DNA of 64,000 bases from NCBI GenBank assembly GCA_944387095.1, contig CALXDP010000003.1, positions 1 to 64,000 on the forward strand. Reading direction: 5' to 3'. Positions within the stretch are counted from its first letter, which is position 1. Each line of letters starts with the position of its first letter. The DNA is from an uncultured Oscillospiraceae bacterium. Its GTDB lineage: Bacteria > Bacillota > Clostridia > Oscillospirales > Oscillospiraceae. The translations under genes and the position numbers were made by a program. The notes below the pieces were generated by a model, which made no database searches, had not been told where the DNA came from, and worked only from the letters and a program-made list of their open reading frames with translations. Below are positions 1 through 64,000 of the stretch, one piece after another.

Positions 1-77
1 CTGGAACTGGTAGACTGGCTAGCTTGAGGTGCTAGTGGCTTATGGCCGTACGGGTTCGAGTCCCGTCATCCGCACCA
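1..77 (+). tRNA. tRNA-Leu (anticodon GAG), 5' end cut by window edge
   Basis: The anticodon stem CTAGC/GCTAG encloses the 7-nt loop TTGAGGT, giving anticodon GAG (Leu, CUC/CUU codons). A long class II variable arm follows, then a T arm CGGG-TTCGAGT-CCCG and an acceptor strand ending in discriminator A and an encoded CCA at 75-77. About ten 5' bases (acceptor strand) lie outside the window. Confidence 0.93.
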
Positions 78-113
78 CGTCGGAGCAAAGATTTCTTTGC
101 TCCGGCGTTTTTT
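78..113 (+). terminator. Intrinsic terminator after tRNA-Leu
   Basis: Stem CGGAGCAAAG (81-90) pairs with CTTTGCTCCG (95-104) around an ATTT loop. The stem extends outward by a G-U pair and CG/CG to 78-107 and is followed by a T run at 108-113. It separates the tRNA from the ABC exporter. Confidence 0.9.
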
Positions 114-180
114 CATATCAAACATTTTGTCAAATGATTTTCCCATCCCACTGAGGTCCAAAGGAGGTTGCCGAACTTAC

Positions 181-1902
181 ATGAAACGCATCTTCTCCCA
201 TTTGAAGCCGTTTTGGCCTCAGATTCTAGTTTCCTCCATCCTGATGGCGGTCGCCTCCCTGGGGCAGCTGCTGCTGCCCGCCCTGATGAGCCAAGTGGTG
301 GACGATGGAATCTATCAAAAGGACTTCTCCATCATTGTGCGCTGCTGTATTTTGATGCTGCTTATCTCCCTGGTTTCGATGGGGGCTAGCGCCGGGGGCG
401 GCAAACTCAGCTCCCTCACCGTATCCGGCTTCACCGCTTCCCTGCGCTCCGGCGTTTTCCACAAAGTCATGGGGATGGGCCACCCCTCCTTTGGCCAGCT
501 GGACACCGGTGCGCTGGTCACCCGCTCCACGCAGGATGTGGAAACCGTCTCCTGGGCGGCCAGCACCCTGTCCAGCAGCATGATCTCCATCCCCGCCATG
601 TTCCTGGGGGGCGTGATTCTCTCCTTCCAGGTTGATCCTGTTCTAGCCAGCGTCATTCTGTGCGCGGTACCGCTGGTCTTTGTCATTGTCGTCCTGATCG
701 GCAGAAAAGTGTTCCCACTCTGGGAACGGTCCGATGCCTACATCGACCGCCAGAATGAGCTGATGCGCCAGCGTCTGCGGGGCATCCGGGTCATCCGGGC
801 CTTTCGCCGAGAGCCGGTGGAACATGAGAAAATCGCCGACGCCACCCATGTGATGGCAGACAATATCATCCGCTCCAATGTGGCCATGCAGTCTCTCAAT
901 CCCATCGCCTCCTTCTTTCTCAACGGCGCCGCTCTGATCATCCTCTACCTCAGCGCGGTGCGCATGCAGTCCGGGGTGTCCGCCGCCACCGGCGGGGATG
1001 TGCTGGCTTTGGTGCAGTATATCACTTTCATCACCACCGGCGTGCTTACCGCCTCTTTCGCCATCGTCATGATCCCCCACACCATTGTGGCCTGCCGCCG
1101 GATTCTTCAAGTGCTGGATCTTCCTGACGACGAAGCGGAGCAGGGTGATCAGGCGCAGCTGAAGGGAAATATCTGCCTGCGGGATCTCACCTTCTCCTTT
1201 GAGGCGGATTCTGAGGCCGCGGTACGGGGCATTACCATGGACATCCAAGCCGGCCAGCGGGTGGCCATCATCGGCAGCACCGGCAGCGGCAAGAGCACCC
1301 TGATCCACCTGCTTTTGGGATTCCAGCAGGCGCAAAAGGGGCAGATCCTCTTCGACGGGCGGAACAGCCGGGAGCTGGCCGCCTCCTGCATTCGGCGGCA
1401 GATCAGCTGCGTGCTTCAGAAAACCGCCATCTACACCGGCACCATCCGGGAAAATGTAGCCATGGGTAAACCGGACGCCACCGAGGCGGAGATCTGGCAC
1501 GCGCTGGATATCGCCCAGCTGAGCCACTATGTGGAAGGGCTGCCCGACGGGCTGGATCACCGGCTGGAGCTGTCCGGTACCAACCTGTCCGGCGGCCAGC
1601 GCCAGCGCTTGGCCATTGCCCGGGCGGTGGTCAAGAAGGCGCCCATCTACATTTTTGATGACAGCTTTTCCGCCCTGGACTTTCTTACTGAATCCCGTCT
1701 GCGCGCCCGGCTGCGGGAGGAACTGGGGGACCGGACCCAAATTGTAGTCACCCAGCGGGTGACCACCGCCCGCAGTTCAGACTGCATCTTCGTCATGGAC
1801 CAGGGCAGATTGGTGGATTGGGGCCAGCACGATCAGCTTCTGTCCCGCTGCCGGGTCTACCGGGAGATTTACCTCTCCCAGACGGGAGGTGAGGAGCGAT
1901 GA
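181..1902 (+). CDS. ABC exporter half-transporter, degenerate-site subunit
   Basis: A 573-aa type IV ABC exporter half: about six N-terminal membrane helices (to about residue 320), then a nucleotide-binding domain. Walker A GSTGSGKST is near residue 365, signature LSGGQRQR near 468 and Walker B IYIFDD near 490. The residue after the Walker B aspartate is Asp, not the catalytic Glu, and the switch position reads VTQRVTT with Gln instead of His. This is the signature of the non-catalytic half of heterodimeric exporters such as TM287/288 or BmrCD. An in-frame TTG at 97 lies inside the tRNA terminator; ATG 181 has a strong AAAGGAGG upstream, so it is chosen. The stop overlaps the next start by 4 nt. 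The substrate cannot be read from sequence; drug or lipid export is typical of the family. Confidence 0.92.
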   Translation: MKRIFSHLKPFWPQILVSSILMAVASLGQLLLPALMSQVVDDGIYQKDFSIIVRCCILMLLISLVSMGASAGGGKLSSLTVSGFTASLRSGVFHKVMGMGHPSFGQLDTGALVTRSTQDVETVSWAASTLSSSMISIPAMFLGGVILSFQVDPVLASVILCAVPLVFVIVVLIGRKVFPLWERSDAYIDRQNELMRQRLRGIRVIRAFRREPVEHEKIADATHVMADNIIRSNVAMQSLNPIASFFLNGAALIILYLSAVRMQSGVSAATGGDVLALVQYITFITTGVLTASFAIVMIPHTIVACRRILQVLDLPDDEAEQGDQAQLKGNICLRDLTFSFEADSEAAVRGITMDIQAGQRVAIIGSTGSGKSTLIHLLLGFQQAQKGQILFDGRNSRELAASCIRRQISCVLQKTAIYTGTIRENVAMGKPDATEAEIWHALDIAQLSHYVEGLPDGLDHRLELSGTNLSGGQRQRLAIARAVVKKAPIYIFDDSFSALDFLTESRLRARLREELGDRTQIVVTQRVTTARSSDCIFVMDQGRLVDWGQHDQLLSRCRVYREIYLSQTGGEER

Positions 1903-3710
1903 AGCGCCGCACCCTGCATCCCGAGGTGCAGATGACCACTCGGGAGAAGCTGTCCATCTACGGCAAGCTGATCCTGGAGGCCCGGCCCATCTGGAAATGG
2001 CTGGTCCTCAGCTGCTTTTTATGCCTGATCATCATCGCCTGCGCGGTGATCTCTCCCCAGCTGATGGGGGAAGTAACCAACGCCATTTACGACTACTGGT
2101 CGGCCAGTGTGAGCGGGGGAGAGACCTTTCCGCTGGTGCAGGCCATCGCTCCCACCCTGCTGCTCCTGCTGCTGTCCTACGCGTTGAGCTCAGTGGTGCG
2201 CTGGCTGAATATGTATCTGATGAACAACGTGGTCAGCCACCACTACACCTGTGCCATCCGCATCCGCATGTCGGACAAGATCCGGCGGCTGCCGGTGAAG
2301 TTTGTGGACGGCACCCCGGTGGGTCAGATCCTGGAGAATATGACCGGAGACGTGTCCGCCATGGGCAACTCCATTCATCAGATCGTGGAGATCCTGGTGC
2401 AGGGCGTGCTGCAGCTGATTTTCATCGCCGCGGCCATGCTGCTGGAGGACTGGCGGCTGGGCCTCATCGTGCTGGCCACCGCTCCTCTGTCCTTCCTGCT
2501 GTCCGTCAAGATCTCCGGTGCCAGCGGCAAATATCACCGTGCCTCCCTGCGGGAGAGCGCGGAAATCTACTCTGTGGTGGAGGAGAGCTATACCAATTTT
2601 GCCACCACCAAGGCCTATAATCTGGAGCAGGCCATGGAGGAAAAGCACAGCCAGGCCAACCGGCGCCAGCAGGCGGCGCAAGCCAAGGCCAACTTTGTCA
2701 CCAGTCTGGTTCAGCCCTCTGTCACCCTGTTGGGTGCCCTGACCTATCTCGCCATCAACCTAGCGGGGGGCTACTTGGCCGTGCAGGGCGTCGTGCCCAT
2801 CGGGGTGGTGGTCACCATCGTGCTCTTCGCCCGGCAGTTCTCCGCCCCCATGGAGCAGATCGCCAACGGCCTGAGCCAGATGCAGCGGGTCACCGCCGCC
2901 TCCATCCGGGTATTCCACTTCCTGGACCAGCCGGAGGAGGATCCCCGAAAGGGAGAGGTGGATCCCCGGCAGATCAAGGGCGAGGTGGTGTTTGACCATG
3001 TGGCCTTCTCCTATAACCCGGACCAGCCCCTGATCCGGGATCTGAACTTTGTGGCCCATCCCGGCCAGACCATCGCCATTGTAGGCCCCACCGGGGCGGG
3101 CAAGACCACCATCGTCAATCTCCTCATGGGATTTTACGACATCACCGCTGGCGACATCCTCATTGACGGCCGCCCCATGTCCCAAATGAGCCGGGATCAG
3201 GCCCGGGAGCTGTTCGGCATGGTACTCCAGGAGACCTGGCTGTTTCGGGGCACGGTGGCGGAAAACATCGCCTACGGCCGCCCTGACGCCACCCGGGAGG
3301 AGATTATCCAGGCCTGCGATGACGCCTACTGCGACCACTTCATCCGCACCCTGCCCCAGGGCTATGACACCGTCATCGGGGACGAAACCACCACCCTGTC
3401 TGGCGGACAGAAGCAGCTGCTCACCATCGCCCGGGCCATCCTGGCCGACCGCAGGCTGCTCATCCTGGACGAGGCCACCTCCAACGTGGACACCCGCACA
3501 GAGATCCTCATCCAAAAAGCCATGGACAAGCTGATGCAGGGGCGCACCTGCTTCGTCATCGCCCACCGGCTGTCCACCATCGTCAGCGCCGACCGCATTC
3601 TGGTCATCCGGGATGGAGACATCGTGGAGCAGGGCACCCACCAGCAGCTGCTGGCCAAAAAGGGATTTTATGCCCAGCTGTACGCCAGCCAATATGATGA
3701 AACCATCTGA
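1899..3710 (+). CDS. ABC exporter half-transporter, catalytic subunit
   Basis: The 603-aa partner of the preceding gene, starting in an ATGA overlap, which implies translational coupling. The N-terminal transmembrane domain is followed by a canonical ATPase domain: Walker A GPTGAGKTT near residue 396, LSGGQKQL near 499, Walker B LLILDEATS with catalytic Glu near 523, and switch His in IAHRLST near 555. Together the two subunits would form one consensus and one degenerate ATP site. The protein ends just before a strong terminator, so the pair is a two-gene unit. Function is inferred as export of a hydrophobic or amphipathic compound; nothing nearby names the cargo. Confidence 0.93.
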   Translation: MKRRTLHPEVQMTTREKLSIYGKLILEARPIWKWLVLSCFLCLIIIACAVISPQLMGEVTNAIYDYWSASVSGGETFPLVQAIAPTLLLLLLSYALSSVVRWLNMYLMNNVVSHHYTCAIRIRMSDKIRRLPVKFVDGTPVGQILENMTGDVSAMGNSIHQIVEILVQGVLQLIFIAAAMLLEDWRLGLIVLATAPLSFLLSVKISGASGKYHRASLRESAEIYSVVEESYTNFATTKAYNLEQAMEEKHSQANRRQQAAQAKANFVTSLVQPSVTLLGALTYLAINLAGGYLAVQGVVPIGVVVTIVLFARQFSAPMEQIANGLSQMQRVTAASIRVFHFLDQPEEDPRKGEVDPRQIKGEVVFDHVAFSYNPDQPLIRDLNFVAHPGQTIAIVGPTGAGKTTIVNLLMGFYDITAGDILIDGRPMSQMSRDQARELFGMVLQETWLFRGTVAENIAYGRPDATREEIIQACDDAYCDHFIRTLPQGYDTVIGDETTTLSGGQKQLLTIARAILADRRLLILDEATSNVDTRTEILIQKAMDKLMQGRTCFVIAHRLSTIVSADRILVIRDGDIVEQGTHQQLLAKKGFYAQLYASQYDETI

Positions 3711-3713
3711 CCA

Positions 3714-3750
3714 ACGCATTGCAGCCTCAACGCTGCAATGCGTCTTTTTT
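3714..3750 (+). terminator. Intrinsic terminator of the ABC exporter pair
   Basis: A 12-bp perfect stem ACGCATTGCAGC (3714-3725) / GCTGCAATGCGT (3732-3743), loop CTCAAC, followed by a T-rich run starting at 3745. Confidence 0.93.
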
Positions 3751-3869
3751 CTTCTATTTTATTTTATGTATACAAAAACTACACTTTTGTCTCGAAAAGA
3801 AATCCGATCTGAGTCTTCCCATTTTCCGTAAATTATCAAAATAAACTCTGATATCAGGATATTTTAGGA

Positions 3870-3899
3870 TGTGGAAAACTCTGTGGAAATTGTGGATAA
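3870..3899 (-). promoter_or_regulatory. Three tandem DnaA boxes
   Basis: On the plus strand TGTGGAAAA (3870-3878), TGTGGAAAT (3882-3890) and TGTGGATAA (3891-3899) lie head to tail. Their reverse complements are TTTTCCACA, ATTTCCACA and TTATCCACA; the last is the perfect DnaA consensus and the first a common functional variant. They sit in AT-rich DNA between convergent genes, so they are not promoter elements of a neighbour. Binding is inferred. Confidence 0.55.
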
Positions 3900-4041
3900 C
3901 TCTCTGTATGTAAAATTATAGTCAGTTTTATGAAAACCTTTTTCTCACGATTTTTGCCCGAATTTTACACCATCCTCACCTCCCGATTCTGACCCTATCT
4001 TGTTCCAAAGGCTACATGGTGATTACAAAAAGTATAAAGCA

Positions 4042-4081
4042 CAGCGCCCGGAGGGGAATGGAAACACTCCTCCGGACGCTG
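4042..4081 (-). terminator. Terminator of the tmcAL-rimI-tsaD operon
   Basis: An imperfect inverted repeat just past the tsaD stop: CAGCGTCCGGAGGAG on the minus strand pairs with CTCCGGGCGCTG with a few wobbles or mismatches. It is followed on that strand by a T-rich stretch (TGTGCTTTATACTTTTTG). Confidence 0.7.
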
Positions 4082-4094
4082 AAGCATAAACCCG

Positions 4095-5114
4095 TTATCC
4101 CTTGGCAATGTCCAGGCTGGCCCTGGCATTCAGATTCCAGCCAGCGGTGTTGCCCGCCTGATACTCGTAGTACCCCTGGCAGCCGATCATGGCGGCGTTA
4201 TCGCCGCACAGGGACAGGGGGGGCATCCACAGCTTGGCCCCCGCCTGCTGGCAGGCCCGGGCCAGGTCCGCCCGGATACGGCTGTTGGCGGCCACGCCGC
4301 CGGCGGTGGCGATCTTATGGTAGCCCAGCATCCGGTCGGCCTCCATCACCCGGGGCACCAGGGAATGGGACACAGCGGCAGCGAAGGAGGCGGCCAGGTC
4401 GTGGAGGTTCAGCTCCTCCCCCTTTTGGCCGGCGTTGTGGATGGCGTTGAGCACCGCCGTCTTCAGCCCGGAGAAGGACATATCCAGGGGCTGGTCGGCC
4501 ACATGGCCGGTGGGGAAGTGGAACGCCTCATCATCCCCCCCCTGGGCCAGCTTGTCCATGGGGCCGCCTCCGGGGTAGCCCAGGCCCAGTACCCGGGCGA
4601 TTTTGTCAAAGCACTCCCCCGCCGCGTCATCCCGGGTACCCCCCATCACCTGGAAATGGGTATAGTCCTGGACATCCACCAGGGCGGTGGTGCCGCCGGA
4701 CACGCACAGGCACAGGAATGGGGGCTCCAGGTCGGGATGGGCGATGTAGTTGGCGGCGATGTGTCCTCGGACGTGGTGGACGGGGATGAGGGGCACCCTC
4801 AGACCATAGGCCACCGACTTGGCGAAGGACACCCCCACCAGCAGGGCCCCGATGAGGCCAGGGGCGCAGGTCACGGCCACGGCGTCAATCTCCCGTTTCG
4901 TCACACCTGCCTGCCGCAAAGCCTCGTCGGCCAGGCCCACAACGGCCTCCACATGCTGCCGGGATGCAATCTCAGGCACCACGCCGCCGTAGATGGCGTG
5001 CATGTCCGCCGAGGAGGCGATCACCGAGGACAGCACCGTCCGCCCGTCCTGCACCACCGCCGCGGCGGTCTCGTCACAGGAACTTTCAAAAGCTAAAATG
5101 TTCATGGATATCAC
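4095..5114 (-). CDS. tsaD: tRNA N6-threonylcarbamoyladenosine transferase TsaD
   Basis: A 339-aa ASKHA-fold protein that transfers the threonylcarbamoyl group to A37 of ANN-decoding tRNAs, giving t6A. It needs TsaB and TsaE, which are not in the window. It shows the N-terminal phosphate loop ESSCDETAAA, the metal-binding HHVRGH motif, and the C-terminal GGVAANSRIR and GDNAAMI segments, all typical of TsaD/Kae1. The start is either GTG 5114 (AGGAGG 5 nt upstream) or ATG 5105 (14 nt); GTG is preferred on spacing. It is the last gene of an operon with tmcAL, rimI and a GNAT/SnoaL fusion (24-nt gap), so two anticodon-loop modification enzymes are co-transcribed. Confidence 0.95.
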   Translation of the reverse strand: MISMNILAFESSCDETAAAVVQDGRTVLSSVIASSADMHAIYGGVVPEIASRQHVEAVVGLADEALRQAGVTKREIDAVAVTCAPGLIGALLVGVSFAKSVAYGLRVPLIPVHHVRGHIAANYIAHPDLEPPFLCLCVSGGTTALVDVQDYTHFQVMGGTRDDAAGECFDKIARVLGLGYPGGGPMDKLAQGGDDEAFHFPTGHVADQPLDMSFSGLKTAVLNAIHNAGQKGEELNLHDLAASFAAAVSHSLVPRVMEADRMLGYHKIATAGGVAANSRIRADLARACQQAGAKLWMPPLSLCGDNAAMIGCQGYYEYQAGNTAGWNLNARASLDIAKG

Positions 5115-5138
5115 GCTCTCCTCCTATCAGATCACAGC

Positions 5139-6176
5139 TCAAAACCACGCCGCCTTTTCGTCCCGGAACTGGGGAGCCGGGCCGTGGGCATAGGGGTCAT
5201 AGCGGTTCAAATTGCAGCCGAACTCCTGGAGGCGGTCGATCTTCCCGTCGCCGTTCCACCGCACCAGGGAGAGACCGTCAAACTCCTCCACCCGGCCGTC
5301 GTCCATAGCGTTTTTGAAATACCACTCCACCACGGTCTGGTCCCCCTTGTGGAAGAACTGCTTGATGTCCCAGGCTACCACCCGGCCCCGGCCGTTCCAC
5401 TCGGCAAACCAGTGGCGGATGGCATCCGCGCCGTGGTACTCAGGGCCCCAGCTCTCGATATACACTCCGTCGGAGGCGAACAGCTCCCCGATGCCCTCAT
5501 CCACTTGGCGCAGCCACATATTGAACCACGCCCGGAGCTTGTCCTCCCGTTCCAGTTCTATCAACGTCTCCTCCTCATCCTCCTCCAGCCAGGCGGGGGC
5601 GGGGTGGATGGCCTCACCGGGGCCCAGGGGAAGCTGGATATACCGTTCCATATGCCTGGGGGAGAAATAGTCGGCGTACACGCTGCGGTGGAGGACCTCC
5701 ACCTTCCGGTCGTCGGTTTCAGGGCCGAGATACAGGCTTTTAAAGTGGACCCCGAACAGGGCCGTATCGTAGTCCAGCACCCGGAAACCGTTGCGCTCAT
5801 AGAAGGCGATGCGCCGCCGGCGCAGATCGTTCTCCACCTGGTCGTCGGAATCCGGCGCCTCCGCCTCCCCGAAGAGCTGGCCATAGCGGTGGGCCAGCAA
5901 AGGGATGACTTGGCTGCCGATGCCGCCGCTGCGCTTGCCCCGCAGAACTCCCAAGTACTCCAGCAGGGCGCCGTCCCGGGCCCGGGGCAGCCACATCATG
6001 GCGTAGCCCAACGCCTCTCCCCCATCATCGGTGACCAGCAGCGGGTCGTACTGGCCCCGGTCCATCAAATGGTGCATCGCCCGCAGGGGCTTCAGCTCCG
6101 CTTTGGGAAAGTCGAATACCATTTCGGCTTCGTACAAGTCAGTCAATTCCTGTTTGTTCAGCAGCTTCAGTTTCAT
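5139..6176 (-). CDS. GNAT acetyltransferase fused to a SnoaL-like domain
   Basis: 345 aa with two recognisable parts. Residues 1 to about 150 are a GNAT N-acyltransferase, with the acetyl-CoA loop in KRSGGIGSQV and the late-fold segment FYERNGFRVLD. Residues about 205-335 are an NTF2/SnoaL-like alpha+beta barrel (WFNMWLRQVDEGIGELF; YHGADAIRHWFAEWNG; VVEWYFKNAMDDGRVEEFDG). The acidic linker EEDEEETLIELERE joins them. ATG 6176 has TTGGAG 7 nt upstream; an earlier TTG at 6182 lacks support. The start lies inside the 3' end of rimI (38-nt overlap) and tsaD follows after 24 nt. The substrate is unknown; the context suggests, but does not prove, a link to tRNA or ribosome modification. Confidence 0.8.
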   Translation of the reverse strand: MKLKLLNKQELTDLYEAEMVFDFPKAELKPLRAMHHLMDRGQYDPLLVTDDGGEALGYAMMWLPRARDGALLEYLGVLRGKRSGGIGSQVIPLLAHRYGQLFGEAEAPDSDDQVENDLRRRRIAFYERNGFRVLDYDTALFGVHFKSLYLGPETDDRKVEVLHRSVYADYFSPRHMERYIQLPLGPGEAIHPAPAWLEEDEEETLIELEREDKLRAWFNMWLRQVDEGIGELFASDGVYIESWGPEYHGADAIRHWFAEWNGRGRVVAWDIKQFFHKGDQTVVEWYFKNAMDDGRVEEFDGLSLVRWNGDGKIDRLQEFGCNLNRYDPYAHGPAPQFRDEKAAWF

Positions 6177-6618
6177 GGTCAAACTCCAATGTCATGATGA
6201 TGGCGTCCTCTCGGGGATCATCGTAGTAGTTGTTCCGCCGTCCCGCCTCCCGGAAGCCGTGTTTTCTGTACAGGGCAATGGCGGGGGCGTTGGAGGCGCG
6301 CACCTCCAGGGTGAGAAAGGCCAGTTTGGCCCGGCCGAACCGCGCCAGAGCGGCGATGAGCCCGTCCGCCACCCCCTGGCGGCGGAATTGAGGATCCACC
6401 GCTACGTTGTTGACATAGCCCTCGTCCAGCACAGTGCTCACCCCGGCGTAACCCAGCACGGAGCCGTCCTCCCCCTCCGCCACGATCACAGCGGCGGAGT
6501 CGTTCCACAGCTCCTGGCGGAGCATGTCCTCGCTCCAGGGGTGGGAGAAGCAGACCCGCTCGATGGCGGCGATGTAGGGGATGTGTTCGGCCGTCATGGT
6601 GGTCAAGTGATAGTTCAT
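6139..6618 (-). CDS. rimI: Ribosomal protein-alanine N-acetyltransferase-like GNAT (RimI)
   Basis: 159-aa single-domain GNAT enzyme. It carries the typical RimI sequence NVAVDPQFRRQGVADGL (acetyl-CoA-binding R/Q-x-x-G-x-G/A loop) and FLTLEVRASNAPAIALYRK, followed by GFREAGRRNNYYDDPREDAI; this C-terminal RNNYY...EDAIIM pattern is characteristic of RimI. It N-acetylates the alpha-amino group of ribosomal protein S18 in E. coli and may have broader N-terminal substrates in Firmicutes. ATG 6618 has AAGGAG 7 nt upstream and overlaps the tmcAL stop by 4 nt. In many Firmicutes rimI lies in the tsaE-tsaB-rimI-tsaD operon; here tsaE and tsaB are missing but rimI and tsaD remain together. Confidence 0.9.
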   Translation of the reverse strand: MNYHLTTMTAEHIPYIAAIERVCFSHPWSEDMLRQELWNDSAAVIVAEGEDGSVLGYAGVSTVLDEGYVNNVAVDPQFRRQGVADGLIAALARFGRAKLAFLTLEVRASNAPAIALYRKHGFREAGRRNNYYDDPREDAIIMTLEFDHETEAAEQTGID

Positions 6619-7748
6619 GCCTCTTCTCCTTCCCCCGTCCGGATCACCGGGCTGGCCATCCACTCCACCCCGCAGGGCAGAGGGATCTTCCGGCACAGGT
6701 TGAAAAAGTCGGTGCATTTTGCCTCCAGCTCCAGCAGGGGGACTCCCTTTCCGTGGGCTGGCTTGGTGATCACCTGCAGGGGGGTGTCCAGCTGACGCAG
6801 CACCCCCAGCCCCCGTTCATTGGCCCCCAGCACCCGTAGGTAGGGGGGATATTCCGGCCGATCTACCGCCCTCAGCCCCAGACAGGCCCACAGCACCGCC
6901 CGGCGGATACGGGCGTGGGCATACCGCTTGGTCTTGGCCAGCTCGTATAGCTCCTCCAGCCCCACCGCCTGGCGGCAGGCCCGGTATAGCCGGTTGGCCA
7001 GCCCCTCTCCGCAGTCGGGCAGGGCAGCGAAGTCTGCCCCCTCCAGCGCCCGCAGCCGGGAGAGGACGCCCCGCTCATTGTACCCCAGTCCGGCGGGGTT
7101 GTCCATGGGCAGTTCTCCCCGGTGAATCAGCGCCCGCAGGTGGGAGGCAGAGGGGTAGTCTGGGTGGTCCCCCCCGTCGTGCCCCGCCCCCACCCGGGGG
7201 ACGGCCACCACCCGGGGAGAAATCCCCAAATGCCGGGCGGCCCGGAGATACTCCACCCCCAAATTGTCGTTGGGGCTGGCCAGGCAGGAAGCCCCCTCCT
7301 CTCCCAGCAGCTCCTGAAGGGCCAGGTGGCGGCAGCGGGCGAAGGGCAGCCCTTTGTCCAAGTATGCGCGCAATGCCTGACGGTATGTCCCGCTGTCCAG
7401 GGCCTGGGCCGCCCGTTCCAGGGCGGCGGCATCCCCCGACTCGCTGCCGAAGGACAGGGCCCGGGCCCCGGCCTCTTTCAGAATGGCCACCGCGCCATGG
7501 GCAAAGGCCTCCGCCGAGGCGCACGCCCACACCGTGGGCAGATCCAGCACCAGGTCCGCGCCCCCCGCCAGGGCGGCGGCGGCCCGGCTCCACTTGTCCG
7601 TGATGGCGCAGTCCCCCCGCTGCACGAAGTTGCCGCTCATGACAGTTACTACGGCGCACTCCCCCAGAGTCCGGCGGGTCTCCAGGATATGCCGGCGGTG
7701 ACCGGCATGAAAGGGGCTGTACTCAGCCACAATCCCCACAAGATTCAA
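6615..7748 (-). CDS. tmcAL: tRNA(Met) cytidine acetate ligase TmcAL
   Basis: 377 aa, matching the YlbM/TmcAL family. It forms N4-acetylcytidine at the wobble base C34 of elongator tRNA-Met, using acetate and ATP through an acetyl-adenylate. The N-terminal nucleotidyltransferase motif EYSPFHAGHRRHI (HxGH type), VMSGNFVQRGDCAITDKW and the FGSE block are diagnostic. The start is TTG 7748, with AAAGGAGG 8 nt upstream; no better in-frame ATG exists. It is the first gene of the operon and diverges from ackA, a common Firmicutes pairing that joins an acetate-consuming tRNA enzyme to acetate kinase. Confidence 0.94.
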   Translation of the reverse strand: MNLVGIVAEYSPFHAGHRRHILETRRTLGECAVVTVMSGNFVQRGDCAITDKWSRAAAALAGGADLVLDLPTVWACASAEAFAHGAVAILKEAGARALSFGSESGDAAALERAAQALDSGTYRQALRAYLDKGLPFARCRHLALQELLGEEGASCLASPNDNLGVEYLRAARHLGISPRVVAVPRVGAGHDGGDHPDYPSASHLRALIHRGELPMDNPAGLGYNERGVLSRLRALEGADFAALPDCGEGLANRLYRACRQAVGLEELYELAKTKRYAHARIRRAVLWACLGLRAVDRPEYPPYLRVLGANERGLGVLRQLDTPLQVITKPAHGKGVPLLELEAKCTDFFNLCRKIPLPCGVEWMASPVIRTGEGEEA

Positions 7749-7768
7749 TGCCGACGCCTCCTTTCCCC

Positions 7769-7798
7769 AGTATCATGTGTCCATCGGCAAAATTTCAA
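7769..7798 (-). promoter_or_regulatory. Promoter of the tmcAL operon
   Basis: On the minus strand TTGAAA (7793-7798), an 18-bp spacer and GATACT (7769-7774), about 20 bases upstream of the tmcAL TTG. Confidence 0.5.
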
Positions 7799-7816
7799 AG
7801 AAATGGGGAACCCCCC

Positions 7817-7845
7817 TTGTCCTTTTGAGAAAAATGGTCTAAAAT
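7817..7845 (+). promoter_or_regulatory. ackA promoter
   Basis: TTGTCC (7817-7822), 17-bp spacer, TAAAAT (7840-7845). The implied untranslated leader is about 100 nt; no structured riboswitch was recognised in it. Confidence 0.55.
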
Positions 7846-7951
7846 AAGTGCGGTATCATGCAGTGGGTATGCTTGCCCACCTTTCCACATTTTAATACAA
7901 ACCGGACCTGCGCGCAATTCTCATTTTATTATGGATTAAGGAGTGTCAGAT

Positions 7952-9145
7952 ATGAAAGTACTCGTCATCAACGCCGGCAGTTCTTCCCTGAAGTACCAAC
8001 TGCTGGACACCGGCAACCAGGAGGTGCTGGCCAAAGGCCTGTGCGAGCGCATCGGCATTGACGGCAAGTTCACCTACAAGGCCCCTGGCAAAAACACCAT
8101 CGACGCGGTGGATGTGCCCATGCCCACCCATTCCGAAGCCATTCAGGCTGTTCTGAACGCTCTGGTGGATCAGGACAACGGCGTGATCGCCTCTATGAAG
8201 GAAATCGACGCGGTGGGCCATCGGGTGGTTCACGGCGGCGAGACATTTGCCAACTCCGTCAAAATCGACGAGAAAGTGATGGCCGCCCTGGAAGAGTGCA
8301 TCCCCCTGGCCCCCCTCCACAACCCTGCCAACATCACCGGCATCAAGGCCTGCCAGGCGGTCATGGGCCCCGACGTGCCCCAGGTGGCTGTATTTGACAC
8401 CGCCTTCCACCAGACCATGCCCCCTGTGGCCTATACCTACGCCCTGCCCTACGAGTACTATGAGAAGGACAAGGTCCGCCGCTACGGCTTCCATGGCACC
8501 TCCCACAAGTATGTTGCTCAGCGGGCCGCCGCCATGCTGGGCAGACCCCTTGAGGAGGTCAAGCTCATCTCCTGCCACCTGGGCAACGGCTCCTCCGTCA
8601 CCGCCATTGACGGCGGAAAGAGCGTGGACACCTCCATGGGCTTTACCCCCCTGGCCGGCCTGCCCATGGGCACTCGATCCGGCGATCTGGACGCGGGTAT
8701 CCTGGAGTACCTGATGGGCAAGTACAGCATGGACATCCGGGAGATGCTCAACGTGCTCAACAAGAAGTCCGGCGTGCTGGGCGTATCCGGTGTGTCTTCC
8801 GACTTCCGGGATCTGTCCAAGGCCGGCGAGGAGGGCAATCAGCGGGCCGCCCTGGCGGTGGATATGTTCAACTACGGCGTGAAGAAGTACATCGGCGCCT
8901 ATGCCGCCGCCATGGGCGGGGTGGACGCCATCATCTTCACCGCCGGTGTGGGCGAGAACTCCCCTGAGCAGCGCATGGCCATCGCCTCCGGCCTGGAGTA
9001 TATGGGCGTCAAGATGGATGCCCAGGCCAACAACACCCGGGGTAAGGAAACGGTGATCTCCGCCGCCGACTCCCGTGTGAAGGTACTGCTCATCCCCACC
9101 AACGAAGAGCTGATGATCGCGCTGGACACCGCGGCACTTGCATAA
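7952..9145 (+). CDS. ackA: Acetate kinase
   Basis: 397 aa. It interconverts acetyl phosphate + ADP and acetate + ATP, the ATP-yielding end of acetate fermentation. Family motifs are all present: N-terminal [36 protein letters not shown] and the C-terminal [13 protein letters not shown] 7952 is chosen because TAAGGAG lies 8 nt upstream; an in-frame GTG at 7943 overlaps that ribosome-binding site. No pta gene is adjacent. It stands alone between its own promoter and a strong terminator, divergent from tmcAL, which uses acetate. Confidence 0.97.
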
Positions 9146-9177
9146 AGCACGGCGCTTTCCTGGTCCTGTGATTTTCC

Positions 9178-9206
9178 CCGGCGGCCCAATGGGCCGCCGG
9201 TTTTTT
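9178..9206 (+). terminator. ackA terminator
   Basis: Perfect 10-bp stem CCGGCGGCCC (9178-9187) / GGGCCGCCGG (9191-9200), loop AAT, then six T. A second small palindrome CCCCGC-TAA-GCGGGG follows at about 9225-9240. Confidence 0.95.
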
Positions 9207-9345
9207 CATCGGTGCCTGGCAGCCCCCCGCTAAGCGGGGCGGCGTTTTCCCGGGGCCTCTCTCCCCACTCTGCAACATTGCATATCTGACATGTGAAACT
9301 CGCCTGCATTTCCCGCCTTCATTTTGCAAGATTTCGGATTCCCTA

Positions 9346-9374
9346 TTGCAAATCCGGTATTCATAGTGTACAAT
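9346..9374 (+). promoter_or_regulatory. gdhA promoter
   Basis: TTGCAA (9346-9351), 17-bp spacer, TACAAT (9369-9374), about 50 bases before the gdhA start. Confidence 0.75.
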
Positions 9375-9381
9375 GATGTAG

Positions 9382-10773
<1,392 letters not shown>

Positions 10774-11178
10774 TCGAAGTGCCTGAGCCGTCGTGGGCAG
10801 CCCGCATAAACCACAGCAACAGGGGTGCTTCGCCTCCCCCGCAGAATCCCACAAAGGGGGTTTTATAGGAAGAGGAGGCACAACGGAATGTGTCCCTTTT
10901 CCAAGGGTGGAAGGCCCGGATATGGAGCTTGTGCCGACAAAAGCCAGGCGACGCGAACAGACGGGGCGTGACAACAGAAAAGCAGTGCAAAAGTGCCGCG
11001 GGGAAATTCCCTGCGGCGCTTTTGCACTTCCCGTGGAGCACCTAACCGGGCACAGTACAGGGCGGCAGCGCTCGCCCCGGCAGACAGCGTCCCGTTTTCC
11101 TCCGGGGGGATAAAAGCCCCTCTTTTCATTTTCCCCCTTTTGTGGTATCCTGTTGCTGATTATGGAAGGGGGGCTTTC
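10774..11178. other. 405-bp interval without a credible gene
   Basis: Downstream of gdhA. It contains a weak terminator-like element (CCCCC 10836-10840, GGGGG 10856-10860, then TTTT) and a long near-perfect inverted repeat (10985-11027, separate entry). ORFs across it lack ribosome-binding sites and family resemblance. The right end is the leader of the YhhN-like gene. Confidence 0.6.
10985..11027. repeat. Long inverted repeat, 21-bp arms
   Basis: The left arm (10985-11005) and right arm (11007-11027) pair along all 21 positions with only two G-U wobbles and a single-base centre. No T run follows on the plus strand (TTCCCG), so a standard terminator is doubtful. The minus-strand exit reads TGCTTTTCTG, a weak U tract. 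Confidence 0.75.
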
Positions 11179-11832
11179 ATGCGCCGGAGCACCATTCTTC
11201 TGTTCCTGATTCTGGAGGCGGCGCTGTACGCCGCCTTTCTCACCATGGATCTCACCGGGATGGGCGCGGATTCCATCGGGCTGAAATATGCGGGCATCCT
11301 GCTGTGTGTCCTCTTCTCCTGCCTGTGGGCCGGGAGAGGGGGAGACTGGCTGACGCCTCCCGCCCTGGCCCTTACCGCCCTGGCCGACCTGTTCCTACTG
11401 GTTCTGAACCGCCACTATGCCGTCGGCGTGGCCATTTTCCTCGCGGTGCAGACCCTCTATCTCGTCCGGCTCCGCCGGGCGGGAGCCGGGCCTGCCCTCT
11501 GGCTGCGCCTGGCGCTGGCCCTGGCGCTGGGAGCCGCCGTCTATCTGGGGCGGCTGGCCACCCCGCTGAACCTGCTGTGCGCCCTCTACTTCTCCCAGCT
11601 TCTCTCCAACGCCTGTCTGTCCTGGACCTTAACGGGCAGGCGGTGGCGCTGCTTCGCCCTGGGGCTGACCCTGTTCGTGGGGTGTGATCTGTGCGTGGGG
11701 CTGTTCAACCTTGCCCACCTGGCCCCCGCCGGCCTGCACGCCTTCGCCCGGGTGGGCATGTGGCTGTTCTATCTCCCCTCCCAGGCGCTCATCGCCCTGT
11801 CCACACTTTCCGAAGAAAAGGAGCCCTGCTGA
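11179..11832 (+). CDS. YhhN-like membrane protein (putative lysoplasmalogenase family)
   Basis: 217 aa, about seven to eight hydrophobic helices. The layout matches the YhhN/TMEM86 family: a helix with an acidic residue in LALTALADLFLLV (Asp70), then YAVGVAIFLAVQTLYLV, and near the C terminus GLTLFVGCDLCVG (Asp170) followed by MWLFYLPSQALIALS. These two Asp positions are the conserved pair proposed to be catalytic in lysoplasmalogenases, which cleave the vinyl-ether bond of lysoplasmalogens. ATG 11179 is chosen; upstream sequence in the same frame covers the inverted repeat and lacks a ribosome-binding site. Its stop overlaps the start of the next gene (TGATG), so the two are coupled. The family call is from pattern only and homology is distant. 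Confidence 0.65.
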   Translation: MRRSTILLFLILEAALYAAFLTMDLTGMGADSIGLKYAGILLCVLFSCLWAGRGGDWLTPPALALTALADLFLLVLNRHYAVGVAIFLAVQTLYLVRLRRAGAGPALWLRLALALALGAAVYLGRLATPLNLLCALYFSQLLSNACLSWTLTGRRWRCFALGLTLFVGCDLCVGLFNLAHLAPAGLHAFARVGMWLFYLPSQALIALSTLSEEKEPC

Positions 11833-12530
11833 TGAAATCCGCTTCTCCCGCCAAGCCCTCCAAACTGTTCAGCGTCCTGCTGGCCATCACCGCCGCCGCG
11901 GTACTGCTCTCCGGCTCCATCGCCGTGCCCATCCTGTACCGCCCCTTCTACTACCTCCAGATCGGCCCGCTGGAGCTGTGTGAGCGCACGGGGCTGAGCG
12001 AGGAGGAGATCCGCACCGCCTTTGATGCGGTGATGGACTTCTGCACCGGGCGGACCGACACATTTTCCACCGGCGTGCTGCGCTGGTCGGAGAGCGGGCG
12101 GGATCACTTTGCCGACGTGCGGGAGCTGTTCCTGCTGGACCTTCAGGTCCTGATGGAGTCCGGATTGCTCCTGGCCATTCTGCTGCTCGCCGGGCGCCTT
12201 GCCAAGCGGAGGCCTGCCAGGCTGCTGGGGCGGGGCCCCGGCTTCTGGGCGGGGGCGGGGCTGGGCGCCGTGTTTTTGATCATCGGAGCCCTGGCCGCCC
12301 TGGACTTCAACCGGGCCTTCACCGTGTTCCACACCATCTTCTTCCCCGGCAAGGACAACTGGATCTTTGACCCCGCCGCCGACCAGATCATCACCATCCT
12401 GCCCCAGGCGTTCTTCCGCAACTGCGCCATTCTGATTCTGGCCGTCCTGGCGGCGGGCTGCGCCGCCCTGATCCTGTGGGACTTGCTGCACAAAAATAAA
12501 CCTGGCAAGGCCAGCGCCGGAAAAACCTGA
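11832..12530 (+). CDS. Lit-like (DUF1461/TIGR01906) integral membrane protein, lipoprotein intramolecular transacylase family
   Basis: 232 aa with about four membrane helices (near 12-32, 104-122, 137-157, 203-222) and a large extracytoplasmic segment after the first. The family hallmarks are present: ESGRDHFADVRELF with His92 and FTVFHTIFFPGKDNWIF with His167. In Bacillus/Enterococcus Lit, two His about 72 residues apart are the catalytic pair that moves an acyl chain from the diacylglyceryl group to the N-terminal cysteine, making lyso-form lipoproteins. Here they are 75 apart. The start overlaps the stop of the YhhN-like gene by one base. The lipoprotein role is inferred from family membership. 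Confidence 0.78.
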   Translation: MKSASPAKPSKLFSVLLAITAAAVLLSGSIAVPILYRPFYYLQIGPLELCERTGLSEEEIRTAFDAVMDFCTGRTDTFSTGVLRWSESGRDHFADVRELFLLDLQVLMESGLLLAILLLAGRLAKRRPARLLGRGPGFWAGAGLGAVFLIIGALAALDFNRAFTVFHTIFFPGKDNWIFDPAADQIITILPQAFFRNCAILILAVLAAGCAALILWDLLHKNKPGKASAGKT

Positions 12531-12544
12531 AGGCATCTAAGTTT

Positions 12545-12590
12545 CCCCCTGGGGGCGGTTCATCTGCGAACAGCTCCCAGGGGGATGGTT
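12545..12590 (+). terminator. Terminator between convergent lit and yigZ genes
   Basis: CCCCCTGGG (12545-12553) pairs with CCCAGGGGG (12576-12584), loop 22 nt, followed on the plus strand by ATGGTTTTC. It may also serve the opposing gene, but the minus-strand exit (AAACTTAG) is not U-rich. Confidence 0.65.
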
Positions 12591-12595
12591 TTCTC

Positions 12596-13222
12596 TTATT
12601 TGATCGGCACAGGCTGGAACACTTCTCCCAGCTCCACCGCCCGGCAGGCCCCGGCGGATAACTCCACCATCCGCGCTGCGAAGTCTGCCGCCCGCTCCTC
12701 GGGCAGCAGCAGGCGCGCCGTCACCTGGGCGGCGTAGGTGATCTCCCCCAGCACGCCCCCCTGGGCGGCGCCCTCTGTTTTCACCCGCTCGAAAAAGCTG
12801 TACGGGCAGTCCACCGCCATCTCCACCCAGCGGCGCACCGCGGAGACACCCGCCGCGTCCAGGGCCAGCTTGGCCGCCTGGGTATAGGCCCGCACCAGGC
12901 CCCCAGCCCCCAGCAGCACACCCCCAAAGTACCGGGTGACCACGCAGCACAGGTTGGTCACCCCCTCCTTCTGAAACACCCCCAGCATGGGCTGGCCGGC
13001 GGTGCCCTGGGGCTCCCCGTCATCAGAGTAACGCACCGCCCCGTCCTTCAGCAGGTAGCACCAGCAGTTGTGCCGGGCGTCGTGGTACTTCTTCTTCACC
13101 GATTCCAGAAAGGCCCGGGCCTCCTCCTCCGTCTCCACCGGCCGGACCTGCCCGATGAAGCGGGAGCGCTTCTCCACCAGCTCCGCCTGGGCCCCGGCGG
13201 TGGGGATGTAGTATTCCGTCAT
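12596..13222 (-). CDS. YigZ/IMPACT family protein
   Basis: 208 aa. The N-terminal UPF0029/IMPACT domain has the typical run EKRSRFIG, YHDARHNCWCYLL, YSDDGEPQGTAGQPML and VVTRYFGGVLLGAGGL. A C-terminal YigZ-type ferredoxin-like extension follows (about 140-205). The family is widespread; in eukaryotes IMPACT modulates the Gcn2 translation stress kinase, while the bacterial role is not settled. ATG 13222 has AGGAGG close upstream. It follows the XRE-GNAT pair on the same strand (about 16 nt after the GNAT stop), so it is probably the last gene of that small operon. Confidence 0.9.
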   Translation of the reverse strand: MTEYYIPTAGAQAELVEKRSRFIGQVRPVETEEEARAFLESVKKKYHDARHNCWCYLLKDGAVRYSDDGEPQGTAGQPMLGVFQKEGVTNLCCVVTRYFGGVLLGAGGLVRAYTQAAKLALDAAGVSAVRRWVEMAVDCPYSFFERVKTEGAAQGGVLGEITYAAQVTARLLLPEERAADFAARMVELSAGACRAVELGEVFQPVPIK

Positions 13223-13238
13223 GGGGCACCTCCTGTTC

Positions 13239-13781
13239 TCAGTGCTGCCGCTCCCAATTCTCCCTGGTCAGGACATAGCAGCAGGTAGGCCGGGGATTCC
13301 CGTCCCCGTCCACGGCGTCCCGGGTCAGGCGGTAGGTAAAGCCCAGCTTTTCAATGACCCGCCGGGACTGGTGGTTAAAGTCAGCATGGCTGCAGTGGAC
13401 CACCGCGCAGCCCAGGTCCTCAAAGGCCCGGCGAATCATCCCCCGGCCCGCCTCCGGCGCCAGCCCCTGCCCCCAGTAAGGCCGGGCCACCCAGTAGCCC
13501 AGCTCCAGCTGTACCGCCCCGGCGGGCAGGTCCAGGGGCGGCTCCGGCGGGAACAGGCCCACACTGCCCACCGGCTCCCCGGTCTGCTTGTAAACCAAGG
13601 CGTAGGTCTCCGGTTGCCCCAGGGGACCGTGGATGATCTCCAGGCTGTTTTCCACGCTGGTGTGAACCGGCCACCCCGCCCGGGGCCCCACCTCCAGGTC
13701 GGAAGCCCAGCGGTACAAAACCGGCGCGTCCCCGTCCTGCCAGGGGCGCAGCAGCAGCCGGGCAGTCTCCAGGCTCTTCAT
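13239..13781 (-). CDS. GNAT family N-acetyltransferase (RimJ/RimL type)
   Basis: 180 aa with SLETARLLLRPW at the N terminus, YWVARPYWGQGLAPEAG (acetyl-CoA loop) and HADFNHQSRRVIEKLGF, the standard pattern of the RimJ/RimL group. The substrate is unknown. ATG 13781 has AGGAGG 7 nt upstream, and the upstream XRE gene stops two bases before it, so they are translationally coupled. An earlier in-frame start would run through the XRE gene. Confidence 0.87.
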   Translation of the reverse strand: MKSLETARLLLRPWQDGDAPVLYRWASDLEVGPRAGWPVHTSVENSLEIIHGPLGQPETYALVYKQTGEPVGSVGLFPPEPPLDLPAGAVQLELGYWVARPYWGQGLAPEAGRGMIRRAFEDLGCAVVHCSHADFNHQSRRVIEKLGFTYRLTRDAVDGDGNPRPTCCYVLTRENWERQH

Positions 13782-13783
13782 GG

Positions 13784-13984
13784 TCATTCCTCCTGCTCGT
13801 CGGGAAACAAACGGATGTCCAGCACCTCGCACAGGCGGAAGAACTGCTCCAGGGAGGGGTTCTTCCGACCCCGCTCAATCTCGCTGAGAAAGGTCTGGGT
13901 AATGCCTAGCTGCTTGGCCAGCTTGTTTTGGCTCAGCCCCTTTCTCTCACGGTGCTTTTTCAAAATCACGCGATAGTCTGTCAT
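13784..13984 (-). CDS. Small XRE-family transcriptional regulator
   Basis: 66 aa, essentially one helix-turn-helix domain: VILKKHRERKGLSQNKLAKQ, then LGITQTFLSEIERGRKNPSL. It has no sensor or multimerisation domain. ATG 13984 has AGGTGA about 5 nt upstream. It is divergent from an unknown 73-aa gene, and the shared 124-bp control region carries three AGCT-N3-AGCT palindromes placed on both promoters. This strongly suggests autoregulation and control of the divergent gene. It is co-transcribed with the following acetyltransferase. Confidence 0.88.
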   Translation of the reverse strand: MTDYRVILKKHRERKGLSQNKLAKQLGITQTFLSEIERGRKNPSLEQFFRLCEVLDIRLFPDEQEE

Positions 13985-14004
13985 TCTGATCACCTACCGC
14001 TCTC

Positions 14005-14033
14005 ATTATAGCTGTAAGCTCTCAGAATGAAAA
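14005..14033 (-). promoter_or_regulatory. Promoter of the XRE-GNAT operon
   Basis: Minus strand TTTTCA (14028-14033), 17-bp spacer, perfect TATAAT (14005-14010). The AGCT-N3-AGCT site at 14010-14020 abuts the -10. Confidence 0.65.
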
Positions 14034-14073
14034 TTAGAGCTTTCAGCTCTTGATTAGGTTAGGGCTATAAGCT
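14010..14073. promoter_or_regulatory. Three AGCT-N3-AGCT operators for the XRE regulator
   Basis: AGCTGTAAGCT (14010-14020), AGCTTTCAGCT (14038-14048, extended to the perfect palindrome AGAGCT-TTC-AGCTCT) and GGCTATAAGCT (14063-14073). Centre-to-centre distances are 28 and 25 bp. The outer two touch the -10 elements of the two divergent promoters and the middle one lies between the -35 elements. Confidence 0.75.
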
Positions 14074-14078
14074 ATAAT
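14050..14078 (+). promoter_or_regulatory. Promoter of the divergent 73-aa gene
   Basis: TTGATT (14050-14055), 17-bp spacer, perfect TATAAT (14073-14078); the third operator palindrome ends in the first base of the -10. Confidence 0.75.
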
Positions 14079-14108
14079 CATTGTGCGCTATTTGTAGAGG
14101 TGATCCTC

Positions 14109-14330
14109 ATGACAAAACCTGATCCCTGGCTGGAGGAGCTGCGGGCCACCTGCAACGACCTGATGGAGGACGCCATTCTCATCCAGGCCCTGGAGCGGTA
14201 CACCCAGGCCCCGGGCACCATTTTGCTGCCCCGGGACGCGGTGCACGATACCCAGCGCCGCCTGGCCGACTACCTGCTCCAGCACACCCAGGAGCTGGAC
14301 GGCCTGATCCGCTCTGCCCCCGCCCGATAG
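14109..14330 (+). CDS. Small hypothetical protein divergent from XRE regulator
   Basis: 73 aa, not recognised. It begins MTKPDPWLEELRATCNDLME and looks mostly helical and soluble, with no signal peptide, no cysteine motif beyond a single Cys, and a middle segment APGTILLPRDAVHDTQRRLA. ATG 14109 has GAGGTGA upstream (GTG 14100 overlaps it). It has its own perfect -10 promoter overlapped by a putative XRE operator and is followed by a GC-rich hairpin. It is probably the regulator's main target besides its own operon. A toxin/antitoxin or stress role cannot be claimed from sequence. Confidence 0.7.
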   Translation: MTKPDPWLEELRATCNDLMEDAILIQALERYTQAPGTILLPRDAVHDTQRRLADYLLQHTQELDGLIRSAPAR

Positions 14331-14335
14331 GAAAG

Positions 14336-14360
14336 GAGCGCCGCCCGGCGGGCGGCGCTC
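14336..14360 (+). terminator. GC-rich hairpin after the 73-aa gene
   Basis: GAGCGCCGCC (14336-14345) / GGCGGCGCTC (14351-14360), loop CGGCG, immediately after the stop. No T run follows, so termination would be inefficient or factor-assisted. Confidence 0.55.
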
Positions 14361-14622
14361 TCAGCTTGCAGAGAAAACCTCGCAGAGTTTGCGCTGTATC
14401 GCAAAAAATTGTAATCCCTTTTCGGCCCGGACGTGTGCCTGCACGAAGACTCTTCTCTCGCCCTGCAAACGCGCACGCCGCAAACCATAACCCTGCAAAA
14501 GCCCGCCGTAAGCTGGTTTTGCGGGGAAAGGTCCCAGCGAAATGGCTGCCCCCTCCCATAGGCGGACGCGAGAAATCTGGAGCTTGCGGTGACGCGCGCT
14601 GCAGCAGGCCGCAACCCCTTCT

Positions 14623-14648
14623 GTCGAAAAAGGGAAACCTTTTTCGAC
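14623..14648 (-). terminator. Hairpin downstream of hflX
   Basis: Perfect 11-bp stem GTCGAAAAAGG (14623-14633) / CCTTTTTCGAC (14638-14648) with a 4-base loop, a few bases past the hflX stop. The T run is inside the stem and none follows on the minus strand. Confidence 0.5.
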
Positions 14649-14656
14649 GGCCTCTT

Positions 14657-15946
14657 TCACTCCTCCCAGGGCTCTTTATGGGGCGTCCATCCCTCTACCA
14701 GAGGACCCAGCCGGCCGATGGTTCTGGGGGCGCACACCGCCGTGACGTCAATGGTGGCCCCATACTCCACCCTTTCCACCTTGGCCTCCCGGTAAAGCAT
14801 ATCCAGCAGGCCGCCCTTGTCGTAGGGCAGGTGGATGATCACCCGCTGCTTACCGGTGTCTAGCTGCTTTTCAATGGCGGCCAGCAACCCGTCCAGCCCC
14901 GCCCCAGTTTTGGCGGAGATGGCCACAATATCCTCCCCGTGGGGCAGGATCTCCCCGGGCACCCGGTCGCACTTGTTGAACACCTCCAGCCGAGGCTTTT
15001 CCGCCACCCCCAGCTCATGGATCAGGCGTTCCACCACCTGGGCCTGTTCCATCCAGACCGGGTCGGATACGTCGATGACGTGGAGCAGCAGATCGGCGTA
15101 CTCCAGCTCCTCCAGGGTGGCCTTGAATGCGTCCACCAGCTGGTGGGGCAGCTTGGAGATAAAGCCCACGGTGTCCGAGAGAAGTACCGTGCAGGTGTCC
15201 GAGATGGCCAAAGTGCGGGTGGTGGTATCCAGGGTGTCAAACAGGCGGTTGTTGGCGGGGATGTCCGCCCCGGTGAGTGCGTTGAGCAGGGTGGACTTAC
15301 CCGCGTTGGTGTAGCCCACAATGGCCACCACCGGCACCTCGTTCTTCTCCCGGCGGTCCCGCTGGGTGGAGCGCACCCGGCGCACCTCCTCCAGTTCCTC
15401 CTTTAGCTTGGCGATCTTCCGGCGGATGTGCCGCCGGTCTGATTCCAGCTGGGTCTCGCCGGGGCCGCGGGTGCCGATGGCGCCCTCCTGGCGCTCCAGG
15501 TGCTTCCACATGCCGGTGAGCCGGGGCAGCAGATACTGGTACTGGGCCAGAGCCACCTGGAGCCGGCCCTCGCTGGTGCGGGCCCGCTTGGCAAAGATGT
15601 CCAGGATCAGCCCCGCCCGGTCCATCACCGTCACGCCCAGGGTCTCCGTCAGCACCCGCTGCTGGGAGGGGGACAGGGGGTTGTCAAAGATGACCAGATC
15701 CGCCCCCAGGGTCTTGACCAGCTCTTTGACTTCCTCCGCCTTGCCCTCCCCGATAAAGGTGCGGGGATCGGGACTGGGCTTATTTTGCAGCACCGTGCCC
15801 AGGCAGGCGCCCCCGGCGGTGTCCAGCAGGGCGGCCAGCTCCTCCAGGGAGCCCTCGCTGGCATTTTCCTCCTGGCTCAGGCCGGGGCAGTTCAGCCCCA
15901 CCAGTACGGCACGGTTGATTTCCTTCACTTTGTGTTCCTCGAACAT
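14657..15946 (-). CDS. hflX: Ribosome-associated GTPase HflX
   Basis: 429 aa. An N-terminal HflX domain (to about 190, including the conserved glycine-rich IGTRGPGETQLE segment) precedes a TRAFAC GTPase domain. That domain has G1 GYTNAGKSTLLN, G3 DTVGFISKLP and G4 FNKCD. It splits stalled or stressed 70S ribosomes and acts on the large subunit. ATG 15946 has GGAGGT just upstream. It lies after a flavin reductase gene on the same strand with a 48-nt gap, so co-transcription is possible but no functional link is evident. Confidence 0.95.
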   Translation of the reverse strand: MFEEHKVKEINRAVLVGLNCPGLSQEENASEGSLEELAALLDTAGGACLGTVLQNKPSPDPRTFIGEGKAEEVKELVKTLGADLVIFDNPLSPSQQRVLTETLGVTVMDRAGLILDIFAKRARTSEGRLQVALAQYQYLLPRLTGMWKHLERQEGAIGTRGPGETQLESDRRHIRRKIAKLKEELEEVRRVRSTQRDRREKNEVPVVAIVGYTNAGKSTLLNALTGADIPANNRLFDTLDTTTRTLAISDTCTVLLSDTVGFISKLPHQLVDAFKATLEELEYADLLLHVIDVSDPVWMEQAQVVERLIHELGVAEKPRLEVFNKCDRVPGEILPHGEDIVAISAKTGAGLDGLLAAIEKQLDTGKQRVIIHLPYDKGGLLDMLYREAKVERVEYGATIDVTAVCAPRTIGRLGPLVEGWTPHKEPWEE

Positions 15947-15994
15947 AGTACCTCCACAGGGCTTTTGTACAATTCTCCATGCCGGGGGGCGGGG

Positions 15995-16495
15995 TCACGC
16001 CTTCACCAGCGCCTCCACGATCTCCCCCCAGTACATGGTGTGGTAATCCCCCTCATACCACTTCTCCCGCACCTCCGGAGGGATAAGGTCCTCCTCCATC
16101 CTCTGCACCATCCGCTTGCGGCACACGAATACCAGCTCCGCTTCCTCAAAATAGGGCGCGCGCCCCGCCCCCTCAGCCACGGTGAACCCGCATTCCTTCA
16201 CCTTGTCAATCTCCCGGCCGCTCTTGGCGCCGCACAGGGCCAGCTGCCTGCGGAATTCCTCCGGGAAGAAGGACAGGGTGAAGTAGTCGTTTGCGTCCAC
16301 AAACTCCTTGGTGTACCGCTGGGGCCGGATATAGGCGATGGCCATGGGCGCACCCCACAGGATGCCCAGGCCGCCCCAGGAGGCGGTCATGGTATTACAC
16401 CGCTCTTTTGTCCCGGCGGTGATGAGCATCCATCGGTCGCCGATGGCGGAAAAAACGTTAAAATCCAGCGTTTTGGGGTCTACCTTTTGAAACAT
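15995..16495 (-). CDS. Flavin reductase-like FMN-binding protein
   Basis: 166 aa of the flavin reductase/FMN-binding split-barrel type. It has the characteristic TAGTKERCNTMTASWGGLG (flavin-binding strand-turn), IAYIRPQRYTKEFVDANDYF and FTLSFFPEEFRRQLALCG. It probably binds FMN and reduces a flavin or small electrophile with NAD(P)H; the substrate is unknown. It sits between an acetyltransferase and hflX on the same strand. Confidence 0.87.
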   Translation of the reverse strand: MFQKVDPKTLDFNVFSAIGDRWMLITAGTKERCNTMTASWGGLGILWGAPMAIAYIRPQRYTKEFVDANDYFTLSFFPEEFRRQLALCGAKSGREIDKVKECGFTVAEGAGRAPYFEEAELVFVCRKRMVQRMEEDLIPPEVREKWYEGDYHTMYWGEIVEALVKA

Positions 16496-16587
16496 AATGA
16501 TACCTCCTGCATTCCAGATGAATCTAGTATATGCGGAAGCCGGGAAGTTATGGATTCCCGCCTCCCCCGGTCACACCGGCCCTGGCG

Positions 16588-17121
16588 CTACAGCTCCAGC
16601 CGGTAGCTTCTGGATGGAAACGTGGCGCTGCCGTCCAGCTTGGCATACTGCCCGTGGTGATGGAACACCATACCGCACTTCTCCATCACCCGGCCGGAGG
16701 CCGGGTTGTCCACGGCGTGCTCGGCAATGAAGATCCGCGCCCCCCGCTTCCGGTGGGCAAAGTCCACCATGGCACGGGCGGCCTCGGTGGCATAGCCCAT
16801 GCCCCAGCAGTCCCGGCGCAGGTTATACCCCAAGGTCCACCAGCGGCGGCGCCACCACTTTCCCTTTTTCCGGTACACCCCGCCGGAGCCGATGAGCAGG
16901 CCATCCTCCTTGCGGACGAAGCCGAAGTCATAGCCGTCCCGCTCCCGGGCCCCCTCCACCGACCGGAGCCACGTCCTGGTCTGCTCCACGTCGGTGTACA
17001 GGGGATAGGACATGTACCGATTGACCTCCGGGTCGCTGTTCCAGACGAACACCGCCGGGGCGTCGGCCACCGTCAGAGGGCGCAGGATCAGCCGGTCCGT
17101 CTCTATGGTATACTGGTGCAC
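16588..17121 (-). CDS. GNAT family N-acetyltransferase (RimJ/RimL type)
   Basis: 177 aa: ETDRLILRPLTVADAPAVF at the N terminus, GYNLRRDCWGMGYATEAARA (acetyl-CoA loop with Gly-x-Gly-Tyr-Ala) and EHAVDNPASGRVMEKCGM. A basic patch KKGKWWRRRWW precedes the acetyl-CoA-binding strand and is unusual within this group. The substrate is unknown. A 92-nt gap separates it from the flavin reductase gene. Confidence 0.87.
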   Translation of the reverse strand: MHQYTIETDRLILRPLTVADAPAVFVWNSDPEVNRYMSYPLYTDVEQTRTWLRSVEGARERDGYDFGFVRKEDGLLIGSGGVYRKKGKWWRRRWWTLGYNLRRDCWGMGYATEAARAMVDFAHRKRGARIFIAEHAVDNPASGRVMEKCGMVFHHHGQYAKLDGSATFPSRSYRLEL

Positions 17122-17173
17122 AAAACGTCACTCCTTTGCCGCCGGGCCCTGGCCGTCTTACCGGGGGTCGAGC

Positions 17174-17203
17174 AAAAAAGCCCATGTCCGAAGACATGGG
17201 CTT
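17174..17203 (-). terminator. rpmE terminator
   Basis: Minus strand AAGCCCATGTC-TTCG-GACATGGGCTT followed by TTTTG; an 11-bp stem with a stable UUCG tetraloop. Confidence 0.95.
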
Positions 17204-17217
17204 CCTGAAAGACAAAA

Positions 17218-17418
17218 TTACTCCAGACCGAACTTCTTGTTGAAGCGGCTGACACGTCCGCCGGTGTCCACCATCTTCTGCTTGCCGGTGTAGAAGGGGT
17301 GACACTTGGAGCAGACTTCCACCTTGATGTCCTTCTTGGTCGAGCCAGTCTCGATCACATTGCCGCAGGCGCACGTAATGGTGGTCTGCTGATAGTCGGG
17401 ATGGATGCCTTCCTTCAT
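17218..17418 (-). CDS. rpmE: 50S ribosomal protein L31, zinc-binding form
   Basis: 66 aa. L31 sits in the central protuberance and helps bridge the subunits. It carries the zinc ligands typical of the C+ form: CACGN near residue 16 and [14 protein letters not shown] near 36. The start is ATG 17418, with GAGGTG upstream; a longer in-frame extension to 17523 crosses the promoter and is rejected. It is a single-gene unit with its own strong promoter and terminator. The zinc form implies that zinc limitation might call for an alternative L31 elsewhere. Confidence 0.96.
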
Positions 17419-17482
17419 GGAATTCACCTCTTTCTGTGAAACTGGTGTGAGGGCGCAGTTACGCCTTGTAAACGCAAATGAT

Positions 17483-17511
17483 AGTTTACCACGTGTTCCG
17501 GTAAAATGCAA
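17483..17511 (-). promoter_or_regulatory. rpmE promoter
   Basis: Minus strand TTGCAT (17506-17511), 17-bp spacer, TAAACT (17483-17488), about 65 bases before the rpmE start. Confidence 0.75.
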
Positions 17512-17529
17512 CTGTTTTTTCAAAAGTTT

Positions 17530-20500
17530 TTACAGCTCCACCGCCCGGCCCAGGACAAAGAACCACAGCGTCCGCCGTCCCACCGGAAGTCCTGCGGCCA
17601 CAGCCAGGGCCCGGGTGTAGGCCTCCAGCTGGGGCCGGTAGCTCTCCGCCCGGGCCAGCACCGTCGCTTCCGTCACCCGGTCGGTCTTGAAGTCCACCAC
17701 GGTGACGGTGCCGTCCGCCTCCTGGAACCAGCAGTCCACCACCCCCTGGAGTAATACCTCTTCCCCCTCTCCCGCCTGGGGATAGTAATCCCCGGCAGGC
17801 ACCAGCATGGAGAATTTGTATTCCCGCTCCACCCGGGGAGACGCCAACATCCGCCGCCCCAGCTCAGAGCGGAAAAAGGCCAGAAGCTGCCCCGGATTCA
17901 CTGCCTGTCCCTGCTGGGGGGTGATGTACTGTCCCGCCACCAGCCGGGCAATCTCCTCTTGCACCTGTTCTTCCCCGGAGGTGCGGCCATAGTCCAAGTA
18001 CTGCATGACCATGTGCAGGGCAGTGCCGCGCTGGGCCGGAGTCATGGGCCGCTGTCCCTCAAAGACCGGACGGCGCAGACTTATCTCCGGCGGGGCGGGG
18101 CGCAGTTCCACCCCATCCTGGGCCACCTCCCGGTCCCGCTCCCGGCCCTTGAGCTGGGTTGCGGTGAGCTTGGAGGGCACATCTACCGCCCCCGCATGGG
18201 TATAGTGCCAACTCAGCTGCTCCTCCAGCCCTTCCGGCAGCTTCAGGCCGTCCCGCGGACCGGAGGACTCCATGCCGCCCGGGGCAGCCTCTTCATAGTC
18301 CGCGCCCCGCAGCAGTTTCACATCCCATTCCGAACCCGGCTGCTCTGCCTGGGCCGGCCTGGGCGCGGCCAGGTTTTCCCACAGCGGTCCGCTGTCCGGC
18401 CGGCATAGGGCGGGCAGGAGCACCCACTCCGCCATGGATCGGGCCTGAGCCACCTGCTGGGGGGGCGGCGGGCACTGGGCCCGGGCCGCCAGCCCCTCCA
18501 AAGAAGTGCCCGGCCCGTTCACCGCAGCAAACAGAATCAGCTTCTGCTCCGCCCGGGTCATGGCCACGTACAAAAGGCGCATCTCCTCCGCCCGCAGCTG
18601 CCGCCGCAGCCGCAGGGCCACCGCGTCCCGGGCGATGGTGGTATAGCGCAGCATCCGGCTGCGGTCGGTACGCTTGGGGCCCAGCCCCAGCTCCGGGTGG
18701 AACAGGATGGTGGCCTTGGCATCGGCCTCATTAAACTGCCGCTCCAATCCGCACAGCAGCACCACCGGGAACTCCAGCCCCTTGGACTTGTGAATAGACA
18801 GGATACGCACACCCCCCGCCTCCTCCCCGGGTACGGGCACGCTCAGGCCATTTTCCGCCATGCGGGCCAGGTGGAGCAGAAAGGCCATCAGCCCCCGGTG
18901 GCCGCTGGATTCAAACCGGCATGCCTCGTCATAAAGGGCCATGAGATTGGCCCGGCGCCGCCGGCCATCTGGCAGCGCAGCAAAGACAGCGGGCAGGTCG
19001 GTGCGGTCGTAGATCTGCCATAGCAGCCGGTGGCTGCTCTCCTGGGCCGCCAGTTCCCGCAGCTCGGCCAGCAGGGTGAGAAAGTCCAGGCAGTCCCCCT
19101 CCCCCCGCCCAGCCCCGGCGGTGACGGCATCGTACATCGTTCCCGCCCCTCCGTCCCGGCGCAGTTGGGCCAGCCGGTCCGGGGTGAACTGGAAGAGGGG
19201 GGAGCGCAGCACGGCAAGCAGCGGCACGTCCTGCACCGGGTTGTCCACAATTTGAAGCAAGGAGATGGCCACTGAGATCTCGGTGGTGCCGAAAAACTCC
19301 CGCCCTCCCTCGGCGCTCCAGGGAATGGCCCGCTCATCCAGAGCGGCAGCGTAGTGGCGCAGCACAGGGCCGGGGGAACGCAGCAGGATGACGATGTCCT
19401 CGGGCTGGAGCCGTGCCCCATCTCCACGGGTTCCCGTGTCCAGCAGCTGGCGGATACGCTGGGCGGCCACCCGGGCCACCACCAGGTCCTTGGCTGTCTT
19501 TCCCCGGTCCGGGTGGTCGGTGAGCCCCTCCAGATCCACACAGCACAGCTCCAGGCGGCAGCCCGGGTCTGGCTGGAACGCCCGGCCCGGGCGCAGGGCC
19601 TCCGCCGGGGTATAGTCCAGCTCCCCTGCCTGAGCCGTCATGATGTTGCGGAAGATGAAATTGACGCCCTCCAACACCTCGGGGCGGGAGCGGAAGTTGT
19701 CCGAGAGAAGGATTTTCCGTCCCTCCCCATCCCCCGCGTTCTCCCGCAGGGGCCAGCGGCGGTATTTATCCAGAAACAGAGCGGGGTCGGCCAGCCGGAA
19801 GCGGTAGATGGACTGCTTCACATCCCCCACGAAAAACAGATTGCGGCCGCTGGACAGGGCGGAGAAGATGGCGTTCTGCACAGCGTTGGTATCCTGATAC
19901 TCGTCCACCATGATCTCCACATACCGCCTGCCCCAGTCCCGGGCCAGCTGGGTGGGCCGCTCCTCCCCATCCGTGAGCAGCTTCACCGTCAAATGCTCCA
20001 GGTCGGAAAAGTCCGCCAGCCGTTTGCTGCCCTTCAACGCCACAAAGGCCTGGTCAAACTGTGCCGTCACCTCCAGCAGGGCGGTCATGGCCGGCCCCAC
20101 CGCCCGCAGATCCTCCATAGCCTGGGCGGCAGTGACATCAAACCGGGCCCCCAAGTCGGTCAGCTGCTTCTTGCACCGGTCCCGCAGGGCCTTGGCGTAG
20201 ACCTTGAGGGCTTCGTCACACTCCCCCCGCCTGCCCCCCAGCCGGGGGAAGGGGATGGGAAAGCAGGCCGCCGCCCGGTCCCAGCCCTGCTCCAGGGCGG
20301 TCAGCAGGCCATCCAGTGCGTCCATCGTGCCCCGGAGGGAGGGGCCGAAATTGGCCAACAGAAGGCCATCCTCTTCCAGCCGCTCCAGCAAGCGCTCCAG
20401 CTGCTCCCGCCAGGAGCCTGTCAGCCCGGCGGCGTCCTCCAGGAGCAGCTTTCCCCAGAGGGTGTCCTCGGGCATCGTCCCCTGGGGAATATCAAAGTCC

Positions 20501-21087
20501 CGCCGCCGGTCCATCAGCCAGCCCACCGGGTCGGCCTGGGCCTGCACCCGGCGGTGCACCTCCAGCACCACGTCCTCTAAGGTCTGGTCATCCCGCTCCC
20601 CCGCCAGATCGTCCACCAGAGCGGCAAAGGCGGAGTCCTGGTCAATGGCGGCGTACCGCGCCTCCAGCACCTCCTCCAGGGCCTGCCGGCGCAGGGCCTC
20701 TCCCTGCGCCTCGTCGCACAGGCGAAAGTCCGGATCCAGCCCAGCCAGATGGCCCCACTGGCGGAGAAAGTCCAGGCAGAAGGCGTCAATGGTGCAGATG
20801 GGGGCCTGATAGACCAGGGTGGCGTTGCGCCGCAGGTGCCGGTTTTCCGGGTGGAGGGCCAGCCGCTGGTGAATGCCTGCGGCGATGCGCTGCCGCAGCT
20901 CGGCGGCGGCGGCGTTGGTGAAAGTGATGACCAGAAAGCGGTCGATATCCTCCCCCTGCTCCACATAACCCATCAGCCGCTCCACCAGCACCCGGGTCTT
21001 GCCCGAACCGGCGGCGGCGGATACCAGCAGATCTCCCCCCCGGTCCTCCACCACAGCCTGTTGTCTGGGTGTCAACTCAATGGCCAT
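17530..21087 (-). CDS. addA: ATP-dependent helicase/nuclease subunit A (AddA)
   Basis: 1185 aa. The AddA subunit is the UvrD-type 3'-5' helicase plus nuclease of the AddAB complex, which processes double-strand breaks for recombination, the Firmicutes counterpart of RecBCD. Helicase motif I SAAAGSGKTRVLVERL is near residue 30, motif II MVDEYQDTN near 390 and a late motif MTRAEQKL. The C-terminal RecB-type nuclease has GVVDCWFQ and TVVDFKTDRV. ATG 21087 is preferred over GTG 21096 on family alignment; it overlaps the end of addB by 11 nt. It is the second gene of the addBA operon. Confidence 0.96.
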   Translation of the reverse strand: MAIELTPRQQAVVEDRGGDLLVSAAAGSGKTRVLVERLMGYVEQGEDIDRFLVITFTNAAAAELRQRIAAGIHQRLALHPENRHLRRNATLVYQAPICTIDAFCLDFLRQWGHLAGLDPDFRLCDEAQGEALRRQALEEVLEARYAAIDQDSAFAALVDDLAGERDDQTLEDVVLEVHRRVQAQADPVGWLMDRRRDFDIPQGTMPEDTLWGKLLLEDAAGLTGSWREQLERLLERLEEDGLLLANFGPSLRGTMDALDGLLTALEQGWDRAAACFPIPFPRLGGRRGECDEALKVYAKALRDRCKKQLTDLGARFDVTAAQAMEDLRAVGPAMTALLEVTAQFDQAFVALKGSKRLADFSDLEHLTVKLLTDGEERPTQLARDWGRRYVEIMVDEYQDTNAVQNAIFSALSSGRNLFFVGDVKQSIYRFRLADPALFLDKYRRWPLRENAGDGEGRKILLSDNFRSRPEVLEGVNFIFRNIMTAQAGELDYTPAEALRPGRAFQPDPGCRLELCCVDLEGLTDHPDRGKTAKDLVVARVAAQRIRQLLDTGTRGDGARLQPEDIVILLRSPGPVLRHYAAALDERAIPWSAEGGREFFGTTEISVAISLLQIVDNPVQDVPLLAVLRSPLFQFTPDRLAQLRRDGGAGTMYDAVTAGAGRGEGDCLDFLTLLAELRELAAQESSHRLLWQIYDRTDLPAVFAALPDGRRRRANLMALYDEACRFESSGHRGLMAFLLHLARMAENGLSVPVPGEEAGGVRILSIHKSKGLEFPVVLLCGLERQFNEADAKATILFHPELGLGPKRTDRSRMLRYTTIARDAVALRLRRQLRAEEMRLLYVAMTRAEQKLILFAAVNGPGTSLEGLAARAQCPPPPQQVAQARSMAEWVLLPALCRPDSGPLWENLAAPRPAQAEQPGSEWDVKLLRGADYEEAAPGGMESSGPRDGLKLPEGLEEQLSWHYTHAGAVDVPSKLTATQLKGRERDREVAQDGVELRPAPPEISLRRPVFEGQRPMTPAQRGTALHMVMQYLDYGRTSGEEQVQEEIARLVAGQYITPQQGQAVNPGQLLAFFRSELGRRMLASPRVEREYKFSMLVPAGDYYPQAGEGEEVLLQGVVDCWFQEADGTVTVVDFKTDRVTEATVLARAESYRPQLEAYTRALAVAAGLPVGRRTLWFFVLGRAVEL

Positions 21088-24000
21088 CCTGTTCACCCCC
21101 CTCCTGCTGGCTCAGCCAGCGCCAAAATTCCTTTCCCTCCAGCCTCCGGCGGTAACGCACACTGTCCCCGCACTCCGGCTCAAAGTGGCAAGCCGCCCGG
21201 AAATCACACCACCGGCAGGCGTTGTGCTCCCCGTCCCGCCAGAAGGGGTCTGCAGCAATGTTGCCCACTGCCATCTGCCCGGCGGTCTGGCGCAGAATCC
21301 GGGTGATAAACCGATCCAGCTCATCAAGCTGCTCCCGGCTCACCTGAAACTCTGCCCCCTGGGGCAGAAAACGTCTGCCTCCGTTTTCGTGCTCCATGGC
21401 CTCCAGCACCGGTTCCTCCCCCAGCACCAAGCCCTGGCGGCGCAAGGCCCGGCTCCGGGCCGCCTCCACCTGGTCCTGGGTCATGTCCCGATCCCCGTCC
21501 ACCAGGGGATTGCGGGCGGGGATATACAACACCCCTGCCGGCTGTACCGGCTCGGGCCCGAAATGCCGGCCATGGCGGGTCAGGGCAAAGAGGTAGAGCA
21601 GCATCTGAAGCCCCCTGCCGTCCTCCACGTCGGCGAAGTCAAAGCTCTTTTTCCCTGTCTTATAGTCCACCACCCGCAGGTAGCGGGTGCCGTTGCTCAC
21701 CCACTCGTCCACCCGGTCCACAAAGCCGGTCAGACGCAGGGCGACGCCGTTGTCCACCTCCACCGGGGGCAGCTCCTTATCCTTGCCAAAGCCCAGCTCA
21801 AAACGGGCGGGGGCAAAGTCAGAGGAGGCCAACTCGTCCACCACGCTTCGGGTCACCGACAGCACCGTCCCCTTTATCCGGTCAAACAGATACCGGAACC
21901 GGGCGGTCTCCCCCTCCAGTCCCGCCAAGGCCTCCCGCTCATAGCGGTCCGCCGCCTGACGGGCCAGGAGCTGGCATAGTCCAGGGTCCTGGGCCAGGGC
22001 GGTCACGCCCCCTTGCTCTCCAGCATCCCGCAGCACCTCCTCTAGCACCGCGTGGGCAAAGGTTCCGTAATCCGAGGGCCGGAACTTGGCCTCCTTTCGA
22101 GGCTTGGCCTCCAGGCCGAAGCGGAGAAAATACTGGAAGCGGCAGGCGTGATAGGTATCCAGCCGGGTAGCGGACATGGGCACCACCGGGCCATATAGGT
22201 CCCGCACCCCCTGGGGAGACAGGCTGCCCCGCCGCCACGCTCCCGCCGCCGCCAGCCGATCCATCCGCCCGGCGGTCACCGGGATCTGCTTCAGCATGGC
22301 CGCCAGCGCCCCGCTGCGCCCGGCCAGCTCCAGGGCGGGCCGGGGGGCGGCCAGGCGGCTGAGCACCGGGTCGGCCTGCCATTCCGGCTCCTCCGGGAAC
22401 AGCTCGTCCAGCCGCTTCCATAAAAAGCAGGGGGCGCGCTCCTGCCCGGCGGCGTCCAGCCGGGCATAGCTCAGGTACAGCCGCCGGATGGGAACGGCGC
22501 ACACCTCATATACCGTTGTGAGCTCATGGATGAGCTTCTCCTCCTGACGCAGCCCCAGCCCCACCTCCAGCCCCGCCAGGGCCAGCCGATCCTGGTCAGA
22601 AAACAGGCCGGGCTCCGGTGGACAGCTGGGGATGGCGGCGCTGTCCATTCCCAGGTAGAACAGCACTGCCGCGTCCTTATTCACCATCCGGGAGGCCTCC
22701 CCCACCGTCACCCGGTCCAGGGAGACGGGAATATTCCCCACATCGTACTGGGACAGCACCAGGGAAAATAACCGGGAGAATTCCTCCAACTCCAGCTGAG
22801 TGTCCGAGAGCAGCAGGGCGCACTGCTCCAGCCCGCCCACCAGGATGTCCCACAGTTGGCGGTACTGCCCCGCGGTATTCAGGTCGCCCCGCTCTTCCAG
22901 GGCCGCCGCACGCTCCCCCAGCCGCCGGGGCAGGCCGATGCCCTCCAGCAGATCGTATAGGGCCAGAGCCCAGCCCAGCCCCGTCCTATCCTTGTTTTTT
23001 CTCAGCTGTTCCAACGGCGCGATAACTTGGCGGCGCAGGCCGTCCAGCCAGGCCACATGGGCGCGCTGCTCCGGGGTGAACTCCAAGCCGTAACCATCAG
23101 GGTGCATATCCCAGGGTTTCTCCCGCCGCCACTGGCTCCCCCTGAGGTTCCAGGTAATGGCATAGTTTTCCAGGGCATCCCGCTCGGCCAGTGTCAGCCC
23201 AGTCAAGTCGGTCTTTAGGTATCGGAATAGCTCCTCGTAGGGGTAGTCCTCCGCTGCCGCGGCCAGGGCGGCGGTCACCAGGGCCAGCACCGGCTTTTGC
23301 AGCACATCATCCATCAAACTGCGGAATACCGGGATGCCGTACTGCTCAAACACCCCGCCGATCAACTCCCCGTAGGTGTCCATGTTCCGGGCGCACACAA
23401 TGATGTCCCGGCAGCGCAGCCCCTCCTGCCGCAGCAGGCGCAAAATCTCCGCCGCCGTCCACTCCACCTCCTGCCGGGGGTCGGCGGCGGCCACCCGCTT
23501 CACCTGGCACTCCCCCTGCCAGGGCTGGGGCAGGGAACCAAACAGATGCCGCTCTAAGAAAGCCAGAGAGGGGTGGGCCTGCCGGGGACGGTCCAGCCGC
23601 TCCTCCCGGGCGGGGACACCCTCCTGCCGGGCTCGGCACAACAGCCGGGCTCCGGCCCGCCGCCCGGGCCGGAACAGGTCGGAGGTCTCTTCACCCTGAT
23701 CTCCCGTGAGGGCCACTGTCAAGTCTCCCTGGGCCGCCAGGGCCAACAGGACCGCCTCCTCCTGGGCAGCGAAGTCGGTAAAGCCAAAGACGCAGCTCTG
23801 GGCCCCCTGGGCCCAGTCCGTATACCGCAGCTGCTCCGCCAGCCGATCCAGCCGGTCCCTGGGGTCCGCGGCGGCCTGGTCGGCCAGCGCCTGATAGGCG
23901 GCGTAGATGAGCCCGATGTCCCGCCACTTATCCCCCTGTTGCCCACCGGCCTGTTCCCCCACCTGGATCAGCCGCTCCGGCGGTACCTGCCAGGCCCGGC

Positions 24001-24370
24001 ACTCGTCCACCGTGGCCAGAAGCCCAGTGAGGAAAGCGGGCTTTCGGGAGGGGGCGCGGTACACGCTCAGAGCGTCTGACACCCGGCGCAGGGCGGCATA
24101 CATCAGCAGCATCCGCCCTCCCCCGTCCAACATGGGGACAGCGCCCCCTCCCGCCACATCGGTGAGCCGACCAGCCAGCCGGGTGAGGGAGAGCACCTCG
24201 CACCCCTGGGCCCCGGCGTTGCCCAACACCCGGCACATGGCCCGCTCACTCTCATGGGAGTCATTTTCCGGTACGATGAGCAGCCGCCGGGCCGCGCCGC
24301 TGCGGCCCAGCCGCTCCAGAAGCTCTATGCGGGTGTCCTGCCCCGCCCGGGCGTATAGGATGGTCAGCAT
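21077..24370 (-). CDS. addB: ATP-dependent nuclease subunit B (AddB)
   Basis: 1097 aa. AddB supplies the second nuclease and, in Bacillus, Chi recognition. The C-terminal nuclease (VVDYKTGKKSFDFADVEDG) is followed by the iron-sulfur cysteines CRWCDFRAACHFEPEC, with the first cluster Cys further upstream. The N terminus reads LYARAGQDTRIELL where family members usually have G-R-x-G-x-G-K-S/T, so the Walker A lysine and second glycine are missing. ATG 24370 has GGAGG 8 nt upstream. First gene of addBA. Confidence 0.94.
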   Translation of the reverse strand: MLTILYARAGQDTRIELLERLGRSGAARRLLIVPENDSHESERAMCRVLGNAGAQGCEVLSLTRLAGRLTDVAGGGAVPMLDGGGRMLLMYAALRRVSDALSVYRAPSRKPAFLTGLLATVDECRAWQVPPERLIQVGEQAGGQQGDKWRDIGLIYAAYQALADQAAADPRDRLDRLAEQLRYTDWAQGAQSCVFGFTDFAAQEEAVLLALAAQGDLTVALTGDQGEETSDLFRPGRRAGARLLCRARQEGVPAREERLDRPRQAHPSLAFLERHLFGSLPQPWQGECQVKRVAAADPRQEVEWTAAEILRLLRQEGLRCRDIIVCARNMDTYGELIGGVFEQYGIPVFRSLMDDVLQKPVLALVTAALAAAAEDYPYEELFRYLKTDLTGLTLAERDALENYAITWNLRGSQWRREKPWDMHPDGYGLEFTPEQRAHVAWLDGLRRQVIAPLEQLRKNKDRTGLGWALALYDLLEGIGLPRRLGERAAALEERGDLNTAGQYRQLWDILVGGLEQCALLLSDTQLELEEFSRLFSLVLSQYDVGNIPVSLDRVTVGEASRMVNKDAAVLFYLGMDSAAIPSCPPEPGLFSDQDRLALAGLEVGLGLRQEEKLIHELTTVYEVCAVPIRRLYLSYARLDAAGQERAPCFLWKRLDELFPEEPEWQADPVLSRLAAPRPALELAGRSGALAAMLKQIPVTAGRMDRLAAAGAWRRGSLSPQGVRDLYGPVVPMSATRLDTYHACRFQYFLRFGLEAKPRKEAKFRPSDYGTFAHAVLEEVLRDAGEQGGVTALAQDPGLCQLLARQAADRYEREALAGLEGETARFRYLFDRIKGTVLSVTRSVVDELASSDFAPARFELGFGKDKELPPVEVDNGVALRLTGFVDRVDEWVSNGTRYLRVVDYKTGKKSFDFADVEDGRGLQMLLYLFALTRHGRHFGPEPVQPAGVLYIPARNPLVDGDRDMTQDQVEAARSRALRRQGLVLGEEPVLEAMEHENGGRRFLPQGAEFQVSREQLDELDRFITRILRQTAGQMAVGNIAADPFWRDGEHNACRWCDFRAACHFEPECGDSVRYRRRLEGKEFWRWLSQQEGGEQDGH

Positions 24371-24405
24371 GGGATGTCCCTCCCGAATCTCGTTTTATCG
24401 AGTGT

Positions 24406-24434
24406 ATTGTATCAGACTTTCCAGCCATGGACAA
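24406..24434 (-). promoter_or_regulatory. addBA promoter
   Basis: Minus strand TTGTCC (24429-24434), 17-bp spacer, TACAAT (24406-24411), about 36 bases before the addB start. Confidence 0.75.
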
Positions 24435-24465
24435 TGGGGATATCCCGAAAACAGACCTGAGGGTA

Positions 24466-24505
24466 AAACAACAGCAGCCCCGCCGTTTCCCGGCAGAGCT
24501 GCTGT
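24466..24505 (-). terminator. Terminator of guaB and the 85-aa gene
   Basis: Minus strand ACAGCAGC (24498-24505) pairs with GCTGCTGT (24471-24478), with further G-C pairs inside, followed by TGTTTTAC. It lies just past the 85-aa gene and shows that transcription from guaB runs through it. Confidence 0.8.
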
Positions 24506-24508
24506 CTT

Positions 24509-24766
24509 TTACCGCACGCCGTAGGTTTCCCACAGCTGCAATAGGTTTTGAATGGTCAGTTTCTCACCGAAGGCCTCCCGGAACTGGGCGGTCTTCTGTT
24601 TTCCCTGGGCCCTGAGTGTCTCCATGCGTCCGGCCAGCTCCGTCCGGCGGTCTGTCAGGCGCTGATAGGCGTTCTCAAAGGCAGCCAGGCGGCGGGCCGC
24701 TTCCGCCTGCCGGCCCTCCGGAATGAGATAGCTCCCATTGGGGCCGGGCACCGTGATGCGCTCCAT
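24509..24766 (-). CDS. Small coiled-coil hypothetical protein downstream of guaB
   Basis: 85 aa, not recognised. Starts MERITVPGPNGSYLIPEGRQ, then a charged, heptad-like helix (about 20-65: RRLAAFENAYQRLTDRRTEL and RMETLRAQGKQKTAQFREAF). Ends with TIQNLLQLWETYGVR. No membrane segment or cysteines. It starts only 6 nt after the guaB stop, with no clear ribosome-binding site, so translation probably depends on coupling. The terminator follows directly, making it the second gene of a guaB operon. Similar short helix-rich proteins occur in phages, but nothing else phage-like is nearby. Confidence 0.65.
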   Translation of the reverse strand: MERITVPGPNGSYLIPEGRQAEAARRLAAFENAYQRLTDRRTELAGRMETLRAQGKQKTAQFREAFGEKLTIQNLLQLWETYGVR

Positions 24767-24772
24767 ATCCGA

Positions 24773-26275
<1,503 letters not shown>

Positions 26276-26280
26276 TTACT

Positions 26281-26309
26281 ATTTTACGCTCTGCCCCAAA
26301 TCCTGTCAA
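26281..26309 (-). promoter_or_regulatory. guaB promoter
   Basis: Minus strand perfect -35 TTGACA (26304-26309), 17-bp spacer, TAAAAT (26281-26286). The -35 overlaps the last codons of gluQRS. Confidence 0.88.
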
Positions 26310-27232
26310 GGCACTCCCGCCACAATCTCTGTTTTCGGCACTTTTGCCCACGAAAACCGGGAAATGAGTTGGGCAGGTTCCACACTTTTCCGCTCGGGAT
26401 TCAGCCCCGCCAGCCAGGCCAGATACCCTGTCACTTCCCGGGGGGAATACTGTGCGCGCAGCGCGGACAGGTCCAGGTCACGGTCCCGCTTGGACAGCCG
26501 CCGGCCCTGGCCGTCCACCAGCAGGGGCAGGTGAAAGAACTGGGGCGGCTGATAGCCCAGCACCCGGTGCAGCCATACCTGCCGGGGGGCGGAGGGCAGC
26601 AGATCATCTCCCCGCACCACATGGTTCACCCCCATCAGGGCGTCGTCCACCACCACCGCCAGCTGGTATGCCCACACCCCGTCGGACCGCCGCAAGATGA
26701 AATCCCCGCAGTCCCGGGGCAGATACTGGGTATAGGGCCCCAGGTGGCCATCCATCACCGTCACCCACTCCTCCGGCACTCGTACCCGCCAGGCCGGGCG
26801 GCGACCGGACCGCTCCAGGTCTGCTCGCTCCTCCAACGTGAGGCGGGCACACCGGCCGTCGTACACCATGCTGCCGTCAGCGCGGTGGGGGGCGTTGGCC
26901 GCCAGCCGCTCCGCTCTGGAGCAGTAGCAGGGATAGACCAGCCCCATGTCCTGCAGCTTCTCAAAAGCCGCCTGGTAATAAGCACCACGGCTGGACTGGC
27001 ACCAGGCCGGCTCCACCCCGCCCTCGTCCCAGTCCAGTCCCAGCCAGCGCAAATCGTCGGCAATCTGATCAGCCCGCTCCAGGCTGGTGCGCTGGGGATC
27101 CAGATCCTCCATACGCAGCGCCATCACGCCCCCCTGGCTGCGCACATCCAGCCAGGCCAGCAGGGCCGAGAGCAAGTTTCCCAAATGCATACGCCCGCTG
27201 GGGGTGGGGGCAAACCGTCCTTTCACAGCCAT
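26306..27232 (-). CDS. gluQ: Glutamyl-Q tRNA(Asp) synthetase
   Basis: 308 aa, a shortened GluRS catalytic core without an anticodon-binding domain. It attaches glutamate to queuosine at position 34 of tRNA-Asp. The class I signature GRFAPTPSGRMHLGN (HIGH-like) and RRLSKRDRDL (KMSKS-like) are present. The zinc ligands match the family pattern Cys-x-Cys...Tyr-x3-Cys (YPCYCSRAE; YDGRCARL). ATG 27232 has GGAGG 9 nt upstream. It implies that the organism makes or salvages queuosine. Confidence 0.94.
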   Translation of the reverse strand: MAVKGRFAPTPSGRMHLGNLLSALLAWLDVRSQGGVMALRMEDLDPQRTSLERADQIADDLRWLGLDWDEGGVEPAWCQSSRGAYYQAAFEKLQDMGLVYPCYCSRAERLAANAPHRADGSMVYDGRCARLTLEERADLERSGRRPAWRVRVPEEWVTVMDGHLGPYTQYLPRDCGDFILRRSDGVWAYQLAVVVDDALMGVNHVVRGDDLLPSAPRQVWLHRVLGYQPPQFFHLPLLVDGQGRRLSKRDRDLDLSALRAQYSPREVTGYLAWLAGLNPERKSVEPAQLISRFSWAKVPKTEIVAGVP

Positions 27233-27328
27233 GCTCCTCATCCTCCGCCGGAAGGGGCGCTTCCCCCCTTCCATATCAAAATCTTATGGTATCATTTCAT
27301 TTTTTTATTTAAAGTTTTAAATTTTTTG

Positions 27329-27357
27329 TTGCTACAGTCCAAATTTCCCTGTATCAT
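27329..27357 (+). promoter_or_regulatory. Promoter of the DUF1576 gene
   Basis: TTGCTA (27329-27334), 17-bp spacer, TATCAT (27352-27357), in an AT-rich stretch that includes T6 and A/T runs resembling an UP element. Confidence 0.65.
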
Positions 27358-27424
27358 GAATATATCAAAATAGAATATGCGCCGGGTGATGTTCCATCCT
27401 CCCGGAGACGAAAGGAGACTGCCA

Positions 27425-28813
27425 TTGCACAATCGGTATGATAAGATTTTCCCCCTCACCCTTCTCCTGTCTGCCGCCCTGGCCCTTCTTGGCCTGCTGC
27501 TGGATACCCCGGGAAACATTCTGCCTGGGCTATACAGAATCATCATGATGCAGGATCTGCTGATCACCGACTATGTGTACATCGCCGGGCCGGGGGCCGC
27601 GCTGATCAACGCCGCCGCCGTCACCATCATCACCGTCTGCCTCATCAAATTTACCCGCAACCATTTCAACGGGTTTTCCCTGGTGGAGATCGGGCTGATG
27701 GCCGGCTTCTCCCTGTTCGGGAAAAACTTTGTCAACATCTGGCCCATCATTTTCGGAACCTGGCTATATGCCCGCTATCAAAAAGAACCCTTTTCCAAGC
27801 ACGTCACGGTGGCTCTGCTGGCCACTTCTCTGGCCCCGCTGGTCAGCTACATGGGCCTGGGAAGCATCCACAAGAGCATCCCGCTTGGCATTTTCTCCGG
27901 CATTGTGGTGGGTTTTCTCCTGCCCTCTCTGTCCACCTATACCTATAAGGTGCAAAACGGCATGAATCTCTACAACATGGGGTTTGCCTGCGGCCTGCTG
28001 GCCATGATGATCGTCCCCATCCTCACCGCCTTTGGGGACGCGCCGGACTCCGCCCTCTATTGGGCCCAGGGCTACAATCTCCCCTTCGGGCTGGCCATTG
28101 GCGGGCTGTGCCTGGTGCTGATCGCGCTGGGACTCACCGCCACCGGAACCCCAGCCTGGGCCGTCTGGGCCGGCTACCGCCGGCTGCTGCACACCACGGG
28201 CCGCTCTCCCAGTGACTACCTGCGCATGTTCGGCCCGGGCCCGGTGCTGGTCAATACCGGCATCAACGGCATCGCCGGCATTCTCTATATTCTCATCGTG
28301 GGGGGGAGCCTCAACGGCCCAACCCTAGGCGGCATTTTCACCATCATGGGCTTTTCCGCCTTTGGCAAACATCTGTGCAACATTGTCCCCGTGATGGTTG
28401 GCGTCGCCCTGGGCGCCTACGGTATGCATCAGACACCGGACTACCCCGCCCTCCAGCTGGCAGGGCTATTCGGCACCACCCTGGCCCCCATTGCCGGACA
28501 CTTTGGATGGCCCTACGGCATCCTGGCCGGCTTTATCCACTCGGCCCTGGTCTTGCAGACAGGCGGACCTGTGGCTGGGTTGAACTTGTATAACAACGGC
28601 TTTTCCGGCGGTCTGATCGCCATGGTGTTTTACCCCATCGTCACCGCCATTGGCAAGCACCGCCGCCCCTCGATCCAAGACGAGGAGTACTATGACCTGT
28701 TCTCCGAGGACACCCCAATCAATCCTCCCCTTCAGCCCACCGACCAAGCGGAGGACGACATGCAAGAGAAAGAGCCCACCAGCCCCCAGGGCACCACGGT
28801 GGATCAGGACTGA
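27425..28813 (+). CDS. DUF1576 polytopic membrane protein with internal duplication
   Basis: 462 aa, at least ten hydrophobic segments, with a charged cytosolic tail of about 55 residues. Two repeat units are obvious: GFSLFGKNFVNIWPIIFG matches GFSAFGKHLCNIVPVMVG, and NGMNLYNMGFACGLLAMMI matches AGLNLYNNGFSGGLIAMVF. It belongs to the uncharacterised DUF1576 family; a transporter-like fold is inferred from the duplication. The chosen start is TTG 27425 because AAAGGAG lies 7 nt upstream; ATG 27377 lacks a ribosome-binding site. It is a single-gene unit, so context gives no substrate. Confidence 0.82.
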   Translation: MHNRYDKIFPLTLLLSAALALLGLLLDTPGNILPGLYRIIMMQDLLITDYVYIAGPGAALINAAAVTIITVCLIKFTRNHFNGFSLVEIGLMAGFSLFGKNFVNIWPIIFGTWLYARYQKEPFSKHVTVALLATSLAPLVSYMGLGSIHKSIPLGIFSGIVVGFLLPSLSTYTYKVQNGMNLYNMGFACGLLAMMIVPILTAFGDAPDSALYWAQGYNLPFGLAIGGLCLVLIALGLTATGTPAWAVWAGYRRLLHTTGRSPSDYLRMFGPGPVLVNTGINGIAGILYILIVGGSLNGPTLGGIFTIMGFSAFGKHLCNIVPVMVGVALGAYGMHQTPDYPALQLAGLFGTTLAPIAGHFGWPYGILAGFIHSALVLQTGGPVAGLNLYNNGFSGGLIAMVFYPIVTAIGKHRRPSIQDEEYYDLFSEDTPINPPLQPTDQAEDDMQEKEPTSPQGTTVDQD

Positions 28814-28872
28814 GCGGATTGCCGCAGCCGGCTCCGCTTCTCCCCACAAACGGCACTCTCATATCTGTAAAA

Positions 28873-28911
28873 ACAGCCAGCCTGCCGGAACGGTTCCAGC
28901 AGGCTGGCTGT
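28873..28911 (-). terminator. Bidirectional terminator between DUF1576 gene and hxlR
   Basis: 13-bp perfect stem ACAGCCAGCCTGC (28873-28885) / GCAGGCTGGCTGT (28899-28911). The minus-strand exit continues TTTTAC, so it best terminates hxlR; the plus-strand exit is CCCTTGTC. Confidence 0.85.
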
Positions 28912-28917
28912 CCCTTG

Positions 28918-29250
28918 TCAGAGTTTGCTCTTGGCCTGGTATGCCTCTCCCCAATTCCACATCGCGTCCAGGATGGGCTTCAGGCTCTTTCCCAGCTCGG
29001 TCAGTGTATATTCCACCCGGGGCGGCACCTCCGGGTACACCGTGCGGGTGAGCAGGCCGCTGGCCTCCATCTCCCGCAGCTGGGCGGTAAGCACCTTTTG
29101 GCTCACGCTCCCAATGGATCTTTTCAGCTCGCCAAACCGCTTTGTCCCCGGCATGAGGTCTCTCAAAATCAGCACCTTCCACTTGTCGCTGATCAGCGTC
29201 AGGGTGGTCTCCACCGGGCAGGCGGGGAGTTCTTTTGCCGTGACCGCCAT
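28918..29250 (-). CDS. HxlR-family transcriptional regulator
   Basis: 110 aa winged helix-turn-helix of the HxlR type: CPVETTLTLISDKWKVLILR, GTKRFGELKRSIGSVSQKVL, TAQLREMEASGLLTRTVYPE and VEYTLTELGKSL. A single Cys at position 11 just before the first helix matches the redox-sensing Cys of YodB/HypR-like members, which respond to disulfide or electrophile stress. ATG 29250 follows GGGAGGAGGAG. Divergent from a SnoaL-like gene with operator-like sequences between, so it most likely controls the 29535-30842 genes and possibly the downstream ADP-ribosylation operon. Confidence 0.9.
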   Translation of the reverse strand: MAVTAKELPACPVETTLTLISDKWKVLILRDLMPGTKRFGELKRSIGSVSQKVLTAQLREMEASGLLTRTVYPEVPPRVEYTLTELGKSLKPILDAMWNWGEAYQAKSKL

Positions 29251-29299
29251 TGAGCTCCTCCTCCCAATCTTATAGTTTCTATTTGGGTTGTATGCCTTA

Positions 29300-29329
29300 A
29301 TATTACTGTATTCCCCGTACAGCTGTCAA
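29300..29329 (-). promoter_or_regulatory. hxlR promoter with palindrome in the spacer
   Basis: Minus strand perfect -35 TTGACA (29324-29329), 18-bp spacer, TAATAT (29300-29305). The spacer contains CTGTA-N7-TACAG (29306-29322), a candidate autoregulatory site. Confidence 0.75.
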
Positions 29330-29396
29330 GAACCCAAAAAATTTTTTCAGGGACCCGAAATCCTCCAAGGCCCTGAAACCGCACAATCGTTTCCTC

Positions 29397-29421
29397 CCGG
29401 TAACCGTCCAATAGTTACCGG
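29397..29421. promoter_or_regulatory. Operator-like inverted repeat CCGGTAAC-N9-GTTACCGG
   Basis: Perfect 8-bp arms at 29397-29404 and 29414-29421, between hxlR and the SnoaL gene. One CCGGTAAC half-site recurs at 30329-30336 in front of the PPOx gene. Confidence 0.65.
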
Positions 29422-29440
29422 AACGTGGCCATAGCACAAA

Positions 29441-29480
29441 ATTGTGCGTACTTTTCAGGGGACTTTGCCGGGTGTATGAT
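29441..29480 (+). promoter_or_regulatory. Promoter of the tandem SnoaL gene with shared 17-bp box
   Basis: The box ATTGTGCGTACTTTTCA (29441-29457) ends in the -35 TTTTCA; after 17 bp comes -10 TATGAT (29475-29480). The same box and geometry occur at 30348-30387. Confidence 0.75.
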
Positions 29481-29534
29481 GCAGACACAAGGACGGGCAA
29501 CCCCCACCGAAACACTTCCAAGGAGGAGACAATC

Positions 29535-30308
29535 ATGGACAACACACAGAAAGCCCTGGAGCTCATCCACACCTTTGCCACCGGCGATACCGAGAAGGCC
29601 AAGAACCTGCTGGCCGAGGGCTACATCCAGCACAACCTGGCCTACGGCACCGGACGGGACGCCTTTCTGGGGTCGGTGGAGTATCTGGCCGCCGCCCCGG
29701 TGAAGACCACGGTAAACAACATCCGGGCCTTCGCTGACGGCGACAAGGTTTTCCTGCACACGGTGTACAACTTCGCCGGGGCCGGGGAGCAGGTGGCCTT
29801 CGACATCTTCCGCTTTGACGGGGACGGCCGAATCGCCGAGCACTGGGACAACCTGGCAGCTGTGGCTGCCCCCAACCCCTCCGGCCGCACCCAGACCGAC
29901 GGCGCCCTGGAGGTTTCCGACCTGGACAAGACCGGGGAAAACAAGGCGCTGGTCCGGAGCTTTGTAGAGGATGTGCTGATGGGCCGCAACCCGGACGCCC
30001 TGACCTTCTACTTTGACGGCAACCGCTACATCCAGCATAACACCGGCATCGCCGACGGGTTGGACGGCCTGGGCTCAGCCCTGGCCGCCATGGCCGAGCA
30101 GGGCGTCCAGATGATCTATACGGAAATCCACATGGTGCTGGGACAGGGCAACTTCGTCCTGGCGGCCAGCGAGGGCACGCTGGGCGGCGTCCCTGTCACC
30201 TACTATGACCTGTTCCGGGCGGAAAACGGCAAGATCGCCGAGCACTGGGACGTGATCGAGAATCTGGCCGACCAATCCACCTGGCAGAACCAAAACGGAA
30301 AGTTCTGA
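29535..30308 (+). CDS. Tandem SnoaL-like (NTF2-fold) protein
   Basis: 257 aa made of two NTF2/SnoaL-like units. Repeat landmarks are YIQHNLAYGTGRDAFLGSVE and DGDGRIAEHWDNL in the first half, and YIQHNTGIADGLDGLGSALA and ENGKIAEHWDVIENL in the second. Family members are small-molecule-binding or isomerase-like proteins. The conserved HN and EHWD residues face the cavity in relatives. The start is ATG 29535, with AGGAGGAG upstream; the longer ORF crosses the promoter. Divergent from hxlR and probably the direct HxlR target. The substrate is unknown. Confidence 0.85.
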   Translation: MDNTQKALELIHTFATGDTEKAKNLLAEGYIQHNLAYGTGRDAFLGSVEYLAAAPVKTTVNNIRAFADGDKVFLHTVYNFAGAGEQVAFDIFRFDGDGRIAEHWDNLAAVAAPNPSGRTQTDGALEVSDLDKTGENKALVRSFVEDVLMGRNPDALTFYFDGNRYIQHNTGIADGLDGLGSALAAMAEQGVQMIYTEIHMVLGQGNFVLAASEGTLGGVPVTYYDLFRAENGKIAEHWDVIENLADQSTWQNQNGKF

Positions 30309-30328
30309 AGAACGGCCACGGTCACCCG

Positions 30329-30387
30329 CCGGTAACTATGCCACATTATTGTGCGTACTTTTCAAACACCAGCCACCGCGCTACAAT
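30329..30387 (+). promoter_or_regulatory. Promoter of the PPOx gene with HxlR-type box
   Basis: Half-site CCGGTAAC (30329-30336), box ATTGTGCGTACTTTTCA (30348-30364) ending in -35 TTTTCA, 17-bp spacer, -10 TACAAT (30382-30387). Identical 17-base box to the SnoaL promoter about 0.9 kb upstream. Confidence 0.78.
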
Positions 30388-30440
30388 AAGAATAACGAAA
30401 GAAAACCACCCTTGCGAAAACAAATTGGAGGTACCTCACC

Positions 30441-30842
30441 ATGAACGAAGTCGTGAAATTCTTAAACGAGAACCCTGTTCAGTACCTGGCCACCGTGGGC
30501 CGGGACGGCAGGGCCAAGTGCCGCCCCTTTATGTTTGCCGGCGAGATGGACGGCAAGCTGTGGTTCTGCACCAACAACACCAAGGATGTTTACAAGGACA
30601 TGCAGGCCAACCCCAACATCGAGATCTCCGTGTCCAGTCCTACCTACGCCTGGATCCGCCTGAACGGCAAAGCGGTGTTTGAGAACAACCACGCCGTCAA
30701 GGAGATGTGCCTCCAGAACCCCATCGTCAAGAGCCAGTACCAGACCGCCGGCAACCCCATCTTCGAGGTGTTCCATCTGGCCGGCGCCCGGGCGGTGATC
30801 GCCGACTTCTCCGGCAACCCGCCCCGGGAGTACACCCTGTAA
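30441..30842 (+). CDS. Pyridoxamine 5'-phosphate oxidase family (FMN-binding split barrel) protein
   Basis: 133 aa. MNEVVKFLNENPVQYLATVG, CRPFMFAGEMDGKLWFCTNN and IEISVSSPTYAWIRLNG follow the strand order of PPOx-like split barrels that bind FMN or F420. It lacks the C-terminal PNPOx dimerisation segment, so vitamin B6 oxidation is unlikely; a flavin reductase or detoxification role is more usual. It has its own promoter with the shared box, so it belongs to the same regulon as the SnoaL gene. A 78-nt gap separates it from the ferredoxin fusion gene. Confidence 0.85.
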   Translation: MNEVVKFLNENPVQYLATVGRDGRAKCRPFMFAGEMDGKLWFCTNNTKDVYKDMQANPNIEISVSSPTYAWIRLNGKAVFENNHAVKEMCLQNPIVKSQYQTAGNPIFEVFHLAGARAVIADFSGNPPREYTL

Positions 30843-30920
30843 GCGAAACCTGCGGGAAGTCCCCCAGGCCGATCCCGGCCCGGGGACTTCCCGCCATTGC
30901 AAGCGAGGGGGCCAAACGCC

Positions 30921-31544
30921 ATGACCACACAGGAAATTCTGGATATTTTACAGCGGGACATCCACTCCGCCGTCTTTGCCACCGTGGACGACCAGTGCCT
31001 GCCTCAGACCTGCGTCATCGACCTGATGCTCTCCGACGGAGAAGGGCTCTACTTCCTCACCGCCCGGGGCAAGTCCTTCTACCACCGGCTCATGGTCCGG
31101 CCCTATGTGGCCATCTCCGGCAGGAAGGGGGAGGACACCCTCTCCTCCGTGGCCATCTCGGTGCAGGGGGCAGTGCGGAGTATCGGGAAGGAACGGCTGG
31201 AGGAGATCTTCAAGAAAAACCCCTACATGGCCAAAATCTACCCCACGGAGCAGAGCCGGGACGCCCTGGAGGTGTTCCAACTCTACCGGGGAAAAGGGGA
31301 GTACTTCGACCTGTCCCAACAGCCCCCCTTCCGCCAGACCTTCTCCTTTGGCGGGGAGACCTTCCACCAGACCGGATATCGCATCAACCCGGACAAGTGC
31401 ATCGGCTGCCAGGGGTGCCGCAGCGTGTGCCCCTCCGGCTGCATCAGCAGCACCATCCCCCGGGTCATCGACCCGTCCCACTGCCTCCACTGCGGCAACT
31501 GCTTCCGCATCTGCCCGGTGAAGGCGGTGGAGAAGCTGGACTGA
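30921..31544 (+). CDS. PPOx-like domain fused to a 2[4Fe-4S] ferredoxin
   Basis: 207 aa. Residues 1 to about 135 form a PPOx-type split barrel (DIHSAVFATVDDQCLPQTCV; GLYFLTARGKSFYHRLM). Residues 155-200 form a bacterial ferredoxin with two full cysteine sets: C160-x2-C163-x2-C166-x3-C170 and C188-x2-C191-x2-C194-x3-C198. This predicts a flavoprotein with a built-in two-cluster electron entry, suited to a strict anaerobe. ATG 30921 has GAGGGGG upstream. It is the first gene of a tight run with the macrodomain hydrolase (12-nt gap) and SirTM. Confidence 0.88.
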   Translation: MTTQEILDILQRDIHSAVFATVDDQCLPQTCVIDLMLSDGEGLYFLTARGKSFYHRLMVRPYVAISGRKGEDTLSSVAISVQGAVRSIGKERLEEIFKKNPYMAKIYPTEQSRDALEVFQLYRGKGEYFDLSQQPPFRQTFSFGGETFHQTGYRINPDKCIGCQGCRSVCPSGCISSTIPRVIDPSHCLHCGNCFRICPVKAVEKLD

Positions 31545-31556
31545 GGAGAGATTTTC

Positions 31557-32369
31557 ATGGACCGTCTGGAACAGCTGCTGTACCTCAACGAGAAGCTGTT
31601 GGCGGACTTGCCCCAGTACGCCGGGCAGGCCGCCGCCTTTCCCCGGGAGGAGCGGGGCCAGCGCCAGCTGCTGCGCGCCCTGATGAACCTCCGCCCGCCC
31701 CTGCCCCTGGACCGGGAGTTCCTAGCGGTGCAGGATGCACTGCTGGGCGCGGAGCGGGAGGAGCGGGGCGTGGTGGACGCCCAGGCTCTGCCCGTGACCG
31801 CCGCCGATCCCCGCCTGGCCATCTGGCAGGGGGATATCACCACCTTGCAGGCGGACGCCATCGTCAACGCCGCCAACTCCGCCCTGCTGGGCTGTTTTGT
31901 CCCCTGCCACGGCTGCATTGACAATGCCATCCACTCGGCGGCGGGGCTCCAGCTTCGGGAGGAATGCCACCGGCTCATAGAGGCTCAGGGCCATCCGGAG
32001 CCCAACGGCCAGGCCAAACTCACCCTGGGCTACAACCTCCCCGCCCGGCATGTGCTCCACACCGTGGGGCCCATCGTCCGCGGCCGGGTGACCGGGCAGA
32101 ACCGGGCCGACTTGGCCTCCTGCTACCGCGCCTGTCTGGAGCTGGCGGCGGAGCATGGACTTGCCAGCGTGGTCTTCTGCTGCATCTCCACCGGGGAGTT
32201 CCATTTCCCGAACCAGGAGGCGGCAAAAATCGCCGTGGAAACGGTTGCCGCCTTCCTCCGGCAAAGCACATCCATTGAGAAGGTGATCTTTAATGTGTTC
32301 AAGGATCTTGACGCCGCCCTCTACCGGGCCATCCTCGGACCGGATCGAAGCACTGAGGCGGGCGCTTAA
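31557..32369 (+). CDS. Zinc-dependent macrodomain protein-ADP-ribose hydrolase (Zn-Macro)
   Basis: 270 aa. A helical N-terminal extension (about 1-75) precedes a macrodomain with IWQGDITTLQADAIVNAANS and the Zn-Macro signature GCFVPCHGCIDNAIHSAAG (Cys117, His118, Cys120 zone), then GYNLPARHVLHTVGPI and CCISTGEFHFPNQEAA. This class removes ADP-ribose added to target proteins by its neighbour SirTM. ATG 31557 follows GAGGAG. It overlaps the SirTM gene by 77 nt, indicating coupled synthesis of writer and eraser. The usual third partners, GcvH-L and LplA2, are not in the window. Confidence 0.94.
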   Translation: MDRLEQLLYLNEKLLADLPQYAGQAAAFPREERGQRQLLRALMNLRPPLPLDREFLAVQDALLGAEREERGVVDAQALPVTAADPRLAIWQGDITTLQADAIVNAANSALLGCFVPCHGCIDNAIHSAAGLQLREECHRLIEAQGHPEPNGQAKLTLGYNLPARHVLHTVGPIVRGRVTGQNRADLASCYRACLELAAEHGLASVVFCCISTGEFHFPNQEAAKIAVETVAAFLRQSTSIEKVIFNVFKDLDAALYRAILGPDRSTEAGA

Positions 32370-33210
32370 AAAAGCCGGCGCCATCCTCATTGGCGCGGGG
32401 GCCGGCCTGTCCGCATCCGCCGGCTTTGTTTATAGCGGGGAGCGGTTTCATCGCTATTTTGCTGATTTTGAGGCAAAATACGGTTTCCATGATATGTATT
32501 CCGGAGGATTTTACCTGTTCCCAACCCTGGAGGAGCAATGGGCTTATTGGAGCCGGTTTATCTATCTCAACCGCTACTGTAACCCGCCCAAACCTGTACA
32601 CGCTGCTTTGCTGGATGCGGTAAAAGATCAGGACTATTTCGTCCTCACCACCAATGTGGATCACTGCTTTCAAAAGGCGGGCTTTGACAGACGCCGCCTG
32701 TTTTACACCCAGGGGGATTATGGCCTGTGGCAGTGTTCCAGGCCCTGCCACGATAAAACCTATGAGAATGAAGCGATTGTCCGTGAGATGGTAAAGGCCC
32801 AGGGCTTTCGCGTTACGGAGGAAGGGCTGGAATTTCCGATTGGCTCCGCCCCCAAAATGGACATTCCCACTGAGCTGGTTCCCCATTGCCCAAAATGCGG
32901 TGCACCGATGTCGATGAACCTGCGGGCCGATAATACCTTTGTGCAAGATGCGGGCTGGTACGCCGCCGCGGGGCGCTATGACGATTTTGTCCGCCGCCAT
33001 GATGGCACGCCCATTCTCTATTTGGAACTGGGCGTCGGCCTGAACACCCCGGGGATCATCAAGTTCCCATTCTGGCAGATGACCGCCCGGAACCCGGAGG
33101 CAGCCTACGCCTGCGTCAACTTTGGGGAAGCCTATGCGCCCAGGGAGATTGCGGACCGCTCCATCTGCATCCGGGAGGACATCGGCGCGGTGTTGGAAAA
33201 GTTGAGATAG
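32293..33210 (+). CDS. Class M sirtuin protein ADP-ribosyltransferase (SirTM)
   Basis: 305 aa. NAD-binding Rossmann core with GAGAGLSASAGFVYSGERF (34-52) and the class M landmarks KYGFHDMYSGGFY, TTNVDHCFQKAGF (Asn121) and FYTQGDYGLWQC. The canonical deacetylase His is replaced by Gln140. Asn and Gln at these places support ADP-ribosylation rather than deacylation, as known for SirTM. A Cys4 zinc site is formed by Cys148/Cys152 and Cys199/Cys202. ATG 32293 has AAGGTG 8 nt upstream and lies inside the macrodomain gene. The target here is unknown: the classical target, lipoylated GcvH-L, is not encoded nearby. Confidence 0.94.
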   Translation: MCSRILTPPSTGPSSDRIEALRRALKKAGAILIGAGAGLSASAGFVYSGERFHRYFADFEAKYGFHDMYSGGFYLFPTLEEQWAYWSRFIYLNRYCNPPKPVHAALLDAVKDQDYFVLTTNVDHCFQKAGFDRRRLFYTQGDYGLWQCSRPCHDKTYENEAIVREMVKAQGFRVTEEGLEFPIGSAPKMDIPTELVPHCPKCGAPMSMNLRADNTFVQDAGWYAAAGRYDDFVRRHDGTPILYLELGVGLNTPGIIKFPFWQMTARNPEAAYACVNFGEAYAPREIADRSICIREDIGAVLEKLR

Positions 33211-33217
33211 GTAAAAC

Positions 33218-33252
33218 ACAGCGGCCGGCCCCGTCCCGGGGCCGGCCGCTGT
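33218..33252 (+). terminator. Terminator-like hairpin after SirTM
   Basis: 15-16-bp perfect GC-rich stem CAGCGGCCGGCCCCG (33219-33233) / CGGGGCCGGCCGCTG (33237-33251) with loop TCC. The following bases are CCGCATTTCGATCTTTTTGC, only moderately T-rich. The opposing XRE gene ends 50 nt away, so it may act in both directions. Confidence 0.8.
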
Positions 33253-33303
33253 CCGCATTTCGATCTTTTTGCACTCTTCCCCCAGAGTCCTCTGGGGCAG
33301 GGC

Positions 33304-33948
33304 TCACGCGCTCCTCCCCCGCCGAACCTGCCGAAGCACCACCGCCGTGCAAATGGCAATATACACCAGCCAAAACAGGACATAGAGCAGAACTGCCATA
33401 CCGGTTCCGCTGTGCAAGGCAAGCAGCGGATAGGGCGCCGCTCCGGTGTCCAGCAGCACATTGTAGCACACCGACAGGGGCAGAAAGACCAGCAGCCAGA
33501 TATTCACCGTCCAGAAGTTCCGCTTTGCCCGGGGTTTGGAGTCTGGGGCGGATTCCACCATGCCGACGCCGAATACCATGCACCCCAGGGCCAGGAAAAC
33601 GCCCCCAATGATGAGCGCTCCCGCCTCCTGCTCCTCATACCACACGGCGCAGCTCACCAGCACCCCGATAAAGTTCAAAACGGTGGCCACAATGGTGAAA
33701 ATGCGCCCGTCCGGCTTTTTCTCCTTTGGGCCGGCGGCGGGCGGGACAGGCTCAATGCCCTTGAGTAGGTAGTCGGTGGTCACCTCAAAATAGTCGCTGA
33801 GCAGGATGATTTTATCCATGTCCGGCATACTCTGCTCGCTCTCCCACTTGCTCACCGCCTGGCGGGACACCCCCACCCGGTCGGCCAGTTCCTCCTGGGA
33901 GATCCCTTTCTGTTTTCTCAACTGCTGAATCCGGTCCGCCAACGTCAT
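33304..33948 (-). CDS. XRE-type regulator with C-terminal membrane domain
   Basis: 214 aa. An N-terminal helix-turn-helix (RIQQLRKQKGISQEELADRV; GVSRQAVSKWESEQSMPDMD) is followed by a linker and four predicted membrane helices (about 82-104, 109-130, 147-168, 180-205). This is the common Firmicutes layout of a membrane-tethered repressor that senses an envelope signal. Its upstream region carries five alternating GGTTG/CAACC half-sites (33999-34046), fitting autoregulation. No downstream partner on the same strand, so its other targets are elsewhere. Confidence 0.88.
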   Translation of the reverse strand: MTLADRIQQLRKQKGISQEELADRVGVSRQAVSKWESEQSMPDMDKIILLSDYFEVTTDYLLKGIEPVPPAAGPKEKKPDGRIFTIVATVLNFIGVLVSCAVWYEEQEAGALIIGGVFLALGCMVFGVGMVESAPDSKPRAKRNFWTVNIWLLVFLPLSVCYNVLLDTGAAPYPLLALHSGTGMAVLLYVLFWLVYIAICTAVVLRQVRRGRSA

Positions 33949-33996
33949 GACCGCTCGCTCCTTTCCTTTCTGGATGGAACCAGCATACCAGAAGCG

Positions 33997-34046
33997 CCGG
34001 TTGCCATACCACCAACCGGGACTGGAAGGTTGTCAACCGGCGGTTG
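33997..34046. promoter_or_regulatory. Alternating GGTTG/CAACC operator cluster upstream of the membrane XRE gene
   Basis: Perfect CCGGTTG-N9-CAACCGG (33997-34019), then GGTTG-T-CAACC (34028-34038) overlapping CAACCG-G-CGGTTG (34034-34046). On the minus strand a perfect TTGACA is embedded in the second group, so a bound regulator would cover the -35. Confidence 0.72.
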
Positions 34047-34064
34047 CAGGACAAGTTTTCTCCC

Positions 34065-34098
34065 AAAAACAGCCCTATCCGCACACGGATAGGGCTGT
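34065..34098 (-). terminator. ftsZ terminator
   Basis: Minus strand ACAGCCCTATCCG-TGTG-CGGATAGGGCTGT followed by TTTTGGG; 13-bp perfect stem. Confidence 0.95.
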
Positions 34099-34109
34099 TC
34101 CAGCTTTTC

Positions 34110-35222
34110 TTACCGCTTGTTGAAGATCTTGAAAATGTCATCAAAGGGGTCGGTGTCCGGCTCCTCCTTGCCGTTCTCATCCAGAGGGGTGGGAGGAGTT
34201 ACGCTGCCCACCCCCTCGGGCACACAGTCTGGCTTGTCCTCCTTCTTGCCGGGCACAGGGTTGGCCACGTCGCCAAAACCGGTGGCGATGACGGTGACCC
34301 GCAGCTCGTCCTCCAGCTCCTCGTCGAAGGCCGCGCCCATCATAAACAGCGCATCGGGGTCGGCCACATCCTTGACCATCTCCGCAGCCTTCTCCACCTC
34401 CTCCAGGCCCATGTCCATAGGGCCGGTGATGTTGACGATGATGCCCCGGGCCCCGTCGATGGAGGTCTCCAAAAGGGGGCTGTTGATGGCGATGCGGGTG
34501 GCCTCCTCCGCCTTGTTTTTGCCGGCGGCGCGGCCCACGCCCATGTGGGCCAGCCCCGCGTCCTTCATCACCGCAGTGACGTCGGCAAAGTCCAGGTTGA
34601 TGAGCCCTGTGGTGGTGATCAAATCGGAGATGGACTGCACCGCCTGGCGCAGCACATCGTCGGCAATCGCGAAGGCGTTGGCAAAGGTGATCTTCTCGTC
34701 GGTGGCGTACTGCAGCCGGTCGTTGGGGATGATGACCAGAGAGTCCACCTTTTGGCGCAGTTCCTCAATACCCTTGATGGCCTGCTCCATGCGCCGGCGG
34801 CCCTCGAAATTAAAGGGCTTGGTGACCACGCCCACGGTGAGGATGCCCTTCTCCTTGGCGATTTCAGCCACCACCGGGGCCGCGCCAGTACCGGTGCCAC
34901 CCCCCATGCCGGCGGTGACAAAGAGCATATCGGTGCCGTCCAGCAGCGCGGCAATCTGCTCCTTGCTCTCCTTGGCGGACTCCCGCCCCACTTCAGGATT
35001 GGCGCCGGCGCCCTTGCCCGCGGTGAGTTTCTCACCGATGGCCAGTTTTTGGGTGGCCTGGGATGCGTTTAGGCACTGGCGGTCGGTATTTACCGCGATG
35101 AACTCCACACCCTGCATACCGGAGCGCACCATGCGGTTGACCACGTTGTTGCCGCCGCCGCCTATTCCAATCACCTTTAAAACATCCCCGTTCCCGGTGT
35201 TGGCATCCATCACAAACGCCAT
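34110..35222 (-). CDS. ftsZ: Cell division protein FtsZ
   Basis: 370 aa tubulin-like GTPase that forms the division ring. Nucleotide-binding [13 protein letters not shown], the tubulin signature [13 protein letters not shown], the T7-loop segment [11 protein letters not shown] and a C-terminal conserved tail [13 protein letters not shown] are all present. The linker before the tail is short and Pro/Glu-rich. It lies downstream of divIB but is separated from it by a terminator and has its own strong promoter, so its level can be set independently of the dcw operon. No ftsA or sepF adjoins it. Confidence 0.97.
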
Positions 35223-35308
35223 AAAAAGCCCTCCTGTGTCTAAGCATGTAAATCGTCGAAAAAAACAAGCGCTGGTAACGCCCGAAAGGGTTGAAAACTA
35301 TATCTTGT

Positions 35309-35337
35309 ATTGTATCCTCTTTTCCTCACCGGGTCAA
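35309..35337 (-). promoter_or_regulatory. ftsZ promoter
   Basis: Minus strand TTGACC (35332-35337), 17-bp spacer, TACAAT (35309-35314), giving a leader of about 80 nt. Confidence 0.8.
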
Positions 35338-35445
35338 TAGTGAAATCATGATTTTTGCCAAAGATCACGCGAAAAAAGCCCATGTTGCCGGGGTGGTGGT
35401 CCGTCCGGCGCGCCTCACCCCTCCTTTCCCGGCGCGCCCGCCGGA

Positions 35446-35478
35446 CAAAAGGCCCCGGCCTTGTGGCGGCCAGGGCCT
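35446..35478 (-). terminator. Terminator at the end of the dcw operon (after divIB)
   Basis: Minus strand AGGCCCTGGCC pairs with GGCCGGGGCCT (one G-U) and continues into TTTTG. The stem begins at the divIB stop codon. It isolates ftsZ from the upstream operon. Confidence 0.82.
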
Positions 35479-36251
35479 CATTCCCCATCGTGATCGGGCC
35501 GGAAATAGGCCCGGCCGTCCTGAACTGTGAGGTCGAAGGTACCGGGCACGTTCTCCGGCAGTTCCTCGCTGGAGATCGCCGCCTGGAGCAGAGCCAGATA
35601 CTCACTGTAATCCGCTCTTCTGGGCAGCTTTACCTGATAGATACCGTAATGCAGGGTGATGGAGGCCGCCGCGGAGCAGTCCAGGGCGGTGCACTCGGCC
35701 AACATTCCCTGACTGGACAGCTGCGTCAGCAGCGTCAGCACATAGCTCAGGGTGGCTTCCTCCTCCTGAGCCACCTGCACCGAGGCGCTGAGGATGGGAT
35801 CCTGGGCGGTCAGTCCGGTAATCGTCATCACCTGGCCCGGATCGGACACCCGCTCCAGCAGCTTGCCCTGCTCGGACAGATACCACCAGTTGCTGCTATC
35901 CGAGATCGCCGCGGCAACCGTGTGCTCCGTCACTGTGATCAGCACCCCGTCGGGCAGCAGCCGGTCAATGGCCACTGAGCGCACATATGGCAGCTTGGCG
36001 ATGATGTTGCCCGCCACCCGGCTTTTGGACAGGGCAATCAGGTTATCCCCCGTGCGGATTCCAGACGCCTCCACGATCTCTTCCGCACTGTACCGCTCAT
36101 TGCCAGACACGCTCACATCGTTGATCCGGAAGAATACCACACAGGCCACGATCAGAGCAATGGCGACGGCCAGAACCGAAATCACCCGGTACAGTCCGCC
36201 GAACCGCCCCCGGCGCCGGCGGCGGGAACTGTGTCTGCGCTGTCGTGCCAT
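35478..36251 (-). CDS. divIB: Cell division protein DivIB/FtsQ
   Basis: 257 aa. Very basic cytosolic tail (RRHSSRRRRRGRFGG), one membrane helix (about 22-42), then a POTRA domain (FRINDVSVSGNERYSAEEIV; YVRSVAIDRLLPDGVLITVT) and the FtsQ-like beta domain. It links FtsL and the division PBP at the septum. Last gene of the dcw operon, 26 nt after murA. Confidence 0.93.
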   Translation of the reverse strand: MARQRRHSSRRRRRGRFGGLYRVISVLAVAIALIVACVVFFRINDVSVSGNERYSAEEIVEASGIRTGDNLIALSKSRVAGNIIAKLPYVRSVAIDRLLPDGVLITVTEHTVAAAISDSSNWWYLSEQGKLLERVSDPGQVMTITGLTAQDPILSASVQVAQEEEATLSYVLTLLTQLSSQGMLAECTALDCSAAASITLHYGIYQVKLPRRADYSEYLALLQAAISSEELPENVPGTFDLTVQDGRAYFRPDHDGE

Positions 36252-36277
36252 GGGGTATCACCTCCTCTTTGGTCAAA

Positions 36278-37552
36278 TCATGCCGGAACCCGGTCGCCTG
36301 TCTCCCGCCGGATGTCAGCACCCAGCTGCCGGAGCATTTCCTCCAGGCATTCATAGCCCCGGTCCACATGGTGCAGCCCGGATAGGACGCTGTCCCCCCG
36401 GGCGCCCAGGGCGGCCACCGCCAGCGCGCCGCCCCCCCGCAGATCCGTTGCCGCCACGGCTGCCCCATGAAGCCGCTCCACCCCCCGCACCAGAGCCATG
36501 CGGCCCCGCACGGTGATGTCCGCGCCCATGCGCAGCAACTGCGGCACATGGCGATACCGGCTGTCGAACATTGTCTCCTCAAACCAGGTAGCACCCCGGC
36601 TGGCACACAGCGCCGCCATGACGGGGGCCTGGGCATCTGTGGGAAACCCAGGGTATGGGGCGGTATGTATCTGGCTTACCGCCCGCAGCGGGCGGCCCGT
36701 CTCTCGAAGCAGCTCCACCCGGTCCTCCCAGCTGTTCACCCGGCACCCGGCCTGTTGGAACACCCCCAGCACCGTGGCCAGGTGGCGCCAGTCCACGCCT
36801 TGCAGCGCCACATGGCCCCCTGCGGCCGCCACCCCGGACAGAAGGGTTGCCGCCACAATGCGGTCCCCCATGACGGTGTAGCGCCCGCCGGACAGGGGCC
36901 GGCCGCCCTCCACCGTGATAACTCCGCTGCCCGCGCCCCGCACCCGGGCTCCCAGGGTGTTCAAAAATTGCTGGAGATCCACGATTTCCGGCTCTCGGGC
37001 AGCGTTGGTGATGGTGGTACAGCCGCTTGCTCCCACAGCGCACAACATGGCGTTCTCCGTGGCGCCCACGCTGGGGATGGTCAGGTATACCTCACCCCCC
37101 GCAGGCCGCCCCCGGCAGTGAATGCCTCCGGCATCCTCTGTTACCTGGCAGCCCAGGGCCCGGATGGCAGCCAGGTGCAGATCGATGGGCCTGGCTCCCA
37201 GCTCACAGCCCCCGGGATAGGTGAGATCGGCCTGGCCCGTCCGGGCCAGCAGCGGACCCAGAAAAATGATGGACGAGCGCATGGAGTGCATCTGCTCCTC
37301 TGAAATGAAGCTGTCACAGGCACCCGATGGGTTCACCGTAATGGTATGTCCCTCCTGGCAGGCCTGGCAGCCCAGATGCCGCAAAATCCCCAGCGCCGCC
37401 GTCACGTCGGTCAGCCGCGGGCAGTTGAAAAGCTCCACCGGACCGCCCGCCAGCAGACAGGCCGCCAGGATGGGCAGCACGCTGTTCTTGGCCCCCTGGA
37501 CGGTGAGCTCTCCCTCCAACGGCCTTCCCCCGCGGATGTGCAGTACGCTCAT
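36278..37552 (-). CDS. murA: UDP-N-acetylglucosamine 1-carboxyvinyltransferase MurA
   Basis: 424 aa EPSP-synthase fold enzyme that starts peptidoglycan precursor synthesis by adding enolpyruvate to UDP-GlcNAc. N-terminal GELTVQGAKNSVLPILAA, the active-site loop TYPGGCELGARPIDLH with the catalytic Cys (the fosfomycin target), and GATENAMLCAV are present. ATG 37552 has a G-rich ribosome-binding site 7 nt upstream. Between murG and divIB, the normal Firmicutes position. Confidence 0.95.
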   Translation of the reverse strand: MSVLHIRGGRPLEGELTVQGAKNSVLPILAACLLAGGPVELFNCPRLTDVTAALGILRHLGCQACQEGHTITVNPSGACDSFISEEQMHSMRSSIIFLGPLLARTGQADLTYPGGCELGARPIDLHLAAIRALGCQVTEDAGGIHCRGRPAGGEVYLTIPSVGATENAMLCAVGASGCTTITNAAREPEIVDLQQFLNTLGARVRGAGSGVITVEGGRPLSGGRYTVMGDRIVAATLLSGVAAAGGHVALQGVDWRHLATVLGVFQQAGCRVNSWEDRVELLRETGRPLRAVSQIHTAPYPGFPTDAQAPVMAALCASRGATWFEETMFDSRYRHVPQLLRMGADITVRGRMALVRGVERLHGAAVAATDLRGGGALAVAALGARGDSVLSGLHHVDRGYECLEEMLRQLGADIRRETGDRVPA

Positions 37553-37640
37553 GGCAAAGCCCCCCCACATGGATGAAATCGCTCCATCCTATGCGGAACA
37601 GGCAGACCGCGTTCCTCCTCCGCCGCGGCTCCAGACCCGC

Positions 37641-38756
37641 TCAGCCTTTCAGAATTCCGGTGAGGGCCCGATAGATGTCCTGTGCGGCGTGGGGGGCGGA
37701 CAGCTCCTTCAGGGCCCGGCCCATGGCCGAGCGGCGGCTGCCGTCGGAGAGCAGCTCCAGGGCCGTGCGGTAGAGCTTCTCCCCCGTGCACTCTTTTTCC
37801 TCAATCAGCACCGCGCCCCCCCGGTCGGAGAGCACCTTGGCATTTTTATACTGGTGGTTGGCCGCCACAAAGGGGGATGGCACCAGAATGGCCGGCTTGC
37901 CCAGGGCGGTGAGCTCCCCCAGGGTGGACGCCCCCGCCCGGCAGATCACCAGGTCCGCCGCGGCCATCACCACCGGCATATCGTCGATGTAGGGGCGCAC
38001 CTCGCTGCCGGCCACCGCCACACCCCGGCGCTCCAGCTCCTCCTTCATGTCCTCATAGTCCCGGCCCGCGGCGTGGATATAGTGGAACCGGCGCCCCTCT
38101 GAGGCCCACAGCTCCACCAAGTCCACCGTGTGCCCACTCATATGACCCGCCCCCTGGGAACCCCAGAAGGACACCACCAGGGGCTGGCTGTCCGGCAGAC
38201 CCAACACCTGCCGGGCCTGGGCGCGGTCCAGGGTGAAGAACTCCCCCCGCACCGGGGTGCCCGTCACCTCCACCCGGCGTGCGCTCTGATAATAGCTTGC
38301 CGCCTCTGGGAAGCCCACCATCACCAGATCCACCTTGTCCGCCAGGGCCCGGGTGGTGAGGCCGGGATAGACATTGGACTCGTGGATAGCGGTGGGAATG
38401 CCCAGCCGGGCAGCCTCCCGCACCGCGGGGAAGGAGGCATAGCCTCCGGTGCCCACCACCAGGTCGGGCCGGAAAGTGCGCAGAATGGAGGCCGCCTGCC
38501 GCCTGCCGAGGGGCACCATAACGGCGCTTTTCACATTGTGGCGCAGCACCTTCCAGCTCCAGGACCGTTCAAAGGTAGATACCTTCACCGTCTGAATGGG
38601 GTAGCCCGCCTGGCTTACCAGGCGCTGCTCCATCCCCCGCTCAGCTCCGATGAACAAGATCTCACAGCCGGGATTATGGGCCTGAAACACCTGGGCCACC
38701 GCCAGGGCTGGGTTGATATGCCCCGCTGAACCGCCGCAGGTAAATACCACGCGCAT
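37641..38756 (-). CDS. murG: Lipid II synthase MurG
   Basis: 371 aa GT-B glycosyltransferase that adds GlcNAc to lipid I on the inner membrane face. The N-terminal glycine-rich loop FTCGGSAGHINPALAVA, VGTGGYASFPAVREAARLGI, IHESNVYPGLTTRALAD and the UDP-GlcNAc site ICRAGASTLGELTALGKPAI are typical. ATG 38756 (AGGAG 10 nt upstream) is preferred to GTG 38765, which abuts that site. Confidence 0.96.
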   Translation of the reverse strand: MRVVFTCGGSAGHINPALAVAQVFQAHNPGCEILFIGAERGMEQRLVSQAGYPIQTVKVSTFERSWSWKVLRHNVKSAVMVPLGRRQAASILRTFRPDLVVGTGGYASFPAVREAARLGIPTAIHESNVYPGLTTRALADKVDLVMVGFPEAASYYQSARRVEVTGTPVRGEFFTLDRAQARQVLGLPDSQPLVVSFWGSQGAGHMSGHTVDLVELWASEGRRFHYIHAAGRDYEDMKEELERRGVAVAGSEVRPYIDDMPVVMAAADLVICRAGASTLGELTALGKPAILVPSPFVAANHQYKNAKVLSDRGGAVLIEEKECTGEKLYRTALELLSDGSRRSAMGRALKELSAPHAAQDIYRALTGILKG

Positions 38757-38769
38757 CGCTCTCACGCTC

Positions 38770-40002
38770 CTACTCCGCCTTTGGGGCCACGATTTGCCGG
38801 GACACCCCTAGGATCACCCCCATGGAGGCCAGCTGCACCACCAGGGCGGTGCCTCCATAGCTGAAAAAGGGCAGGGAAATGCCGGTGGTGGGCAGCGCTC
38901 CGGTGACCACGCCAATATTCAGTAGGGTCTGAGCCGCGGTCAGGGTGGTCAACCCCACGATCAGCAGGGTTCCAAACCGGTCTCTGGCATGGAGCGCCAG
39001 CCAATAGCCCCGGATGATGAGCAAAGCGAACAGGGCAATGATCAGGCAGGCCCCTACCAGTCCCAGCTCCTCACAGACGATGGCAAAGATAAAATCATTG
39101 TGCTCCTCTGGCAGAAACATATACTTCTGCCTGCTGTTGCCCAGCCCCACCCCCAGCAGGCCGCCGGATCCAATGGCAATTTGGGACTGCCAGAGCTGCC
39201 AGCCGTCCCCTTGCAGGTCGTTGAGCGGGTTAAGCCAGGCGTCGATCCGGGCGGTCATGTACTCCGTCTGGGTGATGAGAAACCACAGCGCGCCTCCCGC
39301 CAAAGAACCAGCACCCAAAAACCAGTACAGCCGGATGCCCGAGGCGAAGAGCACCGCCGCGGCGGAGATCAGAACCAAAATCATGCCCGACATATGGGGC
39401 TGCTTATACAGCAGGAAGAGCACCACCAGCAGGATCGCCCCGTAGGGCACCAGCTCCAAAAATCCAATCCGGTCCAAAAACGCGCCGATGCGGCCCACCG
39501 GCGTGCGGCGGTTCCACTTCTTCGGCGGCCCCTTCAGCTGATCGTTTCGTTTGGACAGCCGGGCGGCGAAGAACATAATCACTGAGATCTTGGCCAGCTC
39601 CAGGGGCTGGAACCGGATGCCCAGATTGAGCCAGCGCTGGGCGCCGCCGCCGGAGCGGCCCAGGGGGGTGAGTACCAGTACCAGCAGGAGGATGGACACA
39701 AAAATGGCCGGTACCGACAGCAACCGCAGCCACTGGTAGTCGATCTTCGTGATGATAAACATGGCCACCAATCCGATGACCGCAAACACCAGCTGCCGCA
39801 TGAAGTAGTAGTAGGGATTGCCCCCCGTCTCTCCCTCCAGATCATAGTAGGCCGAGGCGTAGGAGGCGGACAGGAGCATGACCAGCCCGATAATGGTCAA
39901 TAACAGCACCAGGGCCAGGAAGGGCAGGTCGATGGGCCCCCGGGCCAGCTGCTGCTCTATGGTCAAATCCCGTTTAGCCTTTCTTCTCAACGTTCCTGTC
40001 AC
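38770..40002 (-). CDS. ftsW: SEDS-family peptidoglycan polymerase FtsW
   Basis: About 410 aa, ten membrane helices. SEDS hallmarks are YDYQWLRLL-like KIDYQWLRLLSVPA, GAQRWLNLGIRFQPLELAKI, GVGLGNSRQKYMFLPEEHND and PTTGISLPFFSYGGTAL. It polymerises glycan strands with the division PBP encoded upstream. GTG 40002 is the likely start (GGAAGGA just upstream); the ATG at 40056 has no ribosome-binding site, and TTG 39990 is an alternative. murD, usual before ftsW, is absent. Confidence 0.94.
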   Translation of the reverse strand: MTGTLRRKAKRDLTIEQQLARGPIDLPFLALVLLLTIIGLVMLLSASYASAYYDLEGETGGNPYYYFMRQLVFAVIGLVAMFIITKIDYQWLRLLSVPAIFVSILLLVLVLTPLGRSGGGAQRWLNLGIRFQPLELAKISVIMFFAARLSKRNDQLKGPPKKWNRRTPVGRIGAFLDRIGFLELVPYGAILLVVLFLLYKQPHMSGMILVLISAAAVLFASGIRLYWFLGAGSLAGGALWFLITQTEYMTARIDAWLNPLNDLQGDGWQLWQSQIAIGSGGLLGVGLGNSRQKYMFLPEEHNDFIFAIVCEELGLVGACLIIALFALLIIRGYWLALHARDRFGTLLIVGLTTLTAAQTLLNIGVVTGALPTTGISLPFFSYGGTALVVQLASMGVILGVSRQIVAPKAE

Positions 40003-40095
40003 TTCCTTCCTTCCCCAGCAGTCAGAGCCCGCCGGGAACCCCCGCGCGGTTTTCATGCTCGGGCAAACGAAATCCGCCCTGCCGAAAGGGCCTTT

Positions 40096-41082
40096 TTACA
40101 CACTGTACCGGTACATAACCCCCACAAAGGCCAGCAGGCAAAAGGCCACGGTGATACCCGCGAAGGTGAGTACGATACGCACCTCGCTCCAGCCTCCCAG
40201 TTCCAAATGGTGGTGCAGGGGCGCCATGCGAAAGATGCGCTTGCCGTGGGTCAGTTTGAAATAACCCACCTGCAAAATATCGCTCAGGGTCTCCACAATG
40301 TAAATGACCCCCACCGGCACCAGTACCAGGGGCGCATCCAGGGCAAAGGCCATGCCGCACACCGCCCCCCCCAAAAACAGAGAGCCGGTATCCCCCATAA
40401 ACACCTTGGCAGGATAGAAGTTATAGACCAGAAAGCCCAGCAGGCCACCGGCCAGAGCCCCGGCAAAGATGCCCACCGCCCCCTTGTCCCACCAGGCGGA
40501 CAGCACCGCGAAAAACACCGCCACCGGCAGCGTCACCGAGCCGGCCAGGCCGTCCAGACCGTCGGTGAGATTGACGGCGTTGACGCAGCCCACCACCACA
40601 AAGGCAGCGAAAACCAGGTACGCCACCCAGGGCAAGCTGACAGACACATTGAGAAAGGGGACATACAAACTGGGAGAGAGGTGTCCCTCCAGCCGCAGCA
40701 GAGCCAAAAAGGCAATCGCCACCGCCAGCTGGAGCAGGAACTTCCACCCAGCGGTCAGCCCCGTATTCTCCTTCTTTTTGATCTTGGCGTAATCGTCGAG
40801 AAAGCCGATGGCGCCGTACAGCAGGGCGAAGGCCAGCACAAACAGGGCCGAGCGGTCCCCGGCGGCAAAATCCCGCCAGCCAAATACCGCCACCGCCACT
40901 ACACAGGCCACCATGAACATAATGCCCCCCATCGTGGGCGTGCCCTGCTTGGACATGTGCCAGTTCGGTCCGATCTCCTTGATGGACTGGCCTGCCTTCA
41001 TGGCCCGCAGAGCGGGGATCAGAAACCGTCCCACCACCAGGGAAACCACAAAAGCCAGTACACCCGCAAAGAGCATTGTCAT
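40096..41082 (-). CDS. mraY: Phospho-N-acetylmuramoyl-pentapeptide transferase MraY
   Basis: 328 aa, ten membrane helices. Transfers phospho-MurNAc-pentapeptide to undecaprenyl phosphate, making lipid I. Typical blocks are SKQGTPTMGGIMF, GFLDDYAKI, NAVNLTDGLDGLAGSV (catalytic Asp set), KVFMGDTGSLFLGG and the terminal RMAPLHHHLELGGWSE. The start ATG 41082 has GGAGG 8 nt upstream; ATG 41097 is a less well-placed alternative. Confidence 0.96.
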   Translation of the reverse strand: MTMLFAGVLAFVVSLVVGRFLIPALRAMKAGQSIKEIGPNWHMSKQGTPTMGGIMFMVACVVAVAVFGWRDFAAGDRSALFVLAFALLYGAIGFLDDYAKIKKKENTGLTAGWKFLLQLAVAIAFLALLRLEGHLSPSLYVPFLNVSVSLPWVAYLVFAAFVVVGCVNAVNLTDGLDGLAGSVTLPVAVFFAVLSAWWDKGAVGIFAGALAGGLLGFLVYNFYPAKVFMGDTGSLFLGGAVCGMAFALDAPLVLVPVGVIYIVETLSDILQVGYFKLTHGKRIFRMAPLHHHLELGGWSEVRIVLTFAGITVAFCLLAFVGVMYRYSV

Positions 41083-41111
41083 CGCGATGACCTCCATCCA
41101 CTCTCTTTTGT

Positions 41112-41654
41112 CTATTGTCCCCGGGACAGCCGTCCCACCGCCGTCTCCAGCGGCACGCCCACTGCCAGCGCCCCAGCCAAGGCGGCCAGGTGATCGTACA
41201 GCCGGGGACGGTCCCCCAGGGGAACCCGCACCCGCGTCAGCTCCCGGTCTGTCAGCGCTTCAAACTCCAGCCAGTCCGCCCGCAGGCGCACATTCTTGGC
41301 CGTCAGGTCGGCCTGGGGCCGGCCGTCCGAGTAGGCGTATACCCGGTGGGGCAGGGCGGCGGCCAGCCGCCGCCCCTCCAAATCATCCAGTCCCACCACC
41401 GTCACATCGGTGTAGGGCGCCAGAGCCCAGCGGGCCGCGGCACATCCGGACAATTCCCGCCAGTCATGAGGCTCAAAATTCTCCACCACCACGGCACGAA
41501 ACCGTTTGCCTGCTTCTGCGGCCGCCACGGCCTGACAGGGCGTAAGCTCCTCCACCGGACAGCCGGTGAGGGTGCTGAGCAGCCCCGCGGTAAGCGTACC
41601 GCCGCTGCCCACCACCGCGATGGGCACAGGCCCGCTATGCTTCCTGGGGCGCAT
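41112..41654 (-). CDS. Truncated Mur-ligase-like protein lacking the P-loop
   Basis: 180 aa at the murE/murF position. Its first segment PIAVVGSGGTLTAGLLSTLT aligns by eye with the Mur ligase ATP loop (V-T-G-T-N-G-K-T-T) but lacks the Gly-Lys-Thr. The next part FRAVVVENFEPHDWRELSGC resembles the ligase ENF/ENxxxDH region. The end LTAKNVRLRADWLEFEALTD, RVRVPLGDRPRLYDHLAALA and GALAVGVPLETAVGRL matches the end of the central domain of MurE/MurF. The UDP-substrate N-domain and the C-terminal domain are missing. ATG 41654 overlaps the end of the PBP gene (TTG 41660 possible). Either a pseudoenzyme or a decaying remnant; the frame is intact over its whole length. Confidence 0.65.
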   Translation of the reverse strand: MRPRKHSGPVPIAVVGSGGTLTAGLLSTLTGCPVEELTPCQAVAAAEAGKRFRAVVVENFEPHDWRELSGCAAARWALAPYTDVTVVGLDDLEGRRLAAALPHRVYAYSDGRPQADLTAKNVRLRADWLEFEALTDRELTRVRVPLGDRPRLYDHLAALAGALAVGVPLETAVGRLSRGQ

Positions 41655-44079
41655 AGTCAATCACATTGCTGGCGAAGCGGACTTCCACCACGGTTCCAAT
41701 GGAGACCATGGTGCCCGCTTCCATAGATTGGTTCACTGCCATCACGGAGGCATCGGTATAGTCTGACACGCCGGTGGAACGCAGGAACAGCCCCAGGTTT
41801 TCCAGTGTCTCTTTCGCTCGGGCAGGGGACATTCCAGACACGTTGGGCACCTCCACCTGTTCCTCCGGCGCCTCGTCCCCCAGATACAGGATCACGGTGG
41901 ACCCGCCGGGAAGGGTCACCCCGGCGGCTGGCACCTGGCCGGTCACAATGTTCCCCGTGCCCACGGTGCGCACGTTCAGTCCCCGGTCCTGGACCAGGCC
42001 CTTGGCCACGGTAAGTTCATAGCCGGTGGCCCGGATCATAGTGGTGTCGCTGCTGGCCAGCTCCTGGCTGGTATACTGCTTCTCCATGCCCAGATAATCC
42101 AGAATATCCGCGATAAGCTGCCCCGCCATGGGGGCGGTGATATTGCCGCCGCTGATATAGGTGCCCGAGGGGGTGTATTGGGACGTGCCGTTGGCCCGCT
42201 CCGGAGAGTCGTAGGCCAACAGCACCAGCACTTTGGGGTTATCCACCGGGGCAAGGCCCATAAAGGAACAGACCACGTCGTTGGTATCCTCTCCAATCTT
42301 CTCTGACGTGCCCGTCTTCCCGGCGATCTTATATCCCGCCATGTAGGCGTTGTGGCCCGAGCCGTTGGCCACCACGCTCTCCAGCATCCCCCGGAGGATC
42401 TCCGAGGTGGTCTCGCTGAGCACCTGGCGCGCCTCCTGCGTCTCGTGGTAGTACACGGTGCTGCCCGCGTCGTCAGTGATGGACTGCACCACATAGGGAG
42501 TGAGCAGGTGGCCGCCGTTGATGACGCTGGCAAAGGCCCGGATCATCTGAATGGGGGTGACGCGAAAGGTCTGGCCAAAAGAGGCCACGGCCACGGACTG
42601 GGCCCCGTAGGGGCCTTTGAACTCGTCCTCCGGCCAGAAGTAACTGTCTACTTCGCCGGCCAGATCGATGCCGGTGGTCTCCATCAGGCCGAAGTCCTCC
42701 CAGTACTGCCACATCAGCTCCGCACCGATCTGCTCGCCAATGTCCATCAGGGCCACGTTACAGGAGTTCTCCAGAGCTTGGGTTACATTTTGATCCCCAT
42801 GACCGCGGCGCTGGTGACAGTGGATCGTCCGACCGCCCACCACTTTGGATCCACCGCAGTAGTAGTGGTCGTTGGGGTCGATGATGCCCTCCTCCAGGGC
42901 CATGGCCACAGTGAGGGGCTTGAACACCGAGCCGGGCTCGTAGGTGAAGCTCACCGCCTTGTTGAGCAGCTGCTCATTGTAGGCCGCGCTCCTGGCCGCG
43001 CTGTACTCCTCGCTGTCCTCCCCATACTGCTGGGCCACTGAAGCCAGCTCCTCCTGGAGGCTCTGGGTGATGATCTCGACGTAGTGATTGGGGTCGAACT
43101 CCGGGGAGCTGGCCATGGCCAGGATGGCCCCGGTGGAGGGATCCATGACAATGCAGAACCCGCCCTCCTTCACATCATAGGTCTCGATCCCCTCGGCCAG
43201 GGTTTGCTCAGCCATGGCCTGGATCTTGGAGTCAATGGTCAGGTGAAGATCATACCCATCCTGCCCGTCGAAATATTCCTCATAGCTGGAGAGCAGCTCA
43301 CTGCCCAGGCCGGTCTTCCCGGTGACCACCCGGCCGGAGGTACCGGTGAGCAGGTCCTGATAGGCGGCTTCCAGGCCCTGGGCGCCCACCCGCTCACCGC
43401 CGCTGTTCTCATTCTCGGCGATGAAGCCCAGAATGTGGGAGGCGATGGAGGATTGGGGGTAGTAGCGCTGGGCGGTCTCCACCAGGTAGAGAATGGAGGG
43501 CATGCCCATATTCCAGCCGCTCTCCTCCCGGTAGCCGGCGATAAATTGGCGCACCTGTTCCGCCTCGTCTTCCTCCAGATAGGTGGCCAGCTCTTCATAA
43601 TAGGATCCTGTCCGCTCCAGCCGCCTCAGAAAGGTGTCCACATCCCGGTCCAGCAGCTGGGCCAGAAATTCTGCCACGTTCTGCCGGGTCTCGTCCAGGA
43701 GGGCCTGCACCTTGTCCTCGTCCACCTCACCGGCTTCATCCTGGAGTTCAGCGCTGTTCTCGGCCAGGTTGTTGACATTCCGGATCAGGTCCGCCGGGGA
43801 CAGGATCAGGTTATAGGTGGTGGCGGACATGGCCAGCACCTCCCCCTGGCTGTCGTAGATGGTGCCCCGGCCGGCGTTTACCGCCACGGACTGGAGCTGC
43901 TGGCCGGCAGCCCGCTCCTGCCAGTAGTCATGCTGGGTGATTTGCAATTTCCACAGCTGGGCCACCATAGGGATGAAGAGCACCACACCCAGGCACACCA
44001 TCAGAAAAATGGTGCGCCGGAACAGGCTGCGGTTGCTTTTCCCGGCGGAGCGCCGGGGTTTTGGATCCTGTCTGCGCAT
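41635..44079 (-). CDS. Class B penicillin-binding protein with PASTA domains (SpoVD/division PBP type)
   Basis: 814 aa. Short basic cytosolic tail, one membrane helix (about 23-43), dimerisation domain with GRGTIYDSQGEVLA, and transpeptidase motifs SVFK (YEPGSVFKPLT), SCN (ENSCNVAL) and KTG (AGKTGTSEK). Two C-terminal PASTA domains follow (about 685-745 and 750-810: VEVPNVSGMSPARAKETLEN). It cross-links septal or spore cortex peptidoglycan with FtsW. In Clostridia the dcw copy is often spoVD, but it may be the division PBP. ATG 44079 has AAAGGAG 8 nt upstream. Confidence 0.93.
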   Translation of the reverse strand: MRRQDPKPRRSAGKSNRSLFRRTIFLMVCLGVVLFIPMVAQLWKLQITQHDYWQERAAGQQLQSVAVNAGRGTIYDSQGEVLAMSATTYNLILSPADLIRNVNNLAENSAELQDEAGEVDEDKVQALLDETRQNVAEFLAQLLDRDVDTFLRRLERTGSYYEELATYLEEDEAEQVRQFIAGYREESGWNMGMPSILYLVETAQRYYPQSSIASHILGFIAENENSGGERVGAQGLEAAYQDLLTGTSGRVVTGKTGLGSELLSSYEEYFDGQDGYDLHLTIDSKIQAMAEQTLAEGIETYDVKEGGFCIVMDPSTGAILAMASSPEFDPNHYVEIITQSLQEELASVAQQYGEDSEEYSAARSAAYNEQLLNKAVSFTYEPGSVFKPLTVAMALEEGIIDPNDHYYCGGSKVVGGRTIHCHQRRGHGDQNVTQALENSCNVALMDIGEQIGAELMWQYWEDFGLMETTGIDLAGEVDSYFWPEDEFKGPYGAQSVAVASFGQTFRVTPIQMIRAFASVINGGHLLTPYVVQSITDDAGSTVYYHETQEARQVLSETTSEILRGMLESVVANGSGHNAYMAGYKIAGKTGTSEKIGEDTNDVVCSFMGLAPVDNPKVLVLLAYDSPERANGTSQYTPSGTYISGGNITAPMAGQLIADILDYLGMEKQYTSQELASSDTTMIRATGYELTVAKGLVQDRGLNVRTVGTGNIVTGQVPAAGVTLPGGSTVILYLGDEAPEEQVEVPNVSGMSPARAKETLENLGLFLRSTGVSDYTDASVMAVNQSMEAGTMVSIGTVVEVRFASNVIDYAPQEA

Positions 44080-44130
44080 TGTCATGCTCCTTTGAGAAAA
44101 GCGTTCCTTCACCGGGTATCACACTGCGAA

Positions 44131-44163
44131 GGGGCGTAAGAACCCGGTATCTTCTTACGCCCC
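44131..44163 (-). other. 12-bp hairpin between ftsL and the PBP gene
   Basis: GGGGCGTAAGAA (44131-44142) pairs perfectly with TTCTTACGCCCC (44152-44163) around a 9-nt loop. It lies in a 144-nt gap, the longest within the dcw operon. No U run follows on the minus strand (TTCGCAG). It may be an RNA processing or stability element, or a partial attenuator. Confidence 0.6.
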
Positions 44164-44223
44164 CTGTGTATTTCTCGTATTCGATGTCTTTGGCAGTACA
44201 GTGTATGACCGTTCTCCTGCCGC

Positions 44224-44781
44224 TTATGACAGCAGGCCGGAGAAAAACTCCTCCGCCCGCCGGATTAGTCCAGTCAGCCCCTGTTGGGCCGCTTCATAGT
44301 AGACCACATTGTCTCCCTGGGACAGGTCCAGATATACCGTCTGGCTGGGGCTTGCCTTCACCATGGAACCGTCCGCGGTCAGCTGCCGCTCGATCTCCGT
44401 CAGGTCAAAAGCCAGCTCATACTGCGTCTGCAAGGTCTTTTCCTCGTCCTGAAGCTCTGCCAGGGTGGAGCGCAGTTCCACCGTCTCGTCCCGGACCACG
44501 GCAAGGCGGGCGTTGGTCATCACCACCAGCAGCGCGCACACCGCCACGGCCAGAACACCGAGGATGGCAAAGGGCGCCACCGCCCCCTGGGGCCGCACCT
44601 CCACCTGGGGCCGGGATACTGTCCGGGTGCGGGGCTGCACCCTGGGACGGCGGATCCGTTCCGCTTCCCCACCGGCGCGCTGGGCTGCCCGCCGGGTCAG
44701 TTCAGGCTCGGCCTGCGCTTTGTAAGCCACATTGCCATAGGTGCCGTATCTTCTTGTTCTGCGCTGCGTTGACGCTGCCAT
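44224..44781 (-). CDS. ftsL: FtsL-like division protein
   Basis: 185 aa bitopic protein: a long basic cytosolic region (about 1-68), one membrane helix (FAILGVLAVAVCALLVVMTN, about 71-90) and an extracytoplasmic coiled coil (RDETVELRSTLAELQDEEKT). The ending is divergent. Sequence conservation in this family is very low; the call rests on topology and position between rsmH and the class B PBP. The N-terminal extension of about 65 residues is longer than in Bacillus FtsL. Confidence 0.8.
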   Translation of the reverse strand: MAASTQRRTRRYGTYGNVAYKAQAEPELTRRAAQRAGGEAERIRRPRVQPRTRTVSRPQVEVRPQGAVAPFAILGVLAVAVCALLVVMTNARLAVVRDETVELRSTLAELQDEEKTLQTQYELAFDLTEIERQLTADGSMVKASPSQTVYLDLSQGDNVVYYEAAQQGLTGLIRRAEEFFSGLLS

Positions 44782-44827
44782 GGTGTCACCGCTCCTTTGA
44801 AATCATTGTGTCCGACGGTCCGGGCAT

Positions 44828-45760
44828 CTATATCTTCTCCGCCACCCGCAGCTTGGCACTGCGGGCCCGGGGATTTTCCTCCAGCTCGGCCTGACCGGCC
44901 ACAATGGGCCGTTTGCCGATCAACTTCACCCTGGGCTTCTTGCCGCATACGCACACCGGAAAATCCGGCGGGCAGGTGCAGCCTTTGGCCCACTGGGCGA
45001 AGGCAGTCTTTACCAGCCTGTCCTCCAGGGAGTGGAAAGAGATAACCGCCAGCCGTCCCTGAGGCCTGAGCAGATCCAGGGCACTGTTCAGCATTCGCTC
45101 CACCTCACCCAGCTCGTCGTTCACTGCGATGCGGATGGCCTGGAAAGATCGCTTGGCAGGGTGCTGCTTCTCCCGCTGGGCCCTGCCCGGCATGGCCATC
45201 CGGATCACCTCCACCAATTGCCCGGTGGTCTCAATGGGCGCCTTACTTCGCTCCCGAACCATCGCCGCGGCGATGACCCCGGCATACCGCTCCTCCCCGT
45301 ATTGCCACAAAATTCGTTTCAGCTCCTCCTGGCTCCAGCCGTTGACCACGTCATGGGCGGTGAGCGGGGATGTCTGATCCATTCTCATGTCCAGAGGGGC
45401 GTCCTGCAGGTAAGAAAAGCCCCGGCTGCCGTCATCCAGCTGAGGGGAGGAAACCCCCAGGTCAAAAAGCATTCCGTCCACCGCGGGAATTTCCAACTCT
45501 TTCAGTATGGCGGCCACGCCACCGAAGTTGCCGTGAACCAGGGTGACCTTGTCCAAGTATCCGGCCAGCCGCTGAGCTGCCGCGTCCAGGGCCGTCTGGT
45601 CCCGGTCTATGCAGATCAGCCGCCCTGTGGTCAGCCGCCGGACAATCTCCCGGCTGTGTCCCGCCCGGCCCAGGGTGCCGTCCACGTAGATCCCGTCGGG
45701 CCGGAGGTTCAGCCCCGCCAGACACTCCTGGAGCAGCACCGGTTTGTGGGTGTACTCCAT
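44828..45760 (-). CDS. rsmH: 16S rRNA (cytosine(1402)-N(4))-methyltransferase
   Basis: 310 aa. Methylates N4 of C1402 in the decoding centre. HKPVLLQECLAGLNLRPDGI, YVDGTLGRAGHSREIV (AdoMet loop), FDLGVSSPQLDDGSRGFSY, PLDMRMDQ and VISFHSLEDRLVKTAF are diagnostic. It starts one base after the mraZ stop. Second gene of the dcw operon. Confidence 0.97.
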   Translation of the reverse strand: MEYTHKPVLLQECLAGLNLRPDGIYVDGTLGRAGHSREIVRRLTTGRLICIDRDQTALDAAAQRLAGYLDKVTLVHGNFGGVAAILKELEIPAVDGMLFDLGVSSPQLDDGSRGFSYLQDAPLDMRMDQTSPLTAHDVVNGWSQEELKRILWQYGEERYAGVIAAAMVRERSKAPIETTGQLVEVIRMAMPGRAQREKQHPAKRSFQAIRIAVNDELGEVERMLNSALDLLRPQGRLAVISFHSLEDRLVKTAFAQWAKGCTCPPDFPVCVCGKKPRVKLIGKRPIVAGQAELEENPRARSAKLRVAEKI

Positions 45761-45761
45761 C

Positions 45762-46178
45762 TCAGATCCCCAGCCCTTCCAGCAGCGTGGAGATGGTCTC
45801 GGGATTGAGCTGCTGACGGGTCTTGGCCTTCCAGTTGTCCGCGCTCCAAATCTGGGCCCGGTCGTTGTTGCCGGTGATCACCACGTCCCGATCAATTTTG
45901 GCGTAGTCCTTCAGGTAGCCGGGCACCTGAAAGCGCCATTGCTTGTCCGCCTCACACAGCTGCGCCGAGGCGAAGAACACGTCCATGGACGCAGCCTGGG
46001 CAGTGGTCAGGCCGGCCACCCGCTCCTGAAGCTTATTCCAGGCGGACATTGGGTAGAGCGTCAGGTTCTCCTTGACTCCCACAGCCAGATAGAAAGTGGA
46101 GCCCAACTCTTCCCGGAGTTTGGCTGGAACAATGAGACGGCCGGCGTTGTCAATGCTGTGTTCATAGGTCCCGGTCAT
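45762..46178 (-). CDS. mraZ: Transcriptional regulator MraZ
   Basis: 138 aa with two AbrB-like swapped-hairpin domains. The first DxxxR motif is SIDNAGRLIVPAKLREEL; the second is DKQWRFQVPGYLKDY, where the usual Gly before Arg is Trp. MraZ rings bind spaced TGGAG-type repeats before their own operon and repress the dcw cluster. Exactly such repeats lie 10-55 nt upstream of this start. First gene of the operon. Confidence 0.96.
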   Translation of the reverse strand: MTGTYEHSIDNAGRLIVPAKLREELGSTFYLAVGVKENLTLYPMSAWNKLQERVAGLTTAQAASMDVFFASAQLCEADKQWRFQVPGYLKDYAKIDRDVVITGNNDRAQIWSADNWKAKTRQQLNPETISTLLEGLGI

Positions 46179-46187
46179 CCATCATCC

Positions 46188-46233
46188 CTCCATTCTACTC
46201 CAATAAGAGTATAGATTCCTCCATTTCACTCCA
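46188..46233 (-). promoter_or_regulatory. MraZ boxes: four phased TGGAG repeats
   Basis: On the minus strand TGGAG occurs at 46229-46233, 46219-46223, 46198-46202 and 46188-46192, with start-to-start spacing of 10, 21 and 10 bases. All sites are on one face of the helix. They lie just downstream of the -10, in the early transcribed region, as expected for repression. Confidence 0.88.
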
Positions 46234-46244
46234 ATCGCAGTTTT

Positions 46245-46273
46245 AGTATACAGCTTACGAATCAAAAATGCAA
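46245..46273 (-). promoter_or_regulatory. dcw operon promoter (mraZ)
   Basis: Minus strand TTGCAT (46268-46273), 17-bp spacer, TATACT (46245-46250). The remaining interval to 46438 is AT-rich and gene-free; nothing else was recognised in it. Confidence 0.82.
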
Positions 46274-46436
46274 GTACTTTTTTCGGGCAAAACAGCGGAA
46301 AATTCCAGTGTTTTTTGTCCTTTTATCATTCAAACACCCGTTCTACTTTTTACATTCCGCCCGGCGCAACCACATGGTTCTGTATCCCCGTCCCAATATC
46401 CACACCATATCTTGCACCCAGTCAAAACGGGCAAGA

Positions 46437-46474
46437 AAAACCGCCGGTACAGATGCCTCTGTACCGGCGGTTCA
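46437..46474 (-). terminator. Terminator of the uvrC-coaD operon
   Basis: Minus strand AACCGCCGGTACAGA-GGCA-TCTGTACCGGCGGTT followed by TTTCTTG; 15-bp perfect stem (46439-46453 / 46458-46472). Confidence 0.95.
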
Positions 46475-46488
46475 TATCTCTTTCCGTT

Positions 46489-47010
46489 TTAAGTCTCGTC
46501 TGCCTCTGCGTCGTACATGCGGGGGTTCGCAGAGGAGGCGCTCGTTCCGGCAGACCCCATGGCCGCGCGGAAGCGGGTGTGTACCTGGCGCATCTCCGTG
46601 TGGGCGTCGGCCAGCGCCTCTTCCGTGCGGCGCAGCACGTCCTCGCAGTACTCATTGGCCGCCCGGCGTACCTGCTTGGCCTTCTCCTCCGCCTGGGCGA
46701 TGAGCTCATTGGCCTTTTGCCGGGCCTGGTTCATCACCTGGGCCTCGTTGACCCGCTGGCCGGCCTCCACCTCCGCCCGCTTGCGGATCTCCTCCGCCTC
46801 CCGCTTGGCGGCGGCCACATACTCATTGCGGGAATTGAGGACCTTTTTGGCCTCGGCCAGCTCCACCGGGAACTGAGCCTTGATATCCTCGATCAGGTCC
46901 AGGGCCTTGTCCCGCTCAATGATGCACTTTTCACTGCTCAAGGGCGCGTTTTTCGCCTCGTCAATCATGTCGAACAACATGTCCAGCAATTCGTCCACAG
47001 CCGTTGCCAT
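46489..47010 (-). CDS. Coiled-coil protein adjacent to coaD
   Basis: 173 aa, no membrane segment. N-terminal VDELLDMLFDMIDEAKNAPL, then a long charged helix from about residue 50 to 145 with clear heptads (VAAAKREAEEIRKRAEVEAG; NELIAQAEEKAKQVRRAANE). A low-complexity Ala/Ser tail follows. It resembles the ATPase-stalk-like or DivIVA-like coiled-coil proteins that Clostridia encode next to coaD; no function is established. It starts 6 nt after coaD and ends the operon. Confidence 0.75.
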   Translation of the reverse strand: MATAVDELLDMLFDMIDEAKNAPLSSEKCIIERDKALDLIEDIKAQFPVELAEAKKVLNSRNEYVAAAKREAEEIRKRAEVEAGQRVNEAQVMNQARQKANELIAQAEEKAKQVRRAANEYCEDVLRRTEEALADAHTEMRQVHTRFRAAMGSAGTSASSANPRMYDAEADET

Positions 47011-47016
47011 CCCTTG

Positions 47017-47514
47017 TCACATCCTTTCCTGGGTGCCCCTGACCTTCTTCTCCACATCCGCGATGATCTGCCGGGGCACAAAATCAGACAGATCAGCCCC
47101 ATACCTGGCCATCTCCTTGACCACGCTGGAACTCAGGTAGGCATACTTCGGACTGGTGTACAGAAAAACCGTATCCAGCCTGGAATACAGCTTGGTATTG
47201 ATCATGGCCATCTGGATCTCCGCCTCATAGTCGGAAACCGCCCGCAGCCCCTTGACCAGCACCCTGGCCTGGTTCCGCCTGGCATACTCGGCCACCAGCC
47301 GGTCCGAGCAGTCCACCCGCACATTGGCCAGCCCCTCCGTCACCCGGCGCAGCAGATCCACTCGCTCCTCCGGGGTGAACAGACCGCTGGGCTTGCTGGA
47401 GTTGACGCTCACACACACAATCAACTCATCAAACATGACTGCGGCCCGCTTGATGATATTCAGGTGGCCCAGGGTCACTGGGTCAAAGCTGCCGGGATAA
47501 ATCGCTCGTTTCAT
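47017..47514 (-). CDS. coaD: Phosphopantetheine adenylyltransferase
   Basis: 165 aa, normal length. Penultimate step of coenzyme A synthesis. Nucleotidyltransferase motif YPGSFDPVTLGHLNII, VSVNSSKPSGLFTPEERV, VKGLRAVSDYEAEIQMA and YLSSSVVKEMARYG are typical. It starts 4 nt after rsmD, a pairing conserved in Firmicutes. Confidence 0.97.
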   Translation of the reverse strand: MKRAIYPGSFDPVTLGHLNIIKRAAVMFDELIVCVSVNSSKPSGLFTPEERVDLLRRVTEGLANVRVDCSDRLVAEYARRNQARVLVKGLRAVSDYEAEIQMAMINTKLYSRLDTVFLYTSPKYAYLSSSVVKEMARYGADLSDFVPRQIIADVEKKVRGTQERM

Positions 47515-47518
47515 GGTC

Positions 47519-48064
47519 TCACACGCTCCTGCGGTACAGGGTCAGCTTGATCTTCCCATACCGGTAATCCCTTCCCTTTTCATAGGGGCCGGGCAGCTCC
47601 GGCAGCGGGTGGTCCACCGGACTTTCGCAGACTATTATACCATTTCCCCTCACAATGTCAATCTTCGCGATTTGTTCCAGCGCCCGCTCCAGATTGCCGG
47701 AGGCGTAGGGAGGGTCCAGAAAGATCAGACCGTATTTCCCCTGCGCCTGCCCCAGAAAGGCGGCAAAATCCTTCTGATGAAAGGCTGCCCGGGCCGTCAA
47801 AGCACAGCCATCCACATTGGCCCGAACAATCTTCATAGCCGCCGGGGCGCTGTCCACAAAGTCGCAGAAGAACGCCCCCCGGCTGAGGGCCTCGATACCC
47901 AGCTGCCCGGTGCCGGCAAACAGGTCCAGCACCCGCCGGCCCTCAATGTCGAACTGGATGGCGTTGAACATCCCCTCTTTCACCCGATCCGTGGTGGGCC
48001 GGGTATCCAGTCCGGGCAGCTCTCTCAGCCGCTTTCCTCGGGCACTTCCTGTGATGACCCGCAT
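47519..48064 (-). CDS. rsmD: 16S rRNA (guanine(966)-N(2))-methyltransferase
   Basis: 181 aa. MRVITGSARGKRLREL, RPTTDRVKEGMFNAI, VLDLFAGTGQLGIEALSRGA (AdoMet loop) and the catalytic FLDPPYASG motif define the family. ATG 48064 has GGGAGG 7 nt upstream; ATG 48070 is too close to it. Co-transcribed with coaD. Confidence 0.95.
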   Translation of the reverse strand: MRVITGSARGKRLRELPGLDTRPTTDRVKEGMFNAIQFDIEGRRVLDLFAGTGQLGIEALSRGAFFCDFVDSAPAAMKIVRANVDGCALTARAAFHQKDFAAFLGQAQGKYGLIFLDPPYASGNLERALEQIAKIDIVRGNGIIVCESPVDHPLPELPGPYEKGRDYRYGKIKLTLYRRSV

Positions 48065-48094
48065 ATCCATTCCTCCCTTGGCAAGTCCTTCTCC

Positions 48095-48718
48095 TCACTC
48101 CAGCCGGGTCTTCCATTCCCTCGCGCGATGCGCCTCAAAGCACAGGGCGATCTGCTCCCGGGTGTTCTTTTCCTCCGCCAGCTCCGGCAGCGCGTCCAGG
48201 GAGAACCAGCCGCTGGCGGTGGTTTCGATGTTCTCCGTAAAGCCGCCCCCCAGAAGGGAGCACAGCACGAAGATCTTGCACACCTTGTAGGCGTAGGCCG
48301 GCCGGTTGTGCCGTTCCCGGTCCTGAATGGCGATGACCAGGTCGGCGCGCACCTCCACGCCCGCCTCCTCCCTGGCCTCCTTCACCACGTTTTCCCCCAC
48401 CGAGCAGGTCACATCCACCCATCCCCCCGGCAGGGACCAGCGGCCGTCCCGCTCCCGCACCAGCAGGATCTCTTCCCCCTGAAAGATGGCCGCCCGGGTG
48501 TCCAGCTTGGGGGTCTGATAGCCCGTCTCCCCGCAGAACAGCTCCTTCACCTTCTCCAGGGGAAGGCCGCTCTGGAGGGCCAGCATCTCGGCGGCGATCT
48601 CCCGCACCCGGGCAAACCGCTCCAAGTCAAATGGGTCTTTGCTATAATACAGGCCGGCCTGGGCCAGACTCTGCAGCTCTATCGCCCAGTCCAGCCAGGG
48701 CGCGCGCTTCCCCTCCAT
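48095..48718 (-). CDS. Nudix hydrolase with N-terminal Nudix_N-type domain
   Basis: 207 aa. Residues 1-60 (LDWAIELQSLAQAGLYYSKD; RFARVREIAAEMLALQSGL) form the helical domain typical of the YjhB-like subgroup. The Nudix fold follows, with SLPGGWVDVTCSVGENVVKE and AREEAGVEV. The box deviates from the strict consensus but matches this subgroup. Nucleotide-sugar or ADP-ribose pyrophosphatase activity is likely; exact substrate unknown. It starts 2 nt after uvrC. Confidence 0.88.
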   Translation of the reverse strand: MEGKRAPWLDWAIELQSLAQAGLYYSKDPFDLERFARVREIAAEMLALQSGLPLEKVKELFCGETGYQTPKLDTRAAIFQGEEILLVRERDGRWSLPGGWVDVTCSVGENVVKEAREEAGVEVRADLVIAIQDRERHNRPAYAYKVCKIFVLCSLLGGGFTENIETTASGWFSLDALPELAEEKNTREQIALCFEAHRAREWKTRLE

Positions 48719-48720
48719 GG

Positions 48721-50547
48721 TCAGTCTCCTCTCTGTGGGTGGAAGTGCTCGTACACCGCCTGGGCGGTGTTTAGGGGCACCACCTGGGCCAGGGCCTCCA
48801 CCCCGGCCTCCCTGACCGCCCGCACGCTCTTGAAGTGCTTGAGCAGCGCCGCCTTTCTCGTCGGGCCAACCCCGGGAATGCCGTCCAGGGCGGAGCCTTT
48901 CAGGTGAGCGGCCTGCTGCTGGCGGTGGAACTGGATGGCGAAGCGATGGGTCTCCTCCTGGATGCGGCCCACCAGGGCGAAGATAGCCTGGTTCTGCTGA
49001 ATGCCGATCTCCCGGCCGTCCGCCCCCTCCAGGGCCCGGGTGCGGTGCCGGTCGTCCTTCACCATGCCGTAGGCGGGCACGCGGATCCCCGCCTCCTCCA
49101 TGGCGGCCTGGGCCGCCTTGACCTGCCCCGCCCCGCCGTCAATGAGCAGCAGGTCGGGCAGGGCGCCAAATTTCTCATCCCCGTCCAGATACCGCTGGAA
49201 CCGCCGCAGCACCACCTGGCGCATGGAGGCGTAGTCGTCGGCGTGGGGCATATCCTTCAGTTTGAAATGGCGGTAGTCCCGCTTCAGGGGCTTGCCGTCA
49301 ATGTGCACCGTCATGGAGGCCACGATGTCCGAACTGCCCGTATTGGAGATATCGAAGGCCTCGATGCGGTGGGGGGGATGGTCCAGCCCCAGCAGCCCCC
49401 CCAGGGCCTCGGTGAGCTTGGAGCGGCGCTCCTCCGCGGTGGTGGCCCGGACCACCTCCTCCCGGGCGTTCTCATTGGCCATGCGCACCAGGTCCATCTT
49501 GGCCCCCCGCTGGGGGGTGAGCACCTCCACCTTCCGGCCCACCGCCTGGGTAAGCATCCGGGCCAGCTCCAGCCGCTCGTCAATGTCGCAGGGCAGCAGA
49601 ATCTGTTTGGGCAGGCTGCCCCGGCCGCTGTAGTACTGAGCCGTCAGGGTGGCCACGGTGGCCTGTTCATCCTCCATGGGCAGGGGCAGCAACTCCCAGT
49701 CCTTGGCCGCCAGCTCACCGGCCATGTAGTGGAGCACCACAAAGCAGCTCTTGGCCTCTCCCCGCCAGTAGCCCACCACGTCGGTGTCCGCCAGGGAGCC
49801 GGCCACCGCCTTCTGCCGCTTGCCCAACAACTGGATGGAGCGGATGCGGTCCCGCAGCTGAGCGGCCCGCTCAAAGCTCAGCGCCTCGGCAGCCTGCTCC
49901 ATCTCTGCCGTCAGCTCGTCCACCACCTCGTCCAGCTTGCCCTCCAGCAACCTCACCGCCTGGTCGATGGAGCGGCGGTATTGACTCTGATCCATCTCCG
50001 GGCGGCAGTAGCCCTCGCACACCCCCATGTGGTAGTTTAGGCAGGGCCGCTCCTTCCCAATGTCCCGGGGGAACTTCCGGTGGCAGGAGGGCAGGCGCAG
50101 AGCCTGGCGCAGCGCGTCGATGATCCCCTGGCTGGCCCCCCGGCTGCCATAGGGTCCAAAGTATCGGGCCCCGTCCTCCGTCGCCTTGGAGGCCAGGGAG
50201 AACCGGGGGTAGTCCTCATCCACGCTCAGGCGGATATAGGGATAGCCCTTGGAGTCCTTGAGCAGGATGTTGTACCGGGGCATGTGCCGCTTGATCAGGG
50301 CGCACTCCAGCACCAAGGCCTCGAACTCCGACTGGACCACGATGACGTCGAAGTGGTCAATTTGAGACACCATGGCCCGGGTCTTGACATTGTGCCGGGA
50401 CTGGTCCTGAAAGTACTGGCTCACCCGGTTGCGCAGGGCTTTGGCCTTGCCCACGTAGATCACCTGGCTCTGGGTGTTCTGCATGATATACACCCCTGGC
50501 TTCAGGGGCAGGGAGTGGGCCTTGTCCCGCAGTTCCTCAAAGGTCAT
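48721..50547 (-). CDS. uvrC: Excinuclease ABC subunit C
   Basis: 608 aa. Makes both incisions in nucleotide excision repair. GIY-YIG nuclease (PGVYIMQNTQSQVIYVGKAK), UVR domain near 200-235, RNase H-like second nuclease (IEAFDISNTGSSDIVASMTV, DLLLIDGGAGQVKAA) and C-terminal helix-hairpin-helix (LDGIPGVGPTRKAALLKHF). First gene of a uvrC-nudix-rsmD-coaD-coiled coil operon. Confidence 0.97.
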   Translation of the reverse strand: MTFEELRDKAHSLPLKPGVYIMQNTQSQVIYVGKAKALRNRVSQYFQDQSRHNVKTRAMVSQIDHFDVIVVQSEFEALVLECALIKRHMPRYNILLKDSKGYPYIRLSVDEDYPRFSLASKATEDGARYFGPYGSRGASQGIIDALRQALRLPSCHRKFPRDIGKERPCLNYHMGVCEGYCRPEMDQSQYRRSIDQAVRLLEGKLDEVVDELTAEMEQAAEALSFERAAQLRDRIRSIQLLGKRQKAVAGSLADTDVVGYWRGEAKSCFVVLHYMAGELAAKDWELLPLPMEDEQATVATLTAQYYSGRGSLPKQILLPCDIDERLELARMLTQAVGRKVEVLTPQRGAKMDLVRMANENAREEVVRATTAEERRSKLTEALGGLLGLDHPPHRIEAFDISNTGSSDIVASMTVHIDGKPLKRDYRHFKLKDMPHADDYASMRQVVLRRFQRYLDGDEKFGALPDLLLIDGGAGQVKAAQAAMEEAGIRVPAYGMVKDDRHRTRALEGADGREIGIQQNQAIFALVGRIQEETHRFAIQFHRQQQAAHLKGSALDGIPGVGPTRKAALLKHFKSVRAVREAGVEALAQVVPLNTAQAVYEHFHPQRGD

Positions 50548-50689
50548 GGTGTTTCCCTCCTCTCTTTGGGGGAGATCCGCCCCCCTAGATACCCGCTTTC
50601 GGCACTTTCCCTGGTGTCAGAAAAAGCACCTCGTCTGCCGGGGCGGGACCCGACAGCCTTGATGCGCCTATCCTCACGCTTCTAAGAAA

Positions 50690-50715
50690 AAAAGCGCCGC
50701 TTCCGCGGCGCTTTT
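50690..50715 (-). terminator. HPr gene terminator
   Basis: Minus strand AAAAGCGCCGC-GGAA-GCGGCGCTTTT followed by TTTC; 11-bp stem. Confidence 0.93.
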
Positions 50716-50733
50716 CAGCGGGTTTCCATTTGA

Positions 50734-50997
50734 TTATTCAGAAAAATCAGAGTTGATCAGTTCCACCAGGGCGTTCACCGCAGCCTCCTCATCGGGGCCG
50801 TCGGCGATCAGATTGATGGTAGTGCCTTTCACAATGCCCAGAGAGAGGACGCCCAGCAGGCTCTTGGCGTTGACGCGGCGCTCATCCTTTTCCACCCAGA
50901 CAGAGCTCTTAAACTCATTGGCCTTCTGAATGAAAAAGGTAGCGGGACGGGCGTGCAGGCCAACCTGGTTGTTGACAACGGTTTCTTTCATGAACAT
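50734..50997 (-). CDS. ptsH: Phosphocarrier protein HPr
   Basis: 87 aa. The phosphoacceptor His is in NQVGLHARPATFFIQKA and the regulatory serine in NAKSLLGVLSLGIVKG. It could therefore act both in PTS sugar uptake and, after serine phosphorylation by HprK, in catabolite repression with CcpA. ATG 50997 has GGAGGG 8 nt upstream; ATG 50991 is possible. Monocistronic, no ptsI adjacent. Confidence 0.93.
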   Translation of the reverse strand: MFMKETVVNNQVGLHARPATFFIQKANEFKSSVWVEKDERRVNAKSLLGVLSLGIVKGTTINLIADGPDEEAAVNALVELINSDFSE

Positions 50998-51072
50998 GAA
51001 CGATTCCCTCCATCACAAATCTCGGCTTGGGGTACCGCGCTGCCACGCATATCCCCGAAACTTCACATTGAT

Positions 51073-51101
51073 AGCATATCAAATTTACCACTTATCGTCA
51101 A
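51073..51101 (-). promoter_or_regulatory. HPr gene promoter
   Basis: Minus strand TTGACG (51096-51101), 17-bp spacer, TATGCT (51073-51078), about 75 bases before the HPr start. Confidence 0.8.
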
Positions 51102-51188
51102 CAGCATTTTACACAAATCGTAGCCGGGCCTTTCAACAAAAGCATGAGGCTTTTATCTGGTATGGGCCGCTTTCCCCCATGGTTTTCA

Positions 51189-53576
51189 TCACTTCAGCGT
51201 GACCACCGTCACACCGTCCTCCCCCTCGCCGTAGGCGCCGGGGCGGAAGCTCTTGACATACCGGCTGCGCTTCAGGTGCTCCCGCACCGCTTTTCGCAGC
51301 GCCCCGGTGCCTTTGCCATGGATGATGGTCACCGTCTCCAGCTTGCCCATCAAAGCGTTGTCCAGGAACAGGTCCACCGCCCCCAAGGCCTCGTCCGTCA
51401 TCATTCCCCGCAGGTCCAGCTCCGCCTTGGCGGCGCTGGCGCGGAACGCATGCTTCACCGAGGCGGTCTGGCGCTGTTTCTCCTTCCGGCTCTGCTTTTT
51501 CCGAGCCGTCACATCCTCCAGCACCCGCACCTCATCCTGCCTGGCCTTGAGCTTGAGAATGCCTGCCTGGAGCTGGAGGGTGCCGTCCTTGTTGACCCCT
51601 GCTACCTCGGCCTGGGTGCCGGTTTTCAACAGCTCTACCGTGTCTCCAACTACCGCGTCCCGGGTGGGGGGCGGCGGGGGCAGATCCTCCTTTCCGCCGC
51701 CCAAACCGGCCTCCGCCTGGTTGAGCCGGCGGCGCAGCTCGGAGCGCGCCTCATTGTCATCCACCCACTCTTTGGCGGTCTCTTGGCGGCGGCGCATTTC
51801 GTTGAGCTCCTGGAACGTCTGATCGGCGGTGTCCCGGGCCTGCTGGAGGATGGCCCTGGCCTCCGCCTGGGCCCGCTCGGTGGCGCGCCGGCGTTCCTCT
51901 TCGATGCGGGCGCGGTACTCTTCCGCCTGGGCCCGGTCCCGCTCCATCTCCCGGCGCAGCCGCTCGGCCTCCTCCCGCTCCTTCTCCATGGCCTGGCGCT
52001 GGACCTCCAGCTGGGAGAGCACATCCTCAAAGCGGACATTTTCCGCGTCGATGCGGTCGGCGGCCTTCTGGATGATGTAATCAGGCAGCCCCAGCCTGCG
52101 GGAGATGGCAAAGGCGTTGGATTTTCCGGGCACCCCGATGAGCACCCGGTAGGTGGGGGCTAGGGTCTCCACGTCAAACTCGCAGGAGGCGTTCTCCACC
52201 CCGGGGGTAGACATGGCGTACACCTTCAGCTCGGCGTAGTGGGTGGTGGCGGCCACCAGGGCCCCCATGGCCCGGGTGGAGTCGATGATGGCGGCGGCCA
52301 GGGCGGCGCCCTCCACCGGGTCGGTGCCCGCCCCCAGCTCGTCGAAGAGGATGAGGGCGCGGTCGTCCGCCTGCTCCAGAATGGCCACGATGTTCACCAT
52401 GTGGGAGGAGAAGGTGGACAGGGACTGGTCGATGGACTGCTCGTCCCCGATGTCCGCCAGCACCGACGAGCACACCCGGATAACCGAGCCGTCCGCGGCG
52501 GGGATGTGCAGGCCGCACTGGGCCATGAGCGTCAGAAGGCCCAAGGTTTTGAGCGTGACGGTCTTGCCGCCGGTGTTGGGGCCGGTGATGACCAGGGTGT
52601 CGAACTCTTTCCCCAGATACAGGTCGTTGCGCACCGCGGTTCTGTGGTCCAGCAGAGGATGGCGGGCCTTGCGCAGCTGAATATACTCCCCCAGGGCGGG
52701 CTCCATCGCCTCCATCCGGGAGGACAGCTTGGCCCGGGCGAAGATCACATCCAGGGCGACGAGGGTGCGGTAGTCCTCCTCAATGGTCTCCCTCACGTTG
52801 GCGCAGTCGGCGGACAGCTCGGCCAGGATCCGCTCGATCTCCTTCTGCTCCTTGCGCTCCAGCTCCTTCAGTTCATTGTTGGCGTTGACCACCCCCATGG
52901 GCTCGATGAAGAAGGTGGAGCCTGAGCCGGACACATCGTGGACCAGGCCGGGGATGTCGTTTTTGTGCTCGCTCTTCACCGGCACCACGTACCGGCCCCC
53001 CCGCATGGTGATGATGGACTCCCGCAGGTACTTGGATTGATTGGAGGAAATCAGGCGGCTGAGCACATCCCGCACCTTGCCCGCCGCCGCCCGCATGTGC
53101 CGGCGGATATCCGCCAGCTCGGGGGAGGCGGCGTCGGCGATCTCCTCCTCGCTGAGGATGGCCCCGGTGATCTTGTCCTCCAGAAAACGGTTGGGGGTGA
53201 GGGACTGGAAATAGCCGTCCAGCACGGTTTTCGCCGTGGACTCCCCCATGCCGTACTCCCGCACTGACCGGGCGCAGCGCAGCACCTGGGCGATGTCCAG
53301 CAGCTCCCGGGTGTTCAGGTTGCCCCCCCGGTCCGCCCGCTGAAGGGCGGCGGCCACTGGCCGCACGCCAGAAAAGCCGGGGCTGCCCCCCTTCACTAGC
53401 ATGACGAAGGCCGCCGAGGTCTGACTCTGGAGCCGCTGAACCTCAGATCGCTCCACGCTGGGCAGGGCACTCCGGCACCGCTCCTTGCCCTCCTCCGTCA
53501 CCGCCTCTTCCGCCAGCAGCGCCAGCACCCGGGGCAGCTCCAGGGTATGAATGGATTTTTCAAATAGTTCCGTCAT
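51189..53576 (-). CDS. mutS2: Endonuclease/ribosome rescue ATPase MutS2
   Basis: 795 aa. MutS-like lever and clamp regions lacking the mismatch domain, ATPase with TGPNTGGKTVTLKTLG and LFDELGAGTDPVEGAALA, a long coiled coil (about 510-640), and a C-terminal Smr domain (LDLRGMMTDEALGAVDLFLD; TIIHGKGTGALRKAVREHL). In Bacillus it splits collided ribosomes. ATG 53576 with GGAG 7 nt upstream is the start; the ORF extension beyond is recO sequence in another frame. Last gene of the yqfC-to-mutS2 run. Confidence 0.95.
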   Translation of the reverse strand: MTELFEKSIHTLELPRVLALLAEEAVTEEGKERCRSALPSVERSEVQRLQSQTSAAFVMLVKGGSPGFSGVRPVAAALQRADRGGNLNTRELLDIAQVLRCARSVREYGMGESTAKTVLDGYFQSLTPNRFLEDKITGAILSEEEIADAASPELADIRRHMRAAAGKVRDVLSRLISSNQSKYLRESIITMRGGRYVVPVKSEHKNDIPGLVHDVSGSGSTFFIEPMGVVNANNELKELERKEQKEIERILAELSADCANVRETIEEDYRTLVALDVIFARAKLSSRMEAMEPALGEYIQLRKARHPLLDHRTAVRNDLYLGKEFDTLVITGPNTGGKTVTLKTLGLLTLMAQCGLHIPAADGSVIRVCSSVLADIGDEQSIDQSLSTFSSHMVNIVAILEQADDRALILFDELGAGTDPVEGAALAAAIIDSTRAMGALVAATTHYAELKVYAMSTPGVENASCEFDVETLAPTYRVLIGVPGKSNAFAISRRLGLPDYIIQKAADRIDAENVRFEDVLSQLEVQRQAMEKEREEAERLRREMERDRAQAEEYRARIEEERRRATERAQAEARAILQQARDTADQTFQELNEMRRRQETAKEWVDDNEARSELRRRLNQAEAGLGGGKEDLPPPPPTRDAVVGDTVELLKTGTQAEVAGVNKDGTLQLQAGILKLKARQDEVRVLEDVTARKKQSRKEKQRQTASVKHAFRASAAKAELDLRGMMTDEALGAVDLFLDNALMGKLETVTIIHGKGTGALRKAVREHLKRSRYVKSFRPGAYGEGEDGVTVVTLK

Positions 53577-53626
53577 GGCGTTTCTCCCATGTTGTTCTCC
53601 TGTTATCTTCCTGGCTGTGGCCAGCA

Positions 53627-54370
53627 TTACAGCGATTTGTAAAAGTCCAAGGTGCGGAAGCCCCGCTCCAGCTGGGTGATCAGATAGGCCTCGGAGGCGG
53701 CGGACAGCTGCTCCAGGGATCTGTCGTCTACCCGAAAAGAGAACAGCCGCTTGGGGCTTCCCGCCACGATGTGCCGCAGGGCGGACAGAGCGCTGGGCGT
53801 CAGGGGCATGGCGGTTCCCTCTCCCGCCCCGCCCCGGCAGGTCTCGCAGCAGACCACCCCTTGGCTGAGCTGGAGATAGGGCCCCTCCGGGTCGGGCCTT
53901 CCGCACACCGCGCACCCCTCCGTCATGGGCTCATATCCCGCCAGGGCCATGGCCTTCCACTCAAAGACAGCCTTGACCTGTTTCTGGGGCAGATCCATCT
54001 GATCCAGGGCATGCAGGCAGTTGAGGATGAGGGACAGCAGTCCCGGCTCCGGCTGCCCCTCCTCCGCCAGAAGCTCGGTGACCTCCGAAAAATAACTGGC
54101 CAGAGCCAGCTTTTCCAGATCGGAGCGCACCGCGTCAAAACGCCGCTTGGTTTCCGCCTCCTTGACGGCCCAGCGGCCCCGGTACTCGTACAGGGTCATC
54201 TCCGACCACACCAGCAGCTGGCTGGCCGCGGCGATGGCGCTACCCTTTTTCCGGCACCCTCGGGCGGACACCGTCAGCTTGCCCTCCTGCCCGGTAAGCA
54301 CGGTGAGAATCTTATCCGATTCCTTGTAGTTCACTTCCCTCAGCACAAGGGCGTTGGTGGTCAGGTGCAT
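53627..54370 (-). CDS. recO: DNA repair protein RecO
   Basis: 247 aa. N-terminal OB fold (ALVLREVNYKESDKILTVLT; GKLTVSARGCRKKGSAI), helical middle, and a zinc finger with CAVCG and VVCCETCRG. Loads RecA on SSB-coated DNA with RecR. It lies downstream of era and yqzL, the standard Firmicutes order. Confidence 0.95.
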   Translation of the reverse strand: MHLTTNALVLREVNYKESDKILTVLTGQEGKLTVSARGCRKKGSAIAAASQLLVWSEMTLYEYRGRWAVKEAETKRRFDAVRSDLEKLALASYFSEVTELLAEEGQPEPGLLSLILNCLHALDQMDLPQKQVKAVFEWKAMALAGYEPMTEGCAVCGRPDPEGPYLQLSQGVVCCETCRGGAGEGTAMPLTPSALSALRHIVAGSPKRLFSFRVDDRSLEQLSAASEAYLITQLERGFRTLDFYKSL

Positions 54371-54420
54371 AGCAGCCCCTTCTTATCCTCATAAGTATTC
54401 CCAGGCTATTATCCTCCGGA

Positions 54421-54446
54421 GCAGGCGGGCCATACCGCCCGCCTGC
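54421..54446 (-). other. Hairpin between yqzL and recO
   Basis: GCAGGCGGGC (54421-54430) / GCCCGCCTGC (54437-54446), loop CATACC, 10 nt past the yqzL stop. No U run follows, so it is more likely an RNA stability element or weak attenuator than a terminator. Confidence 0.5.
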
Positions 54447-54455
54447 CCATCTTCA

Positions 54456-54590
54456 TTATACGGCGCCGCCCCAGGGCGGTTTCTTCTCTTCCACGATAGC
54501 TGCCGCCACCGCCTTTTGCTCCCTCTCCCGGCTCAGCAGCCACACCTGGGGCAGGCCAGTGGCCCAGAACAGTGCCCAGTATCCCTCCAT
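54456..54590 (-). CDS. yqzL: YqzL-family small protein
   Basis: 44 aa, below usual ORF cut-offs. It reads MEGYWALFWATGLPQVWLLS then REREQ and an Ala/Lys-rich tail. The pattern aromatic-x3-F/W-x2-TG...(Y/W)LL...E matches YqzL proteins, which sit between era and recO in Firmicutes, exactly as here. ATG 54590 has a strong AGGAGGTG about 6 nt upstream. Function unknown; its conservation of place is the main evidence. Confidence 0.8.
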   Translation of the reverse strand: MEGYWALFWATGLPQVWLLSREREQKAVAAAIVEEKKPPWGGAV

Positions 54591-54675
54591 CCCCGCACCT
54601 CCTGATGTCTGATACGGTTAGGTTGGCTCTGGGCTTTCCAATTATGAGCGGCAAATTTTGTCCCGCGCTGTCCCG

Positions 54676-55572
54676 TCACTCCTCGGTATACCCGAAATTG
54701 CGGATGGCAGTCACGTTGTCCCGCCACTTCTCCCGGACCTTGACCCACACCTCAAGATACACCTTACTCCCCATAAAGGCCTCCATATCCTCCCGGGCCT
54801 GGGTGGAGATCTTCTTGAGCATGGCGCCCTTTTTGCCGATGATGATCCCCTTGTGGGACTCCTTTTCGCAGTAGACAGTCACATGGCAATCGATGATGCC
54901 GTCGTCCCGCTGGGAAAATTTCGTCACCTCCACGGCAGTGCCGTGGGGGATCTCCTTATCCAGATTGCGCAGCAGCTTCTCCCGGACAATCTCCGCCATG
55001 ATCTGCCGCTCGGGCTGGTCGGTGATCATATCGTCGGGGAAGAGCTGGGGCCCTTCGGGCAGCCAGCGGGAGAGCACTTCCAGCAGCTCGTCCACCCCTT
55101 CCCTGGTGCGGGCACAGATGGGCACCACCGCGTCCCAGTTGTGGGCCTGGCTGTACAAGGCTATTACCGCAAGCAGTTCCTCCTTTTCCACCGTGTCGAT
55201 CTTATTGATCACCAGGGCCGCCGGGGCCCCAAGAGACTGGATCCGCCGGATCAGCTCCTCCTCCGGCGCACCGATATTGGCCACCGGCTCCACCAGCAGC
55301 ATCACCCCGTCCACATCGGCTACCGACTGCCGGACCACCTTCACCATGTAGTCCCCCAGCCGGGTACGGGCCTTGTGCAAACCCGGGGTGTCCAGAAACA
55401 CAAACTGGCTGTCCCCCCGGTTCAGGACGGCGCAGATCCGGTTGCGGGTGGTCTGGGGTTTGGAGGACACAATGGCCACCTTCTCCCCTACCAGGGTGTT
55501 GGTCAGGGTGGACTTGCCCACGTTGGGCCGACCCACGATGCTGATCATACCGCATTTCTTGATTTCTGTCAT
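54676..55572 (-). CDS. era: GTPase Era
   Basis: 298 aa. Ras-like G domain with GRPNVGKSTLTN, DTPGLHKARTRLG and NKIDTVEK, then a KH domain (ESHKGIIIGKKGAMLKKIST) that binds the 3' end of 16S rRNA. Needed for small-subunit maturation, like its neighbour YbeY. ATG 55572 has GAGGA 8 nt upstream; the longer ORF runs into the lipoprotein gene. Confidence 0.97.
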   Translation of the reverse strand: MTEIKKCGMISIVGRPNVGKSTLTNTLVGEKVAIVSSKPQTTRNRICAVLNRGDSQFVFLDTPGLHKARTRLGDYMVKVVRQSVADVDGVMLLVEPVANIGAPEEELIRRIQSLGAPAALVINKIDTVEKEELLAVIALYSQAHNWDAVVPICARTREGVDELLEVLSRWLPEGPQLFPDDMITDQPERQIMAEIVREKLLRNLDKEIPHGTAVEVTKFSQRDDGIIDCHVTVYCEKESHKGIIIGKKGAMLKKISTQAREDMEAFMGSKVYLEVWVKVREKWRDNVTAIRNFGYTEE

Positions 55573-55642
55573 AAGATGATCCTCAACTTTCCTTTGTTTG
55601 ACGGCATTGAGCTTCACCGTCGGCTTTCGGCCATTTTTGCGC

Positions 55643-56236
55643 TCAGTCCTCCCGGGCCAGCCAGATATAGAAGTCCCGCCGGCCATCCCCTTTTCCGTAA
55701 TAGCTCACATCGTAGCTGCCGGTACGCTCCCCGGCCTGGATCACCACCCGGAGGGTGGGATAGCCCTCGGGGACATCCTGCTGGAGCAGCACCGCCGCGG
55801 GCTGGCGCTGGCTGCGCCAGATCTCCTCCACCCCGGTCAGGGCCCCTTCCTGGTCATAGCGCAGCTGCTGGATGATGACGGTGCTGTCCGGCAGCCGGGG
55901 GACGATGAGCATCCGCTCCCCGTATTCCTGGGGCGGAAACACCTCCTCCACCGCTCCGGCCAGGGCCAGCTCTTCCTGGGTGGGCTCCAGGAGGAGCAGC
56001 CCCATCACGCTCTCCCCTGCCAGGGCGGAGAACAGCCCCGCCTGATCCGGCTGGGACGTCGGGGAGGGCTTCTCCGACGGAGCCACCGACGGCGTCTCCC
56101 GCGCCGGCTGTGTCGTCTCCACCCGCTGTGTCACAGGGCTTGTCCCCTGCGCCCCGTCCGGCCCGCCCGCGCAGCTGGACAGGAGCAAAGCCGCTCCCAG
56201 GACGCACCCCGTCAGCAATCTGCCCTGCCTGTTCAT
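55643..56236 (-). CDS. Putative lipoprotein of unknown function between ybeY and era
   Basis: 197 aa. Basic N terminus, hydrophobic core and a lipobox LLLSSCAGG with the lipidated Cys near residue 22. A Pro/Thr/Ser-rich spacer follows (about 25-65), then a compact alpha/beta domain with RLPDSTVIIQQLRYDQEGAL and DVSYYGKGDGRRDFYIWLA. No family recognised. The start overlaps the ybeY stop by 4 nt. In many Clostridia this place holds cdd or dgkA. A Lit-like transacylase elsewhere in the window could act on such lipoproteins. Confidence 0.82.
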   Translation of the reverse strand: MNRQGRLLTGCVLGAALLLSSCAGGPDGAQGTSPVTQRVETTQPARETPSVAPSEKPSPTSQPDQAGLFSALAGESVMGLLLLEPTQEELALAGAVEEVFPPQEYGERMLIVPRLPDSTVIIQQLRYDQEGALTGVEEIWRSQRQPAAVLLQQDVPEGYPTLRVVIQAGERTGSYDVSYYGKGDGRRDFYIWLARED

Positions 56237-56754
56237 GTTATGCCTCCTTTTCCACTTCCATCCGGTTGCCGGGACAGGCCCAGCGCGCTCAGGATGGCCT
56301 CCTCCCGGTTCCGCATCCGGGCCTTCCTCGGCCCTTCGTCCACATGGTCGTATCCCAGCAGGTGAAGTACAGAGTGAACCGCCAGGTAGGCCACCTCCCG
56401 CTCCGTTCCGTGGCCGTACTCCTCCCCCTGGGTCTGCGCCCGCTCCAGGGAGATCACCATGTCCCCCAGGGGCACCAGCCCCGTACCAGGGTCAGCCTCC
56501 ACCTGCTCCAAGGTGGGCGGCACACCTGGCTCCAGCTGAAACATGGGAAAGGAGAGCACATCGGTGGGGGCATCCACCCCCCGCTGCTCCCGGTTGATGG
56601 CCTGGATGCCCGCGTCGTCGGTGAACAGCGCGTCCACTTCCCAGGGAAAATCAATGCCCTCCGCGGCCAGAGCGGCGGGGATGACCTCCTCCAACAGCCG
56701 GGCGTAGGGCTGGGCCCCGTCCACCTGACTGTCGATGATCAGTTCATAGTCCAT
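56233..56754 (-). CDS. ybeY: Endoribonuclease YbeY
   Basis: 173 aa. Metal-dependent single-strand RNase for 16S rRNA 3' end maturation and quality control. The zinc motif is HSVLHLLGYDH (three His), preceded by the family strand DVLSFPMF and GDMVISLERA. It follows phoH after 12 nt, the usual order. Confidence 0.95.
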   Translation of the reverse strand: MDYELIIDSQVDGAQPYARLLEEVIPAALAAEGIDFPWEVDALFTDDAGIQAINREQRGVDAPTDVLSFPMFQLEPGVPPTLEQVEADPGTGLVPLGDMVISLERAQTQGEEYGHGTEREVAYLAVHSVLHLLGYDHVDEGPRKARMRNREEAILSALGLSRQPDGSGKGGIT

Positions 56755-56766
56755 GGCCTGCCCTCC

Positions 56767-57750
56767 TCACCGCTTGTCCCGCTCCCGCTTGACGCCCCGG
56801 CGCTTCTCGTCCTCCTCATAGGCCTGGATGATCCGCTGGACGATGACGTGGCGCACCACGTCCGCCCCGGTGAGCTGGCAGATGGCAATGTCCTCCACCC
56901 CTTTGAGCACCCGCATGGCCTCCCGCAGGCCGGACACCTTGTCCGCCGGCAGATCGATCTGGGTGATGTCCCCGGTGATGACGATCTTGGAGCCAAAGCC
57001 CAGCCGGGTGAGGAACATCTTCATCTGCTCCCGGCTGGTGTTCTGGGCCTCGTCCAGAATGATAAAGCTGTCGTCCAGGGTGCGCCCCCGCATGTAGGCC
57101 AGGGGGGCCACCTCGATATTGCCCCGCTCCAAATATTTCTGGTAGGTCTCCGCCCCCAACATGTCGAACAGCGCGTCGTATAGGGGCCGCAGATAGGGGT
57201 CCACCTTGGATTGCAGGTCCCCGGGCAAAAAGCCCAGCCGCTCCCCGGCCTCCACCGCGGGGCGGGTGAGGATGATGCGGTTGATCTGCTTTTCCCGGAA
57301 AGCGGCCACCGCCGCGGCCACCGCCAGATAGGTCTTGCCGGTGCCCGCGGGGCCCACCCCCAGGGTGACGGTGTTGTTCTTGATGGCCTCCACATACCGG
57401 CGCTGGCCGATGGTCTTGGCCTTGATGGGCTTGCCCTTGGCGGTGACGCACACCACATCCCCCGCCAGCTGCGCGATCTTGCCCTCGTTGCCCGTGCGCA
57501 CCAGCTCAATGATGTAGCGCACGTTCTGCTGGCTGATGGCCTCCCCCCGGGCGGACAGGGAGAGCAGGCCCTGGATGGCCTTCACCGCCAGCATGACGTT
57601 CTCCCCCTCGCCGGAAATCTTCAGGTTGGACTCCCGGTTGACCACCGAGACGTCCAGCTCCTGCTCAATGATGCGGATATTCTCGTCAAACAGGCCGAAG
57701 AGATTGACGGCCTCCTCCATGCGCTCGATGCTGATGGACTGTTCTGTCAT
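56767..57750 (-). CDS. phoH: PhoH family ATPase
   Basis: 327 aa. KH-like N-terminal part, then a P-loop GVGPAGTGKTYLAVAAA, ILTRPAVEAGERLGFLPGDL and Walker B SFIILDEAQNTS, plus the late KIVITGDITQIDLP. RNA-related ATPase linked by context to YbeY and ribosome maturation. ATG 57750 has AAGGAG 10 nt upstream; the ORF extension beyond it is out-of-frame yqfD sequence. Confidence 0.95.
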   Translation of the reverse strand: MTEQSISIERMEEAVNLFGLFDENIRIIEQELDVSVVNRESNLKISGEGENVMLAVKAIQGLLSLSARGEAISQQNVRYIIELVRTGNEGKIAQLAGDVVCVTAKGKPIKAKTIGQRRYVEAIKNNTVTLGVGPAGTGKTYLAVAAAVAAFREKQINRIILTRPAVEAGERLGFLPGDLQSKVDPYLRPLYDALFDMLGAETYQKYLERGNIEVAPLAYMRGRTLDDSFIILDEAQNTSREQMKMFLTRLGFGSKIVITGDITQIDLPADKVSGLREAMRVLKGVEDIAICQLTGADVVRHVIVQRIIQAYEEDEKRRGVKRERDKR

Positions 57751-57788
57751 GGGCAGTTTTCTCCTTTGCGGCGGCCTTTTCCGCCGTA

Positions 57789-59039
57789 TCATTCGTTTAC
57801 TTCGGGCGCGGAGCCCTCGCCGTAGATCCGGCCGGTCTCCCCCTCCCGCTCCACGGTCCTTCCAATCTCTTCCTCGCACTCCGCCAGCAGGGTGACGGTG
57901 AGTTTTCCATTCTCCACCCGGGTGACAAAGTCGGTGCGCATCACCTTTCCCTCCCCGGGCTCCAGAATGGCCTCCAGCCGGTGAAGCAGCAGCTGCCGCA
58001 GCTGCTCCTCCGCCTGCTCCTCCGCCAGCGCCCTCTCCTCCAGGGTATACTCCCGCAGGGTGGTGACGGCCAGGCCCACGGGAAGGGTATGGCCGAATAA
58101 GGTGAGATCGTCTGTCTGAGTTATTTTATCATACATCCCGCCGGAAATGCTACTGTTTTCAAAAAAATCAAACTGACCCCACAAAAAGTGCAGGGAATAG
58201 AGTTTCTTCTCCTGTCCGGTGTAGGTTTTTTCCCAGATGGTCAGGGGAATGGTCTCCTCCAGGGTGCGCCAGGTGCGGGCGGTGACGGTACCGGCCGCGC
58301 GGACCATGAGATAGCCCATGTCCACACTGCTGCCCTCCGGCTCATATAGCTCCAACGCCCCGGAGATGAGCACCTCCCCCTCGGTCACAATGTCCCCGTC
58401 GGAGAACATGGCCCGGCCGGCGCTGGGGTGAATGTCCAGAATGATGCCATCTGCGTCGGCCACCACATCGGCGGGGGTTTCCTCGTCCAGCAGCTGGGGC
58501 GCTTTCACCGCCTCTTCCACCAGAACCTGCGCACGAGTGCCATAGATGTTGATGGCCAGAAAGGACAGCTGGGGCAGATGGATCAGCGCCTCGTTGGCCA
58601 CCTCCTTTTCGTTGATGCCGGGGCCGTAGGCCCCCGGGCGCACCCCCAGCCGCCGCAGCTCGGAGAGAATGACAGCGGTGGGCACCGTCTCATTGCCTGT
58701 GACCTCCACCACCAGCAAAAAGCGGGAGAGTACGCTCACCGCCACCAGGCAGATGGTCAGGCCCAGCAGGAACCCCCAGCGCTTTTTCAAATGCCCGGCC
58801 GCCGCGCCCCCACCCCTTTTGGCCTGCACCTGGAGCTGGCACATGGCCCGGCCCGCCAGTTCCTCCAGCCGTTCCAGATCCCGCAGGCCGATCCGGAAGG
58901 TAAAAGTGGTCTCGTCCAGCCACTCCAGGCGCCAGAAGGGAAGCCGGCGCTGGGCGCACAGATTCAAAAGCCGCTCGGGATAGGCGCCGGTCACCCGCAC
59001 CTCTCCGTAGCCCAGCAGCAGATTGATGAGTTTCTTCAT
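57789..59039 (-). CDS. yqfD: Sporulation protein YqfD
   Basis: 416 aa. YqfD family: N-terminal LLLGYGEVRVTGAYPERLLN, one membrane helix (about 87-110) and a large outer part with VVEVTGNETVPTAVILSELR and LVRAAGTVTARTWRTLEETI. Made in the mother cell during Bacillus sporulation, paired with YqfC. It starts 1 nt after the yqfC stop. Its presence with yqfC argues for sporulation ancestry; it does not prove the strain still sporulates. Confidence 0.93.
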   Translation of the reverse strand: MKKLINLLLGYGEVRVTGAYPERLLNLCAQRRLPFWRLEWLDETTFTFRIGLRDLERLEELAGRAMCQLQVQAKRGGGAAAGHLKKRWGFLLGLTICLVAVSVLSRFLLVVEVTGNETVPTAVILSELRRLGVRPGAYGPGINEKEVANEALIHLPQLSFLAINIYGTRAQVLVEEAVKAPQLLDEETPADVVADADGIILDIHPSAGRAMFSDGDIVTEGEVLISGALELYEPEGSSVDMGYLMVRAAGTVTARTWRTLEETIPLTIWEKTYTGQEKKLYSLHFLWGQFDFFENSSISGGMYDKITQTDDLTLFGHTLPVGLAVTTLREYTLEERALAEEQAEEQLRQLLLHRLEAILEPGEGKVMRTDFVTRVENGKLTVTLLAECEEEIGRTVEREGETGRIYGEGSAPEVNE

Positions 59040-59040
59040 A

Positions 59041-59319
59041 TCACACCAGCTCCACCGACGAGATTTCCCCGGTGATGAGCAGCTGGGTGGGATCCATGGC
59101 CCGCAGCTCCAGCCCGCTGCCCTTTACCCGCACCACCATGCCGCCGCCGGAGATGTGGATCTCCTCCGGGCCGTAGGCCAGAATCCCCCGGTGCTGCTCC
59201 ATGCGCAGCTCCCCGCTGCCGATCAGCTCAATCCGGGGCAGCCCCGCCACCACATCGCCCGGCAGGTCCAGCATCCGAGATGCCCGGGCCAGCCATCCTT
59301 CCTTTCCCGACACCGCCAT
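59041..59319 (-). CDS. yqfC: Sporulation protein YqfC
   Basis: 92 aa of the YabP/YqfC family: LDLPGDVVAGLPRIELIGSG, ELRMEQHRGILAYGPEEIHI and LRAMDPTQLLITGEISSVEL. The start is uncertain: ATG 59319 fits the usual family length but AGAGGTG is too near; an in-frame GTG at 59355 lacks a clear ribosome-binding site. First gene of the yqfCD-phoH-ybeY-era string. Confidence 0.88.
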   Translation of the reverse strand: MAVSGKEGWLARASRMLDLPGDVVAGLPRIELIGSGELRMEQHRGILAYGPEEIHISGGGMVVRVKGSGLELRAMDPTQLLITGEISSVELV

Positions 59320-59453
59320 CACCTCTGGAAAGCCTATGAGCGCACCGGCCCGCACTTGCCTGTCCCAGCCACTTTTCCCATGGACTTTTCCCCTGCGCCG
59401 TGATAAACTTGGGAGGAGAGATCTCCCGATTTTTTGAAAAGGCGGTTCCCACC

Positions 59454-60353
59454 ATGGATCATAAGGTTTCCTCCCGCTCCGGCAGACGCCGGCCCAGGCG
59501 CTTTCCCGTGGAGCATGATACCGTGCTGCTCCCCTTCCTGCTCACCGCGCTCACGGATAAAAGCCGGAACAACGTCAAATCTCTGCTCACCCGGAGGCTG
59601 GTGGCCGTGGACGGACGGCCCACCTCCCAGTTCGACACCCCCCTGTCTCCGGGTCAGGTGGTCACCATTCTGGATTCCCCGGGCCCCCGGGGCGGGGTGC
59701 TGCCCTTTCCCCTGCTCTATGAGGACGAGCATCTCATCGTGGTCAACAAACCCGCCAAACTGCTCAGCGTGGCCACGGAAAAGGAGAGGCGGCGCACCGC
59801 CTACCACGCGGTGCGGGATTATGTGAAAAGCCAGCATATCGACAACCGGGTCTTTGTGCTCCACCGGCTGGACCGGGACACCTCTGGGGTGCTGATGTTC
59901 GCCAAGGACGCCCAGACCAAGGAGCTGTTCCAGTCCCGCTGGAATGAGATTATCCTGCGCCGGGGCTACCAGGCGGTGGTGGAGGGCAGGCCGCCCCGGG
60001 ACCGGGACACCATCCGCTCCTTCCTGGTGGAGACCAAAACCCACCTGAGCTTTTCCGGCCAGCCCGGTCCCGGCGCCCGGGAGGCCGTCACCCATTACCA
60101 GGTGCAGCGCACGGGCAGCGGGTACTCCCTGCTGGATCTCTCCATCGACACCGGACGGAAGAACCAGATCCGGGTCCACATGAAGGATCTGGGCTGCCCC
60201 ATCGCGGGCGACAAGCAGTACGGCGCCGCCACCAATCCCATTGGCAGGCTGTGTCTCCACGCCGGCGAGCTGGCTTTCCGCCACCCCGTTACCGGGCAGG
60301 AGATGCGCTTCACCGCTAAAATGCCCCGGGATTTCAACCGGGTGTTTCGGTAA
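59454..60353 (+). CDS. RluA-family pseudouridine synthase
   Basis: 299 aa. N-terminal S4-like RNA-binding region (TALTDKSRNNVKSLLTRRLV) and a catalytic domain with VFVLHRLDRDTSGVLMFAKD, which holds the catalytic Asp, then GRKNQIRVHMKDLGCPIAGD and RLCLHAGELAFRHP. Target rRNA or tRNA site unknown. ATG 59454 has only a weak ribosome-binding site. A small GGGAG...CTCCC hairpin with a T6 run lies at about 59411-59435 in the leader and could attenuate expression. Confidence 0.93.
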   Translation: MDHKVSSRSGRRRPRRFPVEHDTVLLPFLLTALTDKSRNNVKSLLTRRLVAVDGRPTSQFDTPLSPGQVVTILDSPGPRGGVLPFPLLYEDEHLIVVNKPAKLLSVATEKERRRTAYHAVRDYVKSQHIDNRVFVLHRLDRDTSGVLMFAKDAQTKELFQSRWNEIILRRGYQAVVEGRPPRDRDTIRSFLVETKTHLSFSGQPGPGAREAVTHYQVQRTGSGYSLLDLSIDTGRKNQIRVHMKDLGCPIAGDKQYGAATNPIGRLCLHAGELAFRHPVTGQEMRFTAKMPRDFNRVFR

Positions 60354-60354
60354 T

Positions 60355-60384
60355 CCGCCGGAAGGGGAACCGCTTCCGGCGGAT
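60355..60384 (+). terminator. Hairpin after the pseudouridine synthase gene
   Basis: TCCGCCGGAAG (60355-60365) pairs with CTTCCGGCGGA (about 60374-60384). The exit TGGGATTG is not T-rich; a weak or factor-assisted terminator. Confidence 0.6.
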
Positions 60385-60454
60385 GGGATTGCGGCCAAAT
60401 TCATGCTTCCTTTGATCTGACGCGCCCCTGAAGCGCACACGGTGCGAGACTGAG

Positions 60455-60489
60455 AAAGGGCCCTGCGGCTTTTCGCCGCAGGGCCCTTT
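60455..60489 (-). terminator. Terminator of the acyl-CoA ligase operon
   Basis: Perfect 15-bp stem AAAGGGCCCTGCGGC (60455-60469) / GCCGCAGGGCCCTTT (60475-60489), 5-nt loop. On the minus strand the T run lies in the closing bases, followed by CTCAG. Confidence 0.85.
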
Positions 60490-60511
60490 GATCTGCGTTT
60501 TTTCGTTGGCT

Positions 60512-62251
60512 TTACTGAACCGCTCCAGCCACATGCAGCTTATTCAGCTCTTCCTCCTCCAGCTTGCGGTAGGCCACCTTGCCCACCAGGGTCTTGGGCA
60601 GCTCGGCGCGGAACTCGATGTCGTAGGGCAGGGCGTACTTGGCAATGTGCTTTCGGGCGTAGGCCATCAGGGTCTCTTTGGTCTCCCCGTCGGCGGGCAC
60701 ACCGGGCTTGAGCATGATAAACGCCTTCACCTTCTGCATCTTCAGATCATCCGGCACCCCAATGATGCAGCTCATCTGCACCAGCTCGTGGGCGTCGAAG
60801 ATATTCTCCAGCTGGGAGGGGTACACATTATAGCCGCTGGTGATGATCATGCGCTTAAGGCGCTGTTTGAAGTAGATAAAACCGTCCTCGTCCATGTACC
60901 CCAGGTCGCCGGTGTGCACCCAGGTCAGCCCGTCGGCGTGGGCCTGGAGGGTCTGGGCAGTCTCCTCGGGGTGGTTCAGGTAGCCTTTCATCACCGTGGG
61001 GCCGGACAGACAGATCTCCCCATCCTTTCCATAGGGCACCTCCTTCTGGGTGCCCGGCTCCACGATCTTGTAATAGGTGTCCGGGAAGGGGATGCCGATG
61101 GAACCCTCCCGGGCCTGATGGTAGGGAGTCAGGCAGGAGGCGGTGACGCACTCGGTCAGCCCGTAGCCCTCCCGCACCTGGGTGGCCGCATGGTGGTCAA
61201 ACAGGAACTTGTCCAGCCGCTTTTTCAGCTCCACTGACAGGGAGTCCCCCCCGGAGAACACCCCCTTCAGGCAGCTCAGATCGGCGTTCTTCATCTTAGG
61301 CAGGCGCAGCAGGGCCTCATACAGGGTGGGTACGCCCGCGATGAAGTTGCACCGATACTTTAGCAGCAGCTTGGCGTAGCTCTCCGCGGTGAAGCGGGGC
61401 ACCAGGATGCAGCAGCCGCCGTTCATGAGCATGGTGTGGATGGAGATACCCAAACCGAAACCGTGGAACACCGGCATCACCGCCAGCATCTTGTCCCCTG
61501 GGCGGAACATGGGGTTGGTGGCCACCACCTGGGCGCCCAAGGCGTTGAAGTTCAGGCTGGTGAGCAGGATCCCCTTGGTGATACCGGTGGTGCCGCCGGA
61601 GTAGAGGATAACCGCCACGTCGTCCGCCGTGCGCTCCGCTTTGTACTTCCAGTGATAGGTCCGCCCCCGGCGCATGAACTCGTTCCACCGGATGATGGGC
61701 GCGTCCTTGGGGATCTTCTGAAGTTTGCGCCCCTCGGTGAGCATGTACCCGGCCTTGATGGGAGTGGACAGCGCGTCCTGGATGGAAGCCAGGATGATGT
61801 TATCCAGGTTTACGTTCTGCCGGATGGCCTCAAACTTGTGGTAAAACTGGTCCAGCGTGACGGCAAAGAGGGAGCCGGACTCCTTCAAGTAGAACTCGAT
61901 CTCCTTCTCGCTGGACAACGGGTGGATCATATTGGCAATGGCCCCCACCAGGTTGATGGCGTAAAATACGGTCACCGCCTGAGGGCAGTTGGGCAGGGCC
62001 ACGGTCACCTTGTCCCCTGGGCGCACCCCGGTGGCCTTCAGGGCCCGGGCACAGATGTTGATCTCCTGGATCATGGCCCGGTAGGTGGTCTTTTTCCCCA
62101 TAAACATATAGGCGGTGTGGTCCGGGCACTTCTGAGCGCACGCCTCCACCGCCTGGTACAGCGTTCCGTCAAAATAGTCCAGATGGGCAGGCACCTCGCC
62201 CCGGAAGGCCAGCCAGGGCGCCTTGACATGGACGCTCTTCTTAGCACTCAA
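60512..62251 (-). CDS. Long-chain acyl-CoA synthetase-like AMP-dependent ligase
   Basis: 579 aa ANL-superfamily enzyme. P-loop ILYSGGTTGITKGILLTS, EGYGLTECVTASCLTP, GDLGYMDEDGFIYFKQRLKR and the C-terminal catalytic lysine segment LPKTLVGKVAYRKLEEEE. Activates a carboxylic acid as acyl-adenylate, then as CoA thioester. The start is TTG 62251, with AGGAGG 9 nt upstream. It overlaps the E2-like gene by 11 nt, so the acid it activates is probably passed to that partner or used in the same pathway. Acid specificity cannot be read. Confidence 0.92.
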   Translation of the reverse strand: MSAKKSVHVKAPWLAFRGEVPAHLDYFDGTLYQAVEACAQKCPDHTAYMFMGKKTTYRAMIQEINICARALKATGVRPGDKVTVALPNCPQAVTVFYAINLVGAIANMIHPLSSEKEIEFYLKESGSLFAVTLDQFYHKFEAIRQNVNLDNIILASIQDALSTPIKAGYMLTEGRKLQKIPKDAPIIRWNEFMRRGRTYHWKYKAERTADDVAVILYSGGTTGITKGILLTSLNFNALGAQVVATNPMFRPGDKMLAVMPVFHGFGLGISIHTMLMNGGCCILVPRFTAESYAKLLLKYRCNFIAGVPTLYEALLRLPKMKNADLSCLKGVFSGGDSLSVELKKRLDKFLFDHHAATQVREGYGLTECVTASCLTPYHQAREGSIGIPFPDTYYKIVEPGTQKEVPYGKDGEICLSGPTVMKGYLNHPEETAQTLQAHADGLTWVHTGDLGYMDEDGFIYFKQRLKRMIITSGYNVYPSQLENIFDAHELVQMSCIIGVPDDLKMQKVKAFIMLKPGVPADGETKETLMAYARKHIAKYALPYDIEFRAELPKTLVGKVAYRKLEEEELNKLHVAGAVQ

Positions 62252-63113
62252 AATCGATCTCCTCCTTCAAGGGGCGGTCCAGCAGCTCCGGATTCGTGAG
62301 CAGATGCTGCACAATCTTCCAGGAGCGACCGAAGTAAAACCCGTCCGCGATTCTCTCATCCAAGGTGATGCCCACGTCCACCACGTCCCGCACCGTCCGG
62401 GAGCCGTCGGCCAGGACGATCTCCTCCTTTCGGATGGTGCCGATGGTCACCATGATGGAGTTGGTGCCGTGGTTATTCAGGTGATGGTACACCGCGGGGC
62501 TCTGGATGGAGCCCAGATTGCTGAGAAACACGGTGGCGTAGTTGGGGTCCTCAGCGGTGAGGGCCTGGGGCACCCGGCCAAAGAAGTCCAGGGTGCGGTA
62601 GCCCCAGACGATGAGGGCGATCAGCCACCGGGGCAGCCGCCCCACGGCGTTCAGCGCCCCGTCCACCCCGAAGCTGGCCTGCCCCCGCACCTTGTGTACC
62701 TTGCCCACCACGATGCGGGTCACCTCCGAGAGCGTCCAGTCCTCCTGGGCAGCGGTCACCATCAGGCTCTCCTCGCTGTGATCTTCAAACCGGCGCTTGA
62801 CCACGAAGCCCAGGGTGATCTCATCCCGCTGGTACAGCCGGCGGCCCGAGACGAACCGGTTGAGCCGCGGGCGCATCCACACCGTCTTGGCCACCGCCAT
62901 GACGAAGCAGTGGAACAGGGTGGCACGGTACTCCTCCTCCCCCTCGTTCTTGCTGCGGATATAGGCCAGCGCGTCGGTGACGTCCATTCTGGCGGACAGG
63001 TAGACCTCCGCGTCGGCCCGCTTGGGCATCAGATGGGGCATGATGGCGTGCATGCCGTCCAGATCCCGGATCCGGCGTCCGTCCCGCCGGTCCCCAAAAC
63101 GTTTTTTCCCCAC
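62241..63113 (-). CDS. Stand-alone 2-oxoacid dehydrogenase acyltransferase (E2/CAT-fold) protein lacking the catalytic His
   Basis: 290 aa of the E2 catalytic/chloramphenicol acetyltransferase fold without lipoyl or subunit-binding domains. MDVTDALAYIRSKNEGEEEY and LFHCFVMAVAKTVWMRPRLN at the front match E2 cores, as does VDVGITLDERIADGFYFG at the end. Canonical enzymes have D-H-R-x-x-D-G there; this one has DERIADG (252-258), Glu in place of His. A hydrophobic stretch WLIALIVWGYRTLDFFG (about 168-184) is inserted mid-protein. GTG 63113 has AGAGGA 8 nt upstream. Coupled to the acyl-CoA ligase gene. Confidence 0.8.
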   Translation of the reverse strand: MGKKRFGDRRDGRRIRDLDGMHAIMPHLMPKRADAEVYLSARMDVTDALAYIRSKNEGEEEYRATLFHCFVMAVAKTVWMRPRLNRFVSGRRLYQRDEITLGFVVKRRFEDHSEESLMVTAAQEDWTLSEVTRIVVGKVHKVRGQASFGVDGALNAVGRLPRWLIALIVWGYRTLDFFGRVPQALTAEDPNYATVFLSNLGSIQSPAVYHHLNNHGTNSIMVTIGTIRKEEIVLADGSRTVRDVVDVGITLDERIADGFYFGRSWKIVQHLLTNPELLDRPLKEEIDFEC

Positions 63114-63174
63114 AGGTATTGTCCTCTCTTCTCTCCGCTGTTTGAATCGCTTTCACAGCCAAGTCTGCCTGACG

Positions 63175-63203
63175 ATTATAGCACACCATCACAGGAAAAT
63201 CGA
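63175..63203 (-). promoter_or_regulatory. Promoter of the E2-like/acyl-CoA ligase operon
   Basis: Minus strand extended -10 TGC-TATAAT (TATAAT at 63175-63180) with a poor -35 TCGATT (63198-63203) at 17 bp. Confidence 0.6.
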
Positions 63204-63266
63204 CCCCTTTTTTCAGCCTCATATCCCAGTGCCTGCAATCTTTTCTGGTTCGGGGGAAGATCCCAG

Positions 63267-63296
63267 TTGACCGCAGTCCACATTTTGTGCTATATT
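63267..63296 (+). promoter_or_regulatory. nagB promoter
   Basis: TTGACC (63267-63272), 18-bp spacer, TATATT (63291-63296). Confidence 0.72.
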
Positions 63297-63450
63297 GTAA
63301 ATAATCAGGCGGCTGTCCGCCATCCGATAGCAGCACAACGCACAAATCCCATCCGCTTTCCCCGGGTGTCCCGGCGGTTCCGTCCCCGGCCCCTGCAATG
63401 TCCTGCGTGCGTTTTCCCGCTGCCGCCCAGTATTTGAGAGGGAGATCATG

Positions 63451-64000
63451 ATGAAAATATACCGCGCACAAGATTATCAGAGCATGAGCCGCAAGGCGGC
63501 CAATATTCTCTCCGCCCATGTCATCCTCAAGCCGGACTGTGTCCTGGGTCTGGCCACCGGCTCCACCCCCATCGGCATGTACCGGCAGCTCATCGACTGG
63601 TACAACAAGGGGGATATCGACTTCTCCCAGGTACACACCGTCAACCTGGACGAGTACCTGGGCCTGGCCCCCACCCACGACCAGAGCTACCGCTATTTCA
63701 TGCAGACCAACCTCTTCGACCATGTGAACGTCAAACCGGAGAACACCAACGTGCCCAACGGTCTGGCCCAGGATCCCGAGGCAGAGTGCGCGCGGTACAA
63801 CCAGGTCATCGCCAGTCTTGGGGGGATAGACGTCCAGGTGCTGGGCATGGGCCACAACGGCCACATCGGCTTTAATGAGCCGGAGGAGGCCTTTGAGCTG
63901 GAGACCCATGTGGTCAACCTCACCGATGACACCATCAACGCCAACGCCCGGTTCTTCGCCAGCCGGGATCAGGTGCCCCGTCAGGCGCTGACCATGGGTA
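63451..64000 (+). CDS. nagB: Glucosamine-6-phosphate deaminase, 3' end beyond window
   Basis: The first 183 codons are visible. [38 protein letters not shown] (catalytic Asp) and [18 protein letters not shown] (catalytic His) identify NagB, which converts glucosamine-6-phosphate to fructose-6-phosphate and ammonia. Two adjacent ATG codons (63448, 63451) are possible starts; GGGAG is 6 nt before the second. No nagA is visible upstream. Confidence 0.95.

Follow-up and report, generated by a model that had tools for sequence, protein, structure and literature searches.

SirTM and Zn-Macro Genes in a Predicted HxlR-Controlled Redox Operon of an Uncultured Oscillospiraceae Bacterium

Introduction

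Genes for the sirtuin SirTM and the zinc macrodomain protein Zn-Macro are known from the extended SirTM operons of Staphylococcus and Streptococcus, of which GcvH-L and LplA2 are the hallmark (Rack 2015, PMC4518038; Ariza 2024, PMC11490716). SirTM/Zn-Macro pairs without GcvH-L have also been published, as an independent or minimal operon with unknown targets (e.g., Methanobrevibacter oralis MorMacro). According to the second paper, a minimal-operon Zn-Macro was unable to demodify GcvH-L, but it took ADP-ribose off Glu/Asp residues of PARP1 (PMC11490716).

We have analyzed a 64,000-nucleotide stretch of DNA (the window) from an uncultured Oscillospiraceae bacterium, the draft genome of which is 93% complete and in 62 contigs. 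The locus at positions 28918-33210 has SirTM/Zn-Macro motifs in common with the extended operon, and adjoining flavin-dependent oxidoreductases and a redox-stress setting as well. However, no GcvH-L or LplA2 was found in the operon and no OYE or luciferase-like monooxygenase (LLM) among the eight proteins scanned (27377-33948); HxlR, SnoaL, PPOx and PPOx-ferredoxin (PPOx-Fd) proteins are present instead. The locus differs from the minimal operon in that the pair lies within a predicted operator-defined redox regulon. A preliminary description of this DNA regarded the locus as the window's best candidate for an undescribed system. This is overstated for the pair without GcvH-L, already in print as the minimal operon; the redox setting was not found in the literature searched. 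What seems to be new is a redox regulon around SirTM/Zn-Macro.

The HypR, YodB and CatR (DUF24) regulons of Bacillus subtilis likewise have a DUF24 regulator with an N-terminal Cys and flavin oxidoreductase targets; they are not known to contain ADP-ribosylation genes. A YwnB-like reductase and Rrf2 regulators, as in the S. pneumoniae (Streptococcus pneumoniae) quinone regulon of SifR (Rrf2), recur in sister loci; in the window, by contrast, the regulator is HxlR and the operon lacks a gene of the YwnB-like type.

The Locus and Its Proteins

The six genes lie in a row as first described, with their catalytic motifs intact, and the reported spacings are exact: a 12-nt gap between PPOx-Fd and Zn-Macro and a 77-nt overlap between Zn-Macro and SirTM (Table 1).

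Table 1. Genes and predicted regulatory features of the locus (window positions).
Feature	Position	Strand	Basis
hxlR-type (DUF24) regulator, single Cys11	28918..29250	-	Pfam PF01638, 1e-35
Predicted hxlR promoter, TTGACA-18-TAATAT	29300..29329	-	Consensus scan
Inverted repeat GGTAAC-9-GTTACC	29399..29419	none	Upstream of operator core 1; read from sequence
Predicted operator core, copy 1	29441..29457	+	Exact 17-mer, same as copy 2; overlaps P1 -35
Predicted promoter P1, TTTTCA-17-TATGAT	29452..29480	+	Consensus scan
Tandem SnoaL-like (NTF2/KSI fold) protein	29535..30308	+	SnoaL_2 in two stretches; start codon chosen by us
Predicted operator copy 2, 34-nt form, 2 mismatches	30331..30364	+	Core 30348-30364
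Predicted promoter P2, TTTTCA-17-TACAAT	30359..30387	+	Consensus scan
PPOx (FMN split-barrel family) protein	30441..30842	+	PF01243, 9e-14
PPOx fused to 2[4Fe-4S] ferredoxin domain (PPOx-Fd)	30921..31544	+	Fer4 in two stretches
Zn-Macro, zinc macrodomain ADP-ribosyl hydrolase (eraser)	31557..32369	+	8rsi, 1e-74; NF003163
SirTM, class M sirtuin ADP-ribosyltransferase (writer)	32293..33210	+	5a3a, 3e-66
16-bp perfect hairpin, 3' of operon	33218..33252	none	Terminator-like on minus strand only

SirTM scores below the Pfam SIR2 cut-off (18.5 versus 24 bits) and was identified by its match to SirTM of S. pyogenes. It has the class motif GVGx[NT]TP (as GVGLNTP at 247) and the active-site residue N121. 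Q140-G141 replaces HG, with Gln in place of the catalytic His; this replacement and R211, which we equate with Arg192 of SpySirTM, are invariant in the 16 aligned SirTM proteins. Zn-Macro matches Macro (3.6e-38) and the NCBIfam protein-ADP-ribose hydrolase (332 bits, cut-off 272). Its motifs are CFVPCHGC at residue 113, which is the Cx4HxC zinc loop, NAAN at 104 and Dx3H at 122. Zn-Macro proteins typically have a three-helix bundle at the N-terminus; in the window's protein, the N-terminal extension aligns to 8rsi from residue 22. By family, SirTM is the predicted transferase, as opposed to a deacylase, and Zn-Macro the predicted enzyme that reverses it. Nearly all SirTM regions fetched (57 of 60) contain a Zn-Macro match, and the pairing recurs in many genera, so it is more than chance.

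The PPOx half of PPOx-Fd (PNPOx_N) falls just below the Pfam cut-off (26.6 versus 28.1 bits), and the model has a confident PPOx fold (pLDDT 94.8) with Foldseek matches, at the domain level only, to 2hhz (PPOx) and 2ig6 (NimC/NimA). Both CxxCxxCxxxC sets are invariant in 50 aligned proteins. The tandem SnoaL model (pLDDT 91.5) matches the epoxide hydrolases Lsd19/MonB and ketosteroid isomerases; its whole-chain Foldseek matches have TM 0.37-0.41, and so no substrate was read from it or from the PPOx-Fd model. Solved relatives of HxlR include YybR (4a5m), HxlR (7bzd) and YodB (5hs7), and the N-terminal Cys11 of its DUF24 domain is kept in 50 of 51 aligned HxlR proteins.

Predicted Operators and Regulon

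An exact 17-nt repeat occurs twice in the window, where 0.03 matches would be expected even with up to three mismatches allowed. Of three promoter-like sites found there, it overlaps two (1.1 expected from shuffles), which are the predicted operon promoters P1 and P2. Among the hxlR upstream regions (51, of which 50 are distinct), 39 have the exact core and 11 distinct ones lack it, against 1.5 with a core for random segments, and half-sites resembling the inverted repeat in Table 1 are present in the aligned regions. This is a strong sequence signal for a predicted HxlR operator. The 34-nt form has 21 copies in 13 of 28 genomes and is missing from the other 15; the reversed control gave none. 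When three mismatches are allowed, two further operator-like sites appear in this genome beyond the two exact copies: G000:C2:119132 and G000:C3:129121. Such sites are uninformative alone because the reversed pattern also gave two matches in this genome, and the first lies inside a frame that we read as a recombinase and was taken as chance.

In other genomes the 34-nt form precedes genes for YwnB-like, SnoaL, PPOx, PPOx-Fd and Zn-Macro proteins, as well as unknown genes. The YwnB-like protein of one locus, L084, matches 4r01 (1.7e-72), a quinone reductase that belongs to the SifR regulon (PMC9218516). Because the core recurs and precedes redox genes, including that for the YwnB-like reductase, we read the operator-linked genes as a putative thiol/electrophile-stress regulon. 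The regulators vary: of 62 linked loci, 20 have HxlR, 25 have Rrf2 (44 have either) and 18 have neither.

Taken together, these features would probably make the locus an HxlR-controlled thiol/electrophile-stress operon, in which the redox and detoxification proteins (tandem SnoaL, PPOx and PPOx-Fd) would be made together with a switch for reversible ADP-ribosylation. Reduced HxlR would bind the two identical operators over P1 and P2 and repress the operon. An electrophile or oxidant, an inducer class inferred from HxlR relatives, would modify Cys11 and cause release, and the flavin and Fe-S enzymes would presumably clear the electrophile. SirTM would add NAD-derived ADP-ribose to a protein other than lipoyl-GcvH-L and Zn-Macro would remove it, which would tie the response to NAD status. 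The chemistry of this last step is known for the families, and genome content makes lipoyl-GcvH-L very unlikely. Control by a Cys-containing HxlR, part of the original proposal, is likely, given the two identical predicted operators and the conservation of Cys11.

Candidate Targets

Searches of the whole draft, of which the window is a part, gave no match for GcvH or for a lipoate ligase (LplA/LipB), and the four biotin/lipoyl domains encoded in it all have the biotin motif EAMKM. It is therefore very unlikely that the pair targets lipoyl-GcvH-L in this bacterium, and that target was set aside for this genome. The absence of carrier and ligase noted at the locus thus extends to the whole draft, no GcvH-L/LplA2 pair being found elsewhere, which supports the suggestion that SirTM and Zn-Macro act on another target.

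The target would most likely be found among the redox proteins that this regulon encodes. PPOx-Fd is the best single candidate, though rather unlikely to be the actual target. The specific proposal that ADP-ribosylation of PPOx-Fd gates Fe-S/FMN electron flow, a special case of the last step above, is likewise improbable on present evidence. In most of the 80 nearest named loci (62), PPOx-Fd is on the same strand as SirTM or Zn-Macro and no more than 5 kb away; in 52 it lies within 150 nt of one of them, and it often overlaps Zn-Macro. These rates are biased upwards, since only SirTM-linked copies went into the search profile and the 80 loci are the top-ranking ones among at least 556. With the window's PPOx-Fd as the only query against 391 genomes, 25 of 33 matches (E<1e-30) were within 5 kb of SirTM, and SirTM was present in 29 of 31 genomes with such a match compared to 38 of 360 others (Fisher 5e-23, uncorrected for kinship). 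The neighbor thus recurs, and neither outcome named in the preliminary description as refuting it, a GcvH-L/LplA2 pair elsewhere in the genome or a PPOx-Fd neighbor that is not conserved, came about. The conserved acidic residues of PPOx-Fd (D23, D34, D39, E127, D130 and others) could be acceptors. However, just 21 of the 60 SirTM regions have PPOx-Fd at a distance of up to 6.5 kb (one weak match dropped); the other 39 do not. SirTM and PPOx-Fd distances correlate at 0.40 (71 loci) and at 0.27 given Zn-Macro (permutation p 0.0005, uncorrected for phylogeny), whereas the Zn-Macro-SirTM correlation is 0.72 and that of Zn-Macro and PPOx-Fd given SirTM only 0.03. No acidic residue separates 63 linked rows from 13 unlinked copies, in which these residues are about equally conserved; the only differing column is S75 (86% of linked, 6 of 13 unlinked). 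Mapped onto a quick tree of SirTM, the linkage label has to change 26 times, with eight or more of these changes on starred branches. PPOx-Fd was rejected as a co-evolving substrate, the partial correlation being weak and no acidic residue being specific to SirTM-linked copies, and the original suggestion that it may be the substrate is not supported because many SirTM loci are without it and the covariation is loose. As a whole, the preliminary interpretation is partly supported.

It is quite conceivable, if somewhat short of an even chance, that the pair works on its own as a stress switch for one or more housekeeping targets, with the redox genes as mere neighbors under the same stress regulator. 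In some regions (L037, L041 and L080), Zn-Macro-SirTM is the direct, facing neighbor of hxlR and the operator lies between them, and the PARP1 activity mentioned above fits as well. What disfavors such a switch is that the redox genes lie closer to the pair than shared regulation alone requires, adjoining or overlapping it in 52 loci of the biased sample of 80 and in 25 of the 33 single-query matches just given. Sirtuin and macrodomain genes are also known in defense and toxin-antitoxin systems, and the block looks accessory, being absent from the matching place in a congener (G035); no island stood out clearly in the GC profile. An anti-phage or toxin-antitoxin role is nevertheless highly improbable: the setting is redox-regulatory, and at E 0.01, no PADLOC model matched SirTM, Zn-Macro, HxlR, SnoaL or PPOx, and for PPOx-Fd there was just a weak match of BrxP to the Fe-S part. 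A defense system was rejected for want of PADLOC support.

With the operon read as a probable redox regulon, an on/off tagging pair appears to be coupled to redox enzymes through a thiol-based stress switch, and not to the lipoic-acid carrier that it tags in other bacteria, and the predicted shared operator provides a short list of co-regulated candidate targets. Such candidates also occur in named strains, among them Bittarella massiliensis GD6 and Eubacterium barkeri VPI 5359, and therefore the target question is open to bench work.

The ACGX Cassette

In some sister loci the slot between hxlR and PPOx-Fd or Zn-Macro is filled by the ACGX system (TIGR04340/TIGR04341), on which no paper was recognizable by title among those listed. 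The genome studied here differs: TIGR04340 maturase had no match above the family cut-off, and no frame in the window, where the TIGR04341 peptide was sought, has three or more ACG. At SirTM loci that carry it, the ACGX cassette may replace GcvH-L/LplA2. A broader and rather doubtful extension is that SirTM/Zn-Macro would serve redox-carrier modules as a portable switch based on ADP-ribosylation, and that the carrier and maturase of these modules are swapped by lineage. Bacilli would have lipoyl-GcvH-L/LplA2, some Clostridia the ACGX peptide, which is Cys-rich and has a radical-SAM maturase, and the window's branch PPOx-Fd, in which the FMN/2[4Fe-4S] carrier is built in.

In 12 of 16 loci, SirTM is the neighbor of the ACGX cassette of peptide and radical-SAM genes, and this orphan peptide system is now tied to ADP-ribosylation genes.

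The SirTM operon and its proteins

All six genes in the row hxlR, tandem SnoaL, PPOx, PPOx-Fd (PPOx fused to a 2[4Fe-4S] ferredoxin), Zn-Macro and SirTM lie where the preliminary description placed them, and the 12-nt gap and 77-nt overlap are exact. Family scans upheld the gene identities with two caveats. SirTM scores below the Pfam SIR2 cut-off and owes its identity to S. pyogenes SirTM (5a3a, 3e-66), and the PPOx half of PPOx-Fd narrowly misses the Pfam cut-off, its predicted fold being a PPOx barrel. The PPOx-Fd structure model (pLDDT 94.8) suggests that the barrel is similar to PPOx and NimC/NimA proteins; among the 60 of 187 PDB matches listed, no single match spans both halves. The writer, SirTM, has Q140-G where sirtuins have HG, as well as N121 and the class motif GVGLNTP, and the eraser, Zn-Macro, has CFVPCHGC (Cx4HxC), NAAN and Dx3H. 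The same motifs are described for the two proteins in PMC4518038 and PMC11490716.

Positions of the features and loci with ACGX peptides
Feature	Locus	Position
DUF1576 gene (operon flank)	window	27377-28813
hxlR to SirTM operon	window	28918-33210
HTH gene (operon flank)	window	33304-33948
Nitroreductase with fused N-terminal 2[4Fe-4S] domain	L061	3281-4138
ACGX peptides	L044, L046, L049, L051, L052, L054, L056, L062, L066, L069, L071, L073, L074	

The class-wide search found no SirTM match in the congener G035. There, by our own reading of the genes, a putative glutamyl-tRNA-synthetase homologue and a putative ftsZ are separated by ~70 bp in their aligned parts, versus 6.8 kb in the window, and so the operon block is accessory. 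Neither flanking gene matches in the corresponding G035 stretch. The words HxlR, pyridoxamine, SnoaL, radical SAM and ferredoxin are absent from the main text of PMC4518038 and PMC11490716. In the text of the open-licence literature, no paper combined macrodomain, sirtuin and HxlR, and none among the papers listed was recognizably relevant to the redox setting of the SirTM operon.

Gene neighborhoods

SirTM matches occur in 76 of the 391 Clostridia genomes at E 0.001. We fetched 60 regions with matches of E about 1e-59 or better. Some contig-edge or fragment matches (G076, G360, G048 and a second piece each in G026 and G279) were excluded, as was every weaker match; the latter include G165 and G282, which both have PPOx-Fd nearby. 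Tabulating the neighbors, as had been proposed, gave a Zn-Macro match in 57 of the 60, and within 6.5 kb HxlR in 29 and PPOx-Fd in 21 (22 by script; one 56-bit match was dropped). One region also has, near PPOx-Fd, the L061 nitroreductase, a second flavin/Fe-S fusion in this setting.

Seen from PPOx-Fd, the neighborhood recurs, which bears out its expected conservation. The window protein as a single query gave 33 matches with E below 1e-30 in 31 of the 391 genomes, weaker matches being mostly ferredoxin domains, and by coordinates SirTM lies within 5 kb of 25 of the 33. The eight without such a SirTM belong to G325, G350 (two), G314 (two), G148, G337 and G316. When 15 PPOx-Fd sequences, every one from the window or SirTM regions, were combined into a profile, it gave at least 556 named loci. 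In 62 of the best 80 of these, Zn-Macro or SirTM is encoded on the same strand no more than 5 kb away, and in 52 within 150 nt, although both the SirTM-derived profile and this sampling favor linked copies. Contig ends fall within 300 nt in five of the other 18. The 62 linked loci include HxlR (20), Rrf2 (25), YwnB-like (21), SnoaL (14) and PPOx (14) neighbors. The entire gene order of the window recurs in L102 (Candidatus Intestinimonas stercoravium); L063 and L150 are one locus.

Possible targets of SirTM

PPOx-Fd had been put forward as a possible SirTM target. It adjoins the SirTM/Zn-Macro pair, SirTM is present in 29 of 31 PPOx-Fd genomes versus 38 of 360 others (nine weak SirTM genomes set aside, relatedness uncorrected), and the PPOx-Fd-SirTM distance retains a partial correlation of 0.27. 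However, PPOx-Fd was not found within 6.5 kb in 39 of the 60 SirTM regions, and the distance correlation over 71 loci is 0.40 for PPOx-Fd-SirTM versus 0.72 for Zn-Macro-SirTM. A quick SirTM tree of 98 rows requires 26 changes in linkage, of which at least 8 fall on starred branches. Furthermore, after 5 truncated rows were dropped, the filter used picked out S75 alone, and no acidic residue, as differing between 63 linked and 13 unlinked PPOx-Fd rows. An obligate substrate role is not supported.

As to GcvH-L and LplA2, the lipoyl carrier and ligase of known staphylococcal and streptococcal SirTM operons, the suggested search elsewhere in the draft genome, which is 93% complete with 2.03 Mb in 62 contigs, found no GcvH match and no LplA/LipB catalytic domain. 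The four biotin/lipoyl domains of this genome all have EAMKM, the biotin motif. Among 25 genomes with PPOx-Fd beside SirTM, placed by comparing hit coordinates, two have a strong GcvH (G165 and G282) and five LplA/LipB over cut-off; six more have weak partial GCV_H matches, some exceeding the family cut-off, which we take as biotin carriers. One SirTM region speaks against a clean split: in G385 (L085), an open frame of 284 residues that lies ~1.1 kb upstream encodes a GcvH domain, and the region gave no Zn-Macro match.

Frames that contain ACG at least three times occur in 13 of the 60 SirTM regions; these orphan ACGX-repeat peptides lie near hxlR and SirTM, with a radical-SAM maturase mostly present too. 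The one peptide and one maturase tested are TIGR04341 and TIGR04340 (ACGX). The class has 16 over-cut-off maturase loci in 15 genomes. By coordinates, SirTM lies within 4 kb of 12, two others are beside PPOx-Fd (one weak, 4e-16) and two beside neither. SirTM is present in all 15 genomes, and absent from all three with sub-cut-off maturase matches. We hypothesize that ACGX is a carrier-plus-maturase standing in for GcvH-L/LplA2.

A predicted HxlR operator

The hxlR-SnoaL and SnoaL-PPOx gaps share an exact 17-mer, ATTGTGCGTACTTTTCA, with 0.03 matches expected in the window. A consensus scan finds three promoter-like sites in the region versus 1.1 in shuffles, one belonging to hxlR and one at each 17-mer copy. 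Of 51 hxlR regions (50 distinct), 39 have the core GTGCKTACTT on the operon strand, versus 1.5 in random segments; its exact form is missing from 11 distinct regions. A 34-nt form gave 21 sites in 13 of 28 genomes, none in the other 15 and 0 in the reversed control; because these genomes were picked for carrying SirTM and HxlR, the counts give regulon content, not frequency. The first gene 3' of a site is YwnB-like (5), Zn-Macro (4; one gene has two sites), a 265-aa unknown (4), PPOx (3), PPOx-Fd (3), SnoaL (1) or unassigned (1). In G325, a site precedes a SnoaL gene on the contig with PPOx-Fd, not that with SirTM. The ~265-aa family lies directly 3' of the predicted operator in L187, L192, L193 and L198; neither Pfam (E 0.01) nor PDB gave a match for its L187 member.

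Solved relatives of the window HxlR include YybR (HypR), HxlR and YodB. In B. subtilis, the N-terminal Cys of HypR, YodB and CatR senses HOCl, quinones and diamide, and HxlR acts in aldehyde detoxification, according to PMC6943732. The L084 YwnB-like protein matches 4r01 (1.7e-72), described in PMC9218516 as the quinone reductase of the SifR regulon. By analogy, the HxlR relatives and the YwnB-like protein of L084 would point to thiol/electrophile stress as the signal of this HxlR system.
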